DNA of 64,000 nt from Porphyrobacter sp. AAP60 (lineage in GTDB: Bacteria > Pseudomonadota > Alphaproteobacteria > Sphingomonadales > Sphingomonadaceae), in contig NZ_LJHV01000001.1 in NCBI RefSeq assembly GCF_001296025.1, positions 1 to 64,000 on the forward strand, given 5' to 3'. Below, piece by piece: positions 1 through 64,000 of the stretch. Below the pieces are notes generated by a model. The model saw nothing but the letters and a program-made list of their open reading frames with translations. It searched no databases and had not been told where the DNA came from. Made by a program: the position numbers and the translations under genes. Every line of letters begins with the position of its first letter. Position 1 is the stretch's first letter.

Positions 1-400
1 CCAAAGCCACGGCGATGCGCCGCCATGACCAGCTGTCAGCGAGGCTCGCCGGATCAATCGCCATGATCCGGGCGGCAATGCGGTTGGCCTGCAACCGCTC
101 GACCGGGGCCAGATCGGTCTCAGCAAACAGCAGCGCGGCGCTGTCCTCAAGCTGCGCCTCGCGCGCGTTGAGACGGCGAGAGAGCCAGTCGCGATCAAGC
201 CGGTTTGCACGGCGTGTAGCTGTCCAGCCCAGCACAATCGCACCGACGCCAAGCGCCCCCGCCGCCAGTATCACCCCGCCCAGCGTCCAGCCCAGCGCCG
301 CAAACACCAGCACCAATGGGCTTCCCACCAGCACCACATCGCCCATCGCGCGGCGGCGTGCGGGGCGGAGCCAGTCTTCGAAGCGCACTTCGTGGCTCAC
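1..400 (-). CDS. Hypothetical membrane protein of the MoxR/DUF58 cluster (partial)
   Basis: Only the first 133 or so codons are inside the window; the gene continues past the left edge. It starts at a GTG whose last two bases are shared with the TGA stop of the preceding BatA-like gene (GTGA overlap), so it is translationally coupled to it. After a basic N-terminus (VSHEVRFEDWLRPARRR) come two hydrophobic segments at about residues 20-60, then a charged region rich in Arg, Asp and Glu. I do not recognise the family. The last gene of such clusters is often a large membrane protein of unknown function (DUF4175-like), which would fit. It probably acts with the upstream vWA and BatA-like proteins at the inner membrane. 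Confidence 0.6.
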   Translation of the reverse strand, partial: MSHEVRFEDWLRPARRRAMGDVVLVGSPLVLVFAALGWTLGGVILAAGALGVGAIVLGWTATRRANRLDRDWLSRRLNAREAQLEDSAALLFAETDLAPVERLQANRIAARIMAIDPASLADSWSWRRIAVAL

Positions 401-1527
401 ACCGCGAACCTCCGCCGCCGGGTCGCCAGCAGCCGCTCTGCAAGGAACACCAGTGCGATCAACACGCCCAGCCACGAGGCAAGCTCGCGCGGCGGCAGGG
501 CAAAAGGTGTGACCCCATCCGCCGGAGCGAAGGCAGCGGCATCAACGCGCGCTGGCGCCGGAGCAGGACGCGCGACGAGATCGCGGAGGCCCGCAGCAAA
601 ATCGGGCGCAGTCAGATCGGGCATCGCTGCGGGCAGCAAGGGCCGGGTAAAGCGCATCAGCCGCCCTGTGCCAAGCGGCCCGCCCTCTACCAGCGTACGC
701 CCCGCTTCATCGGACCATAAGGCGGCGCTCGCAGCGGGCATGGCGACCTGTGCCATGTTGCCCAGCAAGGCAGTGCCGCCCGCGCTCACCCAATCAGTGA
801 CGGTCTGCGGGACGGGGCCGGGCGTCAGCCAGATCAGCACGTGATCGCGCGGCGGGAGCGCAGCCCCGGTGCCTGCATCAAACCGGGGCGTGTCGCCCCA
901 GGCCTGCGCGGCGGCACGGAAATATCGCACTGCACCGCCTTGCCCCTCCGCATGGCGCACCGACAGGATCGGGCTTGCGGCAACGGGGCGCCCATCCGCA
1001 CCGGTTTCACCTTCAACGATCCGCCATTCGACCTTGCGGGTCAGGCGCAGCCGTTCGGCATCGACGCCGCCCAGAACCGGCGGCACAAGGATCGTGAGAG
1101 GCGCGCCCGGCGGCAACTCGGCGTCGAACTGGCGGATCAGGCTGGAAACCTTAGTGGTGATCGCAGGCGGCTGCGTATCAATCTCCGGAAAGCCCGGTGC
1201 GATCCAGTGAATATCCGCTTCCGGCCCGGCGATTGTGCGGGCAGCCGAAGGGTCAACGCCCGGTGCGGCGATGACGCGCTGCCCCTTGTCTTCCCAGCCC
1301 AGCACCGCAGGCAGCGCCAGCAGCGTGACCAGCAGCAGCCGCAAGGCCAGCAGCAGCAATTCGTCAAACTGCAGGCGCCGCCGTGGCCGGGGCCGCGCTT
1401 CGAGCCAGCGCATTGCCGCAAAATCGAGCGGCACCTCCTCGGTCCGCCGCCTGATATGGATCAGCAGCGGCACGATCAGCGCGGCGAGCGCTGCCAGACC
1501 AAGCGGGGCCAGCAAAAGGGGCGTCAC
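397..1527 (-). CDS. BatA-like N-terminal domain membrane protein
   Basis: A 376-residue protein beginning MTPLLLAPLGLAALAAL, the usual opening of aerotolerance-regulator (BatA) N-terminal domains. There is a transmembrane helix at about residues 4-24, a basic stretch, a second helix at about 57-78, a long soluble part, and a C-terminal helix near 350 followed by a cluster of arginines. The soluble region carries no vWA metal-binding motif (DxSxS), so this is the BatA/DUF4159-associated type rather than a complete Bat vWA protein. Its start overlaps the DUF58 stop by 4 bp (ATGA), and its stop overlaps the next gene by 3 bp. MoxR/DUF58/BatA clusters are thought to act in envelope protein maturation; the role here is unknown. 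Confidence 0.8.
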   Translation of the reverse strand: MTPLLLAPLGLAALAALIVPLLIHIRRRTEEVPLDFAAMRWLEARPRPRRRLQFDELLLLALRLLLVTLLALPAVLGWEDKGQRVIAAPGVDPSAARTIAGPEADIHWIAPGFPEIDTQPPAITTKVSSLIRQFDAELPPGAPLTILVPPVLGGVDAERLRLTRKVEWRIVEGETGADGRPVAASPILSVRHAEGQGGAVRYFRAAAQAWGDTPRFDAGTGAALPPRDHVLIWLTPGPVPQTVTDWVSAGGTALLGNMAQVAMPAASAALWSDEAGRTLVEGGPLGTGRLMRFTRPLLPAAMPDLTAPDFAAGLRDLVARPAPAPARVDAAAFAPADGVTPFALPPRELASWLGVLIALVFLAERLLATRRRRFAV

Positions 1528-2420
1528 CGTACCCCTGCCCCGCGCCCGAAGAATGTCTGCAAGGGCAGGTCTATGGCCTCATCGAGGACATAGGTGGTGT
1601 GGCGGATGCCGGCCCGGTCAAGCCGCTCGTCAAGCGCTGCGCGCGCGGCGGCAAAGCGGCTGAGGAAGGTTTCGCGCAAGGCGCTCCCGTCGCCCACCAG
1701 CGCCGCGCCGCTTTCCTGATCCATGAAGCGGTAGCCGCCATCAAAGGGGAAATCGCGCTCCTCCACAGTCAGCATCTGCACCGCCAGCACCTCGCGCCCC
1801 GCCTTCGCCAGCCGCTCGATCAGCGCGATCCCGCCTTCATCGAAGCAATCGCCGAGGAACAGCACGAGATCGCGGGCACCAATCCGTTCCCACAGCGGCG
1901 CGAGCGTGCTTGCATCAGGGAAAGTGCCAGCTGCTTCCATGCGGGCAAAGTCGATTTGCAAACGATCGGTCTGGGCCCGCCCGCTGCGCGGTTCTGCCAG
2001 CCCCAATGCCCCTTCCTGCAAGGCCACCCACCCGAAGCGATCACCCTGCATCAGCGCAAGTTCGGCAATGCACAGCGCCAGTAGCTTGGCCGCATCAAGC
2101 CGCGACCAGTCCGGCCTTGCGCGGTCGGCCTGACCCATCGAAGCGCTGGCATCGATCAGGATCCAGACCGCAACCGGGCTTTCCTCTTCCGCCTCGCGTA
2201 CGAAGAACTTGTCGGACCGGGCAAACAGCTTCCAGTCGATCCTGCGCGGTTCATCGCCGGGCTCGTAAGCGCGGTATTGCGCAAACTCGATCCCAGCACC
2301 CTTGTTGCGGCTGGCATGCATGCCAAAGCCGCGCGCTGCCGGATCGCGCCGCGTCCTGAGCGAAAGCCGCCTCAGCCGAGTGCGAGTTTCCGGTGGTATC
2401 ATCAGCGGCGCACGTCCCAT
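1524..2420 (-). CDS. DUF58 (vWA-like) protein partnered with MoxR
   Basis: A 298-residue DUF58 protein. The hallmark block RAYEPGDEPRRIDWK lies at residues 50-64 and leads into a vWA-type metal-binding motif, DASASM, starting at Asp90. No membrane helix is evident, unlike many DUF58 proteins. It follows the MoxR ATPase by 15 bp and overlaps the BatA-like gene by 4 bp, the classic MoxR-DUF58 pairing in which the AAA+ protein is thought to remodel or activate the vWA-like partner. A second in-frame Met at residue 7 is an alternative start. The substrate cannot be told from the sequence. Confidence 0.9.
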   Translation of the reverse strand: MGRAPLMIPPETRTRLRRLSLRTRRDPAARGFGMHASRNKGAGIEFAQYRAYEPGDEPRRIDWKLFARSDKFFVREAEEESPVAVWILIDASASMGQADRARPDWSRLDAAKLLALCIAELALMQGDRFGWVALQEGALGLAEPRSGRAQTDRLQIDFARMEAAGTFPDASTLAPLWERIGARDLVLFLGDCFDEGGIALIERLAKAGREVLAVQMLTVEERDFPFDGGYRFMDQESGAALVGDGSALRETFLSRFAAARAALDERLDRAGIRHTTYVLDEAIDLPLQTFFGRGAGVR

Positions 2421-2435
2421 GGATCAGGCCAGGGA

Positions 2436-3461
2436 TCAGGCCGCAGGCGGCGGCAGATGCGCCAGCAGCGCGGCGACCACATCATCGGCGTTTTTGCCCT
2501 CGGCCTCGGCGGCAAAGGACAACAGCAGGCGATGGCGCAGCACCGGCGCGGCCAGCGCGGCAATATCCTCGCGGGTGGCGGCCAGCCGTCCGTGCAGGAG
2601 CGCGCGGGCCTTGGCACATAGCACCAGCGCCTGCCCGGCGCGTGGCCCCGCCCCCCAGCGCACATAACTGGCGACCGCCGCGGGCGCAGCAGCATCGCCG
2701 GGCCGGGTCGCACGCACCAGCGCAGTGATCCAGCCGAGCAAATCCTCGCTGAGATAAACGTCGCGCACAATCGCTTGCAGCGCCAGCACATCGGCAGCCT
2801 GCATCACGCAAGGCACAGCCTCTCCCGCGCGGCCGGTGGTCAGCGCAAGGATATCGCGTTCCTCGGCAGCGGTCGGATAGCCGACGCGCACCAGCAGCAG
2901 GAAGCGGTCAAGCTGTGCCTCGGGCAGCGGGTAGGTGCCCGCCTGTTCCAGCGGGTTCTGTGTCGCCAGCACGAAGAACGGCTTGGGCAGTTGATAGGTC
3001 TGCCCGCCGTAGCTGACGGTCTTTTCCTGCATCGCTTCCAGCAGCGCGGCCTGCGTTTTGGGCGGGGTGCGGTTCAATTCATCGGCCAGCAGCAGGTTGG
3101 TGAACACCGGCCCCTTCTGGAAGCGGAAAGACCGGTGGCCGGTGCCGTGATCTTCTTCGAGCAGTTCGGTGCCGAGAATGTCGCTCGGCATGAGATCGGG
3201 TGTGAACTGGACGCGCCGGAAATCCAGCTCCAGCGCTTCGCCCAGTGTGCGCACCAGCAGCGTCTTGCCCAGCCCCGGCACGCCTTCCAGCAGGCAATGC
3301 CCGCCCGCCAACAGCCCGATCAGCAATTGTTCGACGACATCGTTCTGCCCGACAATCGCGCAGCCGATGGCGCGCTTCAGATCATCGAGTCTCGCGGTAA
3401 GCTGTTCGATCTGCGCGGCGTTGGCCGCTGCTTGCTGTGCCACCTGTTCAAGACCCTTCAA
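2436..3461 (-). CDS. MoxR family AAA+ ATPase
   Basis: A 341-residue MoxR-type AAA+ chaperone. Walker A (GVPGLGKT) lies at about residues 60-67, Walker B is LLLADELNRTPPK, sensor 1 lies in FFVLATQNPLEQ, and an arginine-finger region follows in PEAQLDRFLL. The only sensible start is TTG at 3459-3461, which overlaps the TGA of DUF4159 (TTGA, 4 bp), so translation probably depends on coupling. The first 30 residues are Ala/Gln rich and probably helical. MoxR ATPases assemble or insert cofactors into vWA-containing partners; the DUF58 gene immediately downstream is the obvious partner. Confidence 0.95.
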   Translation of the reverse strand: MKGLEQVAQQAAANAAQIEQLTARLDDLKRAIGCAIVGQNDVVEQLLIGLLAGGHCLLEGVPGLGKTLLVRTLGEALELDFRRVQFTPDLMPSDILGTELLEEDHGTGHRSFRFQKGPVFTNLLLADELNRTPPKTQAALLEAMQEKTVSYGGQTYQLPKPFFVLATQNPLEQAGTYPLPEAQLDRFLLLVRVGYPTAAEERDILALTTGRAGEAVPCVMQAADVLALQAIVRDVYLSEDLLGWITALVRATRPGDAAAPAAVASYVRWGAGPRAGQALVLCAKARALLHGRLAATREDIAALAAPVLRHRLLLSFAAEAEGKNADDVVAALLAHLPPPAA

Positions 3462-4192
3462 TTGCTGAGCGCATACATGATGATATTCACCCCGAAGCGG
3501 GTGTTGTCCTCTGCGAGGAAGCGCTTGTTGCGCCAGTCATAATCCCACTCGCAGCCATAATCCTTGTTGCTGTAAAGCACGCCAAGCCGGCCGTTGATGG
3601 TGATCCCCTTGAGGTAATCGTGGACCAGATCATCGCCCCAGCCGTTCAGTTCGAACGAGGTTGCGGGCGGGCCCTTGAACTTGAAGAAGCTGGAATAGAG
3701 CGGGTGGTCATCGGGCAGTTTCTTGAGCGCATCGGCGCCGAAGATGCGCGCCATCTGCGCTTCGAACGACTTGGCGAACAATCCGTCGATGTCGTGGTTG
3801 CAATCATCGACGAACACGAACCCGCCATTGCGCACGTAACGTTCGAAATTGCGGCGCTCCGCATCCGAAAACTCGACTGCCTTGTGACCAGCAAGATAGC
3901 AGAACGGGGCGGACAGCATTCGCGGATCGCTCAGCGCGATGACCTGTTCCTTTGGGTCAACCCGCAGGCTGGTGTAATCGATCAGTGATGTCAGTAGGTT
4001 GGCCGGCATGCGCTGATCCACATCCCAGTTGCCGGAATTGTATTTGAGGCGGGTGAACCAGAAATCGTACCCGCCAGCGCCCGCGCCGATCGCGCGTTGG
4101 GTGGCGGACAGGGGGGCAGCACTTGCGGCCCCTGCAATCGCCCCCGTCAGTAATCGCAGGAAGCGGGCGCGGGTGATGGCATCCTTGCTCAT
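3458..4192 (-). CDS. DUF4159 exported protein
   Basis: A 244-residue protein with an N-terminal export signal (TRARFLRLLTGAIAGAASAAPLSA) followed by a DUF4159 domain. Typical features are DFWFTRLKYNSGNWDVDQ, the LxYLAGHKAV segment and GGFVFVDDCNHD, resembling the glutamine-amidotransferase-like fold of this family. The signal has RAR in place of a strict twin arginine, so Tat export is possible but weakly supported. The gene lies 18 bp after tldE and overlaps moxR by 4 bp. In many alphaproteobacteria DUF4159 is fused to or adjacent to the BatA-like protein; here the two are split by moxR and DUF58. Function unknown. Confidence 0.88.
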   Translation of the reverse strand: MSKDAITRARFLRLLTGAIAGAASAAPLSATQRAIGAGAGGYDFWFTRLKYNSGNWDVDQRMPANLLTSLIDYTSLRVDPKEQVIALSDPRMLSAPFCYLAGHKAVEFSDAERRNFERYVRNGGFVFVDDCNHDIDGLFAKSFEAQMARIFGADALKKLPDDHPLYSSFFKFKGPPATSFELNGWGDDLVHDYLKGITINGRLGVLYSNKDYGCEWDYDWRNKRFLAEDNTRFGVNIIMYALSN

Positions 4193-4210
4193 GTCACCCG
4201 CGCCCGCATC

Positions 4211-5533
4211 TCAGACTGCGTCGGAAAGCGAGGTGAAGGTGAAATCCCTGATCTTCATCGGCGGCACCATGATGCTGCCATCCTCCACGCGCACCGAACG
4301 GCCCAGCTCTTCGATATTGTTGAGCATGATCACCGGGCTTTCGTTGAAGCGGAAGTTCTTGACCGGATATTTCAGCTGCCCGTTCTCGATATAGAAGGTG
4401 CCGTCGCGGGTCAGACCGGTCAGCAGCACGGTCTGCGGATCGACCATGCGGATATACCAGGTGCGGGTGACAAGAATGCCGCGTTCGGTGCCCGCGATCA
4501 GTTCGGCGGTGGACTTGGTGCCGCCTTCCATGATGGTGTTGCCCCAGCCTGCGGTTTCAGGCTTGCCCTGTTTGGCCGCCCAATACCGTGAGTACTGGAG
4601 GTTGGCGACCTTGCCCCCGTCGATGATCTTCACCCGGTCACGCGGCAGGCCGTCGCCGTCCCACGGCATGGTGGGCACTACCGGGTTGCGCGGATCGGTG
4701 TAGATGTTGACGCGCGGATCCATGATCTGCTCGCCAATCTTGTTGCCGCCGCCCTGCTTGCTGAGGAAGCTGCGGCCTTCATCGGCGGACCGGGCATCGA
4801 AGAAGTTCATCATGAAGCTGATCAGGCCCGAGGCCGCCGCAGGTTCGAGGATGACGGTGTATTTGCCCGGCTCCAGCGCCTGCGCCTCGGCCGATGCCGC
4901 AGCCTTGCGCATCGCGATCTGGATATCGGCAGCCGGATCGAATGCGGCAACATCCTTGACGTTGCTGGCAACCCAGCCCGATCCGCGCCCGTCTTCGGTG
5001 CGCACGGTGCAGGTGTAATCGGCAACCGTGGTGCGCTGGTAACCGAAATTGCCGTTGGAATTGGCATGGGCAAAGAAGGTATTTCCGTCTTCAAGAAAGC
5101 CTGCCGCAATCAGGCCCCTGTCGCGGCACGGGGCGATCGAGGCTTCGGCGATTTTGGCGCGGGCTTCGGCTGTCAGCGCTGCGGTGGCTTCGCTGAAGGT
5201 ATCGGTTGCCTGATAGGTCTGCTTGCCGACGGCGGGCATGAATTCGGGATTTTCCGGAGCCAGCCTGGCCAGATCCTCGGCGCGGCGCACCACCCGTTCA
5301 AGCGAGGCATCGTCGAACTGGTTGATGGTGGCCGTGCCGACGCGCTTGCCGAAAGCGACCTGCACGCCCAGTTCGATATCATCGACGATGCCCGAAGTGG
5401 AAATGTCGTTGCGGGCAAAACGGATGTTGCCCTGAATGCCGCCGCCAATCTGCGCGCTGGTTTCATCGGCGGTCGAAAATGCGATGACCTTGTCAAGAAT
5501 GGCTTTGGCCTGCGCTTCTGTAAGAATGCTCAT
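4211..5533 (-). CDS. tldE: TldE/PmbA metalloprotease subunit
   Basis: A 440-residue TldE/PmbA-type protein, the non-catalytic partner in TldD/TldE heterodimers that trim unfolded or modified peptides, such as microcin precursors or antitoxins in Escherichia coli. The start at MSILTEAQAKAIL was chosen because AGGAGAA lies about 8 bases before it; a longer in-frame reading extends into tldD and is not supported. No HExxxH zinc motif is present, as expected for TldE, and there is no signal peptide. It begins 22 bp after the tldD stop. Because TldD seems to have a Tat signal, TldE could be exported with it as a passenger. Confidence 0.92.
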   Translation of the reverse strand: MSILTEAQAKAILDKVIAFSTADETSAQIGGGIQGNIRFARNDISTSGIVDDIELGVQVAFGKRVGTATINQFDDASLERVVRRAEDLARLAPENPEFMPAVGKQTYQATDTFSEATAALTAEARAKIAEASIAPCRDRGLIAAGFLEDGNTFFAHANSNGNFGYQRTTVADYTCTVRTEDGRGSGWVASNVKDVAAFDPAADIQIAMRKAAASAEAQALEPGKYTVILEPAAASGLISFMMNFFDARSADEGRSFLSKQGGGNKIGEQIMDPRVNIYTDPRNPVVPTMPWDGDGLPRDRVKIIDGGKVANLQYSRYWAAKQGKPETAGWGNTIMEGGTKSTAELIAGTERGILVTRTWYIRMVDPQTVLLTGLTRDGTFYIENGQLKYPVKNFRFNESPVIMLNNIEELGRSVRVEDGSIMVPPMKIRDFTFTSLSDAV

Positions 5534-5555
5534 ATCTGCTTCTCCTGCGCTTGGC

Positions 5556-7190
5556 TCAACCCAGCGACCGGGCGGTGTTGATGACGTTGATACCGTCGAA
5601 ACGGGTGGTCGAAGATCCGTGGCTGACCGCCGAGATCTGGCTCGGCTGGCCCTTGCCATCGAAGAACGAACCGAACATCCGGTAATCGCTTTCGTCGCAG
5701 ATCGCCGAACACGCGCCCCAGAATTCGGGCGTGCGCATCTGGTAGGCGACATCCTCGATCATCGGGCCCAGCTTGCCGTTCTTGATTTCGTAGAACACCG
5801 TTCCGCCGAACTGCGCATTGTAACGCTGCTGGTCGATCGAGAACGATCCGCGGCCGGAGATGTAAATCCCGTTGTCCACTCCGGCGATCATATCGGCGGT
5901 GCTCAGCTTGGTCTTGCCGGGGGCGAGGCTGACATTGGCCATGCGCTGGAACTGGACGCTCGACCAGCTATCGGCATAGCAGCAGCCGTCGGAAGCATCC
6001 TTGCCGACGATATGCGCCTGATCGCGGATGGTCTGGTAATCCACCAGCGTCCCGTCCTTCACCAGATCCCAGCGCTTGGTCTTGACCCCTTCATCATCAT
6101 AACCGACCGCGCCGAGCGAGCCTTCCTGCGTCTTGTCGGCGAACAGGTTCACGATCTCGCTGCCATATTTGAAGGCGGCGTCACGCTTGTCGAGGGTGGC
6201 GAAGCTGGTGCCGGCGTAATTGGCTTCGTAACCGAGCACGCGGTCCAGTTCGAGCGGGTGGCCGACCGATTCGTGGATCGTCAGGCCAAGGTGGTTGGGA
6301 TCGAGCACCAGATCATATTTGCCCGGCTTGACCGAAGGCGCCTTGAGCTTCGCCTGCGCATCCTGCGCAGCGGCGATGGCATCTTCCTTCATGTCATAGG
6401 ATTTGCCGTAAGTGGTCAGCCCGTTGGACAGCACGAACTTGTCCTCCTGCCGGCCGTCCATGTATTCCCAGCCAAGGCCCATGGGCGCGGACAGGCCTTC
6501 GCGTGACCGGAACTTGCCGGTCGACTGGTCAACGGCGGTCACGGTCAGCGGCGCCCAGATGCGGTGGACGTCCTGATCGATGTAAGACCCGTCGGTCGAT
6601 GCGAAATATTTCTGTTCGTTGACGAGGAACAGCAGCGAATTGACGAAGCTGGCCCCCGCCCCCAGCGCTGCATCATTGACCGACATCAGCAGATCGACCT
6701 TGTCCGCGATTGGCACTTCCATCGCGTTTTTGCTGATCGGCGTGCGCCAGCTGACCTCACCCACACCGGGCGTCGGTGCAAGCTGCACCGGCGCGGTCTG
6801 GGTGCGGGCATTGGCCTTGGCAATCGCGGTCGCCTGCCGCGCAGCTTCGGCGACGGCGTCTTCGGTCAGGGCATTGGTCGCGGCAAAGCCCCACGAACCG
6901 TCAGCGATAACGCGCACGCCGGTGCCACTGCTTTCGGTATTGACGATATTTTCGACATTGCGTTCGCGGGTGATCACGAACTGGCGCAGATACCGCCCCA
7001 CGCGCACGTCGCAATACGTCGCACCGGCAGCGGTCGCCGCGGCCAGCGCCGCGTCAGCCAGCCGCTTCTTGACCGCGATCTCGATCCCGTCCTGCAACTG
7101 GCTGGCGGCAATGGCCTTGCCGAAAATGGAAGGCGAAAGCGCGGCCCCTGTAAAGAAGGTGCTCAGCGCCAGGAAATCCCTTCGGTCCAT
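5556..7190 (-). CDS. tldD: TldD zinc metalloprotease with apparent Tat signal
   Basis: A 544-residue TldD-family protein. The zinc motif HESVGH (His306, Glu307, His310) is followed by PLELDR, the canonical TldD active-site block. The ATG at 7190 is preceded by GGGGAAG seven bases upstream. The N-terminus is MDRRDFLALSTFFTGAAL..., a twin-arginine RRDFLAL motif with a hydrophobic stretch and a small-residue end at about 28-31. Classic TldD is cytoplasmic, so this points to a folded, exported form. It heads the cluster tldD-tldE-DUF4159-moxR-DUF58-batA. The C-terminal part contains GACSAICDES, where the third zinc ligand could lie, but I could not align it with certainty. Confidence 0.93.
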   Translation of the reverse strand: MDRRDFLALSTFFTGAALSPSIFGKAIAASQLQDGIEIAVKKRLADAALAAATAAGATYCDVRVGRYLRQFVITRERNVENIVNTESSGTGVRVIADGSWGFAATNALTEDAVAEAARQATAIAKANARTQTAPVQLAPTPGVGEVSWRTPISKNAMEVPIADKVDLLMSVNDAALGAGASFVNSLLFLVNEQKYFASTDGSYIDQDVHRIWAPLTVTAVDQSTGKFRSREGLSAPMGLGWEYMDGRQEDKFVLSNGLTTYGKSYDMKEDAIAAAQDAQAKLKAPSVKPGKYDLVLDPNHLGLTIHESVGHPLELDRVLGYEANYAGTSFATLDKRDAAFKYGSEIVNLFADKTQEGSLGAVGYDDEGVKTKRWDLVKDGTLVDYQTIRDQAHIVGKDASDGCCYADSWSSVQFQRMANVSLAPGKTKLSTADMIAGVDNGIYISGRGSFSIDQQRYNAQFGGTVFYEIKNGKLGPMIEDVAYQMRTPEFWGACSAICDESDYRMFGSFFDGKGQPSQISAVSHGSSTTRFDGINVINTARSLG

Positions 7191-7349
7191 GATAAACTTC
7201 CCCAACGGCCGGTCACTTCCCACGGGAAATCCGAGGGTCATCCGGCGATAGCTTTGTTACGGGGGACATAGCTGCCCAAAGTCTGCGCATTGGTCAAATC
7301 ACCGAGCAAGGAGTTTTCGCTCCATGCGTTTAATGGCATCGCCCCGTTA

Positions 7350-7368
7350 GCCCTTGGCTAGCAAGGGC
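7350..7368. other. Small perfect hairpin upstream of tldD
   Basis: GCCCTTG and CAAGGGC form a 7-bp stem around a 5-base loop in the 300-bp gap between tldD and the efflux operon. No T-run follows on either strand, so a terminator role is not clear. Otherwise this gap (7191-7492) shows no recognisable gene; it must hold the tldD promoter. Confidence 0.35.
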
Positions 7369-7439
7369 CGCCGGCAAAGGGGAAGGCAGACGACGAAGCG
7401 CAGGGCATTATCGACGAACGGGGCACATGGCCGCTGCTT

Positions 7440-7477
7440 GCGCCGCCAGCCGGTTCGGGTGCGCGCACCGGCGGCGC
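7440..7477 (-). terminator. Possible end-of-operon hairpin after the efflux genes
   Basis: GCGCCGCC and GGCGGCGC are 8-base inverted arms separated by about 22 bases, just past the stop of the outer-membrane factor gene on the minus strand. The inner part (GGTGCGCGCACC) is itself palindromic. There is no U-tract, so it may be a stability hairpin and not an intrinsic terminator. Confidence 0.35.
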
Positions 7478-7492
7478 GTGCCCTTGGCCAGA

Positions 7493-8929
7493 TCAGCGGC
7501 TTTCAGCCGTCTCTCCGCCCAACGCACGATAAAGCGTCACCCGATTGCTGACCTCGACCAGCCGGGTCGCCAGAAGCGTGCGCTGCGACTGATAGGTCGC
7601 CCGTTGCGCATCGAGGCTGAGAATGTAGGAATCCACCCCGCCGCGATAGCGCAAGTCGGCAAGGCGGAAGGTGTCTTCAGCCGCATCGACAAAAGCGCGG
7701 TTGGCGCGCAACTGCTCTGTGATTGTGCCGCGCCGTGCCAGCGCATCGGCCACATCGCGGAACGCGGCCTGGATTGCGCCTTCATAGCCTGCCACTGCGG
7801 CATCGCGCTGCGCCTCGGTCTGGGCCACGCCAGCCTGCGCCGCACCTTCTGCAAACAGCGAATAACGCACATTCGCGCCGGCCGAATAATTGAATGCCGC
7901 GCCGGTAAACAGGGTGGAAAGCGCGTTGCTGGCAAGGCCCGTCAGCCCTGTCAGCGAAATGCGCGGAAACAGTGCCGCGCGCGCTGCGCCGATTTCCGCG
8001 TTGGCCGCGCGCAGTTCGTATTCCGCCTGCAATACATCGGGGCGGCGCAGCAGGATGGTCGAATCCAGACCGGCTGGCAGCGTGTTCACGGCAGTGTCTG
8101 TCTCGTCGATGGACTGCGGCAACAAAGCCTCGTCCACAGGCGCACCGACCAGCAATTGCAGGGCGTTGATGTCTTGCGCCAGCGCCGTTTTCTGCTGGGC
8201 AATGTCGGCTTCGGCAGTCGCCAGTATCTGCTCGGCCTGACGCAGTTCAGTGCGCGGGGCGATGCCCCCGTCCAGCCGCAGCCGCGTCAGTTTCACCTGT
8301 TCCCGCGCATTGGCCGCAGTATCTTCGGCCAATGTCAGCAGCGACCTGTCCGCCGCGTAGGTGAGCCATGCATCCGCGACATCGCCGATCAGCGTCAGCC
8401 GCGTCGCACGGGCCGCAGCCTCGGTTCCGAAATAACGGTTGAGCGCAGCATCAGACAGCGATTGCAAGCGTCCGAACAGGTCGATTTCAAACGCCGCCGT
8501 GCCGATATCGGCAGTGTAGCGAGTGCCCGCGGTCGACCGGCTGGCGGCAGGATCATTGCCGATGTCGATGTCCTGATTGCGGTTGAGGTTGGCGGTGCCG
8601 TTGTCAAACCGCGTCCCGCCCACCCCTGCGCTGATCTGGGGCAAACGGGCCGCATTCTGGATCCGGTACTGCGCGCGCGCCGCCATGATATTTGCTGCCG
8701 CAACCCGCAGGTCGCGATTATTGGCGAGAGCCTGTTCGATCACCGCGGCCAGCCGTTGATCGGCAAACACTTCGCGGTAACTCATCACCGGCAGCGCCGC
8801 CTCGCTTTGGGCGAGATAGGCATCGCCTACCGGCCAGGATGCGGGGACAGGCAAGGCCGGCTGCACATATTTGGGGGCCATCGAACAGCCCGAAAGCAAT
8901 GCGGCGGCGATCAGGATGGCCGCTCTCAT
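7493..8929 (-). CDS. Outer-membrane efflux lipoprotein (NodT/OprM family)
   Basis: A 478-residue TolC-type outer-membrane factor with a lipoprotein signal (LLSGCS, Cys15) and the OprM/NodT opening MAPKYVQPALPVPASW. It has the duplicated helical layout of the family, with ANNRDLRVAAANIMAARA in the first half and RRPDVLQAEYELRAANAEIGAARAALFPRIS at the start of the second repeat. Its start overlaps the stop of the RND pump by 4 bp (ATGA). It forms the exit duct of the tripartite pump. Family and order (adaptor, pump, duct) are certain; the drug substrate is not. Confidence 0.95.
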   Translation of the reverse strand: MRAAILIAAALLSGCSMAPKYVQPALPVPASWPVGDAYLAQSEAALPVMSYREVFADQRLAAVIEQALANNRDLRVAAANIMAARAQYRIQNAARLPQISAGVGGTRFDNGTANLNRNQDIDIGNDPAASRSTAGTRYTADIGTAAFEIDLFGRLQSLSDAALNRYFGTEAAARATRLTLIGDVADAWLTYAADRSLLTLAEDTAANAREQVKLTRLRLDGGIAPRTELRQAEQILATAEADIAQQKTALAQDINALQLLVGAPVDEALLPQSIDETDTAVNTLPAGLDSTILLRRPDVLQAEYELRAANAEIGAARAALFPRISLTGLTGLASNALSTLFTGAAFNYSAGANVRYSLFAEGAAQAGVAQTEAQRDAAVAGYEGAIQAAFRDVADALARRGTITEQLRANRAFVDAAEDTFRLADLRYRGGVDSYILSLDAQRATYQSQRTLLATRLVEVSNRVTLYRALGGETAESR

Positions 8930-11900
8930 GCGATGCTCCCTTCAGGGGTGCCCTCGGGCGGTTTGCCCTCCCCGATATGCAGCTTCTTCAGCGTATCGCG
9001 CGTGGTGCGGCGCACCAGCACGAAGAACAGCGGGATGAAGAAAATTGCCAGCACCGTGGCGGTCAGCATCCCGCCGATCACCGATGTGCCGATGGCGATC
9101 CGGCTGTTGGCCCCGGCCCCGCTCGACACTGCCAAGGGCAGCACGCCGAAAATAAAGGCGAGGCTGGTCATCAGGATGGGCCGCAGTCGCAATCGCGCCG
9201 CAGCAAGGGCTGCATCGATCACGCGCGCGCCCTCGCGCTCGGCCCGTTCGGCAAACTCGATCACCAGAATGGCGTTCTTGGCTGCGAGACCCATGGTCGT
9301 GAGCAGCCCGATCTGGAGATAGACGTCATTTTCCAGCCCGCGCAGCGTAACGGCAAAGATCGCACCGACCAGCCCCAGCGGGATAATCAGCATCACCGCC
9401 ACAGGCACGCTCCAGCTTTCATACAGCGCCGCAAGACACAGGAATACGACCAGCAAAGACAGGCCATAGAGCAGCGGCGCTTGCCCGGATGACAGCCGCT
9501 CCTGAAACGACAGCCCCGACCAGGCGACGCTGACGCCTTCGATCTGCTGCGCCAGTTCCTCAATCCGGTCCATTGCCGCACCGGAACTTTGGCCGGGAAC
9601 CGCCTGCCCTTCGAACTGAAAGCTGGGATAGCCTTGAAACCGCGAGAGGGTGGTGGGAGTGGTCGACCAGCGCGTCTGCGCAAAGGCCGAAAACGGCGCC
9701 ATCTGTCCGCCCGATCCGCGCACGAACCAGTTGCCCAGATCATCGGGCGTCGCACGATAGGGCGCGTCACCCTGCACAAACACCCGCTTCACCCGGCCAC
9801 GATCAATGAAGTCATTCACATATTGCCCGCCCCAGGCAGCAGACAGCGTGGTGCTCACATCCGACTGGTTGAGCCCGAGCGCGGCGAGCCGTTGCTGATC
9901 AATATCGACCTGCAAGGTGGCAACATCGGGAAGCTCCCCCAGACGCACGCCAGCCAGCAGTGGGTCTGCTTCCGCCAATTCCAGCAGCTTGTCGCGCGCG
10001 GCGACGAATTCATCACGCGGCAGGCCGCTGGTGTTCTGCAATTGCAGGCTGAAACCGTTGGTCTGCCCGAGACCGCGAATGGCCGCCGGCACGAGCACAT
10101 TGACCTGTGCATCGCGAACCTGCGAGAACGCCTTTCCGGCACGGTCTACGATAGCATCTGCAGAATTTTCGGCCCCGCTGCGTTCAGACCAGTCGACAAA
10201 GTTGGCGAAGGCCTGGCCGGTGTTCTGGCCCGCCGCGCCCTGCCCGCCGCCAGCGACCGTAAACATCACCGCAATGTTATCGGCTTCCTGTTCGAGCATG
10301 TATTTCTCGACAGCCAGCTGCACTTCGCGGGTGCGTCCCTGAGTTGCACCGGCAGGCAGGCGGAACTGCACCCGCGCCGCGCCCTGATCTTCGGTCGGCA
10401 GAAAACTGGTCGGCAAACGCACAAACATGGCCGCCAGCAGAACCAGAATGATCGCGTAGATGGCTAGAAACAGCCACTTGCGATCCACCACCTTCACGAT
10501 GGCACCGATGTAACGGTCTGTTCCGCGTTTAAAGCTCTGGTTGAACCAGAGTTGCGCCCGGTCCAGCCGGTTCGTCATTGCCGGGAAGCGACGGTCGAGC
10601 CAGCCCTGGGGGTGATCGTCACCCTTGTGTTTCTGGCGCAGCAGTGAAGTTGTCAGCGCCGGGCTCAGGATCAGCGCCACCAGCGTTGACAGAACCATCG
10701 CCGAAATCATCGTGATCGAAAACTGCCGGTAGATAACCCCTGTCGACCCGCCGAAAAACGCCATCGGCAAAAACACCGCCGACAAGACAATGGCGATGGC
10801 CACCAGTGCCACCTGGATTTCGCCCATCGACTGGATGGTCGCTTCCTTGGGCGTCATGTCCGGATTTTCTTCCAGCAGCCGATCGACATTCTCGACCACG
10901 ACAATCGCATCATCGACCAGAATGCCGATTGCCAGCACCAGCCCGAACAGGGTCAGCGTGTTGATCGAGAAACCGGAAATGTAGAATATCACAAAGGTGC
11001 CCAGCAAGGTCACCGGCACGGCAATCGTCGGGATCAGCGTGGCACGCCAGCTTTGCAGGAATACGAACATCACGATCACAACAAGGATGATCGCTTCGAA
11101 TAATGTGCCGACAACCTCGTCGATCGAAAGGCGGATGAAGGCTGTTGTGTCATTGGCAAAGGCGGCCTTGTAGCCCGGCGGAAAACCGGGTTCGGCCCGC
11201 CTCACCGCCTCTTTCACAAGATCCGATGTTGCCAGCGCATCCGCGCCCGGCGCCGATGATACCGCCAGACCTGCGCCGGGGTGCCCGTTGATCCGGCTGG
11301 ATGCGGAATAATTCTCTGCGCCCAGTTCCACACGGGCAACATCGGCCAGCCGGACAATCGCACCGCTTTGTTCGGATTTGAGGATGATCGATTCGAACTC
11401 CTCGACAGTGCGCATCCGTGATTGCGAGGTCACCGTGGCGTTGAGCTGGTTGGTTTCGGGCTGCGGCAGACCGCCAACCTCGCCTGCGGCCACTTCGGTG
11501 TTCTGGTTGCGGATCGCGGTGATAACATCGCCCGGCATCAGCCCGACCGATGCCAGCCGGTCGGGGTCCAGCCAGATCCGCATGGCGTATTGCGATCCGA
11601 ACACGTTGGTTTCGCCCACGCCTTCGATCCGCGCCAGCGTATCCTGCAAATTGGTGACCAGATAATCGGAAACGTCGATATTGGTGCTGCGGTCGGTTTC
11701 ATCATAGACACCGACGATCATCAGGAAATCGGGGTTCGATTTGGTGACACGCAGGCCTTGCTGCTGCACCTGCTGCGGCAGGCGGGGCAGCGCCTGCTGC
11801 ACCTGGTTCTGCACCTGCACCTGGGCGATATCGGGGTCTGTCCCCTTTTCGAAGGTCGCGCTGATCGTCACCTGCCCGCGCGAGCTGGAGCTGGAATTGA

Positions 11901-12132
11901 AATAAAGCAGCCCGTCGATGCCGGTCAGTTGCTGCTCGATGATCTGGGTGACGCTGTTTTCCAGCGTTTCTGCCGAAGCACCGGGAAAAGTCGCACGGAT
12001 ATTGACCTGCGGCGGGGCGACATCGGGATATTGTTCTACCGGCAGCAGATAGATCGCGCCCAGCCCTGCCAGCATGGTGATGATTGCCAGCACCCAGGCA
12101 AAAATCGGCCGCTCGATAAAAATGCGCGACAT
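8926..12132 (-). CDS. RND multidrug efflux pump, AcrB/MexB type (HAE-1)
   Basis: A 1068-residue inner-membrane proton/drug antiporter. It starts MSRIFIERPIFAWVLAIITMLAG, the standard HAE-1 first helix. The proton-relay aspartates are visible in GLVLAIGILVDDAIVVVENV (TM4), and the porter-domain openings PVEQYPDVAPPQV and NIRATFPGASAETLE are typical. Twelve helices with two large periplasmic loops are evident. It lies 9 bp after the adaptor gene and overlaps the outer-membrane factor by 4 bp. Family members expel detergents, dyes and antibiotics. No TetR or MarR repressor gene sits next to the operon. Confidence 0.97.
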   Translation of the reverse strand: MSRIFIERPIFAWVLAIITMLAGLGAIYLLPVEQYPDVAPPQVNIRATFPGASAETLENSVTQIIEQQLTGIDGLLYFNSSSSSRGQVTISATFEKGTDPDIAQVQVQNQVQQALPRLPQQVQQQGLRVTKSNPDFLMIVGVYDETDRSTNIDVSDYLVTNLQDTLARIEGVGETNVFGSQYAMRIWLDPDRLASVGLMPGDVITAIRNQNTEVAAGEVGGLPQPETNQLNATVTSQSRMRTVEEFESIILKSEQSGAIVRLADVARVELGAENYSASSRINGHPGAGLAVSSAPGADALATSDLVKEAVRRAEPGFPPGYKAAFANDTTAFIRLSIDEVVGTLFEAIILVVIVMFVFLQSWRATLIPTIAVPVTLLGTFVIFYISGFSINTLTLFGLVLAIGILVDDAIVVVENVDRLLEENPDMTPKEATIQSMGEIQVALVAIAIVLSAVFLPMAFFGGSTGVIYRQFSITMISAMVLSTLVALILSPALTTSLLRQKHKGDDHPQGWLDRRFPAMTNRLDRAQLWFNQSFKRGTDRYIGAIVKVVDRKWLFLAIYAIILVLLAAMFVRLPTSFLPTEDQGAARVQFRLPAGATQGRTREVQLAVEKYMLEQEADNIAVMFTVAGGGQGAAGQNTGQAFANFVDWSERSGAENSADAIVDRAGKAFSQVRDAQVNVLVPAAIRGLGQTNGFSLQLQNTSGLPRDEFVAARDKLLELAEADPLLAGVRLGELPDVATLQVDIDQQRLAALGLNQSDVSTTLSAAWGGQYVNDFIDRGRVKRVFVQGDAPYRATPDDLGNWFVRGSGGQMAPFSAFAQTRWSTTPTTLSRFQGYPSFQFEGQAVPGQSSGAAMDRIEELAQQIEGVSVAWSGLSFQERLSSGQAPLLYGLSLLVVFLCLAALYESWSVPVAVMLIIPLGLVGAIFAVTLRGLENDVYLQIGLLTTMGLAAKNAILVIEFAERAEREGARVIDAALAAARLRLRPILMTSLAFIFGVLPLAVSSGAGANSRIAIGTSVIGGMLTATVLAIFFIPLFFVLVRRTTRDTLKKLHIGEGKPPEGTPEGSIA

Positions 12133-12141
12133 GCCTGTGCC

Positions 12142-13275
12142 TTAGCCCTTCTGGCCGGGCTTGGGGGCGGCAATCACCTGCGGCTTGCTGGCGGGCACGG
12201 GCTTGATGGCCGCGCCCGGTCTGATCTTGGAGAGACCTTGCACGATCACCTTGTCGCCAGGCTTCAGCCCGCTGGTCACGACCCAGTCGGATCCGACTGC
12301 GCGATCGGCAGCAACCTTGCGCTCGGCTGCCTTGTTGCCGGCATCGACCACAAAGACACTCGCCTCGCCGCGGGCATTGCGGGTCACGGCTGCCTGCGGC
12401 ACCAGGATCGCATTGGGGTTGATTGCCTGATCGAACCGCGCCCGCACGAACATGCCGGGCAGCAACAGCCCTTCGGGGTTTGCAAAGCGCGCACGCAGCG
12501 TCACCGTGCCGGTTCCCTCGTTGACCATCGCTTCGGAGAATTGCACCACCCCGCGCGGGCCATATTCGCTGCCGTCTTCAAGCGACAGGCTGACAGGCGC
12601 GCTGGCAGGAACCGTTCCTCCGCCTTGCGCAAGCGAACGGCGCAGCGCCAAAAGATCGGCGCTGGATTGCTGGATATCGACAAACACCGGATCAACGCCC
12701 TGGATCACCGCCAGCGGCTCGGCCTGATTGCCGGTGACCAGCGCGCCGACCGTGGACAGCGAACGCCCGATGCGCCCGGTGATCGGGGCAGGCACGCGGG
12801 TGAACTGCAAATTGACATCGGCCGTTTGCACCTGCGCACGCGCCTGCTGAACCGCAGCGGCGGCCTGACGCGAAGCGGCCTCGGCATCGGTGTATTCCTG
12901 CATCGACACTGCCTGCGCCTCTGCCAGCGGCTTCAACCGCTCGGCGCGAATGCGGGTAGCTTCGGCATTGGCAATCGCGCTGTTGAGGTTGGCCTTCGCC
13001 TCTTGCGTGGTCGCCACGAACAGGCGGGGATCGATTTCGTAAAGCGTCTGCCCGGCGCGCACCATAGCGCCTTCGGTGAAGAACCGTTTGCGGATCAATC
13101 CGCTGACCTGCGGGCGCACTTCGGACATCTCGAACGCCGCAATGCGTCCGGCAAGTTCCACTGCCACAGGGACAGAACTGGCCTGCACCACGACAAAGCC
13201 GACCTCAGGATCGGGTCGCTGTGATTGCCTGTCGTTGGCCTCGCCCCCGCAGGCGGCAAGCGCCAAGGCCGCCAT
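12142..13275 (-). CDS. RND periplasmic adaptor lipoprotein (AcrA/MexA type), 5' end damaged or unusual
   Basis: At least 377 residues of a membrane-fusion protein: lipobox LAAC, barrel/lipoyl half-motifs (VRPQVSGLIRKRFFTEGAMVRAGQTLYEIDP and later NLQFTRVPAPITGRIG), a helical hairpin, and a beta-barrel plus membrane-proximal domain. The annotated ATG at 13275 leaves only eight residues before the lipid-anchor Cys and no positive charge, too short for a signal peptide. Upstream codons in this frame read LITRVVLAG, and the neighbouring frame supplies ATG-His-Arg-Ile-Arg-Phe (13319-13302) ending exactly there. One missing base would explain this; CTG at 13302 is an alternative start. It leads the adaptor-pump-duct operon. 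Confidence 0.9.
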   Translation of the reverse strand: MAALALAACGGEANDRQSQRPDPEVGFVVVQASSVPVAVELAGRIAAFEMSEVRPQVSGLIRKRFFTEGAMVRAGQTLYEIDPRLFVATTQEAKANLNSAIANAEATRIRAERLKPLAEAQAVSMQEYTDAEAASRQAAAAVQQARAQVQTADVNLQFTRVPAPITGRIGRSLSTVGALVTGNQAEPLAVIQGVDPVFVDIQQSSADLLALRRSLAQGGGTVPASAPVSLSLEDGSEYGPRGVVQFSEAMVNEGTGTVTLRARFANPEGLLLPGMFVRARFDQAINPNAILVPQAAVTRNARGEASVFVVDAGNKAAERKVAADRAVGSDWVVTSGLKPGDKVIVQGLSKIRPGAAIKPVPASKPQVIAAPKPGQKG

Positions 13276-13558
13276 CCCTGCGAGAACGACACGTGTGATC
13301 AGAACCGGATTCTGTGCATCAGGGGGAAGAATGGTACGCTCTCGGAAAAAGGGGAAGCAGTCAGCCTCTTAGGCTTCTTAGAAACGGTGTAAACGCGTGA
13401 TCGGGCGCGACTCTTGAAAACGGGCTGACCGGTTTATCGCTCGCTCCGCCCCGGCCTTCCGATCGCAAGCCGCGAGGCAGCCGAATTTTCATAACGCTGC
13501 GGTCGGCATTGCAATCGAGCGATTGGCATTCCGCACTTTCACTCACTAAAGCTGCGCC

Positions 13559-15214
13559 ATGCTGCGCATCACCGAACTGACATTGCCGCTCCACCACCCG
13601 GACGAGGCCCTGCCCGCTGCCATCTGCAAGCGGCTGCGGATCACCCCGCGCGATCTGGTGCGCTTTGTCGTGGCGCGCCGCGGCCACGATGCGCGCGACA
13701 AAACGAACATCCAACTGGTCTATTCGGTCGATGTGAATGTTAAGAACGAGGCGGCGGTGCTCCAGCGCTTTCGCAAGGATCGCAAGGTTCTGCCCACCCC
13801 CGACCCGCGCTACCATCTGGTGGCCAAGGCGCCCGAAGGCGGCACGGTCAAGCGGCCCGTTGTCATCGGCGCGGGGCCATGCGGGCTGTTTGCCGGGCTT
13901 ATCCTTGCCCAGATGGGGTTCCGCCCGATCATCCTTGATCGCGGCAAGGTGGTGCGCGAGCGGACCAAGGACACCTGGGGCCTGTGGCGGCAGGGGGTGC
14001 TCAACCCGGAATCCAACGCCCAGTTCGGCGAGGGCGGCGCGGGCACGTTCTCCGATGGAAAGCTCTACAGCCGGATCAAGGACCCGTGCAATCGCGACCG
14101 CAAGGTGCTGACCGAATTCGTGAAAGCCGGCGCGCCTGCCGAAATCCTGACCGAAGCGCACCCGCATATCGGCACCTTCCGGCTGGTGACTATGGTTGAA
14201 AGCATCCGCAACACAATCGAGGAACTCGGCGGCGAATACCGCTTTTCCCACCGCGTCGATGACATCGACATTGCAACCGATGCGCAAGGCGGCCGCCGTG
14301 TTCGCGGGGTTCACCTGAGCACCGGTGAATATCTGGAGGCCGATCATATCGTACTCGCCATTGGCCACAGTGCGCGCGATACTTTTGCGATGCTTCACAC
14401 TGCCGGGGTTCATGTCGAGGCAAAGCCGTTTTCGATCGGGGTCAGGATCGAACACCCGCAATCGTGGATCGACAAATCGCGGTTCGGCATCGACGCTGGC
14501 AACAAGATCCTTGGCGCGGCGGAATATCACATCTCGCACCACTGCAAGAATGACCGCACGGTCTATAGTTTCTGCATGTGCCCGGGCGGCACCGTGGTCG
14601 CCGCCACGTCCGAGGAAGGCCGCGTCGCCACCAATGGCATGAGCCAGTATTCGCGCAACGAACGCAACGCCAATTCCGGCCTGGTCGTCGCGATTGATCC
14701 GGTGCGCGACTTCCCCGGCGATCCGCTCGCCGGGATTGCGCTGCAACGCCATTGGGAATCGCTGGCCTATGTCGCGGGTGGATCAAGCTACAAAGCGCCG
14801 GCGCAACGACTGGGCGATTTTCTTGCCGGGCGGCCTTCAGAGGCGCTTGGTTCGGTCACACCGTCCTACAGGCCGGGCGTGCATATGACCGATCTGGCGC
14901 AATGCCTGCCAGACTATGCCGTAACCGCAATGCGCGAGGCGCTGCCCGTTTTTGGTCGGCAGATACCGGGCTATGATCATCCCGATGTCATCATGACCGG
15001 TGTCGAGACGCGCACATCATCACCGGTCCGCTTCACCCGCGGCGATGATTTGCAAAGCCTGAACACGAGCGGGCTGTTCCCTGCGGGTGAAGGCGCGGGC
15101 TATGCCGGGGGAATCCTGTCGGCAGCGGTGGACGGGATCAAGATTGCCGAAGCCGTGGCATTGAGCCTTGGCGCTGACCCAGCCCGTGCCGCCGCTGTTG
15201 GGCACGCCACCTGA
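13559..15214 (+). CDS. FAD-dependent dehydrogenase, COG2509 type
   Basis: A 551-residue flavoprotein. A roughly 95-residue N-terminal domain (LRITPRDLVRFVVARRGHDARDK) precedes a Rossmann dinucleotide motif VVIGAGPCGLFAG at residues 101-113. FGEGGAGTFSDGKLYSRIKD, the invariant SIGVRIEHPQ and a C-terminal FPAGEGAGYAGGILSAAVDG follow, together diagnostic of the uncharacterised COG2509 family. The chemistry is unknown; two-electron oxidation or reduction with bound FAD is inferred. It is divergent from the efflux operon across roughly 260-280 bp and ends about 110 bp before kdgK, with which it is convergent. No obvious Shine-Dalgarno precedes the ATG. Confidence 0.88.
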   Translation: MLRITELTLPLHHPDEALPAAICKRLRITPRDLVRFVVARRGHDARDKTNIQLVYSVDVNVKNEAAVLQRFRKDRKVLPTPDPRYHLVAKAPEGGTVKRPVVIGAGPCGLFAGLILAQMGFRPIILDRGKVVRERTKDTWGLWRQGVLNPESNAQFGEGGAGTFSDGKLYSRIKDPCNRDRKVLTEFVKAGAPAEILTEAHPHIGTFRLVTMVESIRNTIEELGGEYRFSHRVDDIDIATDAQGGRRVRGVHLSTGEYLEADHIVLAIGHSARDTFAMLHTAGVHVEAKPFSIGVRIEHPQSWIDKSRFGIDAGNKILGAAEYHISHHCKNDRTVYSFCMCPGGTVVAATSEEGRVATNGMSQYSRNERNANSGLVVAIDPVRDFPGDPLAGIALQRHWESLAYVAGGSSYKAPAQRLGDFLAGRPSEALGSVTPSYRPGVHMTDLAQCLPDYAVTAMREALPVFGRQIPGYDHPDVIMTGVETRTSSPVRFTRGDDLQSLNTSGLFPAGEGAGYAGGILSAAVDGIKIAEAVALSLGADPARAAAVGHAT

Positions 15215-15324
15215 ATCGGACAGAAGAGCCGTGGGTTATAAGGTCCGGGCATCACCCCGCCCTAATCTTGCTCACCTAAACCGCCAGCACGGTGCCTTTG
15301 CTATGACATAGCCCTGTGGGCCGA

Positions 15325-16245
15325 TCATTGCGGCATCGCATCTGGCGGTATGATCGCGCCCGGGTGCATCACCACTTCGCCCGCCAGCCGGTGCCCGGCG
15401 AGCACCGCGCCCTCAGGCTCGGCCCCGGCAAGGAGCGCGGTCAGGAAACCGGCGTTGAAGGAATCGCCTGCTCCCGTCGTGTCGCGCGGGGCCCTGCGAC
15501 TAGGACAGGGGAGCAATCCCGAGTCTTCGCCCTTGTGGGAAAACAACGCGCCCTTATCCCCCATCTTCACTACCACCAGACGCGCACCGGCATCGTGCCA
15601 TCGGTCAAGGCTGTCATGTGGATCGGCGTCACCGTAAAGCGCGGCCTCGTCCTCGAAGGTCGGCAGGACTATGGAGCAATGCGGCGCTACCGCGCCGAAG
15701 GCTGCGCGCGCAGCGGCGGGATCGGGCCAGCCTCGGGGGCGATAATTGCCGTCGAACACGACCTCGCCGCCATTTTCCCGCACCGTTTTGGCAAGGTCAG
15801 CCACCTGCGCCTGCCCGTCAGCATCGAATAGCGAAAGCGTGATGCCCGAAAGGTAGAGCATCCGCGCCTGCGCCGCCTCGGCCAGCGCGGCGCCAGCACC
15901 TGACAGGGCAAAGAAGTCCCGCGCCGCGGATTGGTCGCGCCAATAGGTGAAGCTGCGCTCGCCCCGGTCGTCGGTGCGGATCGCGTAAAGACCTGCAACG
16001 CGCGTCGGGTGCGTCAGCATGAACCTGCAATCCACGCCTTCCCGGTTCAGGAAAGCGCGCATTTCCTCGCTATAGGGATCGCTGCCAACAGCGCTTAGAA
16101 AGCCCGCCTGCGCCCCGCCGCGCGCGCAGTAGATCGCCACATTCGCGCAGTCACCCGCAAACCCCATGCGCCATGCGTCGGAAGCCGGGTTCCGGCTCAA
16201 TTCGATCATGCATTCGCCAAAGCAGACGATAGCGGGCGGGATCAT
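15325..16245 (-). CDS. kdgK: 2-dehydro-3-deoxygluconokinase (PfkB sugar kinase)
   Basis: A PfkB/ribokinase-family kinase of about 306 residues that phosphorylates 2-keto-3-deoxygluconate to KDPG, the last step of this uronate cluster before the Entner-Doudoroff aldolase. It starts IVCFGECMIELSR and ends with the family signature DTTGAGDSFNAGFL, whose Asp is the catalytic base. I chose ATG 16245; GTG 16257 is an alternative, 4 bp past the manD stop, with GAAGG just upstream. It is the last gene of the uxaC-uxuB-manD-kdgK run. KdgK is preferred over fructokinase because of context and the GECMIEL opening. Confidence 0.9.
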   Translation of the reverse strand: MIPPAIVCFGECMIELSRNPASDAWRMGFAGDCANVAIYCARGGAQAGFLSAVGSDPYSEEMRAFLNREGVDCRFMLTHPTRVAGLYAIRTDDRGERSFTYWRDQSAARDFFALSGAGAALAEAAQARMLYLSGITLSLFDADGQAQVADLAKTVRENGGEVVFDGNYRPRGWPDPAAARAAFGAVAPHCSIVLPTFEDEAALYGDADPHDSLDRWHDAGARLVVVKMGDKGALFSHKGEDSGLLPCPSRRAPRDTTGAGDSFNAGFLTALLAGAEPEGAVLAGHRLAGEVVMHPGAIIPPDAMPQ

Positions 16246-16261
16246 TGTGTCGCTCACGCCT

Positions 16262-17470
16262 TCACCAGTTCCACAAGGTGCCGTCCTCCAGCCGCGCGAC
16301 GGGCAGCTGCATCGGCGTGTAGGGATACTTGGCGGCAAGTTCCTCGTCGATCGTCACCCCGTGGCCGGCTGTCTCGCCCACGATCATGTGACCATCTTCA
16401 AACCGGTAATCATGCGGGAACACCGCGTCGGTCTCAGGCGTGTGGCGCATATATTCCTGAATGCCGAAGTTGGGCACCCAGCTATCGAAATGGAGCGCGG
16501 TGCCCATCGTGACGGGCGAGAGGTCGGTCGCACCGTGGCAGCCGGTGCGCACCTGATACAGGCTGGCAAGATCGGCGATGCGGCGCAGATGCGTCACGCC
16601 GCCCGCGCCCACGATGGTGGTACGGATATAATCGATCAGCTGGTGCTGGATCAGATCCTTGCAGTCCCAGATAGTGTTGAACACCTCCCCCACGGCCAGC
16701 GGCGTGGTGGTGTGCTGGCGCACCAGTTTGAAAGCCTCCTGGTTCTCTGCCGGAGTGCAATCCTCCAGCCAGAACAGCTGAAAAGGCTCAAGCAGCTTGC
16801 CGAGATGCGCCGCTTCCTGCGGAGTGTAGCGGTGGTGGCCATCGTGCAGCAGGTGGTGATCGAAGCCGTAGGTGTCGCGCAGACGCTCGAACAGCCTTGG
16901 TATCGTGTTGAGCGCCTTGCGCGTATCCCAGCCGGTTACCGAAGGAAGCGCCGCATCGGCCGGTTCGTAGAACATCGTCCCCCGGCCCACGCCATAGGTC
17001 TTCTCAACCCCTGGGATGCCGGTCTGCGCGCGGATCGCCTTGTAGCCCATCGCGATATACTGGCCGACAGCATCCACCGTCTCGTCGATGTCTGCGCCGT
17101 TGGCGTGGCCATAGACCATGATCCGGTCGCGGCTCTTGCCGCCGAGCAGATCGTAAAGCGGCATTCCCGCCGCCTTGGCCTTGATGTCCCACAGCGCCAC
17201 ATCGACCGCCGCAATGGCGCGAATCGTCACAGGCCCGCGCCGCCAATAGGCACCGCGGTAGAGAAACTGCCAGATATCCTCGATCCGCCGCGCGTCCATG
17301 CCGATCAGCGCCGGGCAGACATGTTCCTGAAGATACGCGACAACCGCCATCTCTCGCCCGTTGAGCGTCGCATCGCCGATCCCGGTCAGGCCGCCTTCGA
17401 CCTCGATCTTCAACGTGACGAAATTGCGGCCGGGACATGTCACGATCACACGCGCCGATTTGATCTTCAT
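16262..17470 (-). CDS. manD: D-mannonate dehydratase ManD (enolase superfamily)
   Basis: Exactly 402 residues. It dehydrates D-mannonate to 2-keto-3-deoxygluconate using Mg2+. Metal ligands Asp210, Glu236 and Glu262, His212 in HDGHHRYT, and the Tyr159/Arg147 pair all fall at the positions known for the Novosphingobium aromaticivorans enzyme, which argues for true ManD activity and not for the weakly active RspA-like members. An AGGAAG ribosome site precedes the ATG. It replaces UxuA, which is absent here. The 103-bp gap before it contains a short reading frame and a 6-bp-stem hairpin. Confidence 0.96.
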
Positions 17471-17487
17471 CGTTCTGCTTCCTGTTT

Positions 17488-17503
17488 ACGCCCGGTCCAA
17501 CCG
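17488..17503 (-). other. Hairpin and tiny reading frame between uxuB and manD
   Basis: CCCGGT and ACCGGG form a 6-bp stem with a 3-base loop in the uxuB-manD gap. On the minus strand a 27-codon frame starts a few bases after the uxuB stop (MRHAHILARHP...) and ends inside the hairpin region. It might be a leader or coupling peptide; equally it may be chance. Confidence 0.3.
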
Positions 17504-17573
17504 GGAAAGTTCGATCTCTCGGGGCACGTTTGTGGTCGGATGCCGGGCGAGGATATGGGCGTGCCGCATCGCC

Positions 17574-19064
17574 TCAGTCCCTTGCATCGACGAAAGCCTG
17601 CACCGCCGCTGCGGCGCCTTCCTGCCGGATGAAGACGTAGCTGCGGGTTAGTTGTGCAACGAAATCTGCATCAGCCGGAAATGCGCTGCCAAAGATGGCA
17701 TTGTTCGCCAGCAGAGCCCGCACCTCGGCGGCAGGATCGCCCGCGGCATTTGCCAGCGCGCAAGCGGTTTCGGCGGCGAGCGGGTCATCGACGCTGTGGC
17801 GGGCGCCCGCGTCATTCACCCCAGCCTGCCAGCGCATCCACCCTGCCAACGCCAGCGTTAACGCGGGTGGCACCGCGCGACCGGCGCGCCGAATTTCGAG
17901 GATCGTCTGAAGCCAGCGCTGCGGCAGCTTCTGGCTCCCATCCATCGCAATCTGGTTGGTCCGGTGCATCAACGCGCCATTGGCGAAGCGTGTGCGCAAT
18001 TGCGCCCGGTAGGCGGCGGGATCGAAGCCATCCACCGGAGCGAGTGTCGCCCCGGCCTCGTCCCACAGCGCCTCGATCAACGCCGCAAAGCCGGGCGCGG
18101 CCATCGCCTGATGAACATGGGCATATCCCGCCAGCCCCCCGAGGTAAGCGATGGCAGAGTGTGCACCGTTTAGCAGCCGCAGCTTGGCTTTTTCCCATCC
18201 GGCGACATCGCGGGTGAACTGCGCGCCGACTTCATCGAGCGGTGGACGGCGATTGCAGAACCAGTCTTCGACCACCCACTGGGAAAAAGGCTCGGTCTTG
18301 ACCAGCGCCTCGTCCCGCCAGCCAGTCGCGCTTTCGAAATTGTCGAGGTCATCAGGTGTCGTCGCGGGCACGATGCGGTCGACCATCGAGGAAGGGAAGG
18401 CGACTTCGCGCGCGATCCATGCCGCCAATGCAGGATCGACTGCTTCGGCCAGGGCAAGCACGGCGGCGCGGGTGCGCTGGCCGTTTTCCGGCAGGTTGTC
18501 GCAACTTAGCACGGTGAAGGGGGCGACCCCTGCCATACGGCGCGCTGCAAGGCCTGCCACCAGAAAGCCAGGCGCGGTCTGCGGCGAGGCGAGGTTGGCA
18601 ATGTCGGCGGCGACCGCGGGATCATCGGCCCGCAGCGCGCCGGTGGCGGGATCGAGGCAATAGCCCTTCTCGGTCACGGTCAGCGTTACCAGCGCCACCG
18701 CCGGATCGGCCAGCGCCCGCACCAGCGCCTGCGGATCGTCCGGGGCGACCAGCACATCGCGCACCGATCCCGCCACCTGCGGGCGTTCCTCGGCCCCGTC
18801 ACGCACCAGCACAGTGAACAGCCCGTCTTGCGGGTTCATTGCTTGCGCCACCGCAGGCGAGCGCAGGCTTGCGCCCCGGATCATCCAGCCGCAATGCCCC
18901 GCCGCAAGCAGCGCATCGAAGAACACCGCCTGATGCGCACGGTGGAAGGCCCCGATGCCCAGATGAACAACCCCGCAAGGCTGGTCGCGATCATAGGCAG
19001 GCCTCGCCCAGTCGGCGGGCAGATCGGCAAGCGCAGCGCTCGAGAGGCGGGTCGCATGGTTCAT
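17574..19064 (-). CDS. uxuB: D-mannonate oxidoreductase / fructuronate reductase
   Basis: A 496-residue long-chain mannitol-dehydrogenase family enzyme that reduces D-fructuronate to D-mannonate with NADH. The nucleotide-binding opening GVVHLGIGAFHRAHQAVFFD is the family signature, and the KLRLLNGAHSAIAYLG block carries the conserved Lys and the Asn/His catalytic residues. Its ATG overlaps the uxaC stop by 4 bp (ATGA), so the two are coupled. Mannitol or arabinitol dehydrogenase is the alternative on sequence alone, but the flanking uxaC and manD make fructuronate reductase by far the best reading. Confidence 0.92.
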   Translation of the reverse strand: MNHATRLSSAALADLPADWARPAYDRDQPCGVVHLGIGAFHRAHQAVFFDALLAAGHCGWMIRGASLRSPAVAQAMNPQDGLFTVLVRDGAEERPQVAGSVRDVLVAPDDPQALVRALADPAVALVTLTVTEKGYCLDPATGALRADDPAVAADIANLASPQTAPGFLVAGLAARRMAGVAPFTVLSCDNLPENGQRTRAAVLALAEAVDPALAAWIAREVAFPSSMVDRIVPATTPDDLDNFESATGWRDEALVKTEPFSQWVVEDWFCNRRPPLDEVGAQFTRDVAGWEKAKLRLLNGAHSAIAYLGGLAGYAHVHQAMAAPGFAALIEALWDEAGATLAPVDGFDPAAYRAQLRTRFANGALMHRTNQIAMDGSQKLPQRWLQTILEIRRAGRAVPPALTLALAGWMRWQAGVNDAGARHSVDDPLAAETACALANAAGDPAAEVRALLANNAIFGSAFPADADFVAQLTRSYVFIRQEGAAAAVQAFVDARD

Positions 19065-20488
19065 GTGTCGAGGCGATAGGCCGCCTTGGCGAGGTTATAG
19101 GCGAGGTCCTGTGCGACCTGGTGTGCATCGTCCTCCCGCATCCGGTGCTCGGCCACCAATCGCGCCAGAAACCCGCAATCCATCCGCCGCGCGACATCAT
19201 GCCGCGCCGGGATCGACAGGAAAGCGCGGGTGTCGTCGTTGAAGCCGACGGTATTGTAGAAGCCCGCCGTCTCGGTGGTGTTCTCGCGGAACCTGCGCAT
19301 CCCTTCGGGGCTGTCATGGAACCACCACGCCGGGCCAAGCTTCAGCGCCGGATAATGCCCGGCGAGCGGGGCCAGCTCGCGCGCATAGGTGCTTTCGTCG
19401 AGCGTGAACACGATCACGCTGAGGCGCCGGTCATTGCCGTAACGCGATAGCAGCGGACGCAGAGCGGCGACGTAATCGATGCGGGTCGGGATGTCCGCGC
19501 CTTTGTCACGCCCGAAGCGGGCGAAAACTTGCGCGTTGTGGTTGCGCGAGGATCCGGGGTGGATCTGCATCACCAGCCCGTCCTCAAGGCTCATCCGCGC
19601 CATTTCGGTCAGCATATGCCCCCGGAACGTCTCGGCCTCCTGCGGGGAGCACTGTCCTGCCAGCACGCGGGCGAACAGCGCCTCAGCCTCGGCGCGGGGC
19701 AGGTCGGCGGTGGTGGCGGTGGGGTGGCCGTGATCGGTCGAGGTCGCACCGTGGGCCTTGAAAAAGGCGCGGCGGTCGATCAGCGCGTCGAGGTATCCCT
19801 GATACGTCCCCGCATCGCAGCCGGTGTTGGCGCCCAGCTTCGCGACATTGGCGGCAAAACCCTCATATTCGGGATCGAGCACATTGTCTGGCCGGAAGGT
19901 CGTGATAACTTTCCGGCCCCAGCCATCGGCCCGCAATTTCGCATGATGCACAAGCGGGTCGAGCGGGTCTTCGGTGGTGGCGATGACCTCGATATTGAAG
20001 CGGTCGAACAGCGCGCGCGGGCGGAAATCGTCCTGCTGCAAACTGGCGTCGATCACGTCGTAATAGTGATCGGCTGTTGCTGTGCTGAGCGTTTCTTCAA
20101 GCCCGAACACCTCGGAATAGACCCAGTCGTGCCACATCCGGGACGGCGTGCCGTGGAACAGGTGGTAGTTTGCCGCGAACAGCCGCCACACCTTGCGCGG
20201 ATCGGTTTCGGTTGGCGGGCCTTCCGCTCCGGGCTGCATTGGCACCCCCAGCGTCTCAAGCCGGATGCCTTGGCTGTAGAGCATCCGGAAAACATAGTGA
20301 TCGGGAGTGATCAGCAACGCCGCCGGATTGGGGAAAGGCGCGTTATCTGCAAACCACGAAGGATCGGTGTGGCCGTGCGGGCTGATGATCGGCAGGCCGC
20401 GCACCCCTGTATAAAGCCGCCGTGCAACCGCGCGGGTCGCAGGATCTGCCGGAAACAGCCGGTCCTCGTGCAGTTCGAGCCTAGCCAC
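19061..20488 (-). CDS. uxaC: Glucuronate isomerase
   Basis: A 475-residue UxaC-type isomerase (amidohydrolase superfamily) converting D-glucuronate to D-fructuronate, and galacturonate to tagaturonate. The N-terminal LHEDRLFPADPATRAVARRLY leads to the metal motif SPHGHTD, and the C-terminal half keeps RMDCGFLARLVAEHRM. The start is taken as GTG 20488 (VARLELHEDRLF), because GGGAG lies about 11 bases upstream and this matches the family N-terminus; an upstream TTG at 20518 is less likely. It is the first enzyme of the operon, about 93 bp after the transporter. A 30-codon frame (MTELPDIQDTSVPK...) overlaps its start and may couple translation. Confidence 0.93.
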   Translation of the reverse strand: MARLELHEDRLFPADPATRAVARRLYTGVRGLPIISPHGHTDPSWFADNAPFPNPAALLITPDHYVFRMLYSQGIRLETLGVPMQPGAEGPPTETDPRKVWRLFAANYHLFHGTPSRMWHDWVYSEVFGLEETLSTATADHYYDVIDASLQQDDFRPRALFDRFNIEVIATTEDPLDPLVHHAKLRADGWGRKVITTFRPDNVLDPEYEGFAANVAKLGANTGCDAGTYQGYLDALIDRRAFFKAHGATSTDHGHPTATTADLPRAEAEALFARVLAGQCSPQEAETFRGHMLTEMARMSLEDGLVMQIHPGSSRNHNAQVFARFGRDKGADIPTRIDYVAALRPLLSRYGNDRRLSVIVFTLDESTYARELAPLAGHYPALKLGPAWWFHDSPEGMRRFRENTTETAGFYNTVGFNDDTRAFLSIPARHDVARRMDCGFLARLVAEHRMREDDAHQVAQDLAYNLAKAAYRLDT

Positions 20489-20581
20489 TTCGATCAATCT
20501 CCCGGCTTGATTCCGCAAAGCTCACCACAGATTTCGGCACGGATGTGTCCTGAATGTCCGGCAGTTCGGTCATGCCAATTC

Positions 20582-21907
20582 CTATCGCATGCGCGCAGGA
20601 GCCATTTTGGGCACCAGTATCTGGATGATCACGAAGGCAATGATGTAGCCCAGCCCCGCATAGATCACGATCGGCACATAGGAACCGGTGAGTTCCAGCG
20701 TCCAGCCCGTCGCCTGTGCGATCAGGATCCCGCCGACGGCGCCCGCCGCGCCGCCCATTCCGGCGATCGTGGCCACCGCCCGGCGCGGATACATGTCGGC
20801 AATCATCGTAAAGATGTTCGAACTGAAGGCCTGATGCGCAGCCGTCCCCAAACCGATCAGCAGAACTGCCATCCAAGGTTCGGGAACGCTGGCGACCGTT
20901 ACCATCGGCAGGGCGCAAAGCGCGGCAATGAACAGCGTCGTCTTGCGCGCGCGGTTCACCGACCAGCCGCGACCCACCAGGTGCGAGGAAAACCATCCCC
21001 CCGCTATCGAGCCGATATCGGCGAGCAGATAGACCCCGATCAGCGCAGGGCCGATGGTGGCAAGGATCCCGCTCTCACCCTTCGGAAACAGCTCCATCCC
21101 TTGTGTCTTCGCAAGAAAATCGGGCAGCCAGAACAGGAACAGATACCAGACGGGATCGGTGAAGAACTTGCCGCAGATGAAAAACCACGCCTGGCGCTGG
21201 CGGAGTGCGTCTTTCCAGCCGAGCGGCTCGCCCGCCGCATCTTCTCCGTCCTGGTTGATCCAGACGCGCTCCCCGTCGGTCAGCTGCGTGTGATCGGCCG
21301 GCTGGCGGAAAAAGCGGAGCCACGCCCATAGCACCACGAAGCCGAGCAGACCGGTCACCAGAAACGCAGCCCGCCAGCCGTACAGACCGGCAATCCCGAT
21401 GGCGATGATCGGGGTCAGCAGCACCCCGACATTGGCCCCGGCATTGAGAAAGCCGACACCAAGCGCCCGCTCGCGTTTCGGAAACCATTCGGCGATGGAT
21501 TTGACCGCGCCGGGATAGGCTGCACTTTCGGCAATGCCGAGCGCGACGCGGGCAAGGATGAAGCCCAGCACGCTGCTCGCCGCAGCGTGGAAGCTTGCTG
21601 CCAAGCTCCAAAGCGCGATGGCGATGGCCATGCCCTTGCGGGTGCCGATCCGGTCGAGCCAGCGCCCGACCACCAGCAGTCCGATACCGTAGCTGGCCTG
21701 AAACGCGGTGACGACATTGCCGTAGTCAACCTCGCTCCAGCCGAGATCATCTTCGATTACCGGTTTGAGCACCCCGATGATCTGGCGGTCGATGTAATTG
21801 ATGGTGATGACAAAGAAGAGCAGCGCGCAGATGCCCCAGCGGTACCTGCCGACTGGCTTCTCCAATGGCGATGGCGCGTTTGCCCCAACGTGTGACGATG
21901 TGATCAC
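20582..21907 (-). CDS. MFS hexuronate transporter (ExuT-like)
   Basis: A 441-residue, 12-helix major facilitator of the anion:cation symporter (ACS) family. It opens with RYRWGICALLFFVITINYIDRQIIGVLKPVI, typical of ExuT-type hexuronate symporters, and has the loop 2-3 motif GRWLDRIGTRKG and the matching second-half loop. Helices 6 and 7 are separated by a cytoplasmic loop with WKDALRQRQAWFF. It begins at GTG 21907 and is the first gene of the uronate operon, so glucuronate (and perhaps galacturonate) is the inferred cargo. A putative LacI-type operator lies 54-67 bp upstream. Confidence 0.88.
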   Translation of the reverse strand: MITSSHVGANAPSPLEKPVGRYRWGICALLFFVITINYIDRQIIGVLKPVIEDDLGWSEVDYGNVVTAFQASYGIGLLVVGRWLDRIGTRKGMAIAIALWSLAASFHAAASSVLGFILARVALGIAESAAYPGAVKSIAEWFPKRERALGVGFLNAGANVGVLLTPIIAIGIAGLYGWRAAFLVTGLLGFVVLWAWLRFFRQPADHTQLTDGERVWINQDGEDAAGEPLGWKDALRQRQAWFFICGKFFTDPVWYLFLFWLPDFLAKTQGMELFPKGESGILATIGPALIGVYLLADIGSIAGGWFSSHLVGRGWSVNRARKTTLFIAALCALPMVTVASVPEPWMAVLLIGLGTAAHQAFSSNIFTMIADMYPRRAVATIAGMGGAAGAVGGILIAQATGWTLELTGSYVPIVIYAGLGYIIAFVIIQILVPKMAPARMR

Positions 21908-21960
21908 GCGCGGTGCCCTCGGCCTTTACAAATATGGTTCACCCCAACCCCCCTTGATTT

Positions 21961-21974
21961 TGTTAGCGCTATCT
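21961..21974 (-). promoter_or_regulatory. Putative LacI/XylR-type operator upstream of the uronate operon
   Basis: TGTTAGCGCTATCT contains the palindromic core TAGCGCTA. It lies between the GH31 gene end and the exuT start, the only place for the uronate operon promoter. The sequence resembles the XylR operator of Caulobacter crescentus as I recall it (TGTTAGCGCTACCA). No LacI-family gene is in the window, so the regulator would be encoded elsewhere. Confidence 0.5.
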
Positions 21975-22025
21975 TTTCCTTGCGGACGACCCCGCAAATG
22001 CGAGCATCGACAAGTGGCAGGCTGG

Positions 22026-24833
22026 CTAGAACTTCAGCGTGACTGCTTCGCCCGAGTAAGTAAGGCTACGTCCGTCGCGCAGATCGAAGACCTCGCCCCG
22101 GCTGTGTCCTTCGTGCAGAACAATAGTGAGCGACCGGCTCTGCGCCATCCCGGGAAAACTTCCCTCCCGCGCGCCGATCGACAGCGTGCGGCTCGCATCG
22201 TTCCAGCTTAGCGGAACCCGGACAAATGCGCCGCGTGTATATCCCATGTCCGTGCCCTCGTCCTCGTAGAGCGTGAAGCCGCCGTCAGCTCCGGCAAATA
22301 CGTGCAGGGTGAGCGAGCCTTGCGGATTCTCGCCCGTCCATTGCACATCCGGCCCGGCCGGGATGATCGCCCCGGCGCGCACGTAAAGCGGCATCCGTTC
22401 GCGCGGAGCGTCGGCCACAACTTCCTGCCCGCCTGTCAGCTTCACCCCGGTCAGCGCATCGAACCAATCGCTGCCATGCGGCAGATAGACCTTGCGCGTC
22501 CGGCTTTCGAACTGCGTCACAGGTGCCGCCATGAGCGATGGACCGAACAGGTATTGATCATCGATCACCCAGACCTTCCGGTCCGCTTCGAAATCCATCA
22601 CCAGCGGGCGCATGATCGTACCATCGTCGAAATGCGTCCCGGCCGCGACCGTGTAGAGATAGGGCATCAGGCGATAGCGCAGGCGATGGTAATGCAGCAG
22701 CCCTTCGCGCATCGCGGGATCGCCTTCGCTGACCAGATAGGTCTCGCGCTGGGGAAACTCGCCGTGGCTGCGGAACAGCGGGGTGAAGGCGCCGAACTGG
22801 AACCAGCGCAGATAAAGCTCGCGCCATTCGGGCAGGTGAGCCGGATCCTGCTTGCTGAAGCGATCTTCCAGGGCAAAGCCGCCGATGTCGTGCGTCCAGT
22901 TAGGCACACCGGCAAGGCTAAGGTTGAGCCCGGCGCTGATCTGGTCGCGCAGATCGTCCCACCGGGCCGCCACATCGCCCGACCATAAGGCCGACGACGT
23001 GCGCTGGATTCCTCCGAAGCCGCTGCGGGTAAGGATAAAGGGGCGCGTGTCCGGCTGCGCTTGTCGCAATCCTTCGAACACGCCTTCGGCATGGACAAGT
23101 GGGTATGAATTGAAGATCGCCGCCCCCGTTGTGCCGGTCGTGGGCGAGGTCATCTGATATTTGCGCTCCTCCACCGACAGGTTGGAATGCCAATCCGGCT
23201 CGGTGGCATCCATCCACCACGCATCGAAGCCAAGCGGCAACAGCGTGTCCTTCATCTGCTGCCAGTAAAGCGCGCGGGCCTCGGGCAGATTGGGATCGTA
23301 GAAGGTGTTGAAATAGCCCTTCCCCACCCAGTCGCGCTGACCAGCGGTCAAGGGGCGCTCGTAGAGGAAGCCCTTCTCCCGCAGCGCCTTGCCGTGGGCG
23401 GTATCGGGATAGAACTTGGGCCAGACCGAGATCATCACCCGGCCATCAAGCGCCTTGACCGCATCGACCATCCCCTTGGGATCGGGAAAGCGCGCAGGAT
23501 CGAAGCAATGGCAGCCCCAGCTGTCTTCGGGCCAATAGAACCAGTCCTGCACGATATTGTCGATCGGGATCCGTTGGTCGCGATAGGTCTGCATCACCTC
23601 GACCAGTTCGGCCTGTGTGTTGTATCTCTGGCGCGACTGCCAGAAGCCGTAGGCCCAGCGGGGCATCATCGGAGCCTTCCCGGTCAGCCGCCGGTAACCG
23701 GCAATGGCCTGGTCCATGTCTGGCGCGGGTACGACGTAGTAGTCAATCGCGGTGCCTGCTTCACTGGCGAAGCTGACCGAGTGGCGGTCTTCGGCGGGCA
23801 GCGGCTCGGCGTGTTCGAGCGCGATGTAACCTTGGTTCGGCTCCCACTCGACGCGGAAGTTGACGGTCTGCCCCGGTTCGAAGTCGATCTCGAAATTGTG
23901 ATACCACGGGTTCCAGTTCTGCCGCCACCGGTCGAGCACCAGTTCACCGTCGACGAAGACTTTCGCATAGGACGAGGAGTAAAGCCGGAACTTGTGCGTG
24001 CCCGCTTGCTCGGACGCGAAGGTACCGGACCACACGACCCGCTGGGTCTGGACAGCGTTGCCTTGCGTGTTCTGACCTGTCGTCGCTGCGACCACCGCTG
24101 CCCTGGCCTCTTCGGGCCAGCGCGTCTGATCGCGCAGATATTGGTAATCGATTGTCCGCTCAAGGCGGTCCAGCACCTGTTGTTCACCCAGATAATACTG
24201 CGCGCGCCAATCCAGCGTGAGCTTCTCATAGGGCGCGGGATCACCCACCCGGGTGATCGAGGCATTGTCCCACAGGATGCCATAGCCCCTCGTCGACACC
24301 AGATAGGGCACTGTAATCGCCATGTTGTGCTGAGCGAGTTCGAGATCCTCGCCATTGTAATTCATCTGGCGGTTCTGGTGCTGGCCGAGGCCGAAGAGCC
24401 CTTCCGTGGTGCCACGATTGAACTGGACGCGGGTGGCAAGCCATTGCTGCCCCTCGATCGTCACCGGCGCGATTGTCCGCGCAGGCGTGTGTTCGTCGAG
24501 CAACACCACGCCAGCGGAATCGAACATGGTCACGCGGCCATCCGTCAAGCCCACTGCGGCCGATCCCTTGGGCGTGACGAGGTATGCGACATCGCCCTCG
24601 CGCCGGAAGTCCGGCTTGCCATCCGCCTCGGCCACCACCATCGCGGTCGAGCGGCCATCCGGAAGGTCGGTAGCGACAGTTACCCGGAAGGTACCGTCGG
24701 CATGAGCGAGGACCCGAACCTGATCGCCCGTGTCGGTCGTCACTACCATGCCGTGTGGCACCTGTCTGACCTCTCCGGCAAGGGCTGCTGCGCTGAGGGT
24801 CGCCGCAAGTGTCAGGGCCACCAGCCTCAGCAT
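22026..24833 (-). CDS. GH31 alpha-xylosidase with PA14 domain, secreted
   Basis: A 935-residue glycoside hydrolase family 31 protein. There is a signal peptide (MLRLVALTLAATLSAAALAG), an N-terminal beta-sandwich, a PA14 domain at about 265-345 (WSGTFASEQAGTHKFRLYSSSYAKVFVDG), then the barrel. The nucleophile is Asp542 in WWMDATEPD and the acid/base is Asp620 in WSGDVAARWDD. PA14-containing GH31 enzymes such as Cellvibrio Xyl31A are alpha-xylosidases acting on xyloglucan oligosaccharides, so this is the inferred activity; alpha-glucosidase is the alternative. Its ATG shares one base with the GH3 stop (TGATG), so the two are coupled. A longer in-frame reading into the GH3 gene is spurious. Confidence 0.93.
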   Translation of the reverse strand: MLRLVALTLAATLSAAALAGEVRQVPHGMVVTTDTGDQVRVLAHADGTFRVTVATDLPDGRSTAMVVAEADGKPDFRREGDVAYLVTPKGSAAVGLTDGRVTMFDSAGVVLLDEHTPARTIAPVTIEGQQWLATRVQFNRGTTEGLFGLGQHQNRQMNYNGEDLELAQHNMAITVPYLVSTRGYGILWDNASITRVGDPAPYEKLTLDWRAQYYLGEQQVLDRLERTIDYQYLRDQTRWPEEARAAVVAATTGQNTQGNAVQTQRVVWSGTFASEQAGTHKFRLYSSSYAKVFVDGELVLDRWRQNWNPWYHNFEIDFEPGQTVNFRVEWEPNQGYIALEHAEPLPAEDRHSVSFASEAGTAIDYYVVPAPDMDQAIAGYRRLTGKAPMMPRWAYGFWQSRQRYNTQAELVEVMQTYRDQRIPIDNIVQDWFYWPEDSWGCHCFDPARFPDPKGMVDAVKALDGRVMISVWPKFYPDTAHGKALREKGFLYERPLTAGQRDWVGKGYFNTFYDPNLPEARALYWQQMKDTLLPLGFDAWWMDATEPDWHSNLSVEERKYQMTSPTTGTTGAAIFNSYPLVHAEGVFEGLRQAQPDTRPFILTRSGFGGIQRTSSALWSGDVAARWDDLRDQISAGLNLSLAGVPNWTHDIGGFALEDRFSKQDPAHLPEWRELYLRWFQFGAFTPLFRSHGEFPQRETYLVSEGDPAMREGLLHYHRLRYRLMPYLYTVAAGTHFDDGTIMRPLVMDFEADRKVWVIDDQYLFGPSLMAAPVTQFESRTRKVYLPHGSDWFDALTGVKLTGGQEVVADAPRERMPLYVRAGAIIPAGPDVQWTGENPQGSLTLHVFAGADGGFTLYEDEGTDMGYTRGAFVRVPLSWNDASRTLSIGAREGSFPGMAQSRSLTIVLHEGHSRGEVFDLRDGRSLTYSGEAVTLKF

Positions 24834-27166
24834 CACTCGCCGCCTTCGATCTGGATACGGGTGGCAATAGCCGCAGGCGCGATGCTGCCCTTGGCGGAAC
24901 CGACGATCTCGAACGATGCCCGTGCGCGAATGGCGTCCGATGCGCTTCCGATCATCAGGTCGATGGCGCCCGGTTCGATCAACCAGCTGCCATCCCGGCT
25001 CCACAAAGCGAACTGGTCCGATGAGAGGGTAAATACCACCTCGCGCGTCTGCCCCGGTTGCAGCGTCACGCGGGAAAAGCCGCGCAATTGCATCACGGGG
25101 CGCGACACGCTGGCAACCGGATCGCGCATGTAAAGCTGCACCACCTCGTCGCCCGCGCGCGTTCCGGTGTTGGTGACGGGGACGGTCACGGTCACGCTGC
25201 CGCCATCGGCCGGAATGCGCGAGCTCGACAGAGTGGCCTCGCCATAATCGAAGGTGGTGTAGCTGAGGCCGTGGCCGAAAGCGTAAAGCGGCGTGATCGG
25301 CTGATCCATGTACCGCGCTGTGTCCTTGGACAAGTCGGGATCGGCAGGGCGCCCGCTGGGCAGGTGATCGTAGTGGACCGGCACCTGCCCGGTCGAGCGG
25401 GGATAGCTTGCGGGAAGTTTGCCCCCCGGATTGTTGCCACCCAGCAGCGTATTGACGATGGCAGGCCCGGCCTCGATCCCGAGCAGCCACGTCGCAAGCA
25501 CCGCGTCGGCTTGCCCGGCGATGTCCGGAACAGCGAGGGGGCGGCCGCCCATAAGCACCACCACCAGCGGCTTGCCAGTCGCCGCCAGCGCTTCGAACAA
25601 TTCCATCTGGCGGCCGGGCAGTTCAAGCGAGGACCGGCTGCGCGCCTCGCCCGACCAGTCGTAATCCTCGCCAATGGCAAGGACGATCACATCAGCGCCG
25701 CGCGCTGCAGCCACGGCTGCCTCGATCCCGCCCGGATCGTCAGACCGGCTATCTGCGCCCGGTGCATAGACCACGTCCGGATGCGCAGCTTCGAGCGCGG
25801 CGCGCAGCGTCACCACGTCCTCGACCTGCCCGCGCGCACGCCACGATCCAAGCTGCGACATCGGGTCATCCGCCAGCGCCCCGATCAGCGCGATTCGCCC
25901 TGTATCGCGTGCGAGGGGAAGCGTCCCGGCCTCGTTCTTGAGCAGCACGATAGAACGTTCGGCGATCAGCTGCGCGGCAGCGCGATGTTCGGGCGCGAGC
26001 ATGACTGCGGCTTCGCGCGCCGTGTCGTGATACTTGTAAGGATCGTCGAACAGGCCAAGGTCGCGCTTGACCGCGAGGATCCGCAACACCGCCTGATCGA
26101 GCAATGCTTCAAGTGCAGGGTCAGCGGCGATTGCAGCCTCGAGATCATCGGCATAGACGTCTGCGACCATGTCCATGTCGACGCTTGCCCTGAGCGCGAG
26201 CGCAGCCGCCTCCGAGCGGCTTGCCGCGACACCATGCGCCAGCAGTTCCTCGACCGCGCGCCAGTCGGACAAGAGCACCCCGTTCCACCCCCACTCTTCG
26301 CGCAGGATGGTACGTAGCAGCGCAGCGTTCGCGGTTGTGGGAACGCCGTCCACCGCGTTGAAGGCAGTCATATAGCTGGCCGACCCTGCCTCGGCAGCGG
26401 CGCGGAACGGGGGCAGATAGACCTCCTGCATCGCCCGTTCACCGATGTCGGCCCCGGCGTAGTCACGGCCCCCTTCGGCCGCGCCATAGGCACCGAAATG
26501 CTTCGTTCCGGCCATGATCGTATCTGCCGCAGAAAGACTTTCGCCCTGAAAGCCCCGCACCTGCGCCTCGGCCATTCTGCTGCCGAGATAGGCGTCCTCG
26601 CCTGCCCCTTCGACGATCCGCCCCCAACGCGGATCACGCGAGATGTCGACCATCGGCGCGAAGGTCCAGTGCAGACCGGCAGCGCTGGATTCGCGGGCGG
26701 CTATCACTGCATGTTCGCGGGCCGCCGCTGGATCCCAGCTTGCCGCCATCGCAATCGGGACGGGGAAGATCGTGCGATAGCCGTGGACGACATCCATTGC
26801 GAACAGCAGCGGGATGCCTAGCCGGCTTTCCTCGACCGCCACGCGCTGCAATTCCCGCAGCGGCTCTGCCCCGGCAACGTGCAGGTACGAGCCAACCTCG
26901 CCGCGGCGGACCTTTGCAAGTTCGTCCGGCCCCAACCGCGAATTGAGCGCCTTGGAGCGCCCACCCATGCGTTGCACGAGTTGCCCGATCTTTTCCTCGA
27001 TCGTCATGCGCGCGAGCAAGGATTCGATATCGGGCGATTGCGGTTTATCGGCTGACGCAGGTACGGAGGGGCCCGTTGCACGCGCGACCTGTTCGGCTTG
27101 CGCGCTAGCGGGGCCGATTGTTGCAGCAGCAACCAAGCATGATAGCGCTACCATTTTCAAGGTCAT
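24833..27166 (-). CDS. bglX: GH3 beta-glucosidase (BglX-like), secreted
   Basis: A 777-residue family 3 glycosidase with signal peptide (ending PASAQA). The layout is a TIM barrel (KIGQLVQRMGGRSK, DPRWGRIVEGAGEDAYLG, KHFGAYGAAEGGRDY), the nucleophile Asp301 in LLSDWRAV, an alpha/beta sandwich, and a C-terminal fibronectin-III-like domain (VTVPVTNTGTRAGDEVVQLYMRD). It should remove terminal beta-glucosyl (or xylosyl) units from oligosaccharides in the periplasm. An operator-like palindrome lies within codons 5-9. It is coupled to GH31, which suggests the pair dismantles xyloglucan fragments by alternate removal of xylose and glucose. Confidence 0.94.
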   Translation of the reverse strand: MTLKMVALSCLVAAATIGPASAQAEQVARATGPSVPASADKPQSPDIESLLARMTIEEKIGQLVQRMGGRSKALNSRLGPDELAKVRRGEVGSYLHVAGAEPLRELQRVAVEESRLGIPLLFAMDVVHGYRTIFPVPIAMAASWDPAAAREHAVIAARESSAAGLHWTFAPMVDISRDPRWGRIVEGAGEDAYLGSRMAEAQVRGFQGESLSAADTIMAGTKHFGAYGAAEGGRDYAGADIGERAMQEVYLPPFRAAAEAGSASYMTAFNAVDGVPTTANAALLRTILREEWGWNGVLLSDWRAVEELLAHGVAASRSEAAALALRASVDMDMVADVYADDLEAAIAADPALEALLDQAVLRILAVKRDLGLFDDPYKYHDTAREAAVMLAPEHRAAAQLIAERSIVLLKNEAGTLPLARDTGRIALIGALADDPMSQLGSWRARGQVEDVVTLRAALEAAHPDVVYAPGADSRSDDPGGIEAAVAAARGADVIVLAIGEDYDWSGEARSRSSLELPGRQMELFEALAATGKPLVVVLMGGRPLAVPDIAGQADAVLATWLLGIEAGPAIVNTLLGGNNPGGKLPASYPRSTGQVPVHYDHLPSGRPADPDLSKDTARYMDQPITPLYAFGHGLSYTTFDYGEATLSSSRIPADGGSVTVTVPVTNTGTRAGDEVVQLYMRDPVASVSRPVMQLRGFSRVTLQPGQTREVVFTLSSDQFALWSRDGSWLIEPGAIDLMIGSASDAIRARASFEIVGSAKGSIAPAAIATRIQIEGGE
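27140..27153 (-). promoter_or_regulatory. Operator-like palindrome inside the start of the GH3 gene
   Basis: TGATAGCGCTACCA shares the TAGCGCTA core with the site at 21961 and begins 13 bases inside the coding sequence. It matches the recalled Caulobacter XylR operator at 13 of 14 positions. Binding here would block transcription just past the promoter. The codons (MVALSC) are ordinary signal-peptide codons, so chance remains possible. Confidence 0.4.
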
Positions 27167-27313
27167 ATCTGGTTTGTTCCCCGCCCTTTTACCGCACCTT
27201 CCTCGTCCGGAGATGCATTTTCATGCAAGTTAAAAGGGGTTGCAAAAAGACGCAAGCGTCCGCGAGGATCGATAGACGGGCACCTTACCTACCTGAGTCG
27301 AATTTGCCGTCTG

Positions 27314-28243
27314 TTATCCAGGTATGAAACCATTCACGTCCAGCCAGTGGACAAAGGCGTCGAACCAGCGGTTACTCGTTCGGTCGGGATTGCCTAACCC
27401 GAAGCCGTGTCCGCCATTTTGGTAGAGGTGGAACTCGACCGGGCGATCGGCTTCGTACCACGACTGGATCAGGCCGGTCGTGCCGCCGTAAAGGAAATCG
27501 TCGGCCGCAATGGCGACGAACATCGGCGGCGCGTCCGCAGGCACTTCGACTGCGTCCATCCCGCCGTAGATCGGCGCGATGAAAGCCAGGTCCATCTTTT
27601 CCGAATGAAGCGTGACGTGCATTGTCAAACCGGCGCCAGCGGAAAAGCCCATCATTCCCAGCCGCGACATGTCGACTTTCCAGTCTTCCGCGTGCGCGGC
27701 GATCAGGGCGTAAGCCGCTTCGGCATCCGCTTGCTGATTTGACAAGTCCCATTCCCTCCGGCGCGGAGGTCGAGCGTCCGCATCTTCGTCCTCCGTCGCT
27801 GCTGCATCGGCGAACGTTCGGTTCATCTCGGCCTTGAACTGTTCGAGCGTTGGCTCCGTCGGGAACAGGCGATATTTCAAAACAAAGGCCGCGATCCCGC
27901 GTTCGTTGAGCGCGCGCGCAACTTCCCAGCCCTCATTCTCCATCGAGAGCCAGCGGAAGCCACCTCCCGGCGCGACGATCACGGCCGAGCCATTGGCGAT
28001 CGCAGGATCGGGCAGGAACGGCGTGAGCGTGGCGCTGGAAATGTTGCGTGCCATCGGATCGCCCCATTGCCGGAACCAGCTTTCTTCCGCCGGCTGGTTC
28101 GCGACGCCGCCCGTGTTCAGGGGAATGGCATCGGGTTCCGCCGGTGCATCCATCGGATACATCGTACCGTCCTGTGCGGCCGCGACGTGGAATGGCGCTG
28201 CCAGCAAGCAGGCGGAGATCAGGGCACTGAAGATGTTCTTCAT
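27314..28243 (-). CDS. Secreted alpha/beta-hydrolase, probable hemicellulose esterase
   Basis: A 309-residue exported hydrolase with signal peptide ending HVAAA. The triad is visible: Ser201 in GFSAGAG, Asp248/249 in AIAADDFLYG, and His279 in QNGGHGFG, with an oxyanion motif in VIVAPGGGF. The fold and length match the BD-FAE/acetyl-xylan-esterase-like group often found with GH43 and GH51 genes. An acidic, low-complexity insert (ATEDEDADARPPRRR) lies near 148-163. It is 43 bp after the GH51 gene on the same strand and 147 bp before GH3. Removing acetyl or feruloyl groups from arabinoxylan is inference from context. Confidence 0.82.
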   Translation of the reverse strand: MKNIFSALISACLLAAPFHVAAAQDGTMYPMDAPAEPDAIPLNTGGVANQPAEESWFRQWGDPMARNISSATLTPFLPDPAIANGSAVIVAPGGGFRWLSMENEGWEVARALNERGIAAFVLKYRLFPTEPTLEQFKAEMNRTFADAAATEDEDADARPPRRREWDLSNQQADAEAAYALIAAHAEDWKVDMSRLGMMGFSAGAGLTMHVTLHSEKMDLAFIAPIYGGMDAVEVPADAPPMFVAIAADDFLYGGTTGLIQSWYEADRPVEFHLYQNGGHGFGLGNPDRTSNRWFDAFVHWLDVNGFIPG

Positions 28244-28286
28244 CGAGATGATCCTTGCAGTCTAGATTGGTCGATCGACGCGGAGT

Positions 28287-29816
28287 TCAGCCCACGATCC
28301 AGACGGACACGGACCGCGCCGGAAGCACGGCGGTGAAACGGTTGCCATCCTGCCGGATGGTGGCTGGCCGTGGAGCGACAGCTTCAGGCTTCGCAGCGCT
28401 GTTGCGCGAATCCATGGCGTTACCGGCCAGGATCCGGCCCGTCGCACGCTCGGCCCCGGTGCGGGGAATGGCGATGGCATGGTCGGCGCCCGGATCGGCG
28501 TTGACCAGCGCGATCGCCAGCCTTCCGTCCTTCATCCGCGCCGCCGATGCGGAAAGCGCCGGAATGCTGATCTCGCCGTTGCTATAGGTTGGACCGTCCA
28601 TCGCCACGCGCAGCGACTTCGCATTCTGGAAAAGCGCGTACATTTCGTAGACATGGTAGGTCGGCGTCAGCGTCATCCTCTCGTCATCGACTAGGATCAT
28701 GGCCTGAAGAACGTTCACCATCTGCGCGATATTGGTCATCGGCACGCGGTCGGCGTATTTGTGGAAGATGTTGAGGTTCAGCCCCGCGACCACGCCATCG
28801 CGGATCGTGTTTTCCTGCCACAGCGAAGAACGTCCTTCCGTCTCGTCGAACCAGGTTCCCCATTCGTCCACATAAAGGCCGTAACCGTCGGGCAGCTTGT
28901 CGTGGCTGTCGATCATGGCGATCGAACTGGCGATCAGCCCGTCCATGCGTAGCGTCCGCTCCATGGTGGACGCCCACTCGCTTTCCGCAAAACCGGTCGC
29001 CGCGCCCTTGCGCGACCAGTTGCTGGTCGGAAGCGTGTAAAAATGCAGCGAGATACCCTTGGATACCTCTCCGATCATCGGGTGATCGAGCACCTCGTCA
29101 GAGAACTCAGGATTGCCGTCATGCGCGCCGGAGACGATCATCACGGGCTTTTCCCCGTCGACGACCATGAAGCTCGCCCAATGCGCATACAGGTCCGCAT
29201 AATAGGCCGGACGCATCCTTCCGCCGCAACCCCAGGTTTCGTTTCCGATCGAAAGGTAATCGACTTTCCACGGCGCGGCGCGTCCGTTTCCACGTCTCTC
29301 CTGCGCCAGCGCGGTCTGGCCGTTGCCGGTGATGTATTCCAGCCAATCGGCCGCTTCGTTCACCGTGCCGCTGCCAAGATTGACGTTGAGATAGGTCTTC
29401 GCGCCCAGCCGTTCAGCCAGATTGAAAAATTCGTGCGTGCCAAAGGTGTTGGGTTCCGATGTGCCGCCCCAGGCCAGGTTCACGCGCGGCGTACGTTTCC
29501 CGATGCCATCGCGCCAGTGATAGATGTCGGCGTAGCACCCGCCCGGCCAGCGGATGACTGGCACTTGCAGCTTTTGCAAGGCCGCAAACACATCGTCACG
29601 AACGCCGTCCGTGTTTGGTATGTCGCTGTCCTCGCCGACCCAAAGTCCGCCGTAAAGCTGCGTACCCAGGTGCTCGAGAAACTGGCCGTAAACTTCCGGC
29701 TGGATGGTGCCGATCTCGCTTTCGCGTTCAATCGTGATCGCGGTCTGCGCGGCGGCCGGCATGGCCATGACCATACTAACCAACGCACCCGCCAAGGCGC
29801 TGCCCAAACGCACCAT
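28287..29816 (-). CDS. GH51 alpha-L-arabinofuranosidase, secreted
   Basis: A 509-residue family 51 enzyme releasing L-arabinose from arabinan or arabinoxylan side chains. It has a signal peptide (ending MPAAAQ) and starts IQPEVYGQFLEHLGTQLYGGLWVG, the GH51 entry motif. RWPGGCYADIYHWRDGIG follows, then acid/base Glu193 in GNETWG, nucleophile Glu318 in VDEWGTW, and a C-terminal beta-domain. The ATG was chosen because GGGAG lies about 8 bases upstream; longer upstream frames have no support. It diverges from galM across 108 bp that contain a full palindromic operator. Confidence 0.95.
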   Translation of the reverse strand: MVRLGSALAGALVSMVMAMPAAAQTAITIERESEIGTIQPEVYGQFLEHLGTQLYGGLWVGEDSDIPNTDGVRDDVFAALQKLQVPVIRWPGGCYADIYHWRDGIGKRTPRVNLAWGGTSEPNTFGTHEFFNLAERLGAKTYLNVNLGSGTVNEAADWLEYITGNGQTALAQERRGNGRAAPWKVDYLSIGNETWGCGGRMRPAYYADLYAHWASFMVVDGEKPVMIVSGAHDGNPEFSDEVLDHPMIGEVSKGISLHFYTLPTSNWSRKGAATGFAESEWASTMERTLRMDGLIASSIAMIDSHDKLPDGYGLYVDEWGTWFDETEGRSSLWQENTIRDGVVAGLNLNIFHKYADRVPMTNIAQMVNVLQAMILVDDERMTLTPTYHVYEMYALFQNAKSLRVAMDGPTYSNGEISIPALSASAARMKDGRLAIALVNADPGADHAIAIPRTGAERATGRILAGNAMDSRNSAAKPEAVAPRPATIRQDGNRFTAVLPARSVSVWIVG

Positions 29817-29880
29817 ACCCACTCCCTTTATTCTCTCGAAGACAACCCTGCCACTGCGGATGCGGGCTAGGCAAGAACGA

Positions 29881-29895
29881 ATTTGTCCGACAAAA
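29881..29895. promoter_or_regulatory. Palindromic GntR-type operator between GH51 and galM
   Basis: ATTTGTCCGACAAAA contains the perfect inverted repeat TTTGTC-C-GACAAA. The form T-GT-n-AC-A is typical of FadR/FCD GntR regulators. Two related 15-mers lie at 34438 and 37188, so the same regulator, probably the GntR protein at 34.5-35.3 kb, is inferred to control all three divergent promoters. Confidence 0.65.
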
Positions 29896-29924
29896 GAAAC
29901 GCACAAGTTTCGGGAGGAAGAGAA

Positions 29925-31073
29925 ATGATCAGAGCGTGGATTTCGGCCGCCGTCGCATTGGGTGCGATGGCCGTGGCGGCCTCGCCCGCGACAGCCGCAG
30001 AGGCGCATCGCACGATGGCCGGGGCGCTGGCCGACGGCACGCCGATCGAAGCGGTGACCCTGTCCAACAGCGCCGGTGTGTCGGCACGAATCCTCAATTA
30101 CGGCGCCACGCTTCAGTCGCTTGTCGCGCCCGATCGGGAGGGGCGGCCCGCCGACATCATTCTCGGCTACGACGATGCGGCGGACTACGAAGCGCTGCCG
30201 AATTACTTCGGCGTCACTGTGGGCCGCTATGCCAACCGCATCGGTGGCGGGCGCTTCTCGCTCGACGGGCGCAGCTTTCAGCTGACGCAGAACGACGCGG
30301 CGAACTCGCTCCACGGCGGGGTGGAGGGCTTCGACAAACGCGTGTGGCGGATTGCAGAGGTGGCAAGCGGGCCGATCGCGCGGATCGTCCTGACGCTCGA
30401 CAGCCCGGACGGGGATCAGGGCTACCCCGGCAATGCCGCGGTGCGAGTGACATACACGCTCGACGACGCAGGTGATCTCGGCATCCTGTTCGAAGTTTCA
30501 ACGGACGCGCCCACGATCGTCAACATGACCAACCATGCGCTGTTCAACCTTGCAGGCGTCGGTGCGCCACAAGGGGCGATGGATCACTGGCTAATGCTGC
30601 CGGCGAAAACCTACACCCCCGTAGACGAGGCGCTGATTCCGACTGGCGAACTTTCGCCGGTTTCAGGCACGGTCTTCGACTTCCGACAGCCGCGCCGGAT
30701 CGAGGACGGGTTGCGCGATGCCAAGGATCCGCAGATCGTCATCGGCCGCGGCTATGACCACAACTGGGCGCTCGACAAGGGGCGTACGGCACAGCCAGAA
30801 CTCGCGGCCCGGCTGGTGCACCCCGCATCAGGCCGCGTGCTCGAAGTGTTAAGCACCGAACCCGGCATGCAGTTCTATTCGGGCAATTTCCTGGTCGGAA
30901 CTGTCGTGGGCAAGGGTGACACGGTCTATCGCATGGGCGACGGGATCGCGCTGGAGCCGCAGAACTATCCCGACGCGCCCAACCATGCGAATTTCCCGAG
31001 CGCGCGGGTCGATCCGGGCAAACCCTATCGCCACCAGATGATCTACCGGGTGTCCACCGCTTCGTCCATGTGA
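29925..31073 (+). CDS. galM: Aldose 1-epimerase (mutarotase), exported
   Basis: A 382-residue GalM family protein with a signal peptide (MIRAWISAAVALGAMAVAASPATA), so it works in the periplasm. Family motifs are GYDDAADYEALPNYFGVTVGRYANRI, NSLHGGVEGFDKRVW, the catalytic His region NMTNHALFNL, GYDHNW and the C-terminal EPQNYPDAPNH. GGGAGG lies 8 bases before the ATG. It would interconvert alpha and beta anomers of released sugars, speeding supply of the form used by the transporter or the dehydrogenase. It is convergent with the sugar dehydrogenase gene, 17 bp apart, and divergent from GH51. Confidence 0.93.
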   Translation: MIRAWISAAVALGAMAVAASPATAAEAHRTMAGALADGTPIEAVTLSNSAGVSARILNYGATLQSLVAPDREGRPADIILGYDDAADYEALPNYFGVTVGRYANRIGGGRFSLDGRSFQLTQNDAANSLHGGVEGFDKRVWRIAEVASGPIARIVLTLDSPDGDQGYPGNAAVRVTYTLDDAGDLGILFEVSTDAPTIVNMTNHALFNLAGVGAPQGAMDHWLMLPAKTYTPVDEALIPTGELSPVSGTVFDFRQPRRIEDGLRDAKDPQIVIGRGYDHNWALDKGRTAQPELAARLVHPASGRVLEVLSTEPGMQFYSGNFLVGTVVGKGDTVYRMGDGIALEPQNYPDAPNHANFPSARVDPGKPYRHQMIYRVSTASSM

Positions 31074-31090
31074 CAGGCGACCGACAGACT

Positions 31091-32014
31091 TTATTCGGTG
31101 AAAGGCGGAGCGACCACGCTGTGGCACCGCATGAACGCGTCTGCCACCAGTTGCAGCGGCGCGAAGTCGGCATCGCTGCGGCCAGCCGCGACCGCTCGCG
31201 AAAAAGCGGCGTAAATCTCCGGATATTCCCGGTCAGTTCCTTCGCTTTGCCTGTCTGGCAAATTCAGTATCCGGCCACCCTGCGACAGGGTCAGCCTTCC
31301 CTCGTCCGTATCGATCGCGATGTCCCAAGTCTGCGGGCCTTGCTGTAGGAAATCGAGCGTCACGGTGACGGGCACGCCCGAGCTGTCGTGCATCTGGATA
31401 TATCCAGCGATGGGCGCAGCGCGATTTTCCGGCACGGCGAGATGCCCGCCCTCTACTATCAATGGCCGTGGCAGCAGCAGCGTGGCTATGGACAGCGCGT
31501 TAATGCCGGGGTCGAACACGCCGAAGCCACCAGCCTCAAATATCCACTCCTGTCCCGGATGCCATACCCGCACGTCCTCGCGCCAGTCGATGGTGACGCG
31601 CCGAATGGTCTTGCCCTGCAGCCACTCGCGTGCCGGTGCGACACCGTGGGCGAACCGGGAATGCCATGCGGCAAACAGAACCACGCCGGTATCCGCAGCC
31701 TGCGTCGCGAGTGCCTGCGCCGCAGAGACGGTGGAAGCCGGAGGCTTTTCGATCAGCACGTGCTTTCCCGCTTGCAGTGCCATCCGGGCCTGATCGTAGC
31801 GCGCCTGGGGCGGCGTGCAGATCGCGACCGCGTCGATCGCGATGTCGCTGTCCAGCAGCCTCGCCAGATCGCGAAAATGGGGTACGCCGTCGCACGGCTG
31901 CGCATGAGGATCGACTGTCGCGGCCAAGGCAAACCCGGCATCCCCCTTGATAGCCGGGAGGTGCTGGTCGCGCGCGATCTTCCCCAGCCCGACGATGGCG
32001 ATCCGAATGGTCAA
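31091..32014 (-). CDS. L-arabinose/D-galactose 1-dehydrogenase (Gfo/Idh/MocA)
   Basis: A 307-residue Gfo/Idh/MocA oxidoreductase: NAD(P) motif IRIAIVGLGKIARDQHLPAI, the catalytic EKPPA motif (GKHVLIEKPPAST), and the DWREDVRVWHPGQEWIFEAGGFGVFDPGINALSI block seen in L-arabinose/D-galactose 1-dehydrogenases of the Azospirillum and Pseudomonas type. It oxidises the sugar to its 1,4-lactone, the first step of the non-phosphorylative pathway. The start is TTG overlapping the preceding stop (TTGA). Arabinose is preferred over galactose because of the arabonate dehydratase and arabinosidases nearby. Confidence 0.85.
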   Translation of the reverse strand: MTIRIAIVGLGKIARDQHLPAIKGDAGFALAATVDPHAQPCDGVPHFRDLARLLDSDIAIDAVAICTPPQARYDQARMALQAGKHVLIEKPPASTVSAAQALATQAADTGVVLFAAWHSRFAHGVAPAREWLQGKTIRRVTIDWREDVRVWHPGQEWIFEAGGFGVFDPGINALSIATLLLPRPLIVEGGHLAVPENRAAPIAGYIQMHDSSGVPVTVTLDFLQQGPQTWDIAIDTDEGRLTLSQGGRILNLPDRQSEGTDREYPEIYAAFSRAVAAGRSDADFAPLQLVADAFMRCHSVVAPPFTE

Positions 32015-33000
32015 AGCGCTTTCACTCGCTTCAATTCTTCGGCTTCTTCCGAAACGCGCAAGGTGTTGACCAGTGGCAGGGTGAAGGGCGGTGCTTCTAT
32101 CTCGAAGATATCGCCATCGCGGGTCGCGAATCCATCCGCGAAACTGGCGGTCGAAGTTCCGAAGAAATGAACGTGCACATCGCCGGGACGGCAGAACAGA
32201 TCGTATTTGAAATGGTGGTGTTCAAGGTTTGCGATGGTGTGAGCCATATTGGCTTCGCCGGTGAGGAACGGCTTTTCCCAAGCCACATTGTCGCCGCGCC
32301 GGATGCGGGCCGTGCCGCGAATATCCTGCGGCAAGGCGCCAACGAACAGTTCCGGACCCAGTGAGGCTTGCCGCAATTTCGAATGCGCCAGCCACAGGTA
32401 ATTGTGTTTTTCGGTGATGTGGTCGGAATACTCGTTGGCGAGGCAGAACCCCAGCCGGTAAGGTGTGCCATCGGGACCGATCAGATAGATAGCTGCGATC
32501 TCCGGCTCCTCCCCTCCGTCGAGAGCATAGGGCGGAACCTTCAGCAATTGACCCGGCCCGGCAAGGTGCTGGCCGTCACCCTTCCAGAACCATTCGGGTT
32601 GATGGCCGATCGCGCCCGCTTCCGGCTTGCCGCCTGCCAGACCTTCGAGAAACATGCGCATGGAATCCGACGCGTCGCCGGCGGCGGCCGCCTTGTGCAT
32701 CCGGTCGCGCCCCTCCGCACTGCCGAGATGGGTAAGACCGGTGCCCGCAAGGGTAAGATGGGCGCTGTCGGGATGATCGACGGGCACAACCAGCCGACCT
32801 GCCGCCAGTTCCTTTGCGGGATCGACGCGTTCTCCCAACCCGGCCCGAGCGACGGCATCGGAAAGTGAAATACCGCTGGCTATCGCATGGGTAGCCAGGT
32901 CCAGCGTGGATTCGAACCCCTCGACCACGCCGGTCTCGCCATCGACCGTCGCCAAAACTTGCCGCGTCCCCTTCGGGGTATGGCGCTGAAGAAGCATCAT
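32011..33000 (-). CDS. AraD1/GguC family protein (FAH fold), L-arabinose pathway
   Basis: A 329-residue protein of the fumarylacetoacetate-hydrolase superfamily, matching the AraD1/GguC group: EPEIAAIYLIGPDGTPYRLGFCLANEYSDH with metal-binding acidic residues, and GDVHVHFFGTSTASFADGF near the end. Relatives process L-2-keto-3-deoxyarabonate, either as a dehydratase to ketoglutarate semialdehyde or as a hydrolase of an oxidised intermediate to pyruvate and glycolate; the sequence alone does not decide. It starts at ATG 33000, overlapping the upstream stop by 4 bp, with GGAG about 10 bases before. It is coupled to the dehydrogenase downstream. Confidence 0.8.
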   Translation of the reverse strand: MMLLQRHTPKGTRQVLATVDGETGVVEGFESTLDLATHAIASGISLSDAVARAGLGERVDPAKELAAGRLVVPVDHPDSAHLTLAGTGLTHLGSAEGRDRMHKAAAAGDASDSMRMFLEGLAGGKPEAGAIGHQPEWFWKGDGQHLAGPGQLLKVPPYALDGGEEPEIAAIYLIGPDGTPYRLGFCLANEYSDHITEKHNYLWLAHSKLRQASLGPELFVGALPQDIRGTARIRRGDNVAWEKPFLTGEANMAHTIANLEHHHFKYDLFCRPGDVHVHFFGTSTASFADGFATRDGDIFEIEAPPFTLPLVNTLRVSEEAEELKRVKAL

Positions 33001-33371
33001 TGCGCAAAATCTCCTGTATGTCTTTCGCCACCATCGAAAGCGTGCAGCGTGATCGGCTCGGTCTGCAGCGTTATCCACCGCTCGCCATCCTGCACGATCG
33101 CCAGCCCGGCGACATCGCCATCGGCAATCTCGGCATAGTCGATTACTATGTCGGCGATGATATCTCCGCCGGGGTCGTCGATAGCGTGCATTGATGGTGC
33201 TTCGTCCGACAGCAGATTGCGTGTCGCCGTCAGCTGGACGGGATCATGCCCGACAGCAACGCCAGCGCTATCGGTAATCACGATCGCGCTGAAGCGCGCC
33301 ACCGGTGCCGGCTGAGCGGCAAGAACGGCCCCCGACAAGCATACCGCGGCGATCATCAGCAGGCCCTTCAC
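32997..33371 (-). CDS. Small secreted protein, possible detached GH43 C-terminal domain
   Basis: A 124-residue protein with a clear signal peptide (MKGLLMIAAVCLSGAVLAAQ). The mature part reads IIADIVIDYAEIADGDVAGLAIVQDGERWITLQTE. The pattern of a hydrophobic strand, then AGL and a Gln-rich turn before another strand, recalls the concanavalin-like C-terminal domain of GH43 beta-xylosidases. It overlaps the GH43 stop and the AraD1 start by 4 bp each, so it is a genuine operon member. I do not recognise a named family. It may be a free-standing sugar-binding module serving the single-domain GH43 enzyme encoded just upstream; this is inference. Confidence 0.6.
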   Translation of the reverse strand: MKGLLMIAAVCLSGAVLAAQPAPVARFSAIVITDSAGVAVGHDPVQLTATRNLLSDEAPSMHAIDDPGGDIIADIVIDYAEIADGDVAGLAIVQDGERWITLQTEPITLHAFDGGERHTGDFAQ

Positions 33372-34414
33372 TCCGCAAGGATTCCCGCCTGTGTCTGCTC
33401 GACGGGGAGAATGCGCCCCTCCTTATCGAAGTGCAGCCGCTCGACCGCGACGGCACGGCGGCCAAGGCCACCCGGCTGATCGCCGACGGTAAGCGTTCCG
33501 ACGTGATAGAACAGGTACCACTCGCCCTTGAATTTCGCGATTCCGGGATGGATCGTAAAGCTGTTGGCTGCGCTTCCGGTGATTTCGCCCTGCCGCGTCC
33601 AGGGGCCAGTGATCGACGGAGCGGTAGCGTAGGAGATCCGCTCGTCCGGGCCTAGCCGCTTATCCATCGAGGCATAGGCGAGGTAATATGTGCCGTCTCG
33701 TTCGAACACCCACGGCCCCTCGACGAAGTCCGGCAGCTCGATCTGCCGGATCGGACCGGCGAAACTGACCATGTCGTCCGCCAGTTCAGCCGTATAGAGG
33801 TTGGCATTGCCCCAGAAGAGATAGCTCTTGCCATCCGCGTTGGTCCACACTGTCGGGTCGATATCGTCCCAATGATGCGGCCCGGCGGTATCTTCGTTCT
33901 TCACCAGCGGACGGCCGAGAGCATCGGCGAACGGACCGAGCGGATTGTCGGCCACGGCGACGCCGATCGCCTTTCCGTGGCTGCCCTGCGCCTCGTCATG
34001 CTCGACCGCAGTGTAGAACCAGTAGCGACCATTCTTTTCGTGCACCTGACTGGCCCAGGCATCGCGCGATGCCCAGCTGAAGTCAGTGGGGCGCATGATC
34101 GAACCGTGATAGGTCCAATACTTCATGTCGGCGGTCGAGTAGGCGAGCCATTCGGTGATGTTGAACATCTGTTCGCCGCGCGCTTCGTCATGTCCGACAT
34201 AGAGGTAGAGCCGATCGCCGACGACCAACGGCGCGGGATCGGCGGTGTGGCGATCTTGGATCAGCGGATTTCCGGCGTTTACGAAACTTGCCAGCCCTTC
34301 GGGCGGCGTCGCCATTGTGCAACCGCTTGCCAGAGCGGCAAGCGCCAGGACCCCGAGCGCGTTGAATGCGTGCCCTTTCGCCGCGCGAAATGTGCCCAAG
34401 AATGCCATTTTCAC
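33368..34414 (-). CDS. GH43 glycosidase lipoprotein (arabinofuranosidase/xylosidase type)
   Basis: A 348-residue family 43 five-bladed propeller. The N-terminal lipobox LASGC (Cys32 from the GTG start) anchors it to a membrane. The three catalytic acids are visible: Asp59 in TADPAPLV, Asp in DDIDPTVW and Glu in FVEGPWVFERDG. GTG 34414 (MKMAFLG) and ATG 34408 share one ribosome site (GGGAG); either is possible. There is no C-terminal accessory domain, but the next gene encodes a small secreted protein that may supply it. It heads the operon GH43, small protein, araD1, dehydrogenase. The substrate is arabinan or arabinoxylan by context. Confidence 0.9.
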   Translation of the reverse strand: MKMAFLGTFRAAKGHAFNALGVLALAALASGCTMATPPEGLASFVNAGNPLIQDRHTADPAPLVVGDRLYLYVGHDEARGEQMFNITEWLAYSTADMKYWTYHGSIMRPTDFSWASRDAWASQVHEKNGRYWFYTAVEHDEAQGSHGKAIGVAVADNPLGPFADALGRPLVKNEDTAGPHHWDDIDPTVWTNADGKSYLFWGNANLYTAELADDMVSFAGPIRQIELPDFVEGPWVFERDGTYYLAYASMDKRLGPDERISYATAPSITGPWTRQGEITGSAANSFTIHPGIAKFKGEWYLFYHVGTLTVGDQPGGLGRRAVAVERLHFDKEGRILPVEQTQAGILAE

Positions 34415-34437
34415 AATTCTCCCAAGCTCGATTATTC

Positions 34438-34452
34438 ATTACTCCGACAAAT
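34438..34452. promoter_or_regulatory. GntR-type operator between GH43 and the regulator gene
   Basis: ATTACTCCGACAAAT differs by one base from the site at 37188 and shares CCGACAAA with the full palindrome at 29881. It lies in the 120-bp divergent region between the GH43 operon and the GntR gene, a position that fits control of the operon and autoregulation. Confidence 0.6.
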
Positions 34453-34536
34453 CGAACTGTCAAAGCATCGCCTGCCTTGAAGTGGTGCGTCGCCACGCGG
34501 ATTGATTTGCAGGCGGGCGCAGGCCTAGATGCAGCC

Positions 34537-35346
34537 ATGCGACAACGAACCAGCCCATCGCCGGAAAAGCGCGACACGAAAATTCGCGGCAATTCCCGTG
34601 CGCCTGCGTTCGACGACATGCCGAAAACCAGCGGTCGGCGCGTGCGCGGCGCGATTTTCGACTATCTGGGCGAGCTGATCGTCACGGGAAGCGCGGGCGT
34701 GGGAGATACGCTGCCCGGCGAAGTCGAGACAGCCGAGAGACTGGACATTTCGCGCGGCACCTATCGCGAGGCTGTGAAGATGCTGGCGGGCAAGGGATTG
34801 GTCGAAAGCCGTCCCAAGACGGGGACCCGCGTGCTCGAGCGATCACGCTGGAATTTGCTCGATCCCGATGTGCTGCGCTGGGCCTTCGCAGGCCGGCCGG
34901 ACCCCTCGTTTGTCGCCGACCTGTTCGAAATGCGCAGCGTGGTCGAACCAGCGATCGCCCGGCTGGCTGCGACGCGCCGCGACGATGAGCAGGCACAGCA
35001 GATGCGAGAAGCGCTAGCGGTCATGGCCGGCAAAGGGCTGCGTTCGCAGTCCGGACGGGATGCCGACCGGCTGTTTCACGAAACGCTGCTGAAGGCCTGC
35101 GGCAACGAGGTAATGCAATCGCTTGGCGCCAGCATCGGGGCGGCGGTCGCTTACACCACTTTGTTTAAAAAGCGCGCGGGCGGGCTGTCGCGAGACCCCG
35201 TCCCCGACCATCAGCGCGTGATGGATGCAATCGACGCGCGCGACCCCGACGCCGCGGAACAGGCAATGACGGAACTGCTGCTGCTTGCCCGGCAGGATAC
35301 CGATAAGGCGCTGCAGGATTTCATTTCTCCGCAGGACCGCGACTGA
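34537..35346 (+). CDS. GntR family regulator, FadR/FCD subfamily (L-arabinose regulon)
   Basis: A 269-residue transcription factor. The winged-helix domain at about 30-100 has LGELIVTGSAGVGDTLPGEVETAERLDISRGTYREAVKMLAGKGLVESRPKTGTRV, the GntR recognition helix being SRGTYREAVK. The FCD effector domain follows, with metal/ligand-binding features in LFEMRSVVEPAIARLA, DADRLFHETLLKACGN and PDHQRVMDAIDARD. ATG 34537 is chosen; ATG 34618 is possible. It is divergent from the GH43 operon and ends 8 bp before the convergent dehydratase. It likely represses the arabinose genes and responds to an arabonate-like acid, inferred from FCD ligands being organic acids. Confidence 0.9.
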   Translation: MRQRTSPSPEKRDTKIRGNSRAPAFDDMPKTSGRRVRGAIFDYLGELIVTGSAGVGDTLPGEVETAERLDISRGTYREAVKMLAGKGLVESRPKTGTRVLERSRWNLLDPDVLRWAFAGRPDPSFVADLFEMRSVVEPAIARLAATRRDDEQAQQMREALAVMAGKGLRSQSGRDADRLFHETLLKACGNEVMQSLGASIGAAVAYTTLFKKRAGGLSRDPVPDHQRVMDAIDARDPDAAEQAMTELLLLARQDTDKALQDFISPQDRD

Positions 35347-35354
35347 CGCGCTTG

Positions 35355-37139
35355 TCAGTGATTGTCGCGCGGCAAACCTTTGGTGCGCGCAATCTGCCGG
35401 TATTTTTCCGCCCCTTCGAGGATCGCTCCGCTATCCATCTGCCCCACGAGAGCGCGCTGGATTTCCTGCCACGGGGTCTGCGACTCCGGATATGCAAATC
35501 CTCCGCCAGCCATCAGTTCCTCACGCCGCCGGTCCAGTTCTTCCGGTTCGACCAGCAGGTTGACCTCCGCTCGCGCCAGATCGACGCGGAGCCGGTCGCC
35601 GGTTTTTACCAGAGCGAGGCCGCCATTGATCGCGGCTTCGGGCGATACGTTGAGGATCGACGGGCTGGCCGAAGTGCCCGATTGCCGACCGTCGCCGATG
35701 CATGGCAAGGCATGCACGCCTTCGGCCAGAAGATAGGCGGGCGGACGCATGTTCACGACTTCTCCCGCGCCGGGATAACCAACCGGTCCGGCCCCGCGAA
35801 TGATCAGCAAATGCCGATCGGTAATGCTGAGCGCTGGGTCGTCTATGCGGGCGTGGTAATCTTCCGGCCCGTCGAACACGACAGCCGGCCCTTCGAAAGC
35901 ATCGGGATCATCGGGATTGGACAGGTAGCGCGTCCGGAACTCTTCGCCGATGACGCTGGTCTTCATGATCGCCGCGTCGAACAGGTTTCCCGAAAGGACG
36001 ATGAAGCCGGCATTTTCACGGATCGGATCGGACGCGGGCCGGATGACGCGCTCGTCCTCGATCGTAGCGGAACGGCAATTGTCACCGATCGTTTCGCCGT
36101 TCACGGTCAGCGCGCTCTCGTGAATCAGGCCAAGCTGCATCAGTTGCGCGACCACGGCAGGCACTCCGCCCGCGCGGTAATAGTCTTCACCAAGATACTC
36201 CCCGGCCGGCTGCATGTTGACCAGCAAAGGAACTCCATGGCCATGAACGTGCCAATCCTTCAGCTCCAGCGATACGCCCAGATGGCGGGCCAGCGCCGCC
36301 AGGTGGATTGGCGCATTGGTTGATCCGCCGATGGCGGAATTGAGGACGATCGCGTTAAGGAAGCTTTCGCGTGTCATGATGTCGGAGGGTTTCATGTCCT
36401 CCTCCACCATCGCGACGATGCGCTTGCCGGTGAGGTAGGCCGCCTCCTGCCGGTCGCGGTAGGGGGCGGGGATCGCGGCGCTGCCCGGCAGCATCATGCC
36501 GAGCGCTTCGGCCAACGAATTCATCGTCGTTGCGGTGCCCATTGTGTTGCAGTAGCCGGTCGAGGGTGCGCTGCTCGCGACCATCCGGATGAAATCGGTA
36601 TCGTCGATCTTGCCTTCGGCCAGCAGCTCGCGCGCTTTCCACACGATCGTGCCTGACCCCGTCCTCTCCCCCTTGTGATAACCGTTGAGCATCGGTCCGA
36701 CCGAAAGCGCGATAGAGGGGATATCAACCGTCGCCGCTGCCATGAGGCATGCAGGTGTGGTCTTGTCACAACCGGTGGTGAGCACCACGCCGTCGATCGG
36801 ATAACCGTAAAGCAGTTCGACCAGCGCGAGATATGCAAGATTCCGGTCCAGCCCCGCGGTCGGGCGCTTTCCGGTTTCCTGAATTGGATGCACCGGAAAT
36901 TCCAGTACAATGCCACCTGCCTCGCGAACGCCTTCGCGAATCCGCTCGGCCAGCACGAGGTGGTGCCTGTTGCACGGCGACAGGTCGCTACCGGTTTGCG
37001 CAATACCGATGATCGGCTTGCCGGATCGCAACTCCTCCAGGCTAAGCCCGAAATTCAGATACCGCTCCAGATAAAGCGCGGTCATGTCGATGTTGTCGGG
37101 ATTGTCGAACCAGGCCTTGCTGCGGAGTTTGCGCGTCAT
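35355..37139 (-). CDS. L-arabonate dehydratase (IlvD/Edd family)
   Basis: A 594-residue Fe-S dehydratase converting L-arabonate to L-2-keto-3-deoxyarabonate. Cys56 (SPCNRHH), Cys124 ([10 protein letters not shown]) and Cys197 (TGYCNTMG) have the same spacing as the [2Fe-2S] ligands of the Rhizobium L-arabinonate dehydratase as I recall them, with the adjacent Lys126 as the residue that becomes carbamylated. The C-terminal [18 protein letters not shown] carries the catalytic Ser region. D-xylonate or other sugar acids are alternative substrates, but the arabinose context favours arabonate. It is transcribed from the divergent region shared with the FucP-like transporter, which holds an operator at 37188. 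Confidence 0.88.
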
Positions 37140-37187
37140 GTTCCCTTTCCTGCCGGGCTCCGCTTGACGCTCTGCCCGTTGCCACGC

Positions 37188-37202
37188 ATTACTCCTACAA
37201 AT
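37188..37202. promoter_or_regulatory. GntR-type operator between arabonate dehydratase and transporter
   Basis: ATTACTCCTACAAAT matches the 34438 site at 14 of 15 positions (15 of 16 counting the preceding C). It sits in the 98-bp divergent region between the dehydratase and the FucP-like transporter and would control both. Confidence 0.6.
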
Positions 37203-37237
37203 GCCGGTCTAGCAAGGCCTGTGGGGAGACATCGGGA

Positions 37238-38527
37238 ATGATGCAGGTGGACGGGACACAAAGTGCCGCGATTGAGGGCGGTCAGGCGATCAACTACAAG
37301 CCAGCCCTCGCGCTGCTGGCGTCGCTCTTCTTCATGTGGGGCTTCATCACGGTCATCAACAATACGCTTTTGCCGCACCTGCGCAGCGTGTTCGAGCTCA
37401 GCTACACCCAGACCACGCTGATCGAGAGCGTGTGGTTCATCGCCTATGGCGTGATGGGTATGCCGAGCGCCTTCCTGATCGAACGGACGGGCTACAAGCG
37501 GGCGATCATCATCGGTCTCGTCGTAATGGCCATCGGCGCGCTGGGCATGGTTCCGGCAGCGCATCTGCCGTCCTATGGCCTCACCCTGCTCGCCTTGTTC
37601 GTGATCGCCAGCGGGATCACGTTGCTTCAGGTCGCCGCCAACCCCTATGTCGCGGTGATCGGCCCGGCGGAGAGTTCAGAATCCCGCCTTACGCTGGTGC
37701 AGGCATTCAACAGCTTCGGCACGTTCCTTGCGCCGTACTTCGGGGGCTACCTCATCCTCAGCCGGACGGTGGGCGGAACGTCGCTGGAAGGAACGCAGCT
37801 GACTGCGGCGGAACGGTTGGCCGATGCCCGCGCGACCGAGCTGCCCTACATTCTGGTCGCGACCGTCCTGCTGGTGATCGCAGTAATCATCTGGCGATCG
37901 AAACTGCCAAGCCTGGGTTCGGCCACCAATCGCGTCGCGCGCGAAGAACGCAAGAATCTCTCGCTGTGGGACCACCCAAATCTCGTCTGGGGTGTGCCGG
38001 CCATCTTCATCTACCTCATCGCGGAAATCGGCGTGGCGAACCTGTTCATCAACTTCGCCATCCTGCCCGATGTTGCAGGCATCACGCCCGCCGAAGCGGC
38101 GAACTACCTCGTGCTGTTGTGGGGCGGCATGATGGTGGGCCGCTTTGCCGGAGCCTTCATCATGCAGCGGTTTCCCGCCGACAGAACGCTTGCCGCCTTC
38201 GCCCTGTTCGCAATGGTGGTGATGGTGGGCGCAGCAACGCTCGACGGTCCGCTTGCCATGTGGTGCCTGATCTTGGTCGGACTGGGCCACTCGATCATGT
38301 TCCCGGCGATCTTCGCCATGGGCATCAAGGGTCTGGGCCCTCTGACAGAGGAAGCGTCAGGCCTGCTTATCACCGCTATTGCCGGCGGCGCGCTCGTGGT
38401 CGTGCAGGGCTGGCTCGCGGACAGCTTCGGCCTGCAGAACAGTTTCTGGCTGACGGTAGCGTGTGAGGCCTACATCATCTGGTACGCACTGCGCGGATCT
38501 CGGCCTAGAATTTCCTATTCGACGTAA
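37238..38527 (+). CDS. MFS sugar transporter, FucP/GlcP family
   Basis: A 429-residue, 12-helix symporter of the fucose-galactose-glucose:H+ (FGHS) family. Characteristic parts are LASLFFMWGFITVINNTLLPHLRSVF in helix 1, the helix 2-3 loop ERTGYKRA, and VAANPYVAVIGP plus LTLVQAFNSFGTFLAPYFGG in helices 4-5. GGGGAG precedes the first ATG by about 9 bases; a second ATG follows immediately. L-arabinose is the inferred cargo from the shared operator and divergence from the arabonate dehydratase. It is the last gene of the carbohydrate island. Confidence 0.9.
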   Translation: MMQVDGTQSAAIEGGQAINYKPALALLASLFFMWGFITVINNTLLPHLRSVFELSYTQTTLIESVWFIAYGVMGMPSAFLIERTGYKRAIIIGLVVMAIGALGMVPAAHLPSYGLTLLALFVIASGITLLQVAANPYVAVIGPAESSESRLTLVQAFNSFGTFLAPYFGGYLILSRTVGGTSLEGTQLTAAERLADARATELPYILVATVLLVIAVIIWRSKLPSLGSATNRVAREERKNLSLWDHPNLVWGVPAIFIYLIAEIGVANLFINFAILPDVAGITPAEAANYLVLLWGGMMVGRFAGAFIMQRFPADRTLAAFALFAMVVMVGAATLDGPLAMWCLILVGLGHSIMFPAIFAMGIKGLGPLTEEASGLLITAIAGGALVVVQGWLADSFGLQNSFWLTVACEAYIIWYALRGSRPRISYST

Positions 38528-38862
38528 AATGCGAGTCTAGATGTCGCTGTAAATTGGCCATTGCACGACGACCTCACAATCGATCGCGTCCTCAAATTGC
38601 TCGCGAATGCATCCCCGCCCGTTTCTCGTGGCAAAATATGACTTCCCGCTCAACCCTCGGTAACGACAGGTAAGTCCCAAGACCAATCGGCAGCTGCCGA
38701 CCCAGTGTCGGTCGCTCAATTCGGCCACCATGGAGGTCAGCTTCTGACACAAGCTGCCGATCATATGCAGCACATTGCGCAATCGGCTTTGCTTGCAAAA
38801 GCCAGCCCGTTCCGCCGGCTTGCGGCAGGTCCGTGAAACCAGAGACTAGCGCTGGGGGTCGT
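38528..38862. other. Gene-poor stretch before tRNA-Ser
   Basis: About 335 bp with no recognised gene. A minus-strand frame at 38537-38782 would give an 81-residue Cys-containing peptide (MRNVLHMIGSLCQKL...) without a ribosome site or recognisable motif. No clear terminator for the transporter and no duplicated tRNA end were seen. Confidence 0.4.
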
Positions 38863-38953
38863 TGGCGGAGCGGGTGGGATTCGAACCCACGATACGCTTG
38901 TGACGTATACACACTTTCCAGGCGTGCGCCTTCGACCACTCGGCCACCGCTCC
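38863..38953 (-). tRNA. tRNA-Ser (anticodon GGA)
   Basis: On the minus strand the 7-bp acceptor stem GGAGCGG/CCGCTCC, the D-arm GTGGCCGAGTGGTC, the anticodon loop CTGGAAA (GGA, decoding UCC/UCU), a long class II variable arm (GTATACGTCACAAGCGTATC) and the T-loop GGTTCGAATCC are all present. A G discriminator and a genomically encoded CCA follow. The long variable arm and GGA anticodon identify it as tRNA-Ser. Confidence 0.97.
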
Positions 38954-39032
38954 GTTTGCTCGCTAGAGCAAGTCGGGGCCGATAGCCGCGAATGGATTGC
39001 TTCGCAAGGCGCGTGGTGGCACCAATGTTCGT

Positions 39033-40070
39033 ATGAGAACATTGCTCCTGGCGGCTTCGGCTGCTCTCGCTCTTGCCCTGCCTGCTTCTGCTCAGGAGGA
39101 GCCGAAGGGAGCGCCTGCGCCATCGGAGATCGTCGCGGCTGCGCCCAAGTCCGATTGGGTGGCGATTCCTGCGGAGGATCTGCTGGTGATGACCCTCGCG
39201 CCGGATGCCGAGGGCAAGGCGCGGGAAGTGGTGATCCAGCTGATGCCCGCGCCGTTCTCGCAAGGCTGGGTGCACAACATCCGGCTGTTCGCGCGCGCCA
39301 AGTGGTATGACGGGATTTCGGTCAACCGGGTGCAGGACAATTACGTCACCCAATGGGGCGATCCCAATTACGACAACCCGGAAGCGACAGGGAAAGCAAA
39401 GCCCTTGCCCGAGGGGCTGAAGGTGATGGGGGAGGCGGAATACGTCCTCCAGTTGGTGCAGGACCAACAACTTGTTGAACGGATGGGGGCAATCATCAGA
39501 TTTGGTGACCGCGACCTCATCGGGATCGAGAAAGCGACCGGGATTTACGGGTTGGACCGCGATGTCTACGGCGAGTCTGCCGGTATGCGCGACGGTTGGC
39601 CGGTTGCGATGACGACGCCGGACAGTCCGAACGACACTTACAAGCTATGGCCCACCCACTGCTACGGCATGGTCGGCGTGGGGCGGAACTATTCGCCTGA
39701 CACCGGATCGGGCGCGGAACTTTATACCGTGATCGGCCATGCGCCGCGCCATCTTGATCGCAATATCGCGCTGGTCGGCCGGGTGATCGAGGGGATGCAG
39801 CACCTCTCCTCGCTGCCGCGCGGGTCGGGCGCGCTGGGGTTCTACACCGCCGAGGAAAGCGCCAAGCGCACGGCGATCCTGACGGTGCGGGTGGCGAGCG
39901 ACTTGCCCGCCGCCGAGCAACCCGCGTTCGAATATCTCTCGACCGAAAGCACCACCTTCGCGACCTACGCCGAAGCCATCGCCAACCGCCGCGATCCGTT
40001 TTTCATCGTGCCCGCTGGCGGCGCGGATATATGCAACATCCGGGTTCCGGTGCGGCGGGTGGTTCCCTAG
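39033..40070 (+). CDS. Periplasmic cyclophilin-type peptidyl-prolyl isomerase
   Basis: A 345-residue exported protein with signal peptide MRTLLLAASAALALALPASAQ. The cyclophilin barrel is recognisable in WVHNIRLFARAKWYDGISVNRVQDNYVTQWGDPNYDN, the altered equivalent of the usual FHRVIPGFMIQGGDP block, and in LYTVIGHAPRHLDRNIALVGRVIEGMQHLSSLPRG. Several active-site residues differ from catalytic cyclophilins, so isomerase activity is uncertain and a chaperone role is possible. A roughly 90-residue C-terminal extension follows. The start was chosen for the signal peptide; no strong ribosome site is seen. A palindromic repeat begins right after the stop. Confidence 0.85.
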   Translation: MRTLLLAASAALALALPASAQEEPKGAPAPSEIVAAAPKSDWVAIPAEDLLVMTLAPDAEGKAREVVIQLMPAPFSQGWVHNIRLFARAKWYDGISVNRVQDNYVTQWGDPNYDNPEATGKAKPLPEGLKVMGEAEYVLQLVQDQQLVERMGAIIRFGDRDLIGIEKATGIYGLDRDVYGESAGMRDGWPVAMTTPDSPNDTYKLWPTHCYGMVGVGRNYSPDTGSGAELYTVIGHAPRHLDRNIALVGRVIEGMQHLSSLPRGSGALGFYTAEESAKRTAILTVRVASDLPAAEQPAFEYLSTESTTFATYAEAIANRRDPFFIVPAGGADICNIRVPVRRVVP

Positions 40071-40174
40071 TCGTCATTGCGAGGAGCCAAAGGCGACGCG
40101 GCAATCCATGGACTGACGTTGGCCCACGCGGGGCGGTCGATCCATGGATTGCTTCGCTTCGCTCGCAATGACGA
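40071..40174. repeat. Palindromic intergenic repeat, copy 1
   Basis: Perfect 13-bp terminal inverted repeats, TCGTCATTGCGAG and CTCGCAATGACGA, enclose a second inverted pair, GCAATCCATGGA and TCCATGGATTGC. The element fills the gap between the cyclophilin stop and the convergent VOC gene. A second copy with the same ends lies at 60661-60785. It resembles REP/BIME-type or MITE-like elements. Confidence 0.85.
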
Positions 40175-40177
40175 GGT

Positions 40178-40537
40178 TTAAACCCGCTCCATCAGCTCGA
40201 TGCGGTTGCCGAAGGGGTCTTCGGTGAAGAACCGCGCATAGCCTTCAACCGGCTTGTCCTCGCGGATCACGCAGCCCGCTGCCGCCAGCCGCCCGCGCAA
40301 GCCTGCAAGGTCATCGACCAGCAATGCGGGGTGTGCCTTGGTCGCGGCGCGGAAATCGGGATCGACGCCGATGTGCAAGTTCACCGCCCCGCCTGTAAAC
40401 CAGCAGCCACTGGGCGAGAGGTTGGCGGGCTTGGGCACTTCGGTCATGCCCAGCAATCCGGCGTAGAAGGTGCGGGCCTTGTCCTCGCCTCCCGCAGGAC
40501 AAGCGATCTGGACGTGATCGATCCCGATGATCGCCAC
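40178..40537 (-). CDS. VOC (glyoxalase/dioxygenase-like) protein
   Basis: A 119-residue vicinal-oxygen-chelate protein. Two beta-alpha-beta-beta-beta units are visible: IIGIDHVQIACPAGGEDKARTFYAGLLGM and HPALLVDDLAGLRGRLAAAGC through FFTEDPFGNRIELME. The potential metal ligands are His in DHVQI, His in NLHIGVD and Glu in RIELME. It starts at GTG 40537, sharing one base with the RSH stop (TAGTG), so it is coupled to the stringent-response gene. Substrate unknown; glyoxalase or resistance roles are only possibilities. Confidence 0.88.
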   Translation of the reverse strand: MAIIGIDHVQIACPAGGEDKARTFYAGLLGMTEVPKPANLSPSGCWFTGGAVNLHIGVDPDFRAATKAHPALLVDDLAGLRGRLAAAGCVIREDKPVEGYARFFTEDPFGNRIELMERV

Positions 40538-42627
40538 TATTGCCGGTCCGCCTGCGCCACCGCGTCGCTGGCGCGCAGGGCCGAGAGGATGCGGTTGAGG
40601 TGTGCCACGTCCTTCACCTCCACCTCGATATCGTAAGTCACAAAGGGGTGATCGATATGCGCCTGCATCAGCGTGGTCACGTTGGCTTTGTTCTGGGCGA
40701 ATATGCCCGCCATCTCCGCCAGCGTGCCGAGCCGGTCGTAGATCGTCACCGATAGCTGCCCGACCGCGCCGACCGAACGGTTGCCCCACGCCAGATCGAT
40801 CCAGTCGCTATCCACCCCGCTCGCCAGCATCAGGCAATCGATCGCGTGAACCAGCACGGTTTCGCCCTTGCGGCGGATGCCGACGATGCGATCACCCGGC
40901 ACCGGGTGGCAGCACGGGGCCAGTTCGAACGCGACCCCCGGCGTCAGCCCGCGGATCGAAATCGCGCGTTCGCGCTGCGACCATTGTTCGTCTTCCTTGA
41001 AATCGGCGGTGCAGCCGGGGACCAGCGCTTCCATCACCTCGCGGTCGGACAGCTTGGCCGCGCCGATGGCGTACATCAGGTCATCCGGTTCATCCATGCC
41101 CAGCCGTTCCACAGCGGCGCGAATTGCCTTCTTGCCGATTCGCGCCGGCACGCGGACGGCGATTTCATCGAACAGTTTGGAACCGATGGCCGCGACCTCG
41201 GCATGTTCCTTCATCCGCACCGAGCGGCGGATCGCAGCGCGCGCCTTGCCGGTGACGACAAAACCGAGCCACGACAGCTGCGGGGCTGCGTGCGGGTTCT
41301 TGATGATCTCCACCACATCGCCGTTACCCAGCGGCGTGCGCAGCGGCACGTGCCGCCCGTTGATCTTCACGCCCGCCGTTTGCAGCCCGAGATTGGTGTG
41401 AACCGCAAAGGCGAAATCCACTGCCGTTGCGCCTTTGGGCAGCTGAAACAACGCACCCTTGGGGGTGAAGGCGAAGATGCGATCCTGATAGATCGCCATG
41501 CGCGTGTGTTCGAGCAGTTCTTCGGCATCGTGGCTGGCATCGACAATCTCGATCAGGTCGCGCAGCCAGCCCACTTCGCCATCCGGCCGGTCGCCCTGCT
41601 TGTAGGCCCAGTGCGCGGCGAGGCCGAATTCGTTGCGGCGGTGCATTTCCCGCGTGCGGATCTGCACTTCGACCCGCATCGAGTTTTCGTACATCAGCGA
41701 TGTGTGCAGGGAACGGTAGCCGTTCGATTTCGGCGTCGAGATGTAATCCTTGAACTTGCCCGGCAGGAACTGCCAGGTGGTGTGCAGGATGCCCAGCGCG
41801 CGGTAACAGTCCTCTTCGCTTTCGGTCAGCACGCGGAAAGCCATGATATCGGTCACCTGTTCGAAGCTGACATGGCGTTCGGCCATCTTGTGCCAGATCG
41901 AAAAGGGGTGTTTCTCGCGCCCGTAAACCTCGACCTGCAACCCCGCTTCGGCCAGGCGCTGCTTCACCGTCAGCGCAATCGCATCGACCTGCCCGCCATC
42001 CTGCGAGCGCAACTGATCGAGCCTGCCGGCAATCGTGGCGTAGGCCTCCGGCTCCAGCTGCCGGAAGGCCAGCGCCTGCATTTCGTGCATGTATTCATAC
42101 ATCCCGACCCGCTCTGCCAGGGGGGCGTAGATATCCATCGTCTCGCGCGCGATGCGCTGGCGCTTTTCCGGTGACTTGATGAAATGCAGCGTGCGCATGT
42201 TGTGCAGCCGGTCAGCCAGCTTGACCAGCAGCACGCGGATATCTTCGGACATGGCGAGCAGGAACTTGCGCAGGTTTTCCGCCGCGCGTTCGTTCTCGGG
42301 CATGGCCTCGATCTTGGACAGTTTCGTCACCCCGTCCACCAGCCGCGCGACTTCGGGGCCGAAATGCGCCTCGATATCGTCAATCGTGGCGAGGGTATCT
42401 TCCACCGTGTCATGCAGCAGCGCGGTGATGATCGTCGCCATGTCGAGCTTCAGATCGGTCATCAGCCCCGCGACTTCGACCGGGTGCGAGAAATAGGGAT
42501 CGCCGCTCGCACGCTTCTGGGTGCCGTGTTTCTGCACGGTATAGACATAGGCGCGGTTGAGCATCGCCTCGTCCGCATCGGGATCGTATTCGAGCACTTT
42601 CTCGACGAGTTCATATTGGCGCAGCAT
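40537..42627 (-). CDS. Bifunctional (p)ppGpp synthetase/hydrolase (RSH)
   Basis: A roughly 696-residue RelA/SpoT homologue controlling the stringent response. In order: HD hydrolase domain (KRASGDPYFSHPVEVAGL, ALLHDTVEDT, LVKLADRLHNMRTL), synthetase domain (DIMAFRVLTESEEDCYRALG, KDYISTPKSNGYRSLHTSL, FGLAAHWAYKQG), TGS domain (IFAFTPKGALFQLPKGATAVDFAF), a zinc-finger/helical region (APCCHPVPGDRIVG) and an ACT domain (VTIYDRLGTLAEMAGIFAQ). Both catalytic sites look intact. The start MLRQYELVEKVLEYDP matches the family; an upstream ATG at 42678 adds 17 residues and lacks a ribosome site. Confidence 0.96.
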   Translation of the reverse strand: MLRQYELVEKVLEYDPDADEAMLNRAYVYTVQKHGTQKRASGDPYFSHPVEVAGLMTDLKLDMATIITALLHDTVEDTLATIDDIEAHFGPEVARLVDGVTKLSKIEAMPENERAAENLRKFLLAMSEDIRVLLVKLADRLHNMRTLHFIKSPEKRQRIARETMDIYAPLAERVGMYEYMHEMQALAFRQLEPEAYATIAGRLDQLRSQDGGQVDAIALTVKQRLAEAGLQVEVYGREKHPFSIWHKMAERHVSFEQVTDIMAFRVLTESEEDCYRALGILHTTWQFLPGKFKDYISTPKSNGYRSLHTSLMYENSMRVEVQIRTREMHRRNEFGLAAHWAYKQGDRPDGEVGWLRDLIEIVDASHDAEELLEHTRMAIYQDRIFAFTPKGALFQLPKGATAVDFAFAVHTNLGLQTAGVKINGRHVPLRTPLGNGDVVEIIKNPHAAPQLSWLGFVVTGKARAAIRRSVRMKEHAEVAAIGSKLFDEIAVRVPARIGKKAIRAAVERLGMDEPDDLMYAIGAAKLSDREVMEALVPGCTADFKEDEQWSQRERAISIRGLTPGVAFELAPCCHPVPGDRIVGIRRKGETVLVHAIDCLMLASGVDSDWIDLAWGNRSVGAVGQLSVTIYDRLGTLAEMAGIFAQNKANVTTLMQAHIDHPFVTYDIEVEVKDVAHLNRILSALRASDAVAQADRQ

Positions 42628-42757
42628 ATCAGGCGAATATGTGACCGCCCCGCCCTGCGGGCAAGCGGCAAGTGCCATTAGTGCGAAAACGTATTCATGG
42701 TCTGGCCCGGCAGGCAGGCCGTGCTATCCCCGCCAAAACGTCACTGGAGAGCTTACC

Positions 42758-43648
42758 ATGCGCCTTTTCGCCTGCACACCGGCCGTCGCCGCCCTGATGC
42801 TTTGCGCTGCAAACGGCGCCGCAGCCGATGATCATGCCGGCCCCGCCAGCCCCGATACGCGGGCCATCATCTTTGCCGACGAATTCGATGGCCCTGCGCT
42901 CGACCGCACGAAATGGAACGTCATCGGCATGGATTTCTGGGTCAACAACGAACAGCAGGCCTATCTCGACAGCCCCGATACGATCCAGTTCGCCAATGAC
43001 ATCGAAGGCGCGCAAGGCGGCGCGCTGGTGCTGCGCCCGGTCTATCGCCCCGGCGTGGACTCCCGCGCCGACCGCAAGGCGGATTTCATTTCAGGCCGTA
43101 TTGAATCGCAAGGCAAGGCGGAATTCACCTATGGCCGCATCGAAGCGCGCATCAAAATGCCCGATGCGACAGGCGTATGGCCAGCGTTCTGGATGCTGGG
43201 CAATGGCCAGTGGCCTGACACGGGCGAGATCGACATCATGGAATATGTCGGCGAGAAAGACTGGACCGGCGTGGCCCTGCATGGCCCCGGCTATTCAGGC
43301 GAAACGCCGCTGGTGAACAAGTTTTTCTTCGATGACGGCACCGATGCGACCGATTGGCACGTTTACGCAGTCGAATGGACCAAGGACGCCGTGCTGTTCG
43401 AAGTCGATGGCCGCCTGACCTACCGCGTCACCCGCCCGATGGTCGAAAACTACGGCAAGTGGCGGTTCGACAATGAAAAGCACCTGATCCTGAATTTCGC
43501 GCTGGGCGGCGCCTATCCGTTCAAGACCAGCCGGATTGCGCAGCCCTATAACGGGATGCCCCAAGCAACCGTCGATCAGATCAAGGCCGGCGATGTGGCG
43601 ATGTATGTCGACTGGGTGCGGGTGTACGAGCCGCTGGCAGGCGAATAA
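42758..43648 (+). CDS. GH16 endo-beta-glucanase, secreted
   Basis: A 296-residue family 16 glycosidase with signal peptide (ending NGAAA). The catalytic motif GEIDIMEYVG carries the nucleophile and acid/base Glu flanking an Asp. FADEFDGPALDRTKWN and WPAFWMLGNGQWPDTG are typical of the laminarinase/beta-1,3-glucanase subgroup (GH16_3), which is the inferred activity. GGAG lies about 10 bases before the ATG. It is divergent from the RSH gene and separate from the hemicellulose island, so it probably serves beta-glucan use independently. Confidence 0.92.
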   Translation: MRLFACTPAVAALMLCAANGAAADDHAGPASPDTRAIIFADEFDGPALDRTKWNVIGMDFWVNNEQQAYLDSPDTIQFANDIEGAQGGALVLRPVYRPGVDSRADRKADFISGRIESQGKAEFTYGRIEARIKMPDATGVWPAFWMLGNGQWPDTGEIDIMEYVGEKDWTGVALHGPGYSGETPLVNKFFFDDGTDATDWHVYAVEWTKDAVLFEVDGRLTYRVTRPMVENYGKWRFDNEKHLILNFALGGAYPFKTSRIAQPYNGMPQATVDQIKAGDVAMYVDWVRVYEPLAGE

Positions 43649-43667
43649 CTGCCCGTCAGCCCCGCGT

Positions 43668-43699
43668 TACGACCAGGTGGCGCGCTATGACCAGGTGGC
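43668..43699. repeat. Short tandem repeat at the hemF 3' end
   Basis: TACGACCAGGTGGC and TATGACCAGGTGGC are repeated with an 18-bp period. On the minus strand this repeats the last hemF codons and stop, so a back-up stop codon follows the first. It looks like a small tandem duplication. Confidence 0.6.
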
Positions 43700-44542
43700 T
43701 CTGGGCGGCAGGCTCATCAGGATCGCGTCGATATTGCCGCCGGTCTTCAGCCCGAAGATCGTGCCGCGGTCATAGACCAGATTGAATTCGGCATAGCGGC
43801 CCCGGTATTCGAACATCTGCGCTTCGTCAGCAGCATCGAAGGGCGTGTTCATCCGCTTGCGCACGATCCGCGGATAGACATCGAGGAACTGCTTGCCGAT
43901 ATCCTTGATGAATTCCAGATTGGCCTGAAAAGCCGCATCGTCGCTGCATTCCAGATGGTCGCAGAAAATCCCGCCGACCCCGCGATGCACCTGGCGGTGG
44001 GGGATGTAGAAATATTCGTCCGACCACTTCTTGTAGCGATCATAATAATCCGCCCCGTGCGGATCGCAGGCGGCCTGCATAGCAGCATGGAAATCGGCGG
44101 TGTCTTCTTCATAAGGGATCGGCGGGTTCAAATCCGCCCCGCCGCCGAACCACGCCTTGGTGGTGGTGAGGAAGCGGGTGTTCATGTGTACGGCGGGCAC
44201 ATGCGGGTTCATCATGTGGGCGACAAGGCTGATGCCGGTGGCGACAAAGCCGGGCGCATCCGCGCTCGCGCCGTTGATGGAGCCTGCAAATTCCTTGGCA
44301 AAGCTGCCGCGCACGGTCGAGACATTGACGCCGACCTTTTCGAACACCTTGCCCTTCATCAACCCCTGCACCCCGCCGCCGGGATCGGGATTGCCATCTT
44401 CCTCGCGGTTCCACGGGGTATATTGGAAGCTGGCGTCCGATCCCGCCTCGCGTTCGATCGCTTCAAATTCGGCGCAAATCTGGTCGCGCAACAATTCAAA
44501 CCACGTACGCGCCTGCGCCGTGTGCTGTGTCCAGTCAGTCAT
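43685..44542 (-). CDS. hemF: Oxygen-dependent coproporphyrinogen III oxidase
   Basis: A 285-residue HemF that decarboxylates coproporphyrinogen III to protoporphyrinogen IX with O2, in the cytoplasm. Family blocks include GGGVQGLMKGKVFEKVGVNVSTV, HMNTRFLTTTKAWFGGGADLNP, KKWSDEYFYIPHRQVHRGVGGIFCDHLE and EFNLVYDRGTIFGLKTGGNIDAILMSLPP. GGGGA just precedes ATG 44542; a long upstream reading into the next gene is spurious. It is convergent with the GH16 gene and divergent from pdeM. Confidence 0.97.
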   Translation of the reverse strand: MTDWTQHTAQARTWFELLRDQICAEFEAIEREAGSDASFQYTPWNREEDGNPDPGGGVQGLMKGKVFEKVGVNVSTVRGSFAKEFAGSINGASADAPGFVATGISLVAHMMNPHVPAVHMNTRFLTTTKAWFGGGADLNPPIPYEEDTADFHAAMQAACDPHGADYYDRYKKWSDEYFYIPHRQVHRGVGGIFCDHLECSDDAAFQANLEFIKDIGKQFLDVYPRIVRKRMNTPFDAADEAQMFEYRGRYAEFNLVYDRGTIFGLKTGGNIDAILMSLPPRATWS

Positions 44543-44656
44543 ACATCCCCGTCCGTCATTTCTTCGCACCATAAGCGATGAAGCGCGCCGCACAAGCCCA
44601 TCCTTGGCCCCGGCAGGAGTGTTGCCAAGCCGAATGTTTACAGGCAGGGACACCGC

Positions 44657-45367
44657 ATGGTTCCCGCTATGTTCGCCCCCTTCCCCTTCGCCGGGCACGA
44701 GTTGCTGCTTGGGCAAGGGCGCGGCCTGTACTGGCCGGCCGAACGCGCGCTGCTGGTTGCAGACCTGCATCTGGAAAAGGCCAGCTGGTATGCGCAGCGC
44801 GGGCAGATGCTTCCCCCCTATGACAGCCGCGACACGCTGGAACGGCTGGCCGATGCGGTGCGGATCACGGACGCGCGGCGGGTGATCACGCTGGGCGACA
44901 ATTTCCACGATGATGCGGGAGCGCTGCGGCTGGATGCGCATTGCACCGGGATGCTGGAGGCACTGACCCGCGCGCTCGATTGGGTGTGGATCACCGGCAA
45001 CCATGACGAGGCATTACCCAAGGGGTTTGGCGGGGCGATCCTGCCCGAACTGGAACTCGGCGGCGTGATCCTGCGCCACGAAGCCCGCGCCGGAGAGACC
45101 GCGCCGGAGATGTCGGGGCATTACCACCCCAAGCTGCGGGTGAATGTCCGCAATCGCCATATCGCCCGTCCCTGCGCCGTCATGGGCAGAGGCGCAGGCG
45201 GAGCCGACCGCATGATCCTGCCCGCCTTCGGCACCTTGACCGGCGGCATGGACGCGGGCGCGCCCGAAATCCTCGCCGCGCTGCAACCCGCCCACCGGAT
45301 CGAGGCGCTGATGCCTGCGCGGGGGCAGATTGCACGGTTTCCGCTGTGGCGTGCGGCGGCTTCCTAA
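44657..45367 (+). CDS. pdeM: Ligase-associated DNA-repair endonuclease PdeM
   Basis: A 236-residue calcineurin-like phosphoesterase. The metal-binding motifs appear in order: DLHLEK, GDNFHDD, GNHDE and GHYHPK, as in PdeM, the phosphoesterase normally encoded with an ATP-dependent DNA ligase, a Lhr-like helicase and an exonuclease. Those partners are not in the window, so this is an orphan copy. AGGGA precedes the first ATG by about 9 bases; Met5 is an alternative start. Its stop overlaps the convergent MarR gene by 4 bp. Confidence 0.9.
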   Translation: MVPAMFAPFPFAGHELLLGQGRGLYWPAERALLVADLHLEKASWYAQRGQMLPPYDSRDTLERLADAVRITDARRVITLGDNFHDDAGALRLDAHCTGMLEALTRALDWVWITGNHDEALPKGFGGAILPELELGGVILRHEARAGETAPEMSGHYHPKLRVNVRNRHIARPCAVMGRGAGGADRMILPAFGTLTGGMDAGAPEILAALQPAHRIEALMPARGQIARFPLWRAAAS

Positions 45368-45870
45368 ACTGCGAGCTGTTCCAGCACTGATCCGACTTTG
45401 ACGACGCCGGTTTTCGTCAGATTGACGAAGGTGACGCGCCTGTCACTTTCGGACTGGGAGCGAGCGACAAATCCACCGGCCTCCAGCCTGTCAATTATTC
45501 TCAAAGCCGTCGTTTCAGGGCAACGCGAAATGACTTGAAGTGATTTTGTGGAAACCTTTGCGCCTCCCGCAAACTGCTTGAAAAGTTCAAGAAGCATATT
45601 CCAGGCTGGCGCACCGACCATTTCGACCCCGATAACATCGTCACGGATTTTGGCGCGATTTTCTTCCCTAATCGCCGAATGGGAAAGGGGAATGGCATTG
45701 CGTTCGATCCTCGCCACCTTCGAGAAGACCGGATAGTTTGAACGTGTATTCTCCGGACGCCAATTCTGATCCACTGAATCGGCCATTCGAAACAGACTGG
45801 CTCCCAACTCACGAAGACTTTCCGGAGACAAGTCCGATTCAAGCCGATTTAGAAGCTCTTCCACCCCCAC
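45364..45870 (-). CDS. MarR-like winged-helix transcriptional regulator
   Basis: A 168-residue protein. Its C-terminal half forms a MarR-type winged helix: GAPAWNMLLELFKQFAGGAKVSTKSLQVISRCPETTALRIIDRLEAGGFVARSQSESDRRVTFVNLTKTG, including the wing motif DRR. The N-terminal 75 residues are charged and helical and longer than in typical MarR proteins. The start is GTG with AGGTG just upstream. A perfect 16-bp AT-rich palindrome lies 49-64 bp upstream and is a good candidate autoregulatory operator. The target genes and ligand are unknown. Confidence 0.85.
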   Translation of the reverse strand: MGVEELLNRLESDLSPESLRELGASLFRMADSVDQNWRPENTRSNYPVFSKVARIERNAIPLSHSAIREENRAKIRDDVIGVEMVGAPAWNMLLELFKQFAGGAKVSTKSLQVISRCPETTALRIIDRLEAGGFVARSQSESDRRVTFVNLTKTGVVKVGSVLEQLAV

Positions 45871-45918
45871 AGTACACCTCGCTGCGATTCAAGACTGACT
45901 GCTTGCAAACGTTTTAAA

Positions 45919-45934
45919 TTACAAATTATTGTAA
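45919..45934. promoter_or_regulatory. AT-rich palindrome, candidate MarR operator
   Basis: TTACAAATTATTGTAA has perfect 6-bp arms (TTACAA/TTGTAA) around a 4-base spacer. It lies in a distinctly AT-rich patch between the MarR gene and infC. MarR proteins usually bind such 16-20 bp sites next to their own promoter. Confidence 0.5.
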
Positions 45935-45975
45935 ACACAACGTATTATGCAAAGGTCATACGATAGCGGCAAGAC

Positions 45976-46003
45976 ATCGGATGCAAGAAAATTTGCATCC
46001 GAT
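45976..46003. other. Strong inverted repeat upstream of infC
   Basis: ATCGGATGCAA and TTGCATCCGAT are perfect 11-base arms around a 6-base A-rich loop. It lies in the 306-bp gap (45871-46176) between the MarR gene and infC, which otherwise holds only the AT palindrome and presumed promoters. It could be an operator, or an RNA hairpin in the infC leader; no long T-run follows. Confidence 0.45.
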
Positions 46004-46176
46004 ATGGATCAAAATGCACGGACAGCGCATCACTGCTCTTGAGGCTCTCATGGTCCAACCGTGACAATTCGTCCGCTGGCCGCCACCCATGCCACCACGC
46101 AAGACTCCACCTAGCGCTCGCCCACATTTCGGACTAAGGAGCGCGCAGCAAGTAAGCCACCACAGGAGAACACCCC

Positions 46177-46719
46177 ATATCACGTCCACCCCGGCGCTCG
46201 ATGGCCCCGCCCGTAAAAAGCGGCCCTCGTTTTGATAACATGATCAATGTCCCCAAGGTCCGCGTCATCGATGACGAAGGCGAAAACCTTGGCGTGATGT
46301 TCACCCGCGAAGCGATTGAGCAGGCCAATGAAAAGGGCCTGAACCTCGTCGAAGTGTCCCCCAATGCGGACCCGCCGGTGTGCAAGTATCTCGATGTCGG
46401 CAAATTCCGCTACGAAGCGCAGAAGAAGGCCAATCTGGCGCGCAAGACGCAGAAGACGCAGGACATCAAGGAAGTGAAGATGCGCCCGAACATCGACACG
46501 CATGATTATGACGTGAAGATGCGCAACGTCACCAAGTTCATCGAAAACGGCGACAAGGTGAAGATCACCCTGCGGTTCCGCGGGCGTGAAATGGCCCACC
46601 AGCACCTCGGCATGGATCTGCTGCGCAAGGTGCAGGACGATGTCGCCGAAGTCGCCAAGGTCGAAGCCTTCCCGCGGCTTGAAGGCCGCCAGATGCTGAT
46701 GGTGCTGTCGCCCAAATAG
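46177..46719 (+). CDS. infC: Translation initiation factor IF-3, probable AUA start
   Basis: IF-3 prevents premature subunit joining and checks start-codon choice. The body matches the family ([70 protein letters not shown]). The first ATG (46201) has no ribosome site. In frame, eight codons upstream, is ATA 46177 with AGGAG exactly 8 bases before it, giving [22 protein letters not shown] rare start codon is the known autoregulatory device of infC (AUU in Escherichia coli), so I take ATA as the start. A terminator follows the gene, so rpmI and rplT are not adjacent. Confidence 0.93.
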
Positions 46720-46747
46720 GCGCCTTCGCCATGACATCAGCCAAAGG

Positions 46748-46775
46748 GGGGCGGATCGCAAGGTCCGCCCCTTTT
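46748..46775 (+). terminator. Rho-independent terminator of infC
   Basis: GGGGCGGA and TCCGCCCC form an 8-bp GC-rich stem with an 8-base loop, followed directly by TTTT, 29 bp after the infC stop. Confidence 0.85.
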
Positions 46776-46967
46776 GCTTTGGCGATGCTTCGACGAACCG
46801 CTGGGCGGCTCGACAAAGGGTTGATGGAAACCGACTGCGGGCAACATCGTTGGAAAGGTTCATGCTATTGAAATCCTGCGGGGGAAGGCAGGCGGAAGCT
46901 GCGTCCAGACCCCGGCTTGCCTGCGCTTGACCCTGCCTTGACCCCACCCAGGCCCGCGATTGCGGGT

Positions 46968-46983
46968 TGTTTCACGGGAAACA
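46968..46983. promoter_or_regulatory. parS-like site (one mismatch)
   Basis: TGTTTCACGGGAAACA differs from the ParB-binding consensus TGTTTCACGTGAAACA at a single position. It ends 6 bases before the ATG of the first DUF547 gene and covers its ribosome-binding region. A perfect copy lies 5.5 kb away. Confidence 0.65.
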
Positions 46984-46989
46984 TACGCC

Positions 46990-48132
46990 ATGCCGTTCCT
47001 GCCCCGCCCCATTGCCCGCCCCCTGCTGCTTGCCGGTGCCATGCTGGCCGTTGCAGCCCCGGTCTACGCGCAGGACAGCGCCCCGCTCTCCGACGCGCAA
47101 CTGGCCACCTTTGCCCCGTCAAACGCGCCGAATAACGACAAGATCGATTATTCGATCTGGGACGAGGCGATGAAAAACATCGTTATTTCCATGGGCCCAT
47201 CCCTGCGCCAAGGCGCACCCCGCCCTGACCCAAGCATGGGAACCCGCCGCCAGTACGGCCATGTCTCGCGCTACCGGCTCGAAGGCACGCGGGTGATGTT
47301 CAGCTTCCTCGATTCCGACGTGATCGCGAGCTTCACCGAATATCGCAAGGATCTGGAAAACACCGCCGATATCGTTGATATCCAGTCGCTTTCCCGCAAC
47401 GAACAGTTGGCCTACTGGATCAACCTCCACAATGTCGCGATGGTCGAACAGATCGCCAACGCCTGGCCGATCCGGCAACCGCGCGAGATCAAGGTCGGCG
47501 GCGTCCCCCTGGACGAGGCACGCTTTATCACGGTCGAAGGCATCGCGTTGTCCCCGCGCGATATCCGCGAAAAGATCGTCTATCGTCACTGGAAAGATCC
47601 GGTGGTGATGTACGGTTTCTGGCGCGGGGAAATCGGTGGTCCATCGTTGCAGCGCGAAGCCTTCAACGCCGATAATGTCGGGCGCCTGCTGATCCGCGGC
47701 GCGGGCGATTTCGTCAATTCGCTTCGTGGCTCGCAGGAACTCGGCGGCAAGCTGCAAGTGTCTGAACTCTACAAGGAAGCCGCGCCGTTCTTCTTCCCCG
47801 ATTTCGAGAATGATGTCCGCGCCCACCTTGCCCGCTATGCCGATGACAAGACCAGCGCGCTGATCGCCAAGACCGGCAGCATTGATCCCAGCATCACGGA
47901 ACACGATATCGCTGATCTTGAAGGCGGCGTGCGCGAGCCGACCTACCAGAACATCACCTCGAACGGCATTCCCACCAGCTTCCGCATCCCGCAGAGCATG
48001 GCCGCCCTGCTGCGCGAGCGCGAGACCAAGTTCCAGGAGATCATCCGTCAGGGCCGCACCGGCACGGTCACCTTCAGCAACATCACTTTGCCCGATGACC
48101 CCGCCGACAAGGATAAGGACGAGGTGGAGTAA
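46990..48132 (+). CDS. DUF547 exported protein, paralogue 1
   Basis: A 380-residue protein with signal peptide (MPFLPRPIARPLLLAGAMLAVAAPVYA) and a DUF547 domain: SRNEQLAYWINLHNVAMVEQIA, REIKVGGVPLDEARFITVEGIALSPRDIREKIVYRHW and DFVNSLRGSQELGGKL. DUF547 may resemble a transglutaminase/papain-like fold, and the conserved NLHN and YRHW blocks may hold the active site; the biochemical role is unknown. It is followed after 99 bp by a close paralogue. The C-terminus (VTFSNITLPDDP) is conserved between the two. Confidence 0.88.
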   Translation: MPFLPRPIARPLLLAGAMLAVAAPVYAQDSAPLSDAQLATFAPSNAPNNDKIDYSIWDEAMKNIVISMGPSLRQGAPRPDPSMGTRRQYGHVSRYRLEGTRVMFSFLDSDVIASFTEYRKDLENTADIVDIQSLSRNEQLAYWINLHNVAMVEQIANAWPIRQPREIKVGGVPLDEARFITVEGIALSPRDIREKIVYRHWKDPVVMYGFWRGEIGGPSLQREAFNADNVGRLLIRGAGDFVNSLRGSQELGGKLQVSELYKEAAPFFFPDFENDVRAHLARYADDKTSALIAKTGSIDPSITEHDIADLEGGVREPTYQNITSNGIPTSFRIPQSMAALLRERETKFQEIIRQGRTGTVTFSNITLPDDPADKDKDEVE

Positions 48133-48231
48133 CCGCGCCTTTCCCACCTGAACACCTGTTCATCCCCGGTTTATCCGATTGAGATAAAATCGCTTTCGGA
48201 CGGGCCGACTCCATCTGGTGGGAGAGATGAT

Positions 48232-49446
48232 ATGGTGCCGAAATATGTGATTGCTTTGGTCGCGGGCTCCGTTCTGGTGACACCTGCATTGGCATCCGAA
48301 CTGGTAGTGGAACAACCCCGGCCAGCGGATGATCCGGGGCTGCATTACGTTCCGCCTATCAAGGATGCTGCCGCGCAGCAGCGCAGCGTCGACGATCATC
48401 TCGCAGCCTTCGCCCCCACTACCGCTCCGATCCGCCACACCATCGATTACGAAATCTGGGATTGGGCGCTCAAGAACATCCTGATCTCGATGGGCCCATC
48501 GGACCGGCTGAGCGCGCCAAGCCCACCGCCGTTGACCGGCTCACGCCTGAAAAGCGGGCCGCAATCGCGCTATCGGCTGGAAGGCTCGCTCGTGCTGTTC
48601 CGGTTCTTCGATCAGAAGGTCATCGCAAGTTTCTCCGAATACCGTCAGGATCTCGAAAGCGTTGTCGAAACACTCGACATCTCCACACTCCCGCGCAACG
48701 AGCAGCTCGCCTATTGGATCAACCTTCACAACGTCGCCATGATGGAGCAGATCGCCAAGGAATGGCCCGTGCGCGAGCCGCGCGAAATCGCGGTTGACGG
48801 CGTACCGCTTGACCAGGCGAAGTTCATCAACCTGCGCGGCATTCCGGTGTCGCTGCGCGATATCCGCGAGAACATCGTCTATCGCCACTGGAAAAACCCC
48901 AAGGTGATCTATGGTTTCTGGCGCGGCGAGATCGGCGGGCCGCAGTTGCAGTCCTATGCCTTCACGGGGGCGAATGTCACATCGTTGCTGGATGTCGCCG
49001 CGGCCGATTTTGTGAACTCGTTGCGCGGCACCCAGAAGATCCACGGCAAGCTGGCGGTATCGGAGCTCTATGCCGAAGTCGCGCCGTTCTACTTCCCCGA
49101 TTTCGAGAATGATCTGCGCGCGCATCTGGCCGTATATGCCGAAGAGCCTGTGAAAGAACTGATGGCGAAAACCGGTCTGACAGTCGCCACGATCCGGGAG
49201 GCCGACATTGCGGATTTGCACGGCGGTGCCCGTCCACCGGCCTACCTGCTGGTTGATTCGCAGCCGGGCGTGGCCACGGACCAGCCGGTCTGCAACTCAC
49301 GGTGGGGGCAGGCTGCGTGCGATCTGCTGGTTGCCCGTTCGAGAAAGCTGCAACGCATGAAGCGCCGCGATCAGCCGATCTCGCGGGTGTTCTTCTCGAA
49401 CATCGATCTGCCCGGCGATCCGCCGAACAAGAACGCCGTCGAATAG
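48232..49446 (+). CDS. DUF547 exported protein, paralogue 2
   Basis: A 404-residue protein with signal peptide (MVPKYVIALVAGSVLVTPALA). It is strongly similar along its length to the preceding gene: IDYEIWDWALKNILISMGPS, LPRNEQLAYWINLHNVAMMEQIAKEW, RDIRENIVYRHWKNPKVIYGFWRGEIGGP and FSNIDLPGDP. It differs by an extra N-terminal segment and a C-terminal insert with two cysteines (PVCNSRWGQAACDLL) that could form a disulfide. GGGAGAG precedes the ATG. Tandem duplication with later divergence is clear; function unknown. Confidence 0.88.
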   Translation: MVPKYVIALVAGSVLVTPALASELVVEQPRPADDPGLHYVPPIKDAAAQQRSVDDHLAAFAPTTAPIRHTIDYEIWDWALKNILISMGPSDRLSAPSPPPLTGSRLKSGPQSRYRLEGSLVLFRFFDQKVIASFSEYRQDLESVVETLDISTLPRNEQLAYWINLHNVAMMEQIAKEWPVREPREIAVDGVPLDQAKFINLRGIPVSLRDIRENIVYRHWKNPKVIYGFWRGEIGGPQLQSYAFTGANVTSLLDVAAADFVNSLRGTQKIHGKLAVSELYAEVAPFYFPDFENDLRAHLAVYAEEPVKELMAKTGLTVATIREADIADLHGGARPPAYLLVDSQPGVATDQPVCNSRWGQAACDLLVARSRKLQRMKRRDQPISRVFFSNIDLPGDPPNKNAVE

Positions 49447-49537
49447 CTTTTCGTCTGGCGCGCGGCCCGCGTGGGGTTGCCGCCAGCCATTCCCGGCTGT
49501 TACGTCCGCGCATAATGGCGGGGGACGATCAGATCTT

Positions 49538-50962
49538 ATGACAGCGCGTGCAATCGGCCTGATCCTCGGCCCCCTTGCGTTTGCACTGACAGCATTGGTG
49601 CCGCCACCCGGAGCCATGCCTGCATCCGCGTGGCTGGTGGCGGGACTGGTGCTGTGGATGGCCGCGTGGTGGATGACCGAGGCGGTGCCGCTGGCCGTAA
49701 CGGCGCTGCTGCCCTTTGTGGTGCTGCCGCTGGCCGGGGTATCGACGGCGAATGAAACGGCCGGCGACTACTATTCCCCGATCCTGTTCCTGCTGCTGGG
49801 CGGAGCCTTCGTCGCCCTTGCCATCGAACGCACCGGGCTGCACCGGCGGCTGAGCCTGGCGATCCTGCGCGGTGTGGGCGCGCATGGCGGTCCGGCGCGC
49901 TTGCTGCTGGCCTTCATGATTGCAGCGGCGCTGCTTTCCATGCTGATTTCCAATACCTCGACCTCGCTGATCATGATGCCGATGGCGCTGGCGGTGCTCG
50001 AAGGGGGGCTCGGCAAGAGCGCGGAGGGCGCCCCGCCCCGACAGGAAGGCATTGCGGGCGCTCTTCCCATGGGCATCGCTTTTGCGGCCAGCATCGGCGG
50101 GCTGGGCACCATCGTCGGATCGCCCACCAATGCGATTGCAGTCGGCCTGCTGGACGAGATCGCGGGCGTGCGGATCAGCTTTATCGAATGGTCGCTTTAT
50201 GGTGTGCCGGTGGTGGTTCTGGGCATACCGCTGGCGGCGTGGATCGTGGCGCGGGTGCAGCGAGTGGGCGCATACACTTTCGATGTCGCCGCTGCACGGG
50301 CCGCAATTGCCAGCCATTCCCGCTGGAGCGCGCCAGAAGCGCGGCTGTCGCTGATCGTGGCGCTGACCTTCATCGGCTGGGTCACGCAGCCGCTGGTCGC
50401 TCCCCTGCTTCCCGACGGTTCATGGACCGATGGCACCATCGCGGTGATCGCGGCGCTGGCATTGTTCCTGATCCCCGATGGCACGGGCCGTCCGCTGCTG
50501 GTGTGGAAAGAGGCCGATCGCGCGCCGTGGGGTGTGATTTTCATGTTCGGCGGCGGGCTGGCGCTGGCGGGCGGGATGCAGGCTTCGGGCCTTGCCGATT
50601 GGGTCGGGCAGGCGCTGCTACCGCTGGAAAACTGGCCGTTGCTTCTGGTCGCAGTCGCCGTGGTCGCGCTGGTGATCGTGGTGACCGAATTCGCCAGCAA
50701 TGTCGCCACTGCAACGGGGATCATCCCGGTCGTCGCCGCGCTGGTGGTGGCATTGGGGGCCGATCCGGTGCTGCTTGCCCTGCCCGCCGCGCTGGCGGCC
50801 AGCTGGGGCTTCATGTTGCCCGCCGGCACCGGGCCGAACGCCATCGCATGGGCCACAGGGCGCATCCGGATCGACCGGATGATTACGGCCGGCGCGCTGC
50901 TTGATGTGGCGGGAATCGCGCTGATTATCGGCGTGGTATGGGTGATCGCGGCGATCACCTGA
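49538..50962 (+). CDS. SLC13/DASS family anion transporter
   Basis: A 474-residue membrane protein with 11-12 helices. The two helix-hairpin SNT-type motifs of the divalent anion:Na+ symporter family are visible (MLISNTSTSLIMMPMALA and EFASNVATATGIIPVVAAL), with SIGGLGTIVGSPTNAIAVG after the first and LPAGTGPNAIAWATG near the end. Members import C4/C5 dicarboxylates such as succinate with Na+. It is a single-gene unit between the DUF547 pair and the PLP enzyme. Confidence 0.93.
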   Translation: MTARAIGLILGPLAFALTALVPPPGAMPASAWLVAGLVLWMAAWWMTEAVPLAVTALLPFVVLPLAGVSTANETAGDYYSPILFLLLGGAFVALAIERTGLHRRLSLAILRGVGAHGGPARLLLAFMIAAALLSMLISNTSTSLIMMPMALAVLEGGLGKSAEGAPPRQEGIAGALPMGIAFAASIGGLGTIVGSPTNAIAVGLLDEIAGVRISFIEWSLYGVPVVVLGIPLAAWIVARVQRVGAYTFDVAAARAAIASHSRWSAPEARLSLIVALTFIGWVTQPLVAPLLPDGSWTDGTIAVIAALALFLIPDGTGRPLLVWKEADRAPWGVIFMFGGGLALAGGMQASGLADWVGQALLPLENWPLLLVAVAVVALVIVVTEFASNVATATGIIPVVAALVVALGADPVLLALPAALAASWGFMLPAGTGPNAIAWATGRIRIDRMITAGALLDVAGIALIIGVVWVIAAIT

Positions 50963-51059
50963 GGTTTCATGCAGACTGTCTGAAACTGCGGTTGCAGCGC
51001 TTGCCACGCTGCGCGCCCGGCGATAATCGCGACCCATTCCAGCGGCGGCTGCGGAGAGG

Positions 51060-51139
51060 CGTTCCTGCGGAGGTTAGGAACGGGTGCCCTGCCCGCTGCG
51101 ACTGGCCCCCGCCTTCCTGGGGGCATATGTCTTGGAAGG
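51060..51139 (+). promoter_or_regulatory. Structured leader with possible SD-sequestering pseudoknot
   Basis: Two hairpins precede the PLP-enzyme gene. The first is CGTTCCT/AGGAACG (51060-51066 and 51076-51082). The second is GCCCCC/GGGGGC (51105-51110 and 51119-51124), with loop GCCTTCCT. CCTTCC of that loop (51112-51117) is perfectly complementary to GGAAGG (51134-51139), the Shine-Dalgarno of the gene, giving an H-type pseudoknot (6-bp stems, loops of 1, 1 and 9 bases). I see no SAM-II consensus core. Confidence 0.45.
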
Positions 51140-51149
51140 ACAATCTGTC

Positions 51150-52463
51150 ATGACCGACGCTGTCGATGCAACTGACACCCCCACGCCGCGCCGCAAACCC
51201 AAACCCGGCATCCGTGAAATCGGCGGTCGGCCGCTGAAACCGTCCACCCTGATGATGGGCCACGGCTATGACCCGGTCTTGTCCGAAGGATCGCTGAAGG
51301 CCCCGATCTTCCTTACATCGACCTTCGCGTTTGAAAGCGCGGCGGCGGGCAAGCGCCATTTCGAAGGCATTACCGGCCTGCGTGAAGGCGGCGCGGAAGG
51401 CCTTGTCTATTCACGTTTCAACGGCCCCAATCAGGAAATCTTGGAAGACCGGCTCGCCGTGTGGGACGGGGCCGAAGATGCGCTGGCCTTCAGCAGCGGG
51501 ATGACCGCGATCTGCGTGCTGATGATGGCCTATGCCAACCAGAACGACGTGATCGTCCATTCCGGCCCGCTTTATGCCGCATCGGAAGGGTTCGTCGCCA
51601 AGGTGCTGAGCCGTTTCGGCGTCACCTATGTCGATTTCCCCGCCGGGGCGACCCGCGCCGATCTGGACGCGGCGCTGGAAAAGGCCAGGCGCCAGGCCGA
51701 GGCACAGGGCGGCAAGGTAGCGATGATCTACCTCGAAAGCCCCGCCAACCCGACCAATGCGCTGGTCGATGTCGAGGCGGTGCGCGATGCGCGCGATGCC
51801 CATCTGGCGGATACCCCGATCGCCATCGACAACACCTTCCTTGGCCCGCTGTGGTCGCGCCCGCTGGAACATGGCGCGGACATCGTCGCCTATTCGCTGA
51901 CCAAATATGTCGGCGGCCATTCCGATCTGGTTGCGGGCAGCCTTGCGGGTGCGAAGCGCTGGATGGACCCGGTGCGGGCGCTGCGCAACACCATGGGCGG
52001 GATCGTCGATCCCAATACCGCGTGGATGCTGCTGCGGTCGCTGGAAACGGTCGAACTCAGGATGCAGCGCGCAGGCGAGAATGCGGCGAAGGTGTGCGAA
52101 TTCCTGCGCGGTCATCCCAAGGTCGAAGGGCTGGGCTACCTCGGATTTATCGAAGACCCGCGGCAGCGCGACATCTATGATCGCCACTGCCTTGGGGCCG
52201 GATCGACCTTCTCCCTATTCATCAAGGGCGGCGAGGCGGAGAGTTTCGCATTCCTCGATCACCTGACCATCGCCAAGCTGGCGGTCAGCCTTGGCGGGAC
52301 GGAAACGCTGGCAAGCCACCCGGCTTCGATGACCCACCTTTCGGTGCCGCAGGCGCGCAAGGATCTGCTGGGGATCACCGATAATCTGGTGCGCATCAGC
52401 GTCGGGATCGAGGATGCCGATGATCTGATCGCCGATTTTGCCCAGGCGCTGGATCATGTGTGA
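51150..52463 (+). CDS. Cystathionine gamma-synthase/methionine gamma-lyase family PLP enzyme
   Basis: A 437-residue Cys/Met-metabolism PLP enzyme. The PLP lysine lies in YSLTKYVGGHSDLVAG. Other landmarks are YSRFNGPNQEILEDRLA, LAFSSGMTAI, YLESPANPT, IAIDNTFLGPLWSRPLEHGADI and LGGTETLASHPASMTH. The N-terminal 40 residues are an extension with Pro and Lys. It may be O-succinyl/acetylhomoserine sulfhydrylase, cystathionine synthase or gamma-lyase; the family does not separate these by eye. GGAAGGA lies about 10 bases before ATG 51150 and is the partner of the putative pseudoknot. Confidence 0.9.
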   Translation: MTDAVDATDTPTPRRKPKPGIREIGGRPLKPSTLMMGHGYDPVLSEGSLKAPIFLTSTFAFESAAAGKRHFEGITGLREGGAEGLVYSRFNGPNQEILEDRLAVWDGAEDALAFSSGMTAICVLMMAYANQNDVIVHSGPLYAASEGFVAKVLSRFGVTYVDFPAGATRADLDAALEKARRQAEAQGGKVAMIYLESPANPTNALVDVEAVRDARDAHLADTPIAIDNTFLGPLWSRPLEHGADIVAYSLTKYVGGHSDLVAGSLAGAKRWMDPVRALRNTMGGIVDPNTAWMLLRSLETVELRMQRAGENAAKVCEFLRGHPKVEGLGYLGFIEDPRQRDIYDRHCLGAGSTFSLFIKGGEAESFAFLDHLTIAKLAVSLGGTETLASHPASMTHLSVPQARKDLLGITDNLVRISVGIEDADDLIADFAQALDHV

Positions 52464-52467
52464 GACC

Positions 52468-52495
52468 CGCCAATGTTTCACGTGAAACATTGGCG
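52468..52495. promoter_or_regulatory. parS centromere site (perfect)
   Basis: The 16-bp core TGTTTCACGTGAAACA (52474-52489) is identical to the ParB-binding parS consensus. It is embedded in a 28-bp perfect palindrome with flanks CGCCAA and TTGGCG. It begins 5 bases after the stop of the PLP-enzyme gene. ParB spreading from parS organises and segregates origin-proximal DNA, so this marks the origin region of the replicon. Confidence 0.92.
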
Positions 52496-52515
52496 AAGCG
52501 GGAGGCAAGGCGAGG

Positions 52516-52560
52516 CTAGAAGGGGTCTAGAGGGGGTCTAGACGCGGCTAACGGGGGTCT
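52516..52560. repeat. CTAG-rich short repeats next to parS
   Basis: Units of GGGGTCTAG/GGGGGTCTAG occur back to back, and a degenerate GGGGGTCTG follows. CTAG, normally rare in bacterial DNA, occurs at 52516, 52527 and 52538, and again at 52640. Confidence 0.55.
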
Positions 52561-52629
52561 GGATGGGCCTGAACCGGGCAAAAAACCCGCCGGGCCTCCG
52601 CGCCGCGCAAAAATCCCAGTCGATTATTT

Positions 52630-52661
52630 CCCTCACCTGCTAGATCACAGGCAGGTGAGGG
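52630..52661 (+). promoter_or_regulatory. Long hairpin covering the ribosome site of the SDR gene
   Basis: CCCTCACCTGC and GCAGGTGAGGG are perfect 11-bp arms with a 10-base loop. The 3' arm contains AGGTGAGGGG, the only Shine-Dalgarno candidate for the ATG at 52673, so folding would hide it. This suggests translational control, or less likely a DNA operator. Confidence 0.5.
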
Positions 52662-52672
52662 GAAAAGCCAGC

Positions 52673-53512
52673 ATGACAGACAGCCGCAAACCCGTTTTCC
52701 TTGTGATCGGTGCAGGCGCCGGGATCGGCGGCAATGCCGCGCTGCGCTTTGCCGCAGGGGGCTATCACTCCGTCCTCGCCCGCCGCAGTGACGAGGACGG
52801 TCTGGCACGGCTGGTGGGGGAAATCGAGGCGGCGGGCGGATCGGCCAGCGGCACCCTGCTCAACGCCGCAGAGGATGGCGCGATCGAGGAACTGGTCGCC
52901 CGCACCGAAGCCGATATCGGCCCCGTCCACTGCGCGCTCTACAACCTTGGCGCGCAGATCGGGAACCGCGCCCTGCCCGATACCCCGCACCGGATCTTCG
53001 AACTCGGCTGGCGGCTTGGCACCTATGGCGTGTTCCGGCTCGCCCACGCGCTGTTTCCGGCGATGGTGGAGCGGGCGAAGACCGGCGCGCATGGCACATT
53101 GCTGGTCACGTCAGCCACCGCAGCCGTGCGCGGCAATGCCGGCCAGCACAGCCATGCCGCAGCCATGGGAGGACGGCGGATGCTGTGCCAGACCCTGAAT
53201 GCCGAATTCGCCCCGCAAGGCGTTCACGTTGCACACGTCGTGGTCGATGGCGCGGTCGATGCCCCCGATACGCTGGGCAAGCTGCTGGGCGACAAGTTTG
53301 AAGGCTTCAAGGCAGGCAAGGGCCGCGACGGGGTGATCGATCCCGCCGCGCTCGCCGAAACCTACTGGCACCTCGCCCACCAGCCGCGCAATTGCTGGAG
53401 CCACGAGGTCGACGTGCGCCCGTGGACCGACGTGCCATGGTGGAACGACAACCCCGACCCGCAAATCGACAGCCGCGGCAAGGGGTTTGCGGGGCCGCGT
53501 GACGGGGACTGA
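52673..53512 (+). CDS. SDR-fold protein lacking the catalytic Tyr-x3-Lys
   Basis: A 279-residue short-chain dehydrogenase/reductase fold. The nucleotide-binding motif VIGAGAGIGG and the NxG-type YNLGAQIG are present, but where YxxxK should be the sequence reads QHSHAAAMGG: Tyr is His and Lys is Met. The preceding Ser (VTSATAA) is kept. It may use other chemistry, act as a binding protein, or belong to the atypical subgroup ending AHVVVDGAVDAP. GTG 52655 is an alternative start. Its ribosome site is inside an 11-bp hairpin. Confidence 0.85.
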   Translation: MTDSRKPVFLVIGAGAGIGGNAALRFAAGGYHSVLARRSDEDGLARLVGEIEAAGGSASGTLLNAAEDGAIEELVARTEADIGPVHCALYNLGAQIGNRALPDTPHRIFELGWRLGTYGVFRLAHALFPAMVERAKTGAHGTLLVTSATAAVRGNAGQHSHAAAMGGRRMLCQTLNAEFAPQGVHVAHVVVDGAVDAPDTLGKLLGDKFEGFKAGKGRDGVIDPAALAETYWHLAHQPRNCWSHEVDVRPWTDVPWWNDNPDPQIDSRGKGFAGPRDGD

Positions 53513-53576
53513 CGCATCCTATCCCTAGGGCCCATCCCTTGTCGGCCGCAGGTGCAGGGCATATCTGCACAGCACC

Positions 53577-54308
53577 ATGAACTTGTCCCCACGCGAAGCC
53601 CGCAACCCCTCCCCGAAGAGGCCGCTGTTCCAGCCGGAAACCTATGTCAGCGCCGCGGTGCGCCGCAACCGCCGGATTCCGGCAATCCTGCTGGCTGCGC
53701 CGATGGTGATCGCATTTGCGTGGTTGCGGTGGGATCAGGGCAGCATGATCGGCTGGGCGGTGTCCGGCCCCCGCCTTGCTGCGGGGCAGTTCGAATTGAT
53801 CGTGCTGCACATGTTTGCCCACGGCGGGCTGCTGCATATCGGCTTCAATCTGGCGGCGCTGGCGGCGCTGGGGCCTTTGGTGATGGAGCGCCTTGGCCCG
53901 CTGGGGCCGCGCAGTCTGGCGGCGTTTTTGCTGCTGTTTCTGGGCTGCGGGCTTGGCGGTCTGGCTTTCTGGCTGGCAATCAATCCCGACAGCACGATCC
54001 CGATGCTGGGCGCTTCGGGGGCAATCTTCGGCCTGCTCGGCTTTCTGATGCGCCAGCCCGATCCGCAAGCGGCGCCAGTGGCGCTGTTCAGCCCGCAGTT
54101 TGGCAAAGCCTTTGCCGAATGGTTCAAGCTGCACATCCCGCTGGTGGCGCTATTCGCCATTCCCATGCTGCTGGGCGGCAGCAATTTCGGGCTGGCATGG
54201 GAATCACATCTCGGTGGATTTCTTGCCGGATTGCTGCTGTGCAGGCTGATCTGGGCATTGGCCGGTGGACGGCCCGACTGGATGTTTGACCCGAACTATC
54301 GGGCGTAA
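53577..54308 (+). CDS. Rhomboid intramembrane serine protease
   Basis: A 243-residue six-helix rhomboid. Catalytic Ser147 is in LGASGAIFG and His211 in WESHLGGF. The oxyanion helix HMFAHGGLLHIGFN has the expected His and Asn91. A basic, proline-rich cytoplasmic N-terminus of about 35 residues precedes helix 1. Rhomboids cut transmembrane segments within the inner membrane; the substrate is unknown. It is a single gene, convergent with the J-domain gene 5 bp away. Confidence 0.94.
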   Translation: MNLSPREARNPSPKRPLFQPETYVSAAVRRNRRIPAILLAAPMVIAFAWLRWDQGSMIGWAVSGPRLAAGQFELIVLHMFAHGGLLHIGFNLAALAALGPLVMERLGPLGPRSLAAFLLLFLGCGLGGLAFWLAINPDSTIPMLGASGAIFGLLGFLMRQPDPQAAPVALFSPQFGKAFAEWFKLHIPLVALFAIPMLLGGSNFGLAWESHLGGFLAGLLLCRLIWALAGGRPDWMFDPNYRA

Positions 54309-54313
54309 TTCGC

Positions 54314-54826
54314 TTACCCGCGCCACTCGCGGCGTTCCTCGGCAGCGCGCAGGACTTCGTAACTGGTCTGGATCAGCTGGAACGTCTTGGCCGCTTCGGC
54401 ATCGCCGGGCTTTACATCGGGGTGCACTTCCTTGGCGCGGGAGCGATAGGCCTTTTTCACAGCGTTGAAATCGGCATCGGCTTCCAGCCCCAGCACTTCC
54501 AGCGCCCGCATTTCATCGGCACTGCGCGAACCGTCGCCCGATCCGGCCCAGCCGTAGTGGGCGCTCTCGGCGTAACCTGCGCTTTCCTGCCGTTCGGCAT
54601 GGGCGCGTTCTTCCTTCTCGGCCTTGTCCAGACCTTCAAAGTAATCCCACCCGGAATTGTATTCGGCCGCATGTTTCTGGCAGAAATACCACCGGTCGCG
54701 GCTGTTGGGCGCCTTGGGCGCAGGACAATTGCCCGGTTCATCGCAGCCGTGGCGATCGCAGATGCGCACATTGGTCGCTTCCTGCGAGGAGCCATAGGCC
54801 CGCCAGCGCGGGAAGCCCCAGTCCAT
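54314..54826 (-). CDS. J-domain protein with N-terminal Cys/His motif
   Basis: About 170 residues. The C-terminal 60 form a J domain (ALEVLGLEADADFNAVKKAYRSRAKEVHPDVKPGD), with the HPD motif that stimulates Hsp70. Before it is a charged helical linker (DKAEKEERAHAERQE) and an N-terminal Cys/His-rich block, CDRHGCDEPGNC with FCQKH after it, which could bind zinc. J domains are more often N-terminal, so this inverted layout is a distinct alphaproteobacterial type. The start MDWGFPRWRAYG (54826) is preferred; ATG 54847 adds 7 residues. Confidence 0.88.
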   Translation of the reverse strand: MDWGFPRWRAYGSSQEATNVRICDRHGCDEPGNCPAPKAPNSRDRWYFCQKHAAEYNSGWDYFEGLDKAEKEERAHAERQESAGYAESAHYGWAGSGDGSRSADEMRALEVLGLEADADFNAVKKAYRSRAKEVHPDVKPGDAEAAKTFQLIQTSYEVLRAAEERREWRG

Positions 54827-55009
54827 GGACCGCCTGGCGCGGCTCACCGGGAATCACCGCTGGTGCGGGACGGCATGATGTTGGTCGATGGCATGAGGCG
54901 TTCAATCTAGGGGAAGTGGCAGCTTATGGGAAGGCGTGAGAATACGGGAACCGGTTGCAATGTGAAATGTTGCATTGCGATAGGCTGCTTCGCAGCCAGA
55001 TGTCCGCCC

Positions 55010-55201
55010 ATGAAAGATCACATTATGAGCCCGCAATTGACCCTTTCCAGCCTGTTTTCGGTGCTCGCGCTGGCCGGCCTGTGCGTGGTTACGGGCGTGC
55101 GCGATCTGACCGGACATGATTTGCCAGCGATCACGGGGACGGATTACGCCCTGCCCCATGCAATACAGGCCGGGGTTTCGCCCGGCCTGCTTGCTGATTG
55201 A
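55010..55201 (+). CDS. Small hypothetical membrane or exported protein
   Basis: A possible 63-residue protein (MKDHIMSPQLTLSSLFSVLALAGLCVVTGV...) with one hydrophobic helix at about 12-29. ATG 55025 would shorten it by 5 residues. No strong ribosome site is visible, and a small GGCTGC/GCAGCC hairpin lies just upstream. It is convergent with pal. I do not recognise a family. The roughly 390-bp gap between the J-domain gene and pal contains nothing else I can identify. Confidence 0.4.
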   Translation: MKDHIMSPQLTLSSLFSVLALAGLCVVTGVRDLTGHDLPAITGTDYALPHAIQAGVSPGLLAD

Positions 55202-55218
55202 TCGGGTAAAACGCGCTT

Positions 55219-55737
55219 CTAGTTGATGATCACCGAAGCGGCGCGGCGGTTCTGCGCCCATGCGCTTTCGTTGGAAGCCAGCGCCACCGGACGCTCCTTA
55301 CCGAAGCTCACCACAGAAATCCGGCCCGGATCGACGCCGAGGCTGACCAGATAATTCTTGGCCGAATTGGCGCGCTTTTCGCCCAGCGCCAGATTGTATT
55401 CGCGCGTGCCGCGTTCATCGGCGTGGCCTTCGATGGTGAAGGTGATCTGCGGATAGCGCGCGAAATACTGCGCCTGTGCCTGCAAGGCGGCGGCATCCTG
55501 CGTATCGATGTTGAACCGGTCGGTGTCGAAATAGATCGTGGTTGACGAACCGACGGCTCCGGCAAAATGCGCCTGCGTGCCGACCTGCGCGCCGGTGGGC
55601 TGGGTTGGCTGGGTAGGCCCGGTGGTGACCGGCCCGGCCTCCGGCGGCGGGGGCAGAACTTCCGGAGCCTTCTTGGAGCAGGCTGCAAGGCCGGTGGCCG
55701 AAGCCAGCAGCAGGATCGTGGCAAGCTTGGTGTTCAT
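55219..55737 (-). CDS. pal: Peptidoglycan-associated lipoprotein Pal
   Basis: A 172-residue outer-membrane lipoprotein. The lipobox LAAC follows a short signal peptide, then comes a proline/threonine-rich linker (PPPPEAGPVTTGPTQPTQPTG) and an OmpA-like domain: TIYFDTDRFNIDTQ, ITFTIEGHADERGTREYNLALGEKRANSAKNYL and RISVVSFGKERP, with the Asp and Arg that grip meso-diaminopimelate. With TolB and TolQRA it draws the outer membrane inward at division. It is the last gene of the operon; no cpoB follows. Confidence 0.97.
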   Translation of the reverse strand: MNTKLATILLLASATGLAACSKKAPEVLPPPPEAGPVTTGPTQPTQPTGAQVGTQAHFAGAVGSSTTIYFDTDRFNIDTQDAAALQAQAQYFARYPQITFTIEGHADERGTREYNLALGEKRANSAKNYLVSLGVDPGRISVVSFGKERPVALASNESAWAQNRRAASVIIN

Positions 55738-55772
55738 CGCTTGGTTCCTTTCATTCATTCGGGGGAGGAAAA

Positions 55773-57182
55773 TCAGGGACGGATCGGTCCCCACGCCGGG
55801 TCGGACGCATCGACAGGGGTGGGCAGGCGGCGTTCATTCTGGCCGGTCAGATCGACCTGCCAGATGCCCGATCGCCCGGTATTTCTTTCCGTGCGGAAGA
55901 ACTGGATGATGCGGCCATTGGGCGCCCATGTGGGGGCTTCATCCTGCCAGCCGCGCGTCAGCACCCGCATCCCGCCGCCGCCGGTGTTCATCACCGCGAT
56001 GTTGAAATCGCCCGCAATCCGCGTGAAGGCGATCTGATCACCGCGCGGGCTCCATTCCGGCGTCGCGCAGCGTCCGCCGAAAAAGCTGATGCGCTTCTGG
56101 TTCCGGCCGTCGGCATCCATCACATAGCACTGCTGGCTGCCCGAACGGTCGCTTTCGAACACGATCTTGGTGCCATCGGGCGAATAGGAACCGCCGACGT
56201 CGATGCCGGGGTTATCGGTCAGCTTGACGCTCGCGCCTCCGGTGGCGGGCACGCGGTAGATATCGGTATTGCCCGCCACGGCCATCGCATAAAGGATGTG
56301 CTTGCCATCGGGCGACCAGCGCGGGGCGATGGTGGGATTGCGGTTTTCGGTCACCAGCGTCTGCTTGCCCGTGCCGATGTCATAGACATAGATGCGCGGA
56401 TTGCCGTCGACATAGCTGAGGTACAGGATCTTCGAATAATCGGGCGAATAACGCGGGGTGAGCGCGGTGGCACTGCCCAGCGTCAGGAAGCGGTGGTTCG
56501 CCCCGTCGCTGTCCATGATCGCCAATCGCTTCACGCGGCGATCCTTGGGGCCGGTTTCCGCGATATAGGCAATGCGGCTGTCGAAGAACGGGCTTTCCCC
56601 CGTCAGGCGGCTGAAGATCAGATCGCTGCACTTGTGCGCGGCGCGGCGCCAATCGGCAGGGGCCACCACCCAGCCTTCACGCACCAATTCGTTCTGCAAG
56701 GCGACATCGTAAAGATAGCAGCCGACCACCAGACGCCCGTCATCGCGCGCGCGGACATAGCCGTGCACCAGCATTTCGGCATTGCGCCCGCTCCAGGTGG
56801 AAAACGCCGGCGCGGTGATCTGGGGGAATTCAGGCTGCGGCAGGCTGTCAGGGCCGACCGGCTTGAACAAGCCGTTGTTGCGCAGGTTGGCGGTGATCAC
56901 CCGCGCCACCTCGCGCCCCAGCGCGCCGGTGCCAGCCTCGTTGGCAGGGGTGGCGCGGTCACGGTCGGTGGCGAAGGCGGGGATGGCGATACCGATATCG
57001 GACCATGCGGATTCGTCGGTGACGGTGCCGCGCAGCGGGCCATCGCTGTCACCTTCCACCGCGACGCTTTCAACCGGCTGATCCTCGCCCAGCGGCGCGC
57101 CAAGATCCTGCGCGGATGCGGGTTCGGCGAACGGCGCGGCGAACAGGGCAGCAGTGATGAGGAACGCGAACTTCTTGATCAT
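55773..57182 (-). CDS. tolB: Tol-Pal system protein TolB
   Basis: A 469-residue periplasmic protein with signal peptide (ending EPASAQ), an N-terminal domain (GIAIPAFATDR, VARVITANLRNNGLFKPV) and a C-terminal six-bladed propeller with repeated SPDGTKIVFESDRSGSQQ-like blades. It binds Pal and, through its N-terminus, TolA. It lies 35 bp before pal and 1 bp after tolA. A 20-residue acidic segment after the signal (EDQPVESVAVEGDSDG) is longer than in Escherichia coli TolB, as in other alphaproteobacteria. Confidence 0.97.
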   Translation of the reverse strand: MIKKFAFLITAALFAAPFAEPASAQDLGAPLGEDQPVESVAVEGDSDGPLRGTVTDESAWSDIGIAIPAFATDRDRATPANEAGTGALGREVARVITANLRNNGLFKPVGPDSLPQPEFPQITAPAFSTWSGRNAEMLVHGYVRARDDGRLVVGCYLYDVALQNELVREGWVVAPADWRRAAHKCSDLIFSRLTGESPFFDSRIAYIAETGPKDRRVKRLAIMDSDGANHRFLTLGSATALTPRYSPDYSKILYLSYVDGNPRIYVYDIGTGKQTLVTENRNPTIAPRWSPDGKHILYAMAVAGNTDIYRVPATGGASVKLTDNPGIDVGGSYSPDGTKIVFESDRSGSQQCYVMDADGRNQKRISFFGGRCATPEWSPRGDQIAFTRIAGDFNIAVMNTGGGGMRVLTRGWQDEAPTWAPNGRIIQFFRTERNTGRSGIWQVDLTGQNERRLPTPVDASDPAWGPIRP

Positions 57183-57183
57183 G

Positions 57184-58047
57184 TCAGAGCCTTCGGTCGA
57201 ATTGCCATTCGAGCGCTTTCCAGCGGTCGTAGAATTGGTCGGGCAGGTTGAACGGCGCGGCCCGTTGTACGGCGCGGATTGCGCGCTCGCAATGCAGGCC
57301 AGCCTGCGGGCGGTTGCTTTCGGTTATGCTCGCCGGAGCGGTGCGGCACCGCGGTGTGCCGCGCAGACTTCCGTCGGCATTGAGATCCCAGCTGACGGTC
57401 GAAATCAGCAGTTCCGCGTCGAGCCCCGAAGGCGCGGTCCAGTGGGGCCGCAGCTGGCGGGTGATGGCCGATGACAGCGCGGCACGTTCGGCGCTGCCGA
57501 ATGTCGCTGCCGGAGCGCGGGTTTCATTGCTCGTCGTCGAACTGCCCCGCCCTTCGAGGAAATCGTCACCGATACGGCTGCCCCCACCGCTATTGGCGGT
57601 GCGGGTCGGTGCCGGGGTGCTGGTCGGGCGCGGTGCGGGGGCGGAACTGGCTCGCGGTGCAGGCGTGCGATCGGGGCGCGAGCGTTCGCGCGAAGGGGCC
57701 GGCTGGGTCGGCGCCGCGGTCGAACGGGCTGCGGTGGTCGGCTGCGGCCTTGGCCGGGGTGCGGGCGCTCGCTCTACCCGCTCCGGCGGGGCCGTTTGGG
57801 GCTCTGGCGCAGGCGCAGGATCATCGCTCAGCGTCGGTGCAATCGCGGCCCGGCTTTCTGCCACAGGATCGGGCGAAGCTGCCTCCAGCCCCACCTCGGT
57901 TGCCAGGCTCACCGTCATCCGTTCAGGGAAGACCGAAACCTCGCTCCGCACCGTCTGCATCAACAACACGGCCACCAGCGCGCCGTGCAGCACGATGGCC
58001 GCGGCAAAACCGACCTTTTCATCGTTGCGGAGCGCGATTTCTGCCAT
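57184..58047 (-). CDS. tolA: TolA-like protein
   Basis: A 287-residue protein starting MAEIALRNDEKVGFAAA. One N-terminal transmembrane helix (about 13-32) is followed by a 150-residue proline/alanine/arginine-rich linker and a C-terminal globular domain (ALSSAITRQLRPHWTAPSGLDAELL). It has the architecture of TolA, which spans the periplasm to contact TolB and Pal. The linker is Pro-rich where enterobacterial TolA has a long helix. An upstream ATG at 58083 adds 12 residues and overlaps tolR; the shorter start is preferred by homology. Identity rests largely on position between tolR and tolB. Confidence 0.9.
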   Translation of the reverse strand: MAEIALRNDEKVGFAAAIVLHGALVAVLLMQTVRSEVSVFPERMTVSLATEVGLEAASPDPVAESRAAIAPTLSDDPAPAPEPQTAPPERVERAPAPRPRPQPTTAARSTAAPTQPAPSRERSRPDRTPAPRASSAPAPRPTSTPAPTRTANSGGGSRIGDDFLEGRGSSTTSNETRAPAATFGSAERAALSSAITRQLRPHWTAPSGLDAELLISTVSWDLNADGSLRGTPRCRTAPASITESNRPQAGLHCERAIRAVQRAAPFNLPDQFYDRWKALEWQFDRRL

Positions 58048-58060
58048 TGTGCCCTTCGGA

Positions 58061-58498
58061 CTATGGGGCCGAAACTGAACCATCGGTGACCAGCGAGATC
58101 GAAGTAAAGCCTGCCCGGCCCAACTCGCCCATAACCTGCATCACTCTGCCGTAATCGAGGCTGCGATCGCCGCGCAGCACCACCAGCGGCTGTTCGCCCC
58201 CGAGGTCCAGCGCTTCGAGCGCGGCGGGAAGCCCGCCTGCGGCAACTGCGGTGTCTTCGATATAGATGGTGCCAGCGCGGTCGATCGAGATGGTGATCTG
58301 GTCGGGCTGCTCCTCCACCGCCGCAGCCCGGCTTTCGGGCAGTTCAACCGGAACGCCGACGGCAGGCAGTGTCACCGTCACCATGAAGATGATCAGCAAC
58401 ACCAGCATCACGTCCACCAGCGGGGTGACGTTGATTTCGGCCATCGCCGCATGACGGCCGCGTTTGCGCCGGCGGCGGGAGGATAGATTTACAGCCAT
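58061..58498 (-). CDS. tolR: TolR/ExbD biopolymer transport protein
   Basis: A 145-residue inner-membrane protein with a basic N-terminus (SSRRRRKRGRHAAMAEINVTPLVDVMLVLLIIFMV) whose single helix carries the proton-path Asp (PLVDVML). A periplasmic domain ends YGRVMQVMGELGRAGFTSISLVTDG. With TolQ it forms the proton-driven motor that energises TolA. AGGAGACCTC precedes the ATG. It lies 13 bp before tolA and 97 bp after tolQ; a palindromic repeat fills that gap. Confidence 0.96.
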   Translation of the reverse strand: MAVNLSSRRRRKRGRHAAMAEINVTPLVDVMLVLLIIFMVTVTLPAVGVPVELPESRAAAVEEQPDQITISIDRAGTIYIEDTAVAAGGLPAALEALDLGGEQPLVVLRGDRSLDYGRVMQVMGELGRAGFTSISLVTDGSVSAP

Positions 58499-58512
58499 GA
58501 GGTCTCCTCCCC

Positions 58513-58574
58513 CGTTCGCCTCGAGCGAAGTCGAGAGGCTGTGCAGAGTGTCTCGACTTCGCTCGACACGAACG
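58513..58574. repeat. Palindromic repeat between tolQ and tolR
   Basis: CGTTCGCCTCGAGCGAAGTC (continuing GAGA) and its inverse TCTCGACTTCGCTCGACACG (continuing AACG) match at 22 of 24 positions around a roughly 14-base loop. It is inserted in the only sizeable gap of the Tol operon and differs in sequence from the elements at 40.1 and 60.7 kb. Confidence 0.8.
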
Positions 58575-58595
58575 GTTTGCGAAGCACCGCCATCA

Positions 58596-59300
58596 TCACG
58601 CCCGGTCCAGCTCGCGGCTCAGGCCGGTGTGGAGCCGGTCGGCAAAGCGCTGCAATCCGGCCTCGTACTTGTCGACCGCGCCGCCAAAGCGGTTGAATGC
58701 GATCACCGCCGGAATGGCTGCGAACAGCCCGATTGCGGTGGCGAACAGCGCCTCTGCGATACCGGGGGCGACCACGGCAAGGCTGGCGCTTTGCTGCGCA
58801 CCAATCTGGAAAAAGCTGTTCATGATCCCCCAGACCGTGCCGAACAGGCCGACAAACGGCGCGACCGAGCCGACCGTGGCGAGGAAATTGAGCCGCCCCG
58901 ACAATTCGTCGGCCTCTTCGGCAATCTGGCTGTCCATCGCCGCGTGGATGCGCTGGCGGGTGGCATCACGGTCAACCGGCTGCTTGGCGGTGGACTTGCG
59001 CCATTCGTCGAGACCTGCAGCGGCAACACGGGCCGATGGCACTTCCTTACGCACCGATTTGGTCAGCAGGGCCTCTCGGTCACGCTGTTCCCAGAACTCG
59101 GCTTCGTATTCGCGGGACTTTTTCGTCAATCCGCCGATCCGCATGCTGAATGACACGATGATCATCCACACCCAGATGCTGGCAAGGATCAGGCCGACCA
59201 TCACGGCCTGCACAATGATATCGGCCTGCAAAAACAGTTCGACAGGATCGAGCCGGGTGGCGGCAGGCGCGGCGGCGGCGCTGAGCAGGGCAAGCGTCAC
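58596..59300 (-). CDS. tolQ: TolQ motor subunit
   Basis: A 234-residue MotA/TolQ/ExbB protein. The first helix is at about 26-48 (ADIIVQAVMVGLILASIWVWMIIVSF), a cytoplasmic loop follows, and two C-terminal helices carry the family signature LNFLATVGSVAPFVGLFGTVWGIMNSF and EALFATAIGLFAAIPAVIAFNRF. It starts at GTG 59300, four bases after ybgC, so it is coupled to it. It works with TolR as the ion-driven stator complex of the Tol system. Confidence 0.97.
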   Translation of the reverse strand: MTLALLSAAAAPAATRLDPVELFLQADIIVQAVMVGLILASIWVWMIIVSFSMRIGGLTKKSREYEAEFWEQRDREALLTKSVRKEVPSARVAAAGLDEWRKSTAKQPVDRDATRQRIHAAMDSQIAEEADELSGRLNFLATVGSVAPFVGLFGTVWGIMNSFFQIGAQQSASLAVVAPGIAEALFATAIGLFAAIPAVIAFNRFGGAVDKYEAGLQRFADRLHTGLSRELDRA

Positions 59301-59304
59301 AGTG

Positions 59305-59757
59305 TCAGTTATCCTCGGTCATGAAAGTCTGGAAAGCAGCGCGCCATGCGGCAGGCTGGCGGCGCGGGCGGCCATCAAGGGTAATGAAGCCGACCCGCAG
59401 GTGGGCTTCGCACAGGATATCGTCGTCGCGGCGGGCGATCTGGTGCATCCGGCACGATGCCGCGCCAAGTTCGGTGCAGCGGGTTTCGATCACCACATCA
59501 TCATCCAGCTTTGCGGGGCGCAGATATTTCAGATTGACCTCGGACAGGGCATAGGCGCCCTCCCCACTTTCAATCGCGGCGCGTTGATCAATGCCGAGCA
59601 GCCGCAGCAGATCGCTGCGCGCGCGTTCGAACCAGCGCAGATAATTGGCGTGGTAGGTGATGCCCGAAAGATCGGTATCCTCGTAATATACCCGCACCGC
59701 GTACAAATGCCGCGCACCATCGAGGATGCCGCCGGGAGGATTGGGAGAGGTCATCAC
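59305..59757 (-). CDS. ybgC: Acyl-CoA thioesterase YbgC
   Basis: A 150-residue hot-dog-fold 4-hydroxybenzoyl-CoA-thioesterase family protein. The active-site block VRVYYEDTDLSGITYHANYLRWFERARSDLLRLLGI is nearly canonical, with the catalytic Asp in YYEDTDLSG. It leads the ybgC-tolQ-tolR-tolA-tolB-pal operon, as in many proteobacteria, and may act in phospholipid metabolism. GTG 59757 or ATG 59754 can serve as start. The C-terminus (RPRRQPAAWRAAFQTFMTEDN) is unremarkable. Confidence 0.94.
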   Translation of the reverse strand: MMTSPNPPGGILDGARHLYAVRVYYEDTDLSGITYHANYLRWFERARSDLLRLLGIDQRAAIESGEGAYALSEVNLKYLRPAKLDDDVVIETRCTELGAASCRMHQIARRDDDILCEAHLRVGFITLDGRPRRQPAAWRAAFQTFMTEDN

Positions 59758-59933
59758 GCGCCACCTAGCGCAGCAGGGAATCGCTGCAAAGCGGGGAGTT
59801 GCGTTTTGTCGATGAACGGCAGTGGAACGGCGGCTGAGTGCCCTTACCGCCGGGCGATTATCGGTCGCAACGCGACCGCAAGGCCGACTGGCCGCCCGCA
59901 GCGACGCGGCCGCAAGGCCGCATGAGCGAGGAA

Positions 59934-59957
59934 AATGCAGCCCGGACGGGCTGCATT
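59934..59957 (-). terminator. Terminator overlapping the HIT gene stop
   Basis: AATGCAGCCC and GGGCTGCATT form a 10-bp perfect stem with a 4-base loop. Read on the minus strand it runs into TTTTCC. The stop codon of the HIT gene lies at the foot of the stem. In the rest of the 198-bp gap up to ybgC are two compact hairpins (CGGTCGC/GCGACCG and GCGGCC/GGCCGC with a GCAA loop). Confidence 0.75.
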
Positions 59958-60333
59958 ACTTACAAATCATGCGACCCAAGGGCTCTCCGCCGAAGATATG
60001 GATATGAAGATGCGGCACTTCCTGCCCGCCATGCGCGCCGATATTGGCCATCAGGCGATAACCCGGCTCGACCAGGCCTTTTGCGCGCGCCACTTCGCCT
60101 GCGGCGCGAATGAACCCGGCGATTTCGGCATCGGAGGCCTTGGCGGAAAAATCGTCCCAGCTGACATAGCGGCCCTTGGGGATCACCAGCGTGTGCACTT
60201 CGGCCTGCGGGTTGATGTCCTCGAAGGCGAAGGCCCAGTCGTCTTCATAGACCTTGCTGGAGGGGATCTCCCCACGCAGGATCTTGGCGAAGATGTTGTT
60301 GTCGTCATAGGGCAAGGTCGGGTCGATCGGCAT
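59956..60333 (-). CDS. HIT family (HINT-like) nucleotide hydrolase
   Basis: A 125-residue histidine-triad protein: NIFAKILRGEIPSSKVYEDDWAFAFEDINPQAEVHTLVIPKG and the catalytic triad HLHIHIFGG near the C-terminus. HINT proteins hydrolyse nucleoside phosphoramidates. Its ATG shares one base with the hisE stop (TAATG), so it is the terminal, coupled gene of the his operon. A hisE-HIT pairing is common in alphaproteobacteria. Confidence 0.95.
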   Translation of the reverse strand: MPIDPTLPYDDNNIFAKILRGEIPSSKVYEDDWAFAFEDINPQAEVHTLVIPKGRYVSWDDFSAKASDAEIAGFIRAAGEVARAKGLVEPGYRLMANIGAHGGQEVPHLHIHIFGGEPLGRMICK

Positions 60334-60650
60334 TATTCGCTCCGTGATGCTTTCTCGTCGAGGCCTGACACGCCTTCGCGCCGGTCAAGTTCGGCGAAAA
60401 CCTGTTCCAGCGCCACGCCCTTTTCGGCGAGCAGCACCATGAGGTGAAACAGCAGGTCAGCGGCTTCGCCCACCAGTTCGGCTTCATCACCGGCGAGCGC
60501 GGCAATCACCGTCTCGGTCGCTTCCTCGCCCAATTTCTGGGCGATTTTGTTCAGCCCTTTGGCATGAAGCTTCGCGACGTAGCTTTCGTCCGGCGAGGCA
60601 AGGCGGCGCTGGGCGATGGTGGCTTCAAGGCGGGAAAGGGTGTCGGGCAC
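60333..60650 (-). CDS. hisE: Phosphoribosyl-ATP pyrophosphatase
   Basis: A 105-residue HisE hydrolysing PR-ATP to PR-AMP in histidine synthesis. An all-alpha MazG-like fold shows SYVAKLHAKGLNKIAQKLGEEATETVIAAL and EAADLLFHLMVLLAEKG with the EExxE-type metal ligands. The start is GTG 60650 (VPDTLSRLEATIAQRR). A longer reading from 60734 would translate part of the neighbouring palindromic repeat, so it is rejected. It lies 139 bp downstream of hisF, the gap being filled by that repeat. Confidence 0.94.
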   Translation of the reverse strand: MPDTLSRLEATIAQRRLASPDESYVAKLHAKGLNKIAQKLGEEATETVIAALAGDEAELVGEAADLLFHLMVLLAEKGVALEQVFAELDRREGVSGLDEKASRSE

Positions 60651-60660
60651 TCGATTTCTC

Positions 60661-60785
60661 TCGTCATTGCGAGCGCCGCAGGCGCGCGGCAATCCATGGA
60701 CTAACCGTTCCCGCCGGTGGACAGGTTCGGTCATGGATTGGTTGGCCTACGGCCAGCTTCGCTACCGCTACGCTCGCAATGACGA
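60661..60785. repeat. Palindromic intergenic repeat, copy 2
   Basis: It has the same 13-bp inverted ends as the 40071 copy (TCGTCATTGCGAG and CTCGCAATGACGA), with GGCAATCCATGGA inside the left half and TCATGGATTG in the right half. The middle differs and is longer. It lies 5 bp past the hisF stop and 10 bp before the hisE start, inside an otherwise tight operon. Confidence 0.85.
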
Positions 60786-60789
60786 ATAT

Positions 60790-61551
60790 TCAACCGCGCG
60801 CAGGCAAGCCCGCGTCCCGCAATGCCTTGTGCGCCTCGGCAATGGTGTGGGTGCCGAAGTGGAAGATGCTCGCCGCCAGCACCGCGCTGGCGTGGCCTTT
60901 CGTCACGCCATCGACGAGATGATCGAGGCTGCCGACACCGCCGCTGGCGATCACCGGCACGCTGACGGCATCGGCGATGGTGCGGGTCAGATCGAGGTCA
61001 TAGCCACGCTGCGTCCCGTCGCCGTCCATGCTGGTAACGAGCAATTCGCCCGCCCCCAAACCGGCAACCTGCATCGCATATTCGACCGCGTCGATGCCAG
61101 TGGGCTTGCGCCCGCCATGGGTGAAGATTTCCCAGTTCCCGCGCGGTGTCCGGCGCGCATCGACGCTGGCGACGACGCACTGGCTGCCGAAGCGTGAAGC
61201 AATTTCGCCGACCAGTTCGGGACGGGCGACAGCGGCAGAATTCACCGCCACCTTGTCTGCCCCCGCGAGCAGCAGCGCGCGCGCATCCTCGGGCGAGCGC
61301 ACCCCGCCGCCGACGGTCAGCGGCATGAAGCACACCTCCGCCGTGCGCCGCACCATATCAAGCAAGGTGCCGCGCCCTTCGTGGCTGGCGGAAATGTCGA
61401 GAAAACACAGCTCGTCCGCCCCCGCCGCATCATAGGCCCGCGCCTGTTCGACCGGATCGCCCGCGTCTTTCAGATCGACGAAATTGACGCCCTTCACCAC
61501 GCGGCCATTCGCCACGTCGAGACAGGGGATGACGCGGATGCGGACGGTCAC
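60790..61551 (-). CDS. hisF: Imidazole glycerol phosphate synthase, cyclase subunit
   Basis: A 253-residue TIM barrel. HisF closes the imidazole ring using ammonia from His[18 protein letters not shown] carries the catalytic Asp of strand 1 (CLD) and [13 protein letters not shown] holds the catalytic Asp of strand 5. Phosphate sites lie in LTVGGGVRS and [12 protein letters not shown]. It starts at GTG 61551, overlapping the hisA stop by 4 bp (GTGA). Confidence 0.97.
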
Positions 61552-62285
61552 CGCGTTTCCGCCTTTAGGCCAATCGCAATCGCCGCCGCCAGATCGAGCC
61601 GCCCTTCATACAGCGCCCGCCCGGTGATCACCCCTTCGATCCCCTCATGCGCGTGCAGGGCCAGCATATGGATATCGTCCAGCCCCTTCACGCCTCCACT
61701 GGCGATCACCGGAATGTCCACGCGGCGCGCGAGATCGACGGTCGCCTCGATGTTCACGCCCTTGAGCAGGCCGTCGCGGCCAATGTCGGTGAACAGCAGC
61801 GAGGCAACGCCGGCATCCTCGAACCGGCGGGCGAGATCGACCACGGGCACATCGGATACTTCTGCCCAGCCTTCGGTCGCGACCATGCCGTCCTTGGCAT
61901 CCACCGCGACCACGATGCCGCCTTCCCATTCGCGCGCCATGTCTTTCACGAATTCGGGGTTCTTGAGCGCGGCGGAACCCATTACCACCCGCGCCACGCC
62001 AAGGTTGAACCAGCCTTCGACAGCCGCCGCATCACGGATGCCGCCGCCCAGTTGGACGTAACCGGGGAAGGCTTCGATGATGGCTTCGACAGCAGCACGG
62101 TTGCGGCTTTCGCCCGCAAAGCTGCCGTCGAGATCGACCACGTGCAGGTGTTCGGCCCCGGCATCGGCAAAGATCAATGCCTGCTGCGCCGGGTTGTCGC
62201 CATAGATCGTGGCGCGCTCCATGTCGCCTTCGGCAAGGCGCACGACTTGGCCACCTTTGAGGTCGATGGCGGGAAATACGATCAC
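61548..62285 (-). CDS. hisA: ProFAR isomerase
   Basis: A 245-residue TIM barrel isomerising ProFAR to PRFAR, a duplicated relative of HisF. The start [21 protein letters not shown] contains the catalytic Asp in AIDLKGG, and [14 protein letters not shown] holds the second one. GTG 62285 is chosen because it overlaps the hisH stop as GTGA and gives the usual N-terminus; GTG 62294 adds three residues. Confidence 0.96.
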
Positions 62286-62899
62286 GGGAACCACTCCAGA
62301 AAGCGCCGGAGCGTTGCCAGACCATAGCCCTGGCTCTTTTCCGGATGAAACTGCACGCCGATGATGTTGTCGCGGGCCACGGCGGCCACCAGCCCTTCGC
62401 CGTGATCGGTCATCGCGGCGACATCGTGCGGATTGGCGGCATCGAAGTGGTAGGAGTGGAGGAAATAGGCCTCGCCCTCCTCGATCACCGCGTGATCCCG
62501 CGCATGGGGCATCATCGCGACATCGTTCCAGCCCATATGTGGCACCTTGATCGCGGTGTCGGTCGGCTGGATCAGCCGCACCGCGCCCGCGATCCAGCCG
62601 AGGCCGGGGGTCTCGCCATGTTCAAGCCCCCTGTCGGCCAGCAATTGCATGCCGACGCAGATGCCGAGGAACGGTGCACCGCCCACCTGCACCCGCTCGG
62701 TCATGGCCTCGACCATATGCGGGATGGCGCGCAGGCCTTCGGCGCAGGCCTTGAAGCTGCCGACACCGGGCAGCACGATCCGGTCAGCGGCGCGCACCAC
62801 GTAAGGATCGGCGGTCACAGTCACCTGCGCGCCCGCCGCCTTCAGGGCATTGTGCACAGAATGAAGGTTGCCCGCGCCGTAATCCACGAGAGCGACCAC
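62282..62899 (-). CDS. hisH: Imidazole glycerol phosphate synthase, glutaminase subunit
   Basis: A 205-residue class I glutamine amidotransferase. The nucleophile Cys is in FLGICVGMQLL, the partner His/Glu in GVQFHPEKSQ, and the oxyanion strand is LPGVGSF. The start MVALVDYGAGNLHSVHNAL (GTG 62899) lies 1 bp after the YciI stop and gives a standard HisH; GTG 62908 is the alternative. Ammonia released here is passed to HisF. Confidence 0.96.
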   Translation of the reverse strand: MVALVDYGAGNLHSVHNALKAAGAQVTVTADPYVVRAADRIVLPGVGSFKACAEGLRAIPHMVEAMTERVQVGGAPFLGICVGMQLLADRGLEHGETPGLGWIAGAVRLIQPTDTAIKVPHMGWNDVAMMPHARDHAVIEEGEAYFLHSYHFDAANPHDVAAMTDHGEGLVAAVARDNIIGVQFHPEKSQGYGLATLRRFLEWFP

Positions 62900-62900
62900 C

Positions 62901-63197
62901 TCACCCACCGAAAGCCTCCAGCCCCGGCCCGACAAAGCGCGGAGTCCACTCGATGATGGTGAGATCGGCCAACTGGTGCTGCATGAACGGGTCACTCATC
63001 AGCAGCGCCTCGGCCTCGTCGCGGCTGGATGCCTTCACGAAGATCAGCCCGCCATCGCGCGGCTCTCGCGGGCCCCATGCGAGGAAATGTCCGGCGTCAT
63101 GTCCGGCTTTCAGCCATGCCAGATGATCGGCCAGCACTGCATCGATCCGGTCGATCGGCACCGTATACGTCAACGATGCGATGAAGATGCTAGCCAC
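62901..63197 (-). CDS. YciI family protein inside the his operon
   Basis: A 98-residue YciI-like protein (ferredoxin-like alpha+beta fold): [73 protein letters not shown]. The His/Asp pair proposed as the active site (ADHLAWL and the later SDPF) is present. It starts at GTG 63197, overlapping hisB by 8 bp, and ends 1 bp before hisH, so it is fully embedded in the operon. Biochemical role unknown; a link to histidine synthesis is only contextual. Confidence 0.88.
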
Positions 63198-63798
63198 CGA
63201 GCTGCCCCTTGGTGCTGGGAATCGCGCCGCCCTTGCGCGGATCGCGCTCCACCGCCTGCCGCATGGCGCGGGCGAAGCCTTTATACAGGCTCTCGCAGAT
63301 GTGGTGGTTGTTGCTGCCATAAAGCAGTTCCATGTGCAGCGTGATCCCGGCGCTCTGGCTGACGGAATGGAACCAGTGTTCGATCAGCTCGGTGTCCCAT
63401 TCGCCCAGCTTTTCCTGCGTGAATTTCGCCTTCCAAACCAGAAAAGGCCGCCCCGAAATATCCAGCGCCACGCGGCTCAGCGTTTCGTCCATCGGTGAAT
63501 AGGCCGCGCCGTACCGCCCGATCCCGGCCTTGTCGCCCAAAGCCTGCGCAATCGCCTGCCCCAGCGCAATCGCCGAATCCTCGGTGGTGTGGTGCTGATC
63601 GACATGCAGGTCGCCTTCGACCTTCATGGTCACATCAATCAGCGAATGGCGGCTGAACTGTTCGACCATATGATCGAGAAACCCGATGCCGGTGGATACA
63701 TCATAGGCGCCCGTCCCGTCGAGATCGACGGCGATGGCGATTTTGGTCTCGGTGGTGTTGCGTGTCACCGAGCCGGTGCGGGCGGGGAAATTGGCCAT
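63190..63798 (-). CDS. hisB: Imidazoleglycerol-phosphate dehydratase
   Basis: A 202-residue monofunctional HisB without the phosphatase domain of enterobacterial HisB. Metal-binding repeats are visible: [34 protein letters not shown] and [45 protein letters not shown] 63798 ([19 protein letters not shown]) is preferred over longer in-frame options. It is the first gene of this his operon, divergent from sspB across 99 bp. Confidence 0.97.
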
Positions 63799-63897
63799 GC
63801 TTCGCGCTATAGTCGGCTCGCCGCGCATGACAAGCATCAGGCGAAGGCTCCAAAAGGCTTGACCAAAACCGATCACCCCGCCACGATTCAGACCGTG

Positions 63898-64000
63898 ATG
63901 AACCAAGATGCACCCGATAGCCTGATCCCCTATGACGAGATCGTGCAGGAAGCCCTGCGTGCCGTAGTCGGCCGGGTGCTCGGCACAATCGTCAGCGGCG
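63898..64000 (+). CDS. sspB: SspB, ClpXP adaptor (partial)
   Basis: The first 34 codons ([34 protein letters not shown]) run to the right edge of the window. The pattern [17 protein letters not shown] matches the first helix of the alphaproteobacterial SspB dimer interface, and adjacency to hisB is common in this group. SspB delivers ssrA-tagged proteins to ClpXP. A TTG at 63859, 13 codons upstream in frame, is an alternative start. The truncated length limits certainty. Confidence 0.75.

Follow-up and report, generated by a model that had tools for sequence, protein, structure and literature searches.

The presence of two parS-like sequences within 6 kb of each other in DNA of Porphyrobacter sp. 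AAP60 raises the question of whether they mark an origin-proximal segment of the chromosome, as a previous reading made from the sequence alone had proposed, or whether they belong to another kind of system. The window, i.e. the whole stretch of DNA that was analysed (64,000 nucleotides of contig C1), was searched for parS with up to three mismatches allowed, and the sites at 52474 and 46968 were the only matches. The exact 16-mer at 52474 is enclosed in a perfect 28-bp palindrome and the second site differs from it by one base, both as described by the sequence-only reading. Its statement that two such sites exceed chance is also borne out, since dinucleotide shuffles of the window contained 0.11 matches on average and at least two matches occurred in 1 of 100 shuffles. 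The weaker site had been said to overlap the ribosome-binding region of a gene coding for a DUF547 protein, and indeed 6 bp separate its end from the start codon (ATG) at 46990. This overlap is unusual among the elements described below, the majority of which sit at gene ends, as does the exact site, which is found 10 bp behind the stop codon of the PLP-dependent enzyme gene. The DUF547 gene beginning right behind the one-mismatch parS is the first of a tandem pair of DUF547 genes (46990-49446). The features of both loci are collected in Table 1.

Table 1. Positions, strands and properties of the features at the two parS sites of the window.
Feature	Position in the window	Strand	Remarks
Exact parS core TGTTTCACGTGAAACA, 16 bp	52474..52489	.	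1 of 52 genome copies
Perfect 28-bp palindrome enclosing the exact core	52468..52495	.	Read from the window sequence
One-sided array beside the 52474 site	52500..52575	+	G-rich on the + strand
parS core TGTTTCACGGGAAACA, one mismatch (central T to G)	46968..46983	.	
One-sided array of the 46968 site	46902..46957	-	G-rich on the - strand
DUF547 gene	46990..48132	+	PF04784; start just after the weaker site, outside the element
Cys/Met metabolism PLP-dependent enzyme gene	51084..52463	+	PF01053; start approximate

The genome from which the window comes (G000; 3.25 Mb, 30 contigs) contains 52 exact copies of TGTTTCACGTGAAACA, 7 of them clustered at parAB and the other 45 scattered over 17 contigs. 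The number of sites rises to 54 when the fifth base is allowed to be T or C and its partner A or G, and to 58 within two mismatches; the small difference between 58 and 52 indicates that decayed copies are few. The variant TGTTCCACGTGGAACA, with a TTCC core, has no copy in G000. The only ParB_N gene found lies at about 446 kb on contig C29, and the seven exact origin sites follow at 447.2-452.1 kb of this contig: two in an ORF assigned to gidB from its position, one in gidA, three between gidA and trmE and one in a dienelactone-hydrolase ORF. In the gidA-trmE gap (L052:9757-9854), the three exact parS are spaced at 41 bp.

These results uphold the parS-type identity of the window sites and contradict the proposed marking of an origin-proximal segment. 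The sites carry the 16-bp consensus and are not confined to an origin domain, and the length of C29 (727,934 bp) puts a distance of about 282 kb or more between parAB and the window. The observed scatter of parS-like sites over the genome is of the kind that the sequence-only reading had itself named as a refutation. The sign of the GC skew flips near 48-50 kb, close to the sites, then reverts near 60 kb in step with gene strand, and thus gives no lasting switch of the origin type. An origin-marking role of the two window sites was rejected on account of the dispersed sites and of the location of parAB on another contig.

Inspection of the dispersed sites revealed, at most of them, a composite anatomy in which the parS core is flanked, on one side, by an array of degenerate units with a consensus of about GGGGTCTAGA and with CTAG, CTGG, CTAA or CAAG as cores. 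These cores start near +5, +16, +27, +37.5, +48, +59, +69.5 and +80 from the parS edge, a period of about 10.67 bp; one turn of B-DNA is about 10.5 bp. In the window, the unit cores are at +16, +26, +37, +48, +58, +69 and +79 beside the exact site and at +16, +27, +38, +48 and +59 beside the weaker one. With one phase value taken per element, the register of the array with parS gave R values of 0.91 in G000 (38 elements) and 0.85 in the related genome G177 (40 elements); the side of the array was picked by a chain score favouring 10- or 11-bp spacing, and it is the period, not the register with parS, that this choice partly builds in. As an independent check, a scan accepted any gap of 20-50 bases, and 80 loci were read from the matches listed in this all-genome search. 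All the 75 Erythrobacter-like loci among them have gaps of 20-23, 32-34 or 42-44 bases, and of the five unrelated loci three fall inside these classes and two (L094 and L120) outside.

Arrays scored above threshold at 40 of the 46 dispersed sites of G000 (the 45 exact ones plus 46968, both window sites being thus counted) and at 41 of 45 in G177, as compared to 5 of 860 random positions; the weights of the units and the score threshold (20) were chosen after the elements had been seen. The array was always on one side and never on both sides of the same parS, and the origin sites are array-free in both genomes (7 of 7 in each). The later scoring detected no array at L019, L023, L024, L049, L050 and L055, and an earlier and stricter one none at L014, L024, L025, L049 and L055; owing to this disagreement, the array count is uncertain by a few and chance may account for one or two arrays among the 40. 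CTAG occurs at a density of 19.2 per kb in arrays and 0.32 in flanks, a ratio of about 60. Arrays in the same register, often made of CTGG units, were seen at four of four loci in G218 and three of four in G163, and scores are weak in some expanded genomes (26, 23, 17 and 10 in G154; 37, 20, 12 and 9 in G225).

The spacers and the palindrome arms vary from copy to copy. Palindromes of at least 26 bp surround 10 of the 45 dispersed exact sites of G000, for a mean of 1.5 and a maximum of 7 with shuffled arms, which indicates that at some of the sites the arm extension is genuine. An exact parS is missing from seven of the 28 array loci of G000. Loci at which the array has no intact parS alongside are L061-L067 in G000 and L071, L076 and L080 in G177. 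In L065, a decayed parS occupies the expected place. In L061 it lies at the far end, as does the decayed core of L071, and these two loci seem to correspond to each other between the two genomes.

The 46 sites are distributed between 25 convergent, 10 tandem and 4 divergent gaps, 6 ORF calls and 1 contig edge. When the intragenic and contig-edge sites were left out, 25 of 39 sites were in convergent gaps, compared to 6 of the 60 background gaps of at least 60 bp at the same loci (Fisher p 2e-8); in the window, 2 of 31 background gaps are convergent. The genes were called by a simple hexamer finder, with uncertain starts and some genes missed. In 15 of the 22 oriented convergent cases, a stop codon is found within 1-30 bp of parS and the array lies toward the opposing gene, and in tandem pairs the array points with transcription in 4 cases and against it in 6. 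The side of the array showed no bias between the replication arms of G177 (22 toward ter, 18 toward ori, with parAB taken as the origin and the terminus assumed opposite to it), which makes a KOPS-like pointer unlikely. The sites surround the whole chromosome in G177 and G163, and the quarter farthest from parAB contains 10 of 45 and 6 of 45 of them, respectively. Their gaps are somewhat more even than random in G177 (CV 0.71, P 0.008) and not more even than random in G163 (CV 1.06, P 0.78).

The number of sites was then compared between genomes. Among 114 genomes of the Erythrobacter/Porphyrobacter genus, the two symmetric core variants taken together range from 0 to 60 sites per genome, with 0-4 sites in 66 genomes, at least 7 in 45 and at least 30 in 10. 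At least three array hits were obtained in none of the 66 genomes with 0-4 parS and in all the 10 with at least 30. Hybrid cores are numerous in several genomes having smaller sets (e.g. G154, G155 and G217), and the core rule is therefore not strict everywhere. In an order-wide sample of 297 genomes, none of the 269 outside the genus exceeded 7 sites. A class-wide sample of 289 genomes gave at least 8 sites in 7 of the 284 outside the family, with 18 and 13 matches in G638 and G629, which could be independent expansions, and a top value of 79 in G652.

The latter, a 1.8-Mb alphaproteobacterial genome, was rejected as an independent expansion on the basis of the 400 kb read (L266-L285). There, its 23 matches stand in tandem among variable-centre hairpins (TGTTTCACGAGAAACA, TGTTTCGCGCGAAACA and others) with T runs, no phased array could be seen by eye, and the family is a different, terminator-like one. 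In the all-genome scan, the pattern of which itself required one array unit, 94 of the 100 matches listed are, by title, Erythrobacter-like or alphaproteobacterial/Sphingomonadales, and 92 of these 94 have an array beside parS; the records named among them include Erythrobacter sp. WG, Erythrobacter colymbi and Porphyrobacter MAGs. Five of the other six matches listed have no array. The sixth, L176 (JADEWQ010000091.1), labelled as a Pleurocapsales cyanobacterium, bears the composite element, has a GC content of 62% and probably represents Erythrobacter DNA contaminating a cyanobacterial assembly. Among the matches listed, the occurrence of the element in other phyla was rejected on these grounds.

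The comparison with G177, a single contig of 2,979,257 bp, shows how the core behaves between species. This genome has no TTTC site and 52 TTCC sites (TGTTCC instead of TGTTTC), again divided into 7 at the parAB locus and 45 elsewhere, and its arrays keep the register of those in G000. Eight further sites have one mismatch, three of which are hybrids of the two cores, one being located at parAB. Flank alignment, restricted to the exact sites, identified 26 orthologous site pairs between G000 and G177 after 6 of 32 pairs had been dropped because the element only was matched (L017-L072, L021-L074, L021-L073, L031-L200, L039-L211 and window-L200). The flanking DNA at these 26 positions is mostly 70-88% identical, and the array is on the same side in the 21 of 21 pairs having two arrays. 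In the two species contrasted in full, the dispersed core is thus identical to the origin core and changes with it.

In a ParB tree, the proteins of 16 expanded genomes were separated from those of 14 unexpanded genomes with a support of 1.000. The G177 ParB is nested among those of TTTC species (0.92 with G000 and G182, the other inner nodes being weak), suggesting that the whole G177 site set probably switched its core after the expansion. The simplest cause of such a set-wide switch would be a single ParB preferring one core, gene conversion among the copies being possible as well. ParB has the canonical domains ParB_N, HTH_ParB and ParB_C and retains R173 and G201, which are described as absolutely conserved in ParB (PMC7383237). 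The recognition helix of ParB is not the same in the two groups. With Caulobacter numbering, placed by aligning ParB with its Caulobacter counterpart (6t1f), 15 of 16 expanded genomes and 0 of 14 unexpanded ones have M at residue 179. At residue 180, M is found in 14 of 16 expanded genomes, the exceptions being G182 (Q) and G177 (H), and Q in 13 of 14 unexpanded genomes. Position 179 is one of the four used for converting ParB to Noc specificity and is reported to tolerate 17 amino acids in parS-specific variants (PMC7383237); a change at this position need not, therefore, alter specificity. As G182 combines TTTC with Q180, the core is not set by residue 180 on its own. The evidence that the dispersed sites are read by ParB is comparative and amounts to a correlation, short of proof. 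For G173, which has 16 sites, no ParB match was obtained at E 1e-60.

The parAB region was also compared. An extra gene at this locus was considered and rejected, the order of the 12 ORFs compared being shared by G177 and the unexpanded relatives G041 and G121, with no match for o1 and o2 in the G177 stretch, for o11 in G041 and for o2 and o11 in G121. Each of G000 and G177 has 7 exact sites in its origin cluster, versus 3 parS-like sites in the stretches read of the unexpanded G041 and G121.

The observed numbers, exactness, register, placement, orthology and between-species co-variation of the sites are compatible with a model in which the two window sites would be two of about 45 dispersed ParB docking stations. 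Each station would consist of a full parS core, read by the single chromosomal ParB, and of the one-sided array, the units of which, recurring every ~10.67 bp in the parS register, would offer contacts on one face of the helix. On the basis of sequence comparison, the dispersed sites are very probably recognised by ParB, which would be loaded at the stations chromosome-wide in addition to the seven array-free origin sites. The array rather probably has a binding partner, and a nucleoid protein or a topoisomerase binding or wrapping it would form a one-sided wall. Dispersed parS are reported to be harmful in known species (PMC5815017, PMC5098823). With the stations at gene ends, mostly convergent, the ParB clamp could be kept local by the wall at one flank and by transcription arriving from the opposite flank, and the stations might organise the nucleoid, through SMC loading, topology or ParB retention, without becoming rival centromeres. 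The six of 46 dispersed G000 sites lacking an array, the array loci devoid of an exact parS, the weak arrays of G154 and G225, the hybrid cores of several smaller sets and the reported harm of dispersed parS are counterpoints to this insulated-station model, for and against which, as a whole, we hold the chances to be evenly balanced.

REP/BIME elements bind gyrase and are placed at gene ends, and the stations could be similar topology elements, at which gyrase-type wrapping of the array would remove positive supercoils between convergent genes, the palindrome being secondary or recruiting ParB/SMC. The convergent placement and the array period of about 10.67 bp are in agreement with this explanation, and TA-containing CTAG steps alternating with G runs would favour bending. 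Gyrase gives, however, no account of a strict core that is that of the origin parS and has co-changed with it in G177, and the restriction of the G run to one strand is not required by wrapping alone; we consider the explanation unlikely. The proximity to stop codons, with the palindrome 1-30 bp past the stop in 15 of the 22 oriented convergent cases, and a stably folding window site (z -3.8) would suit bidirectional terminators or 3'-end stabilisers, whose hairpin would carry the parS core by accident. That the core tracks the origin parS between species and that the array is in helical register with parS argue against such an accident, as do the mixed direction in tandem pairs and the lack of a T run and of a terminator call at either window site (scan of 46700-52700), and a terminator function is quite improbable.

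Dozens of dispersed sites are also what is seen with Noc, which has about 70 sites in Bacillus subtilis, and ParB spread along the chromosome could block division over the DNA, via MipZ or directly. This kind of nucleoid occlusion is very unlikely here: one ParB_N match and no second ParB/Noc paralogue were found at E 0.001 or better, ParB retains the KPRRLGRGLGALLG peptide at its start, and the sites persist in the quarter farthest from parAB in both G177 and G163, whereas Noc sites are not known from the part of the chromosome farthest from the origin (terminus region). Finally, a copy number of 0 to 60 within a genus, together with the different parS-like repeat family of G652, could point to a mobile or decaying repeat family that captured the parS core and has no function for the cell. 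Such a family would hardly keep 26 orthologous positions while the whole set changed its core variant, and its copies should not differ in spacers and palindrome arms or include so few near misses; we find it the hardest of these alternatives to credit.

Returning to the candidate ParB stations, dozens of parS occur naturally all along the chromosome, and at least 26 of their positions are kept between two species. The set makes testable the harm of dispersed parS, its insulation, and the roles of ParB and SMC away from the origin, and the comparison of G000 with G177 offers a natural experiment on how protein and DNA co-evolve over about 50 sites. It may be, although we lean slightly to the other side, that an alphaproteobacterial clade turned its centromere into a chromosome-wide system, in which about 45 conserved composite stations would couple ParB loading, in helical register, to a partner binding the array, with ParB as a general chromosome organiser, a matching change in the recognition helix of ParB and, later, a change of the whole DNA code in one species. 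Among the papers listed from the open-access literature (titles and starts of abstracts), no prior description of dispersed parS with phased arrays was found.

The stations share with the chromosomal parS of ParABS systems the 16-bp core and a cognate ParB with canonical domains. Known parS are described as being mostly restricted to the origin-centred 20% of the chromosome (PMC7022226) and as numbering at most 20-23 near it (PMC7333895), and transposon studies in Caulobacter and Pseudomonas are reported to limit parS to about 500 and 650 kb, respectively, around the native site or origin (PMC5815017, PMC5098823), whereas here about 45 occur all around the chromosome and are accompanied by a phased array. 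Genome-scattered sites, candidate ParB sites in our case, are common to the half-parS of Pseudomonas aeruginosa, where they possibly hold ParB on the nucleoid; half-parS are, however, described as heptamers (PMC10419367), and the present sites are full 16-bp palindromes, positionally orthologous and provided with arrays. Dozens of dispersed sites of the ParB family, candidate ones here, are likewise shared with the Noc system of Firmicutes, in which Noc is presented as a ParB paralogue reading other site bases (PMC7333895), while the present system would use the sole ParB found and true parS, with sites reaching the region farthest from parAB. As REP/BIME elements, described as multicopy extragenic palindromes (PMC3733652, PMC2817692), the stations are multicopy and mostly extragenic, 6 of the 46 being inside ORF calls; they differ from them by flanks that are not mutual copies and by a core that is the centromere site itself and changes with it.
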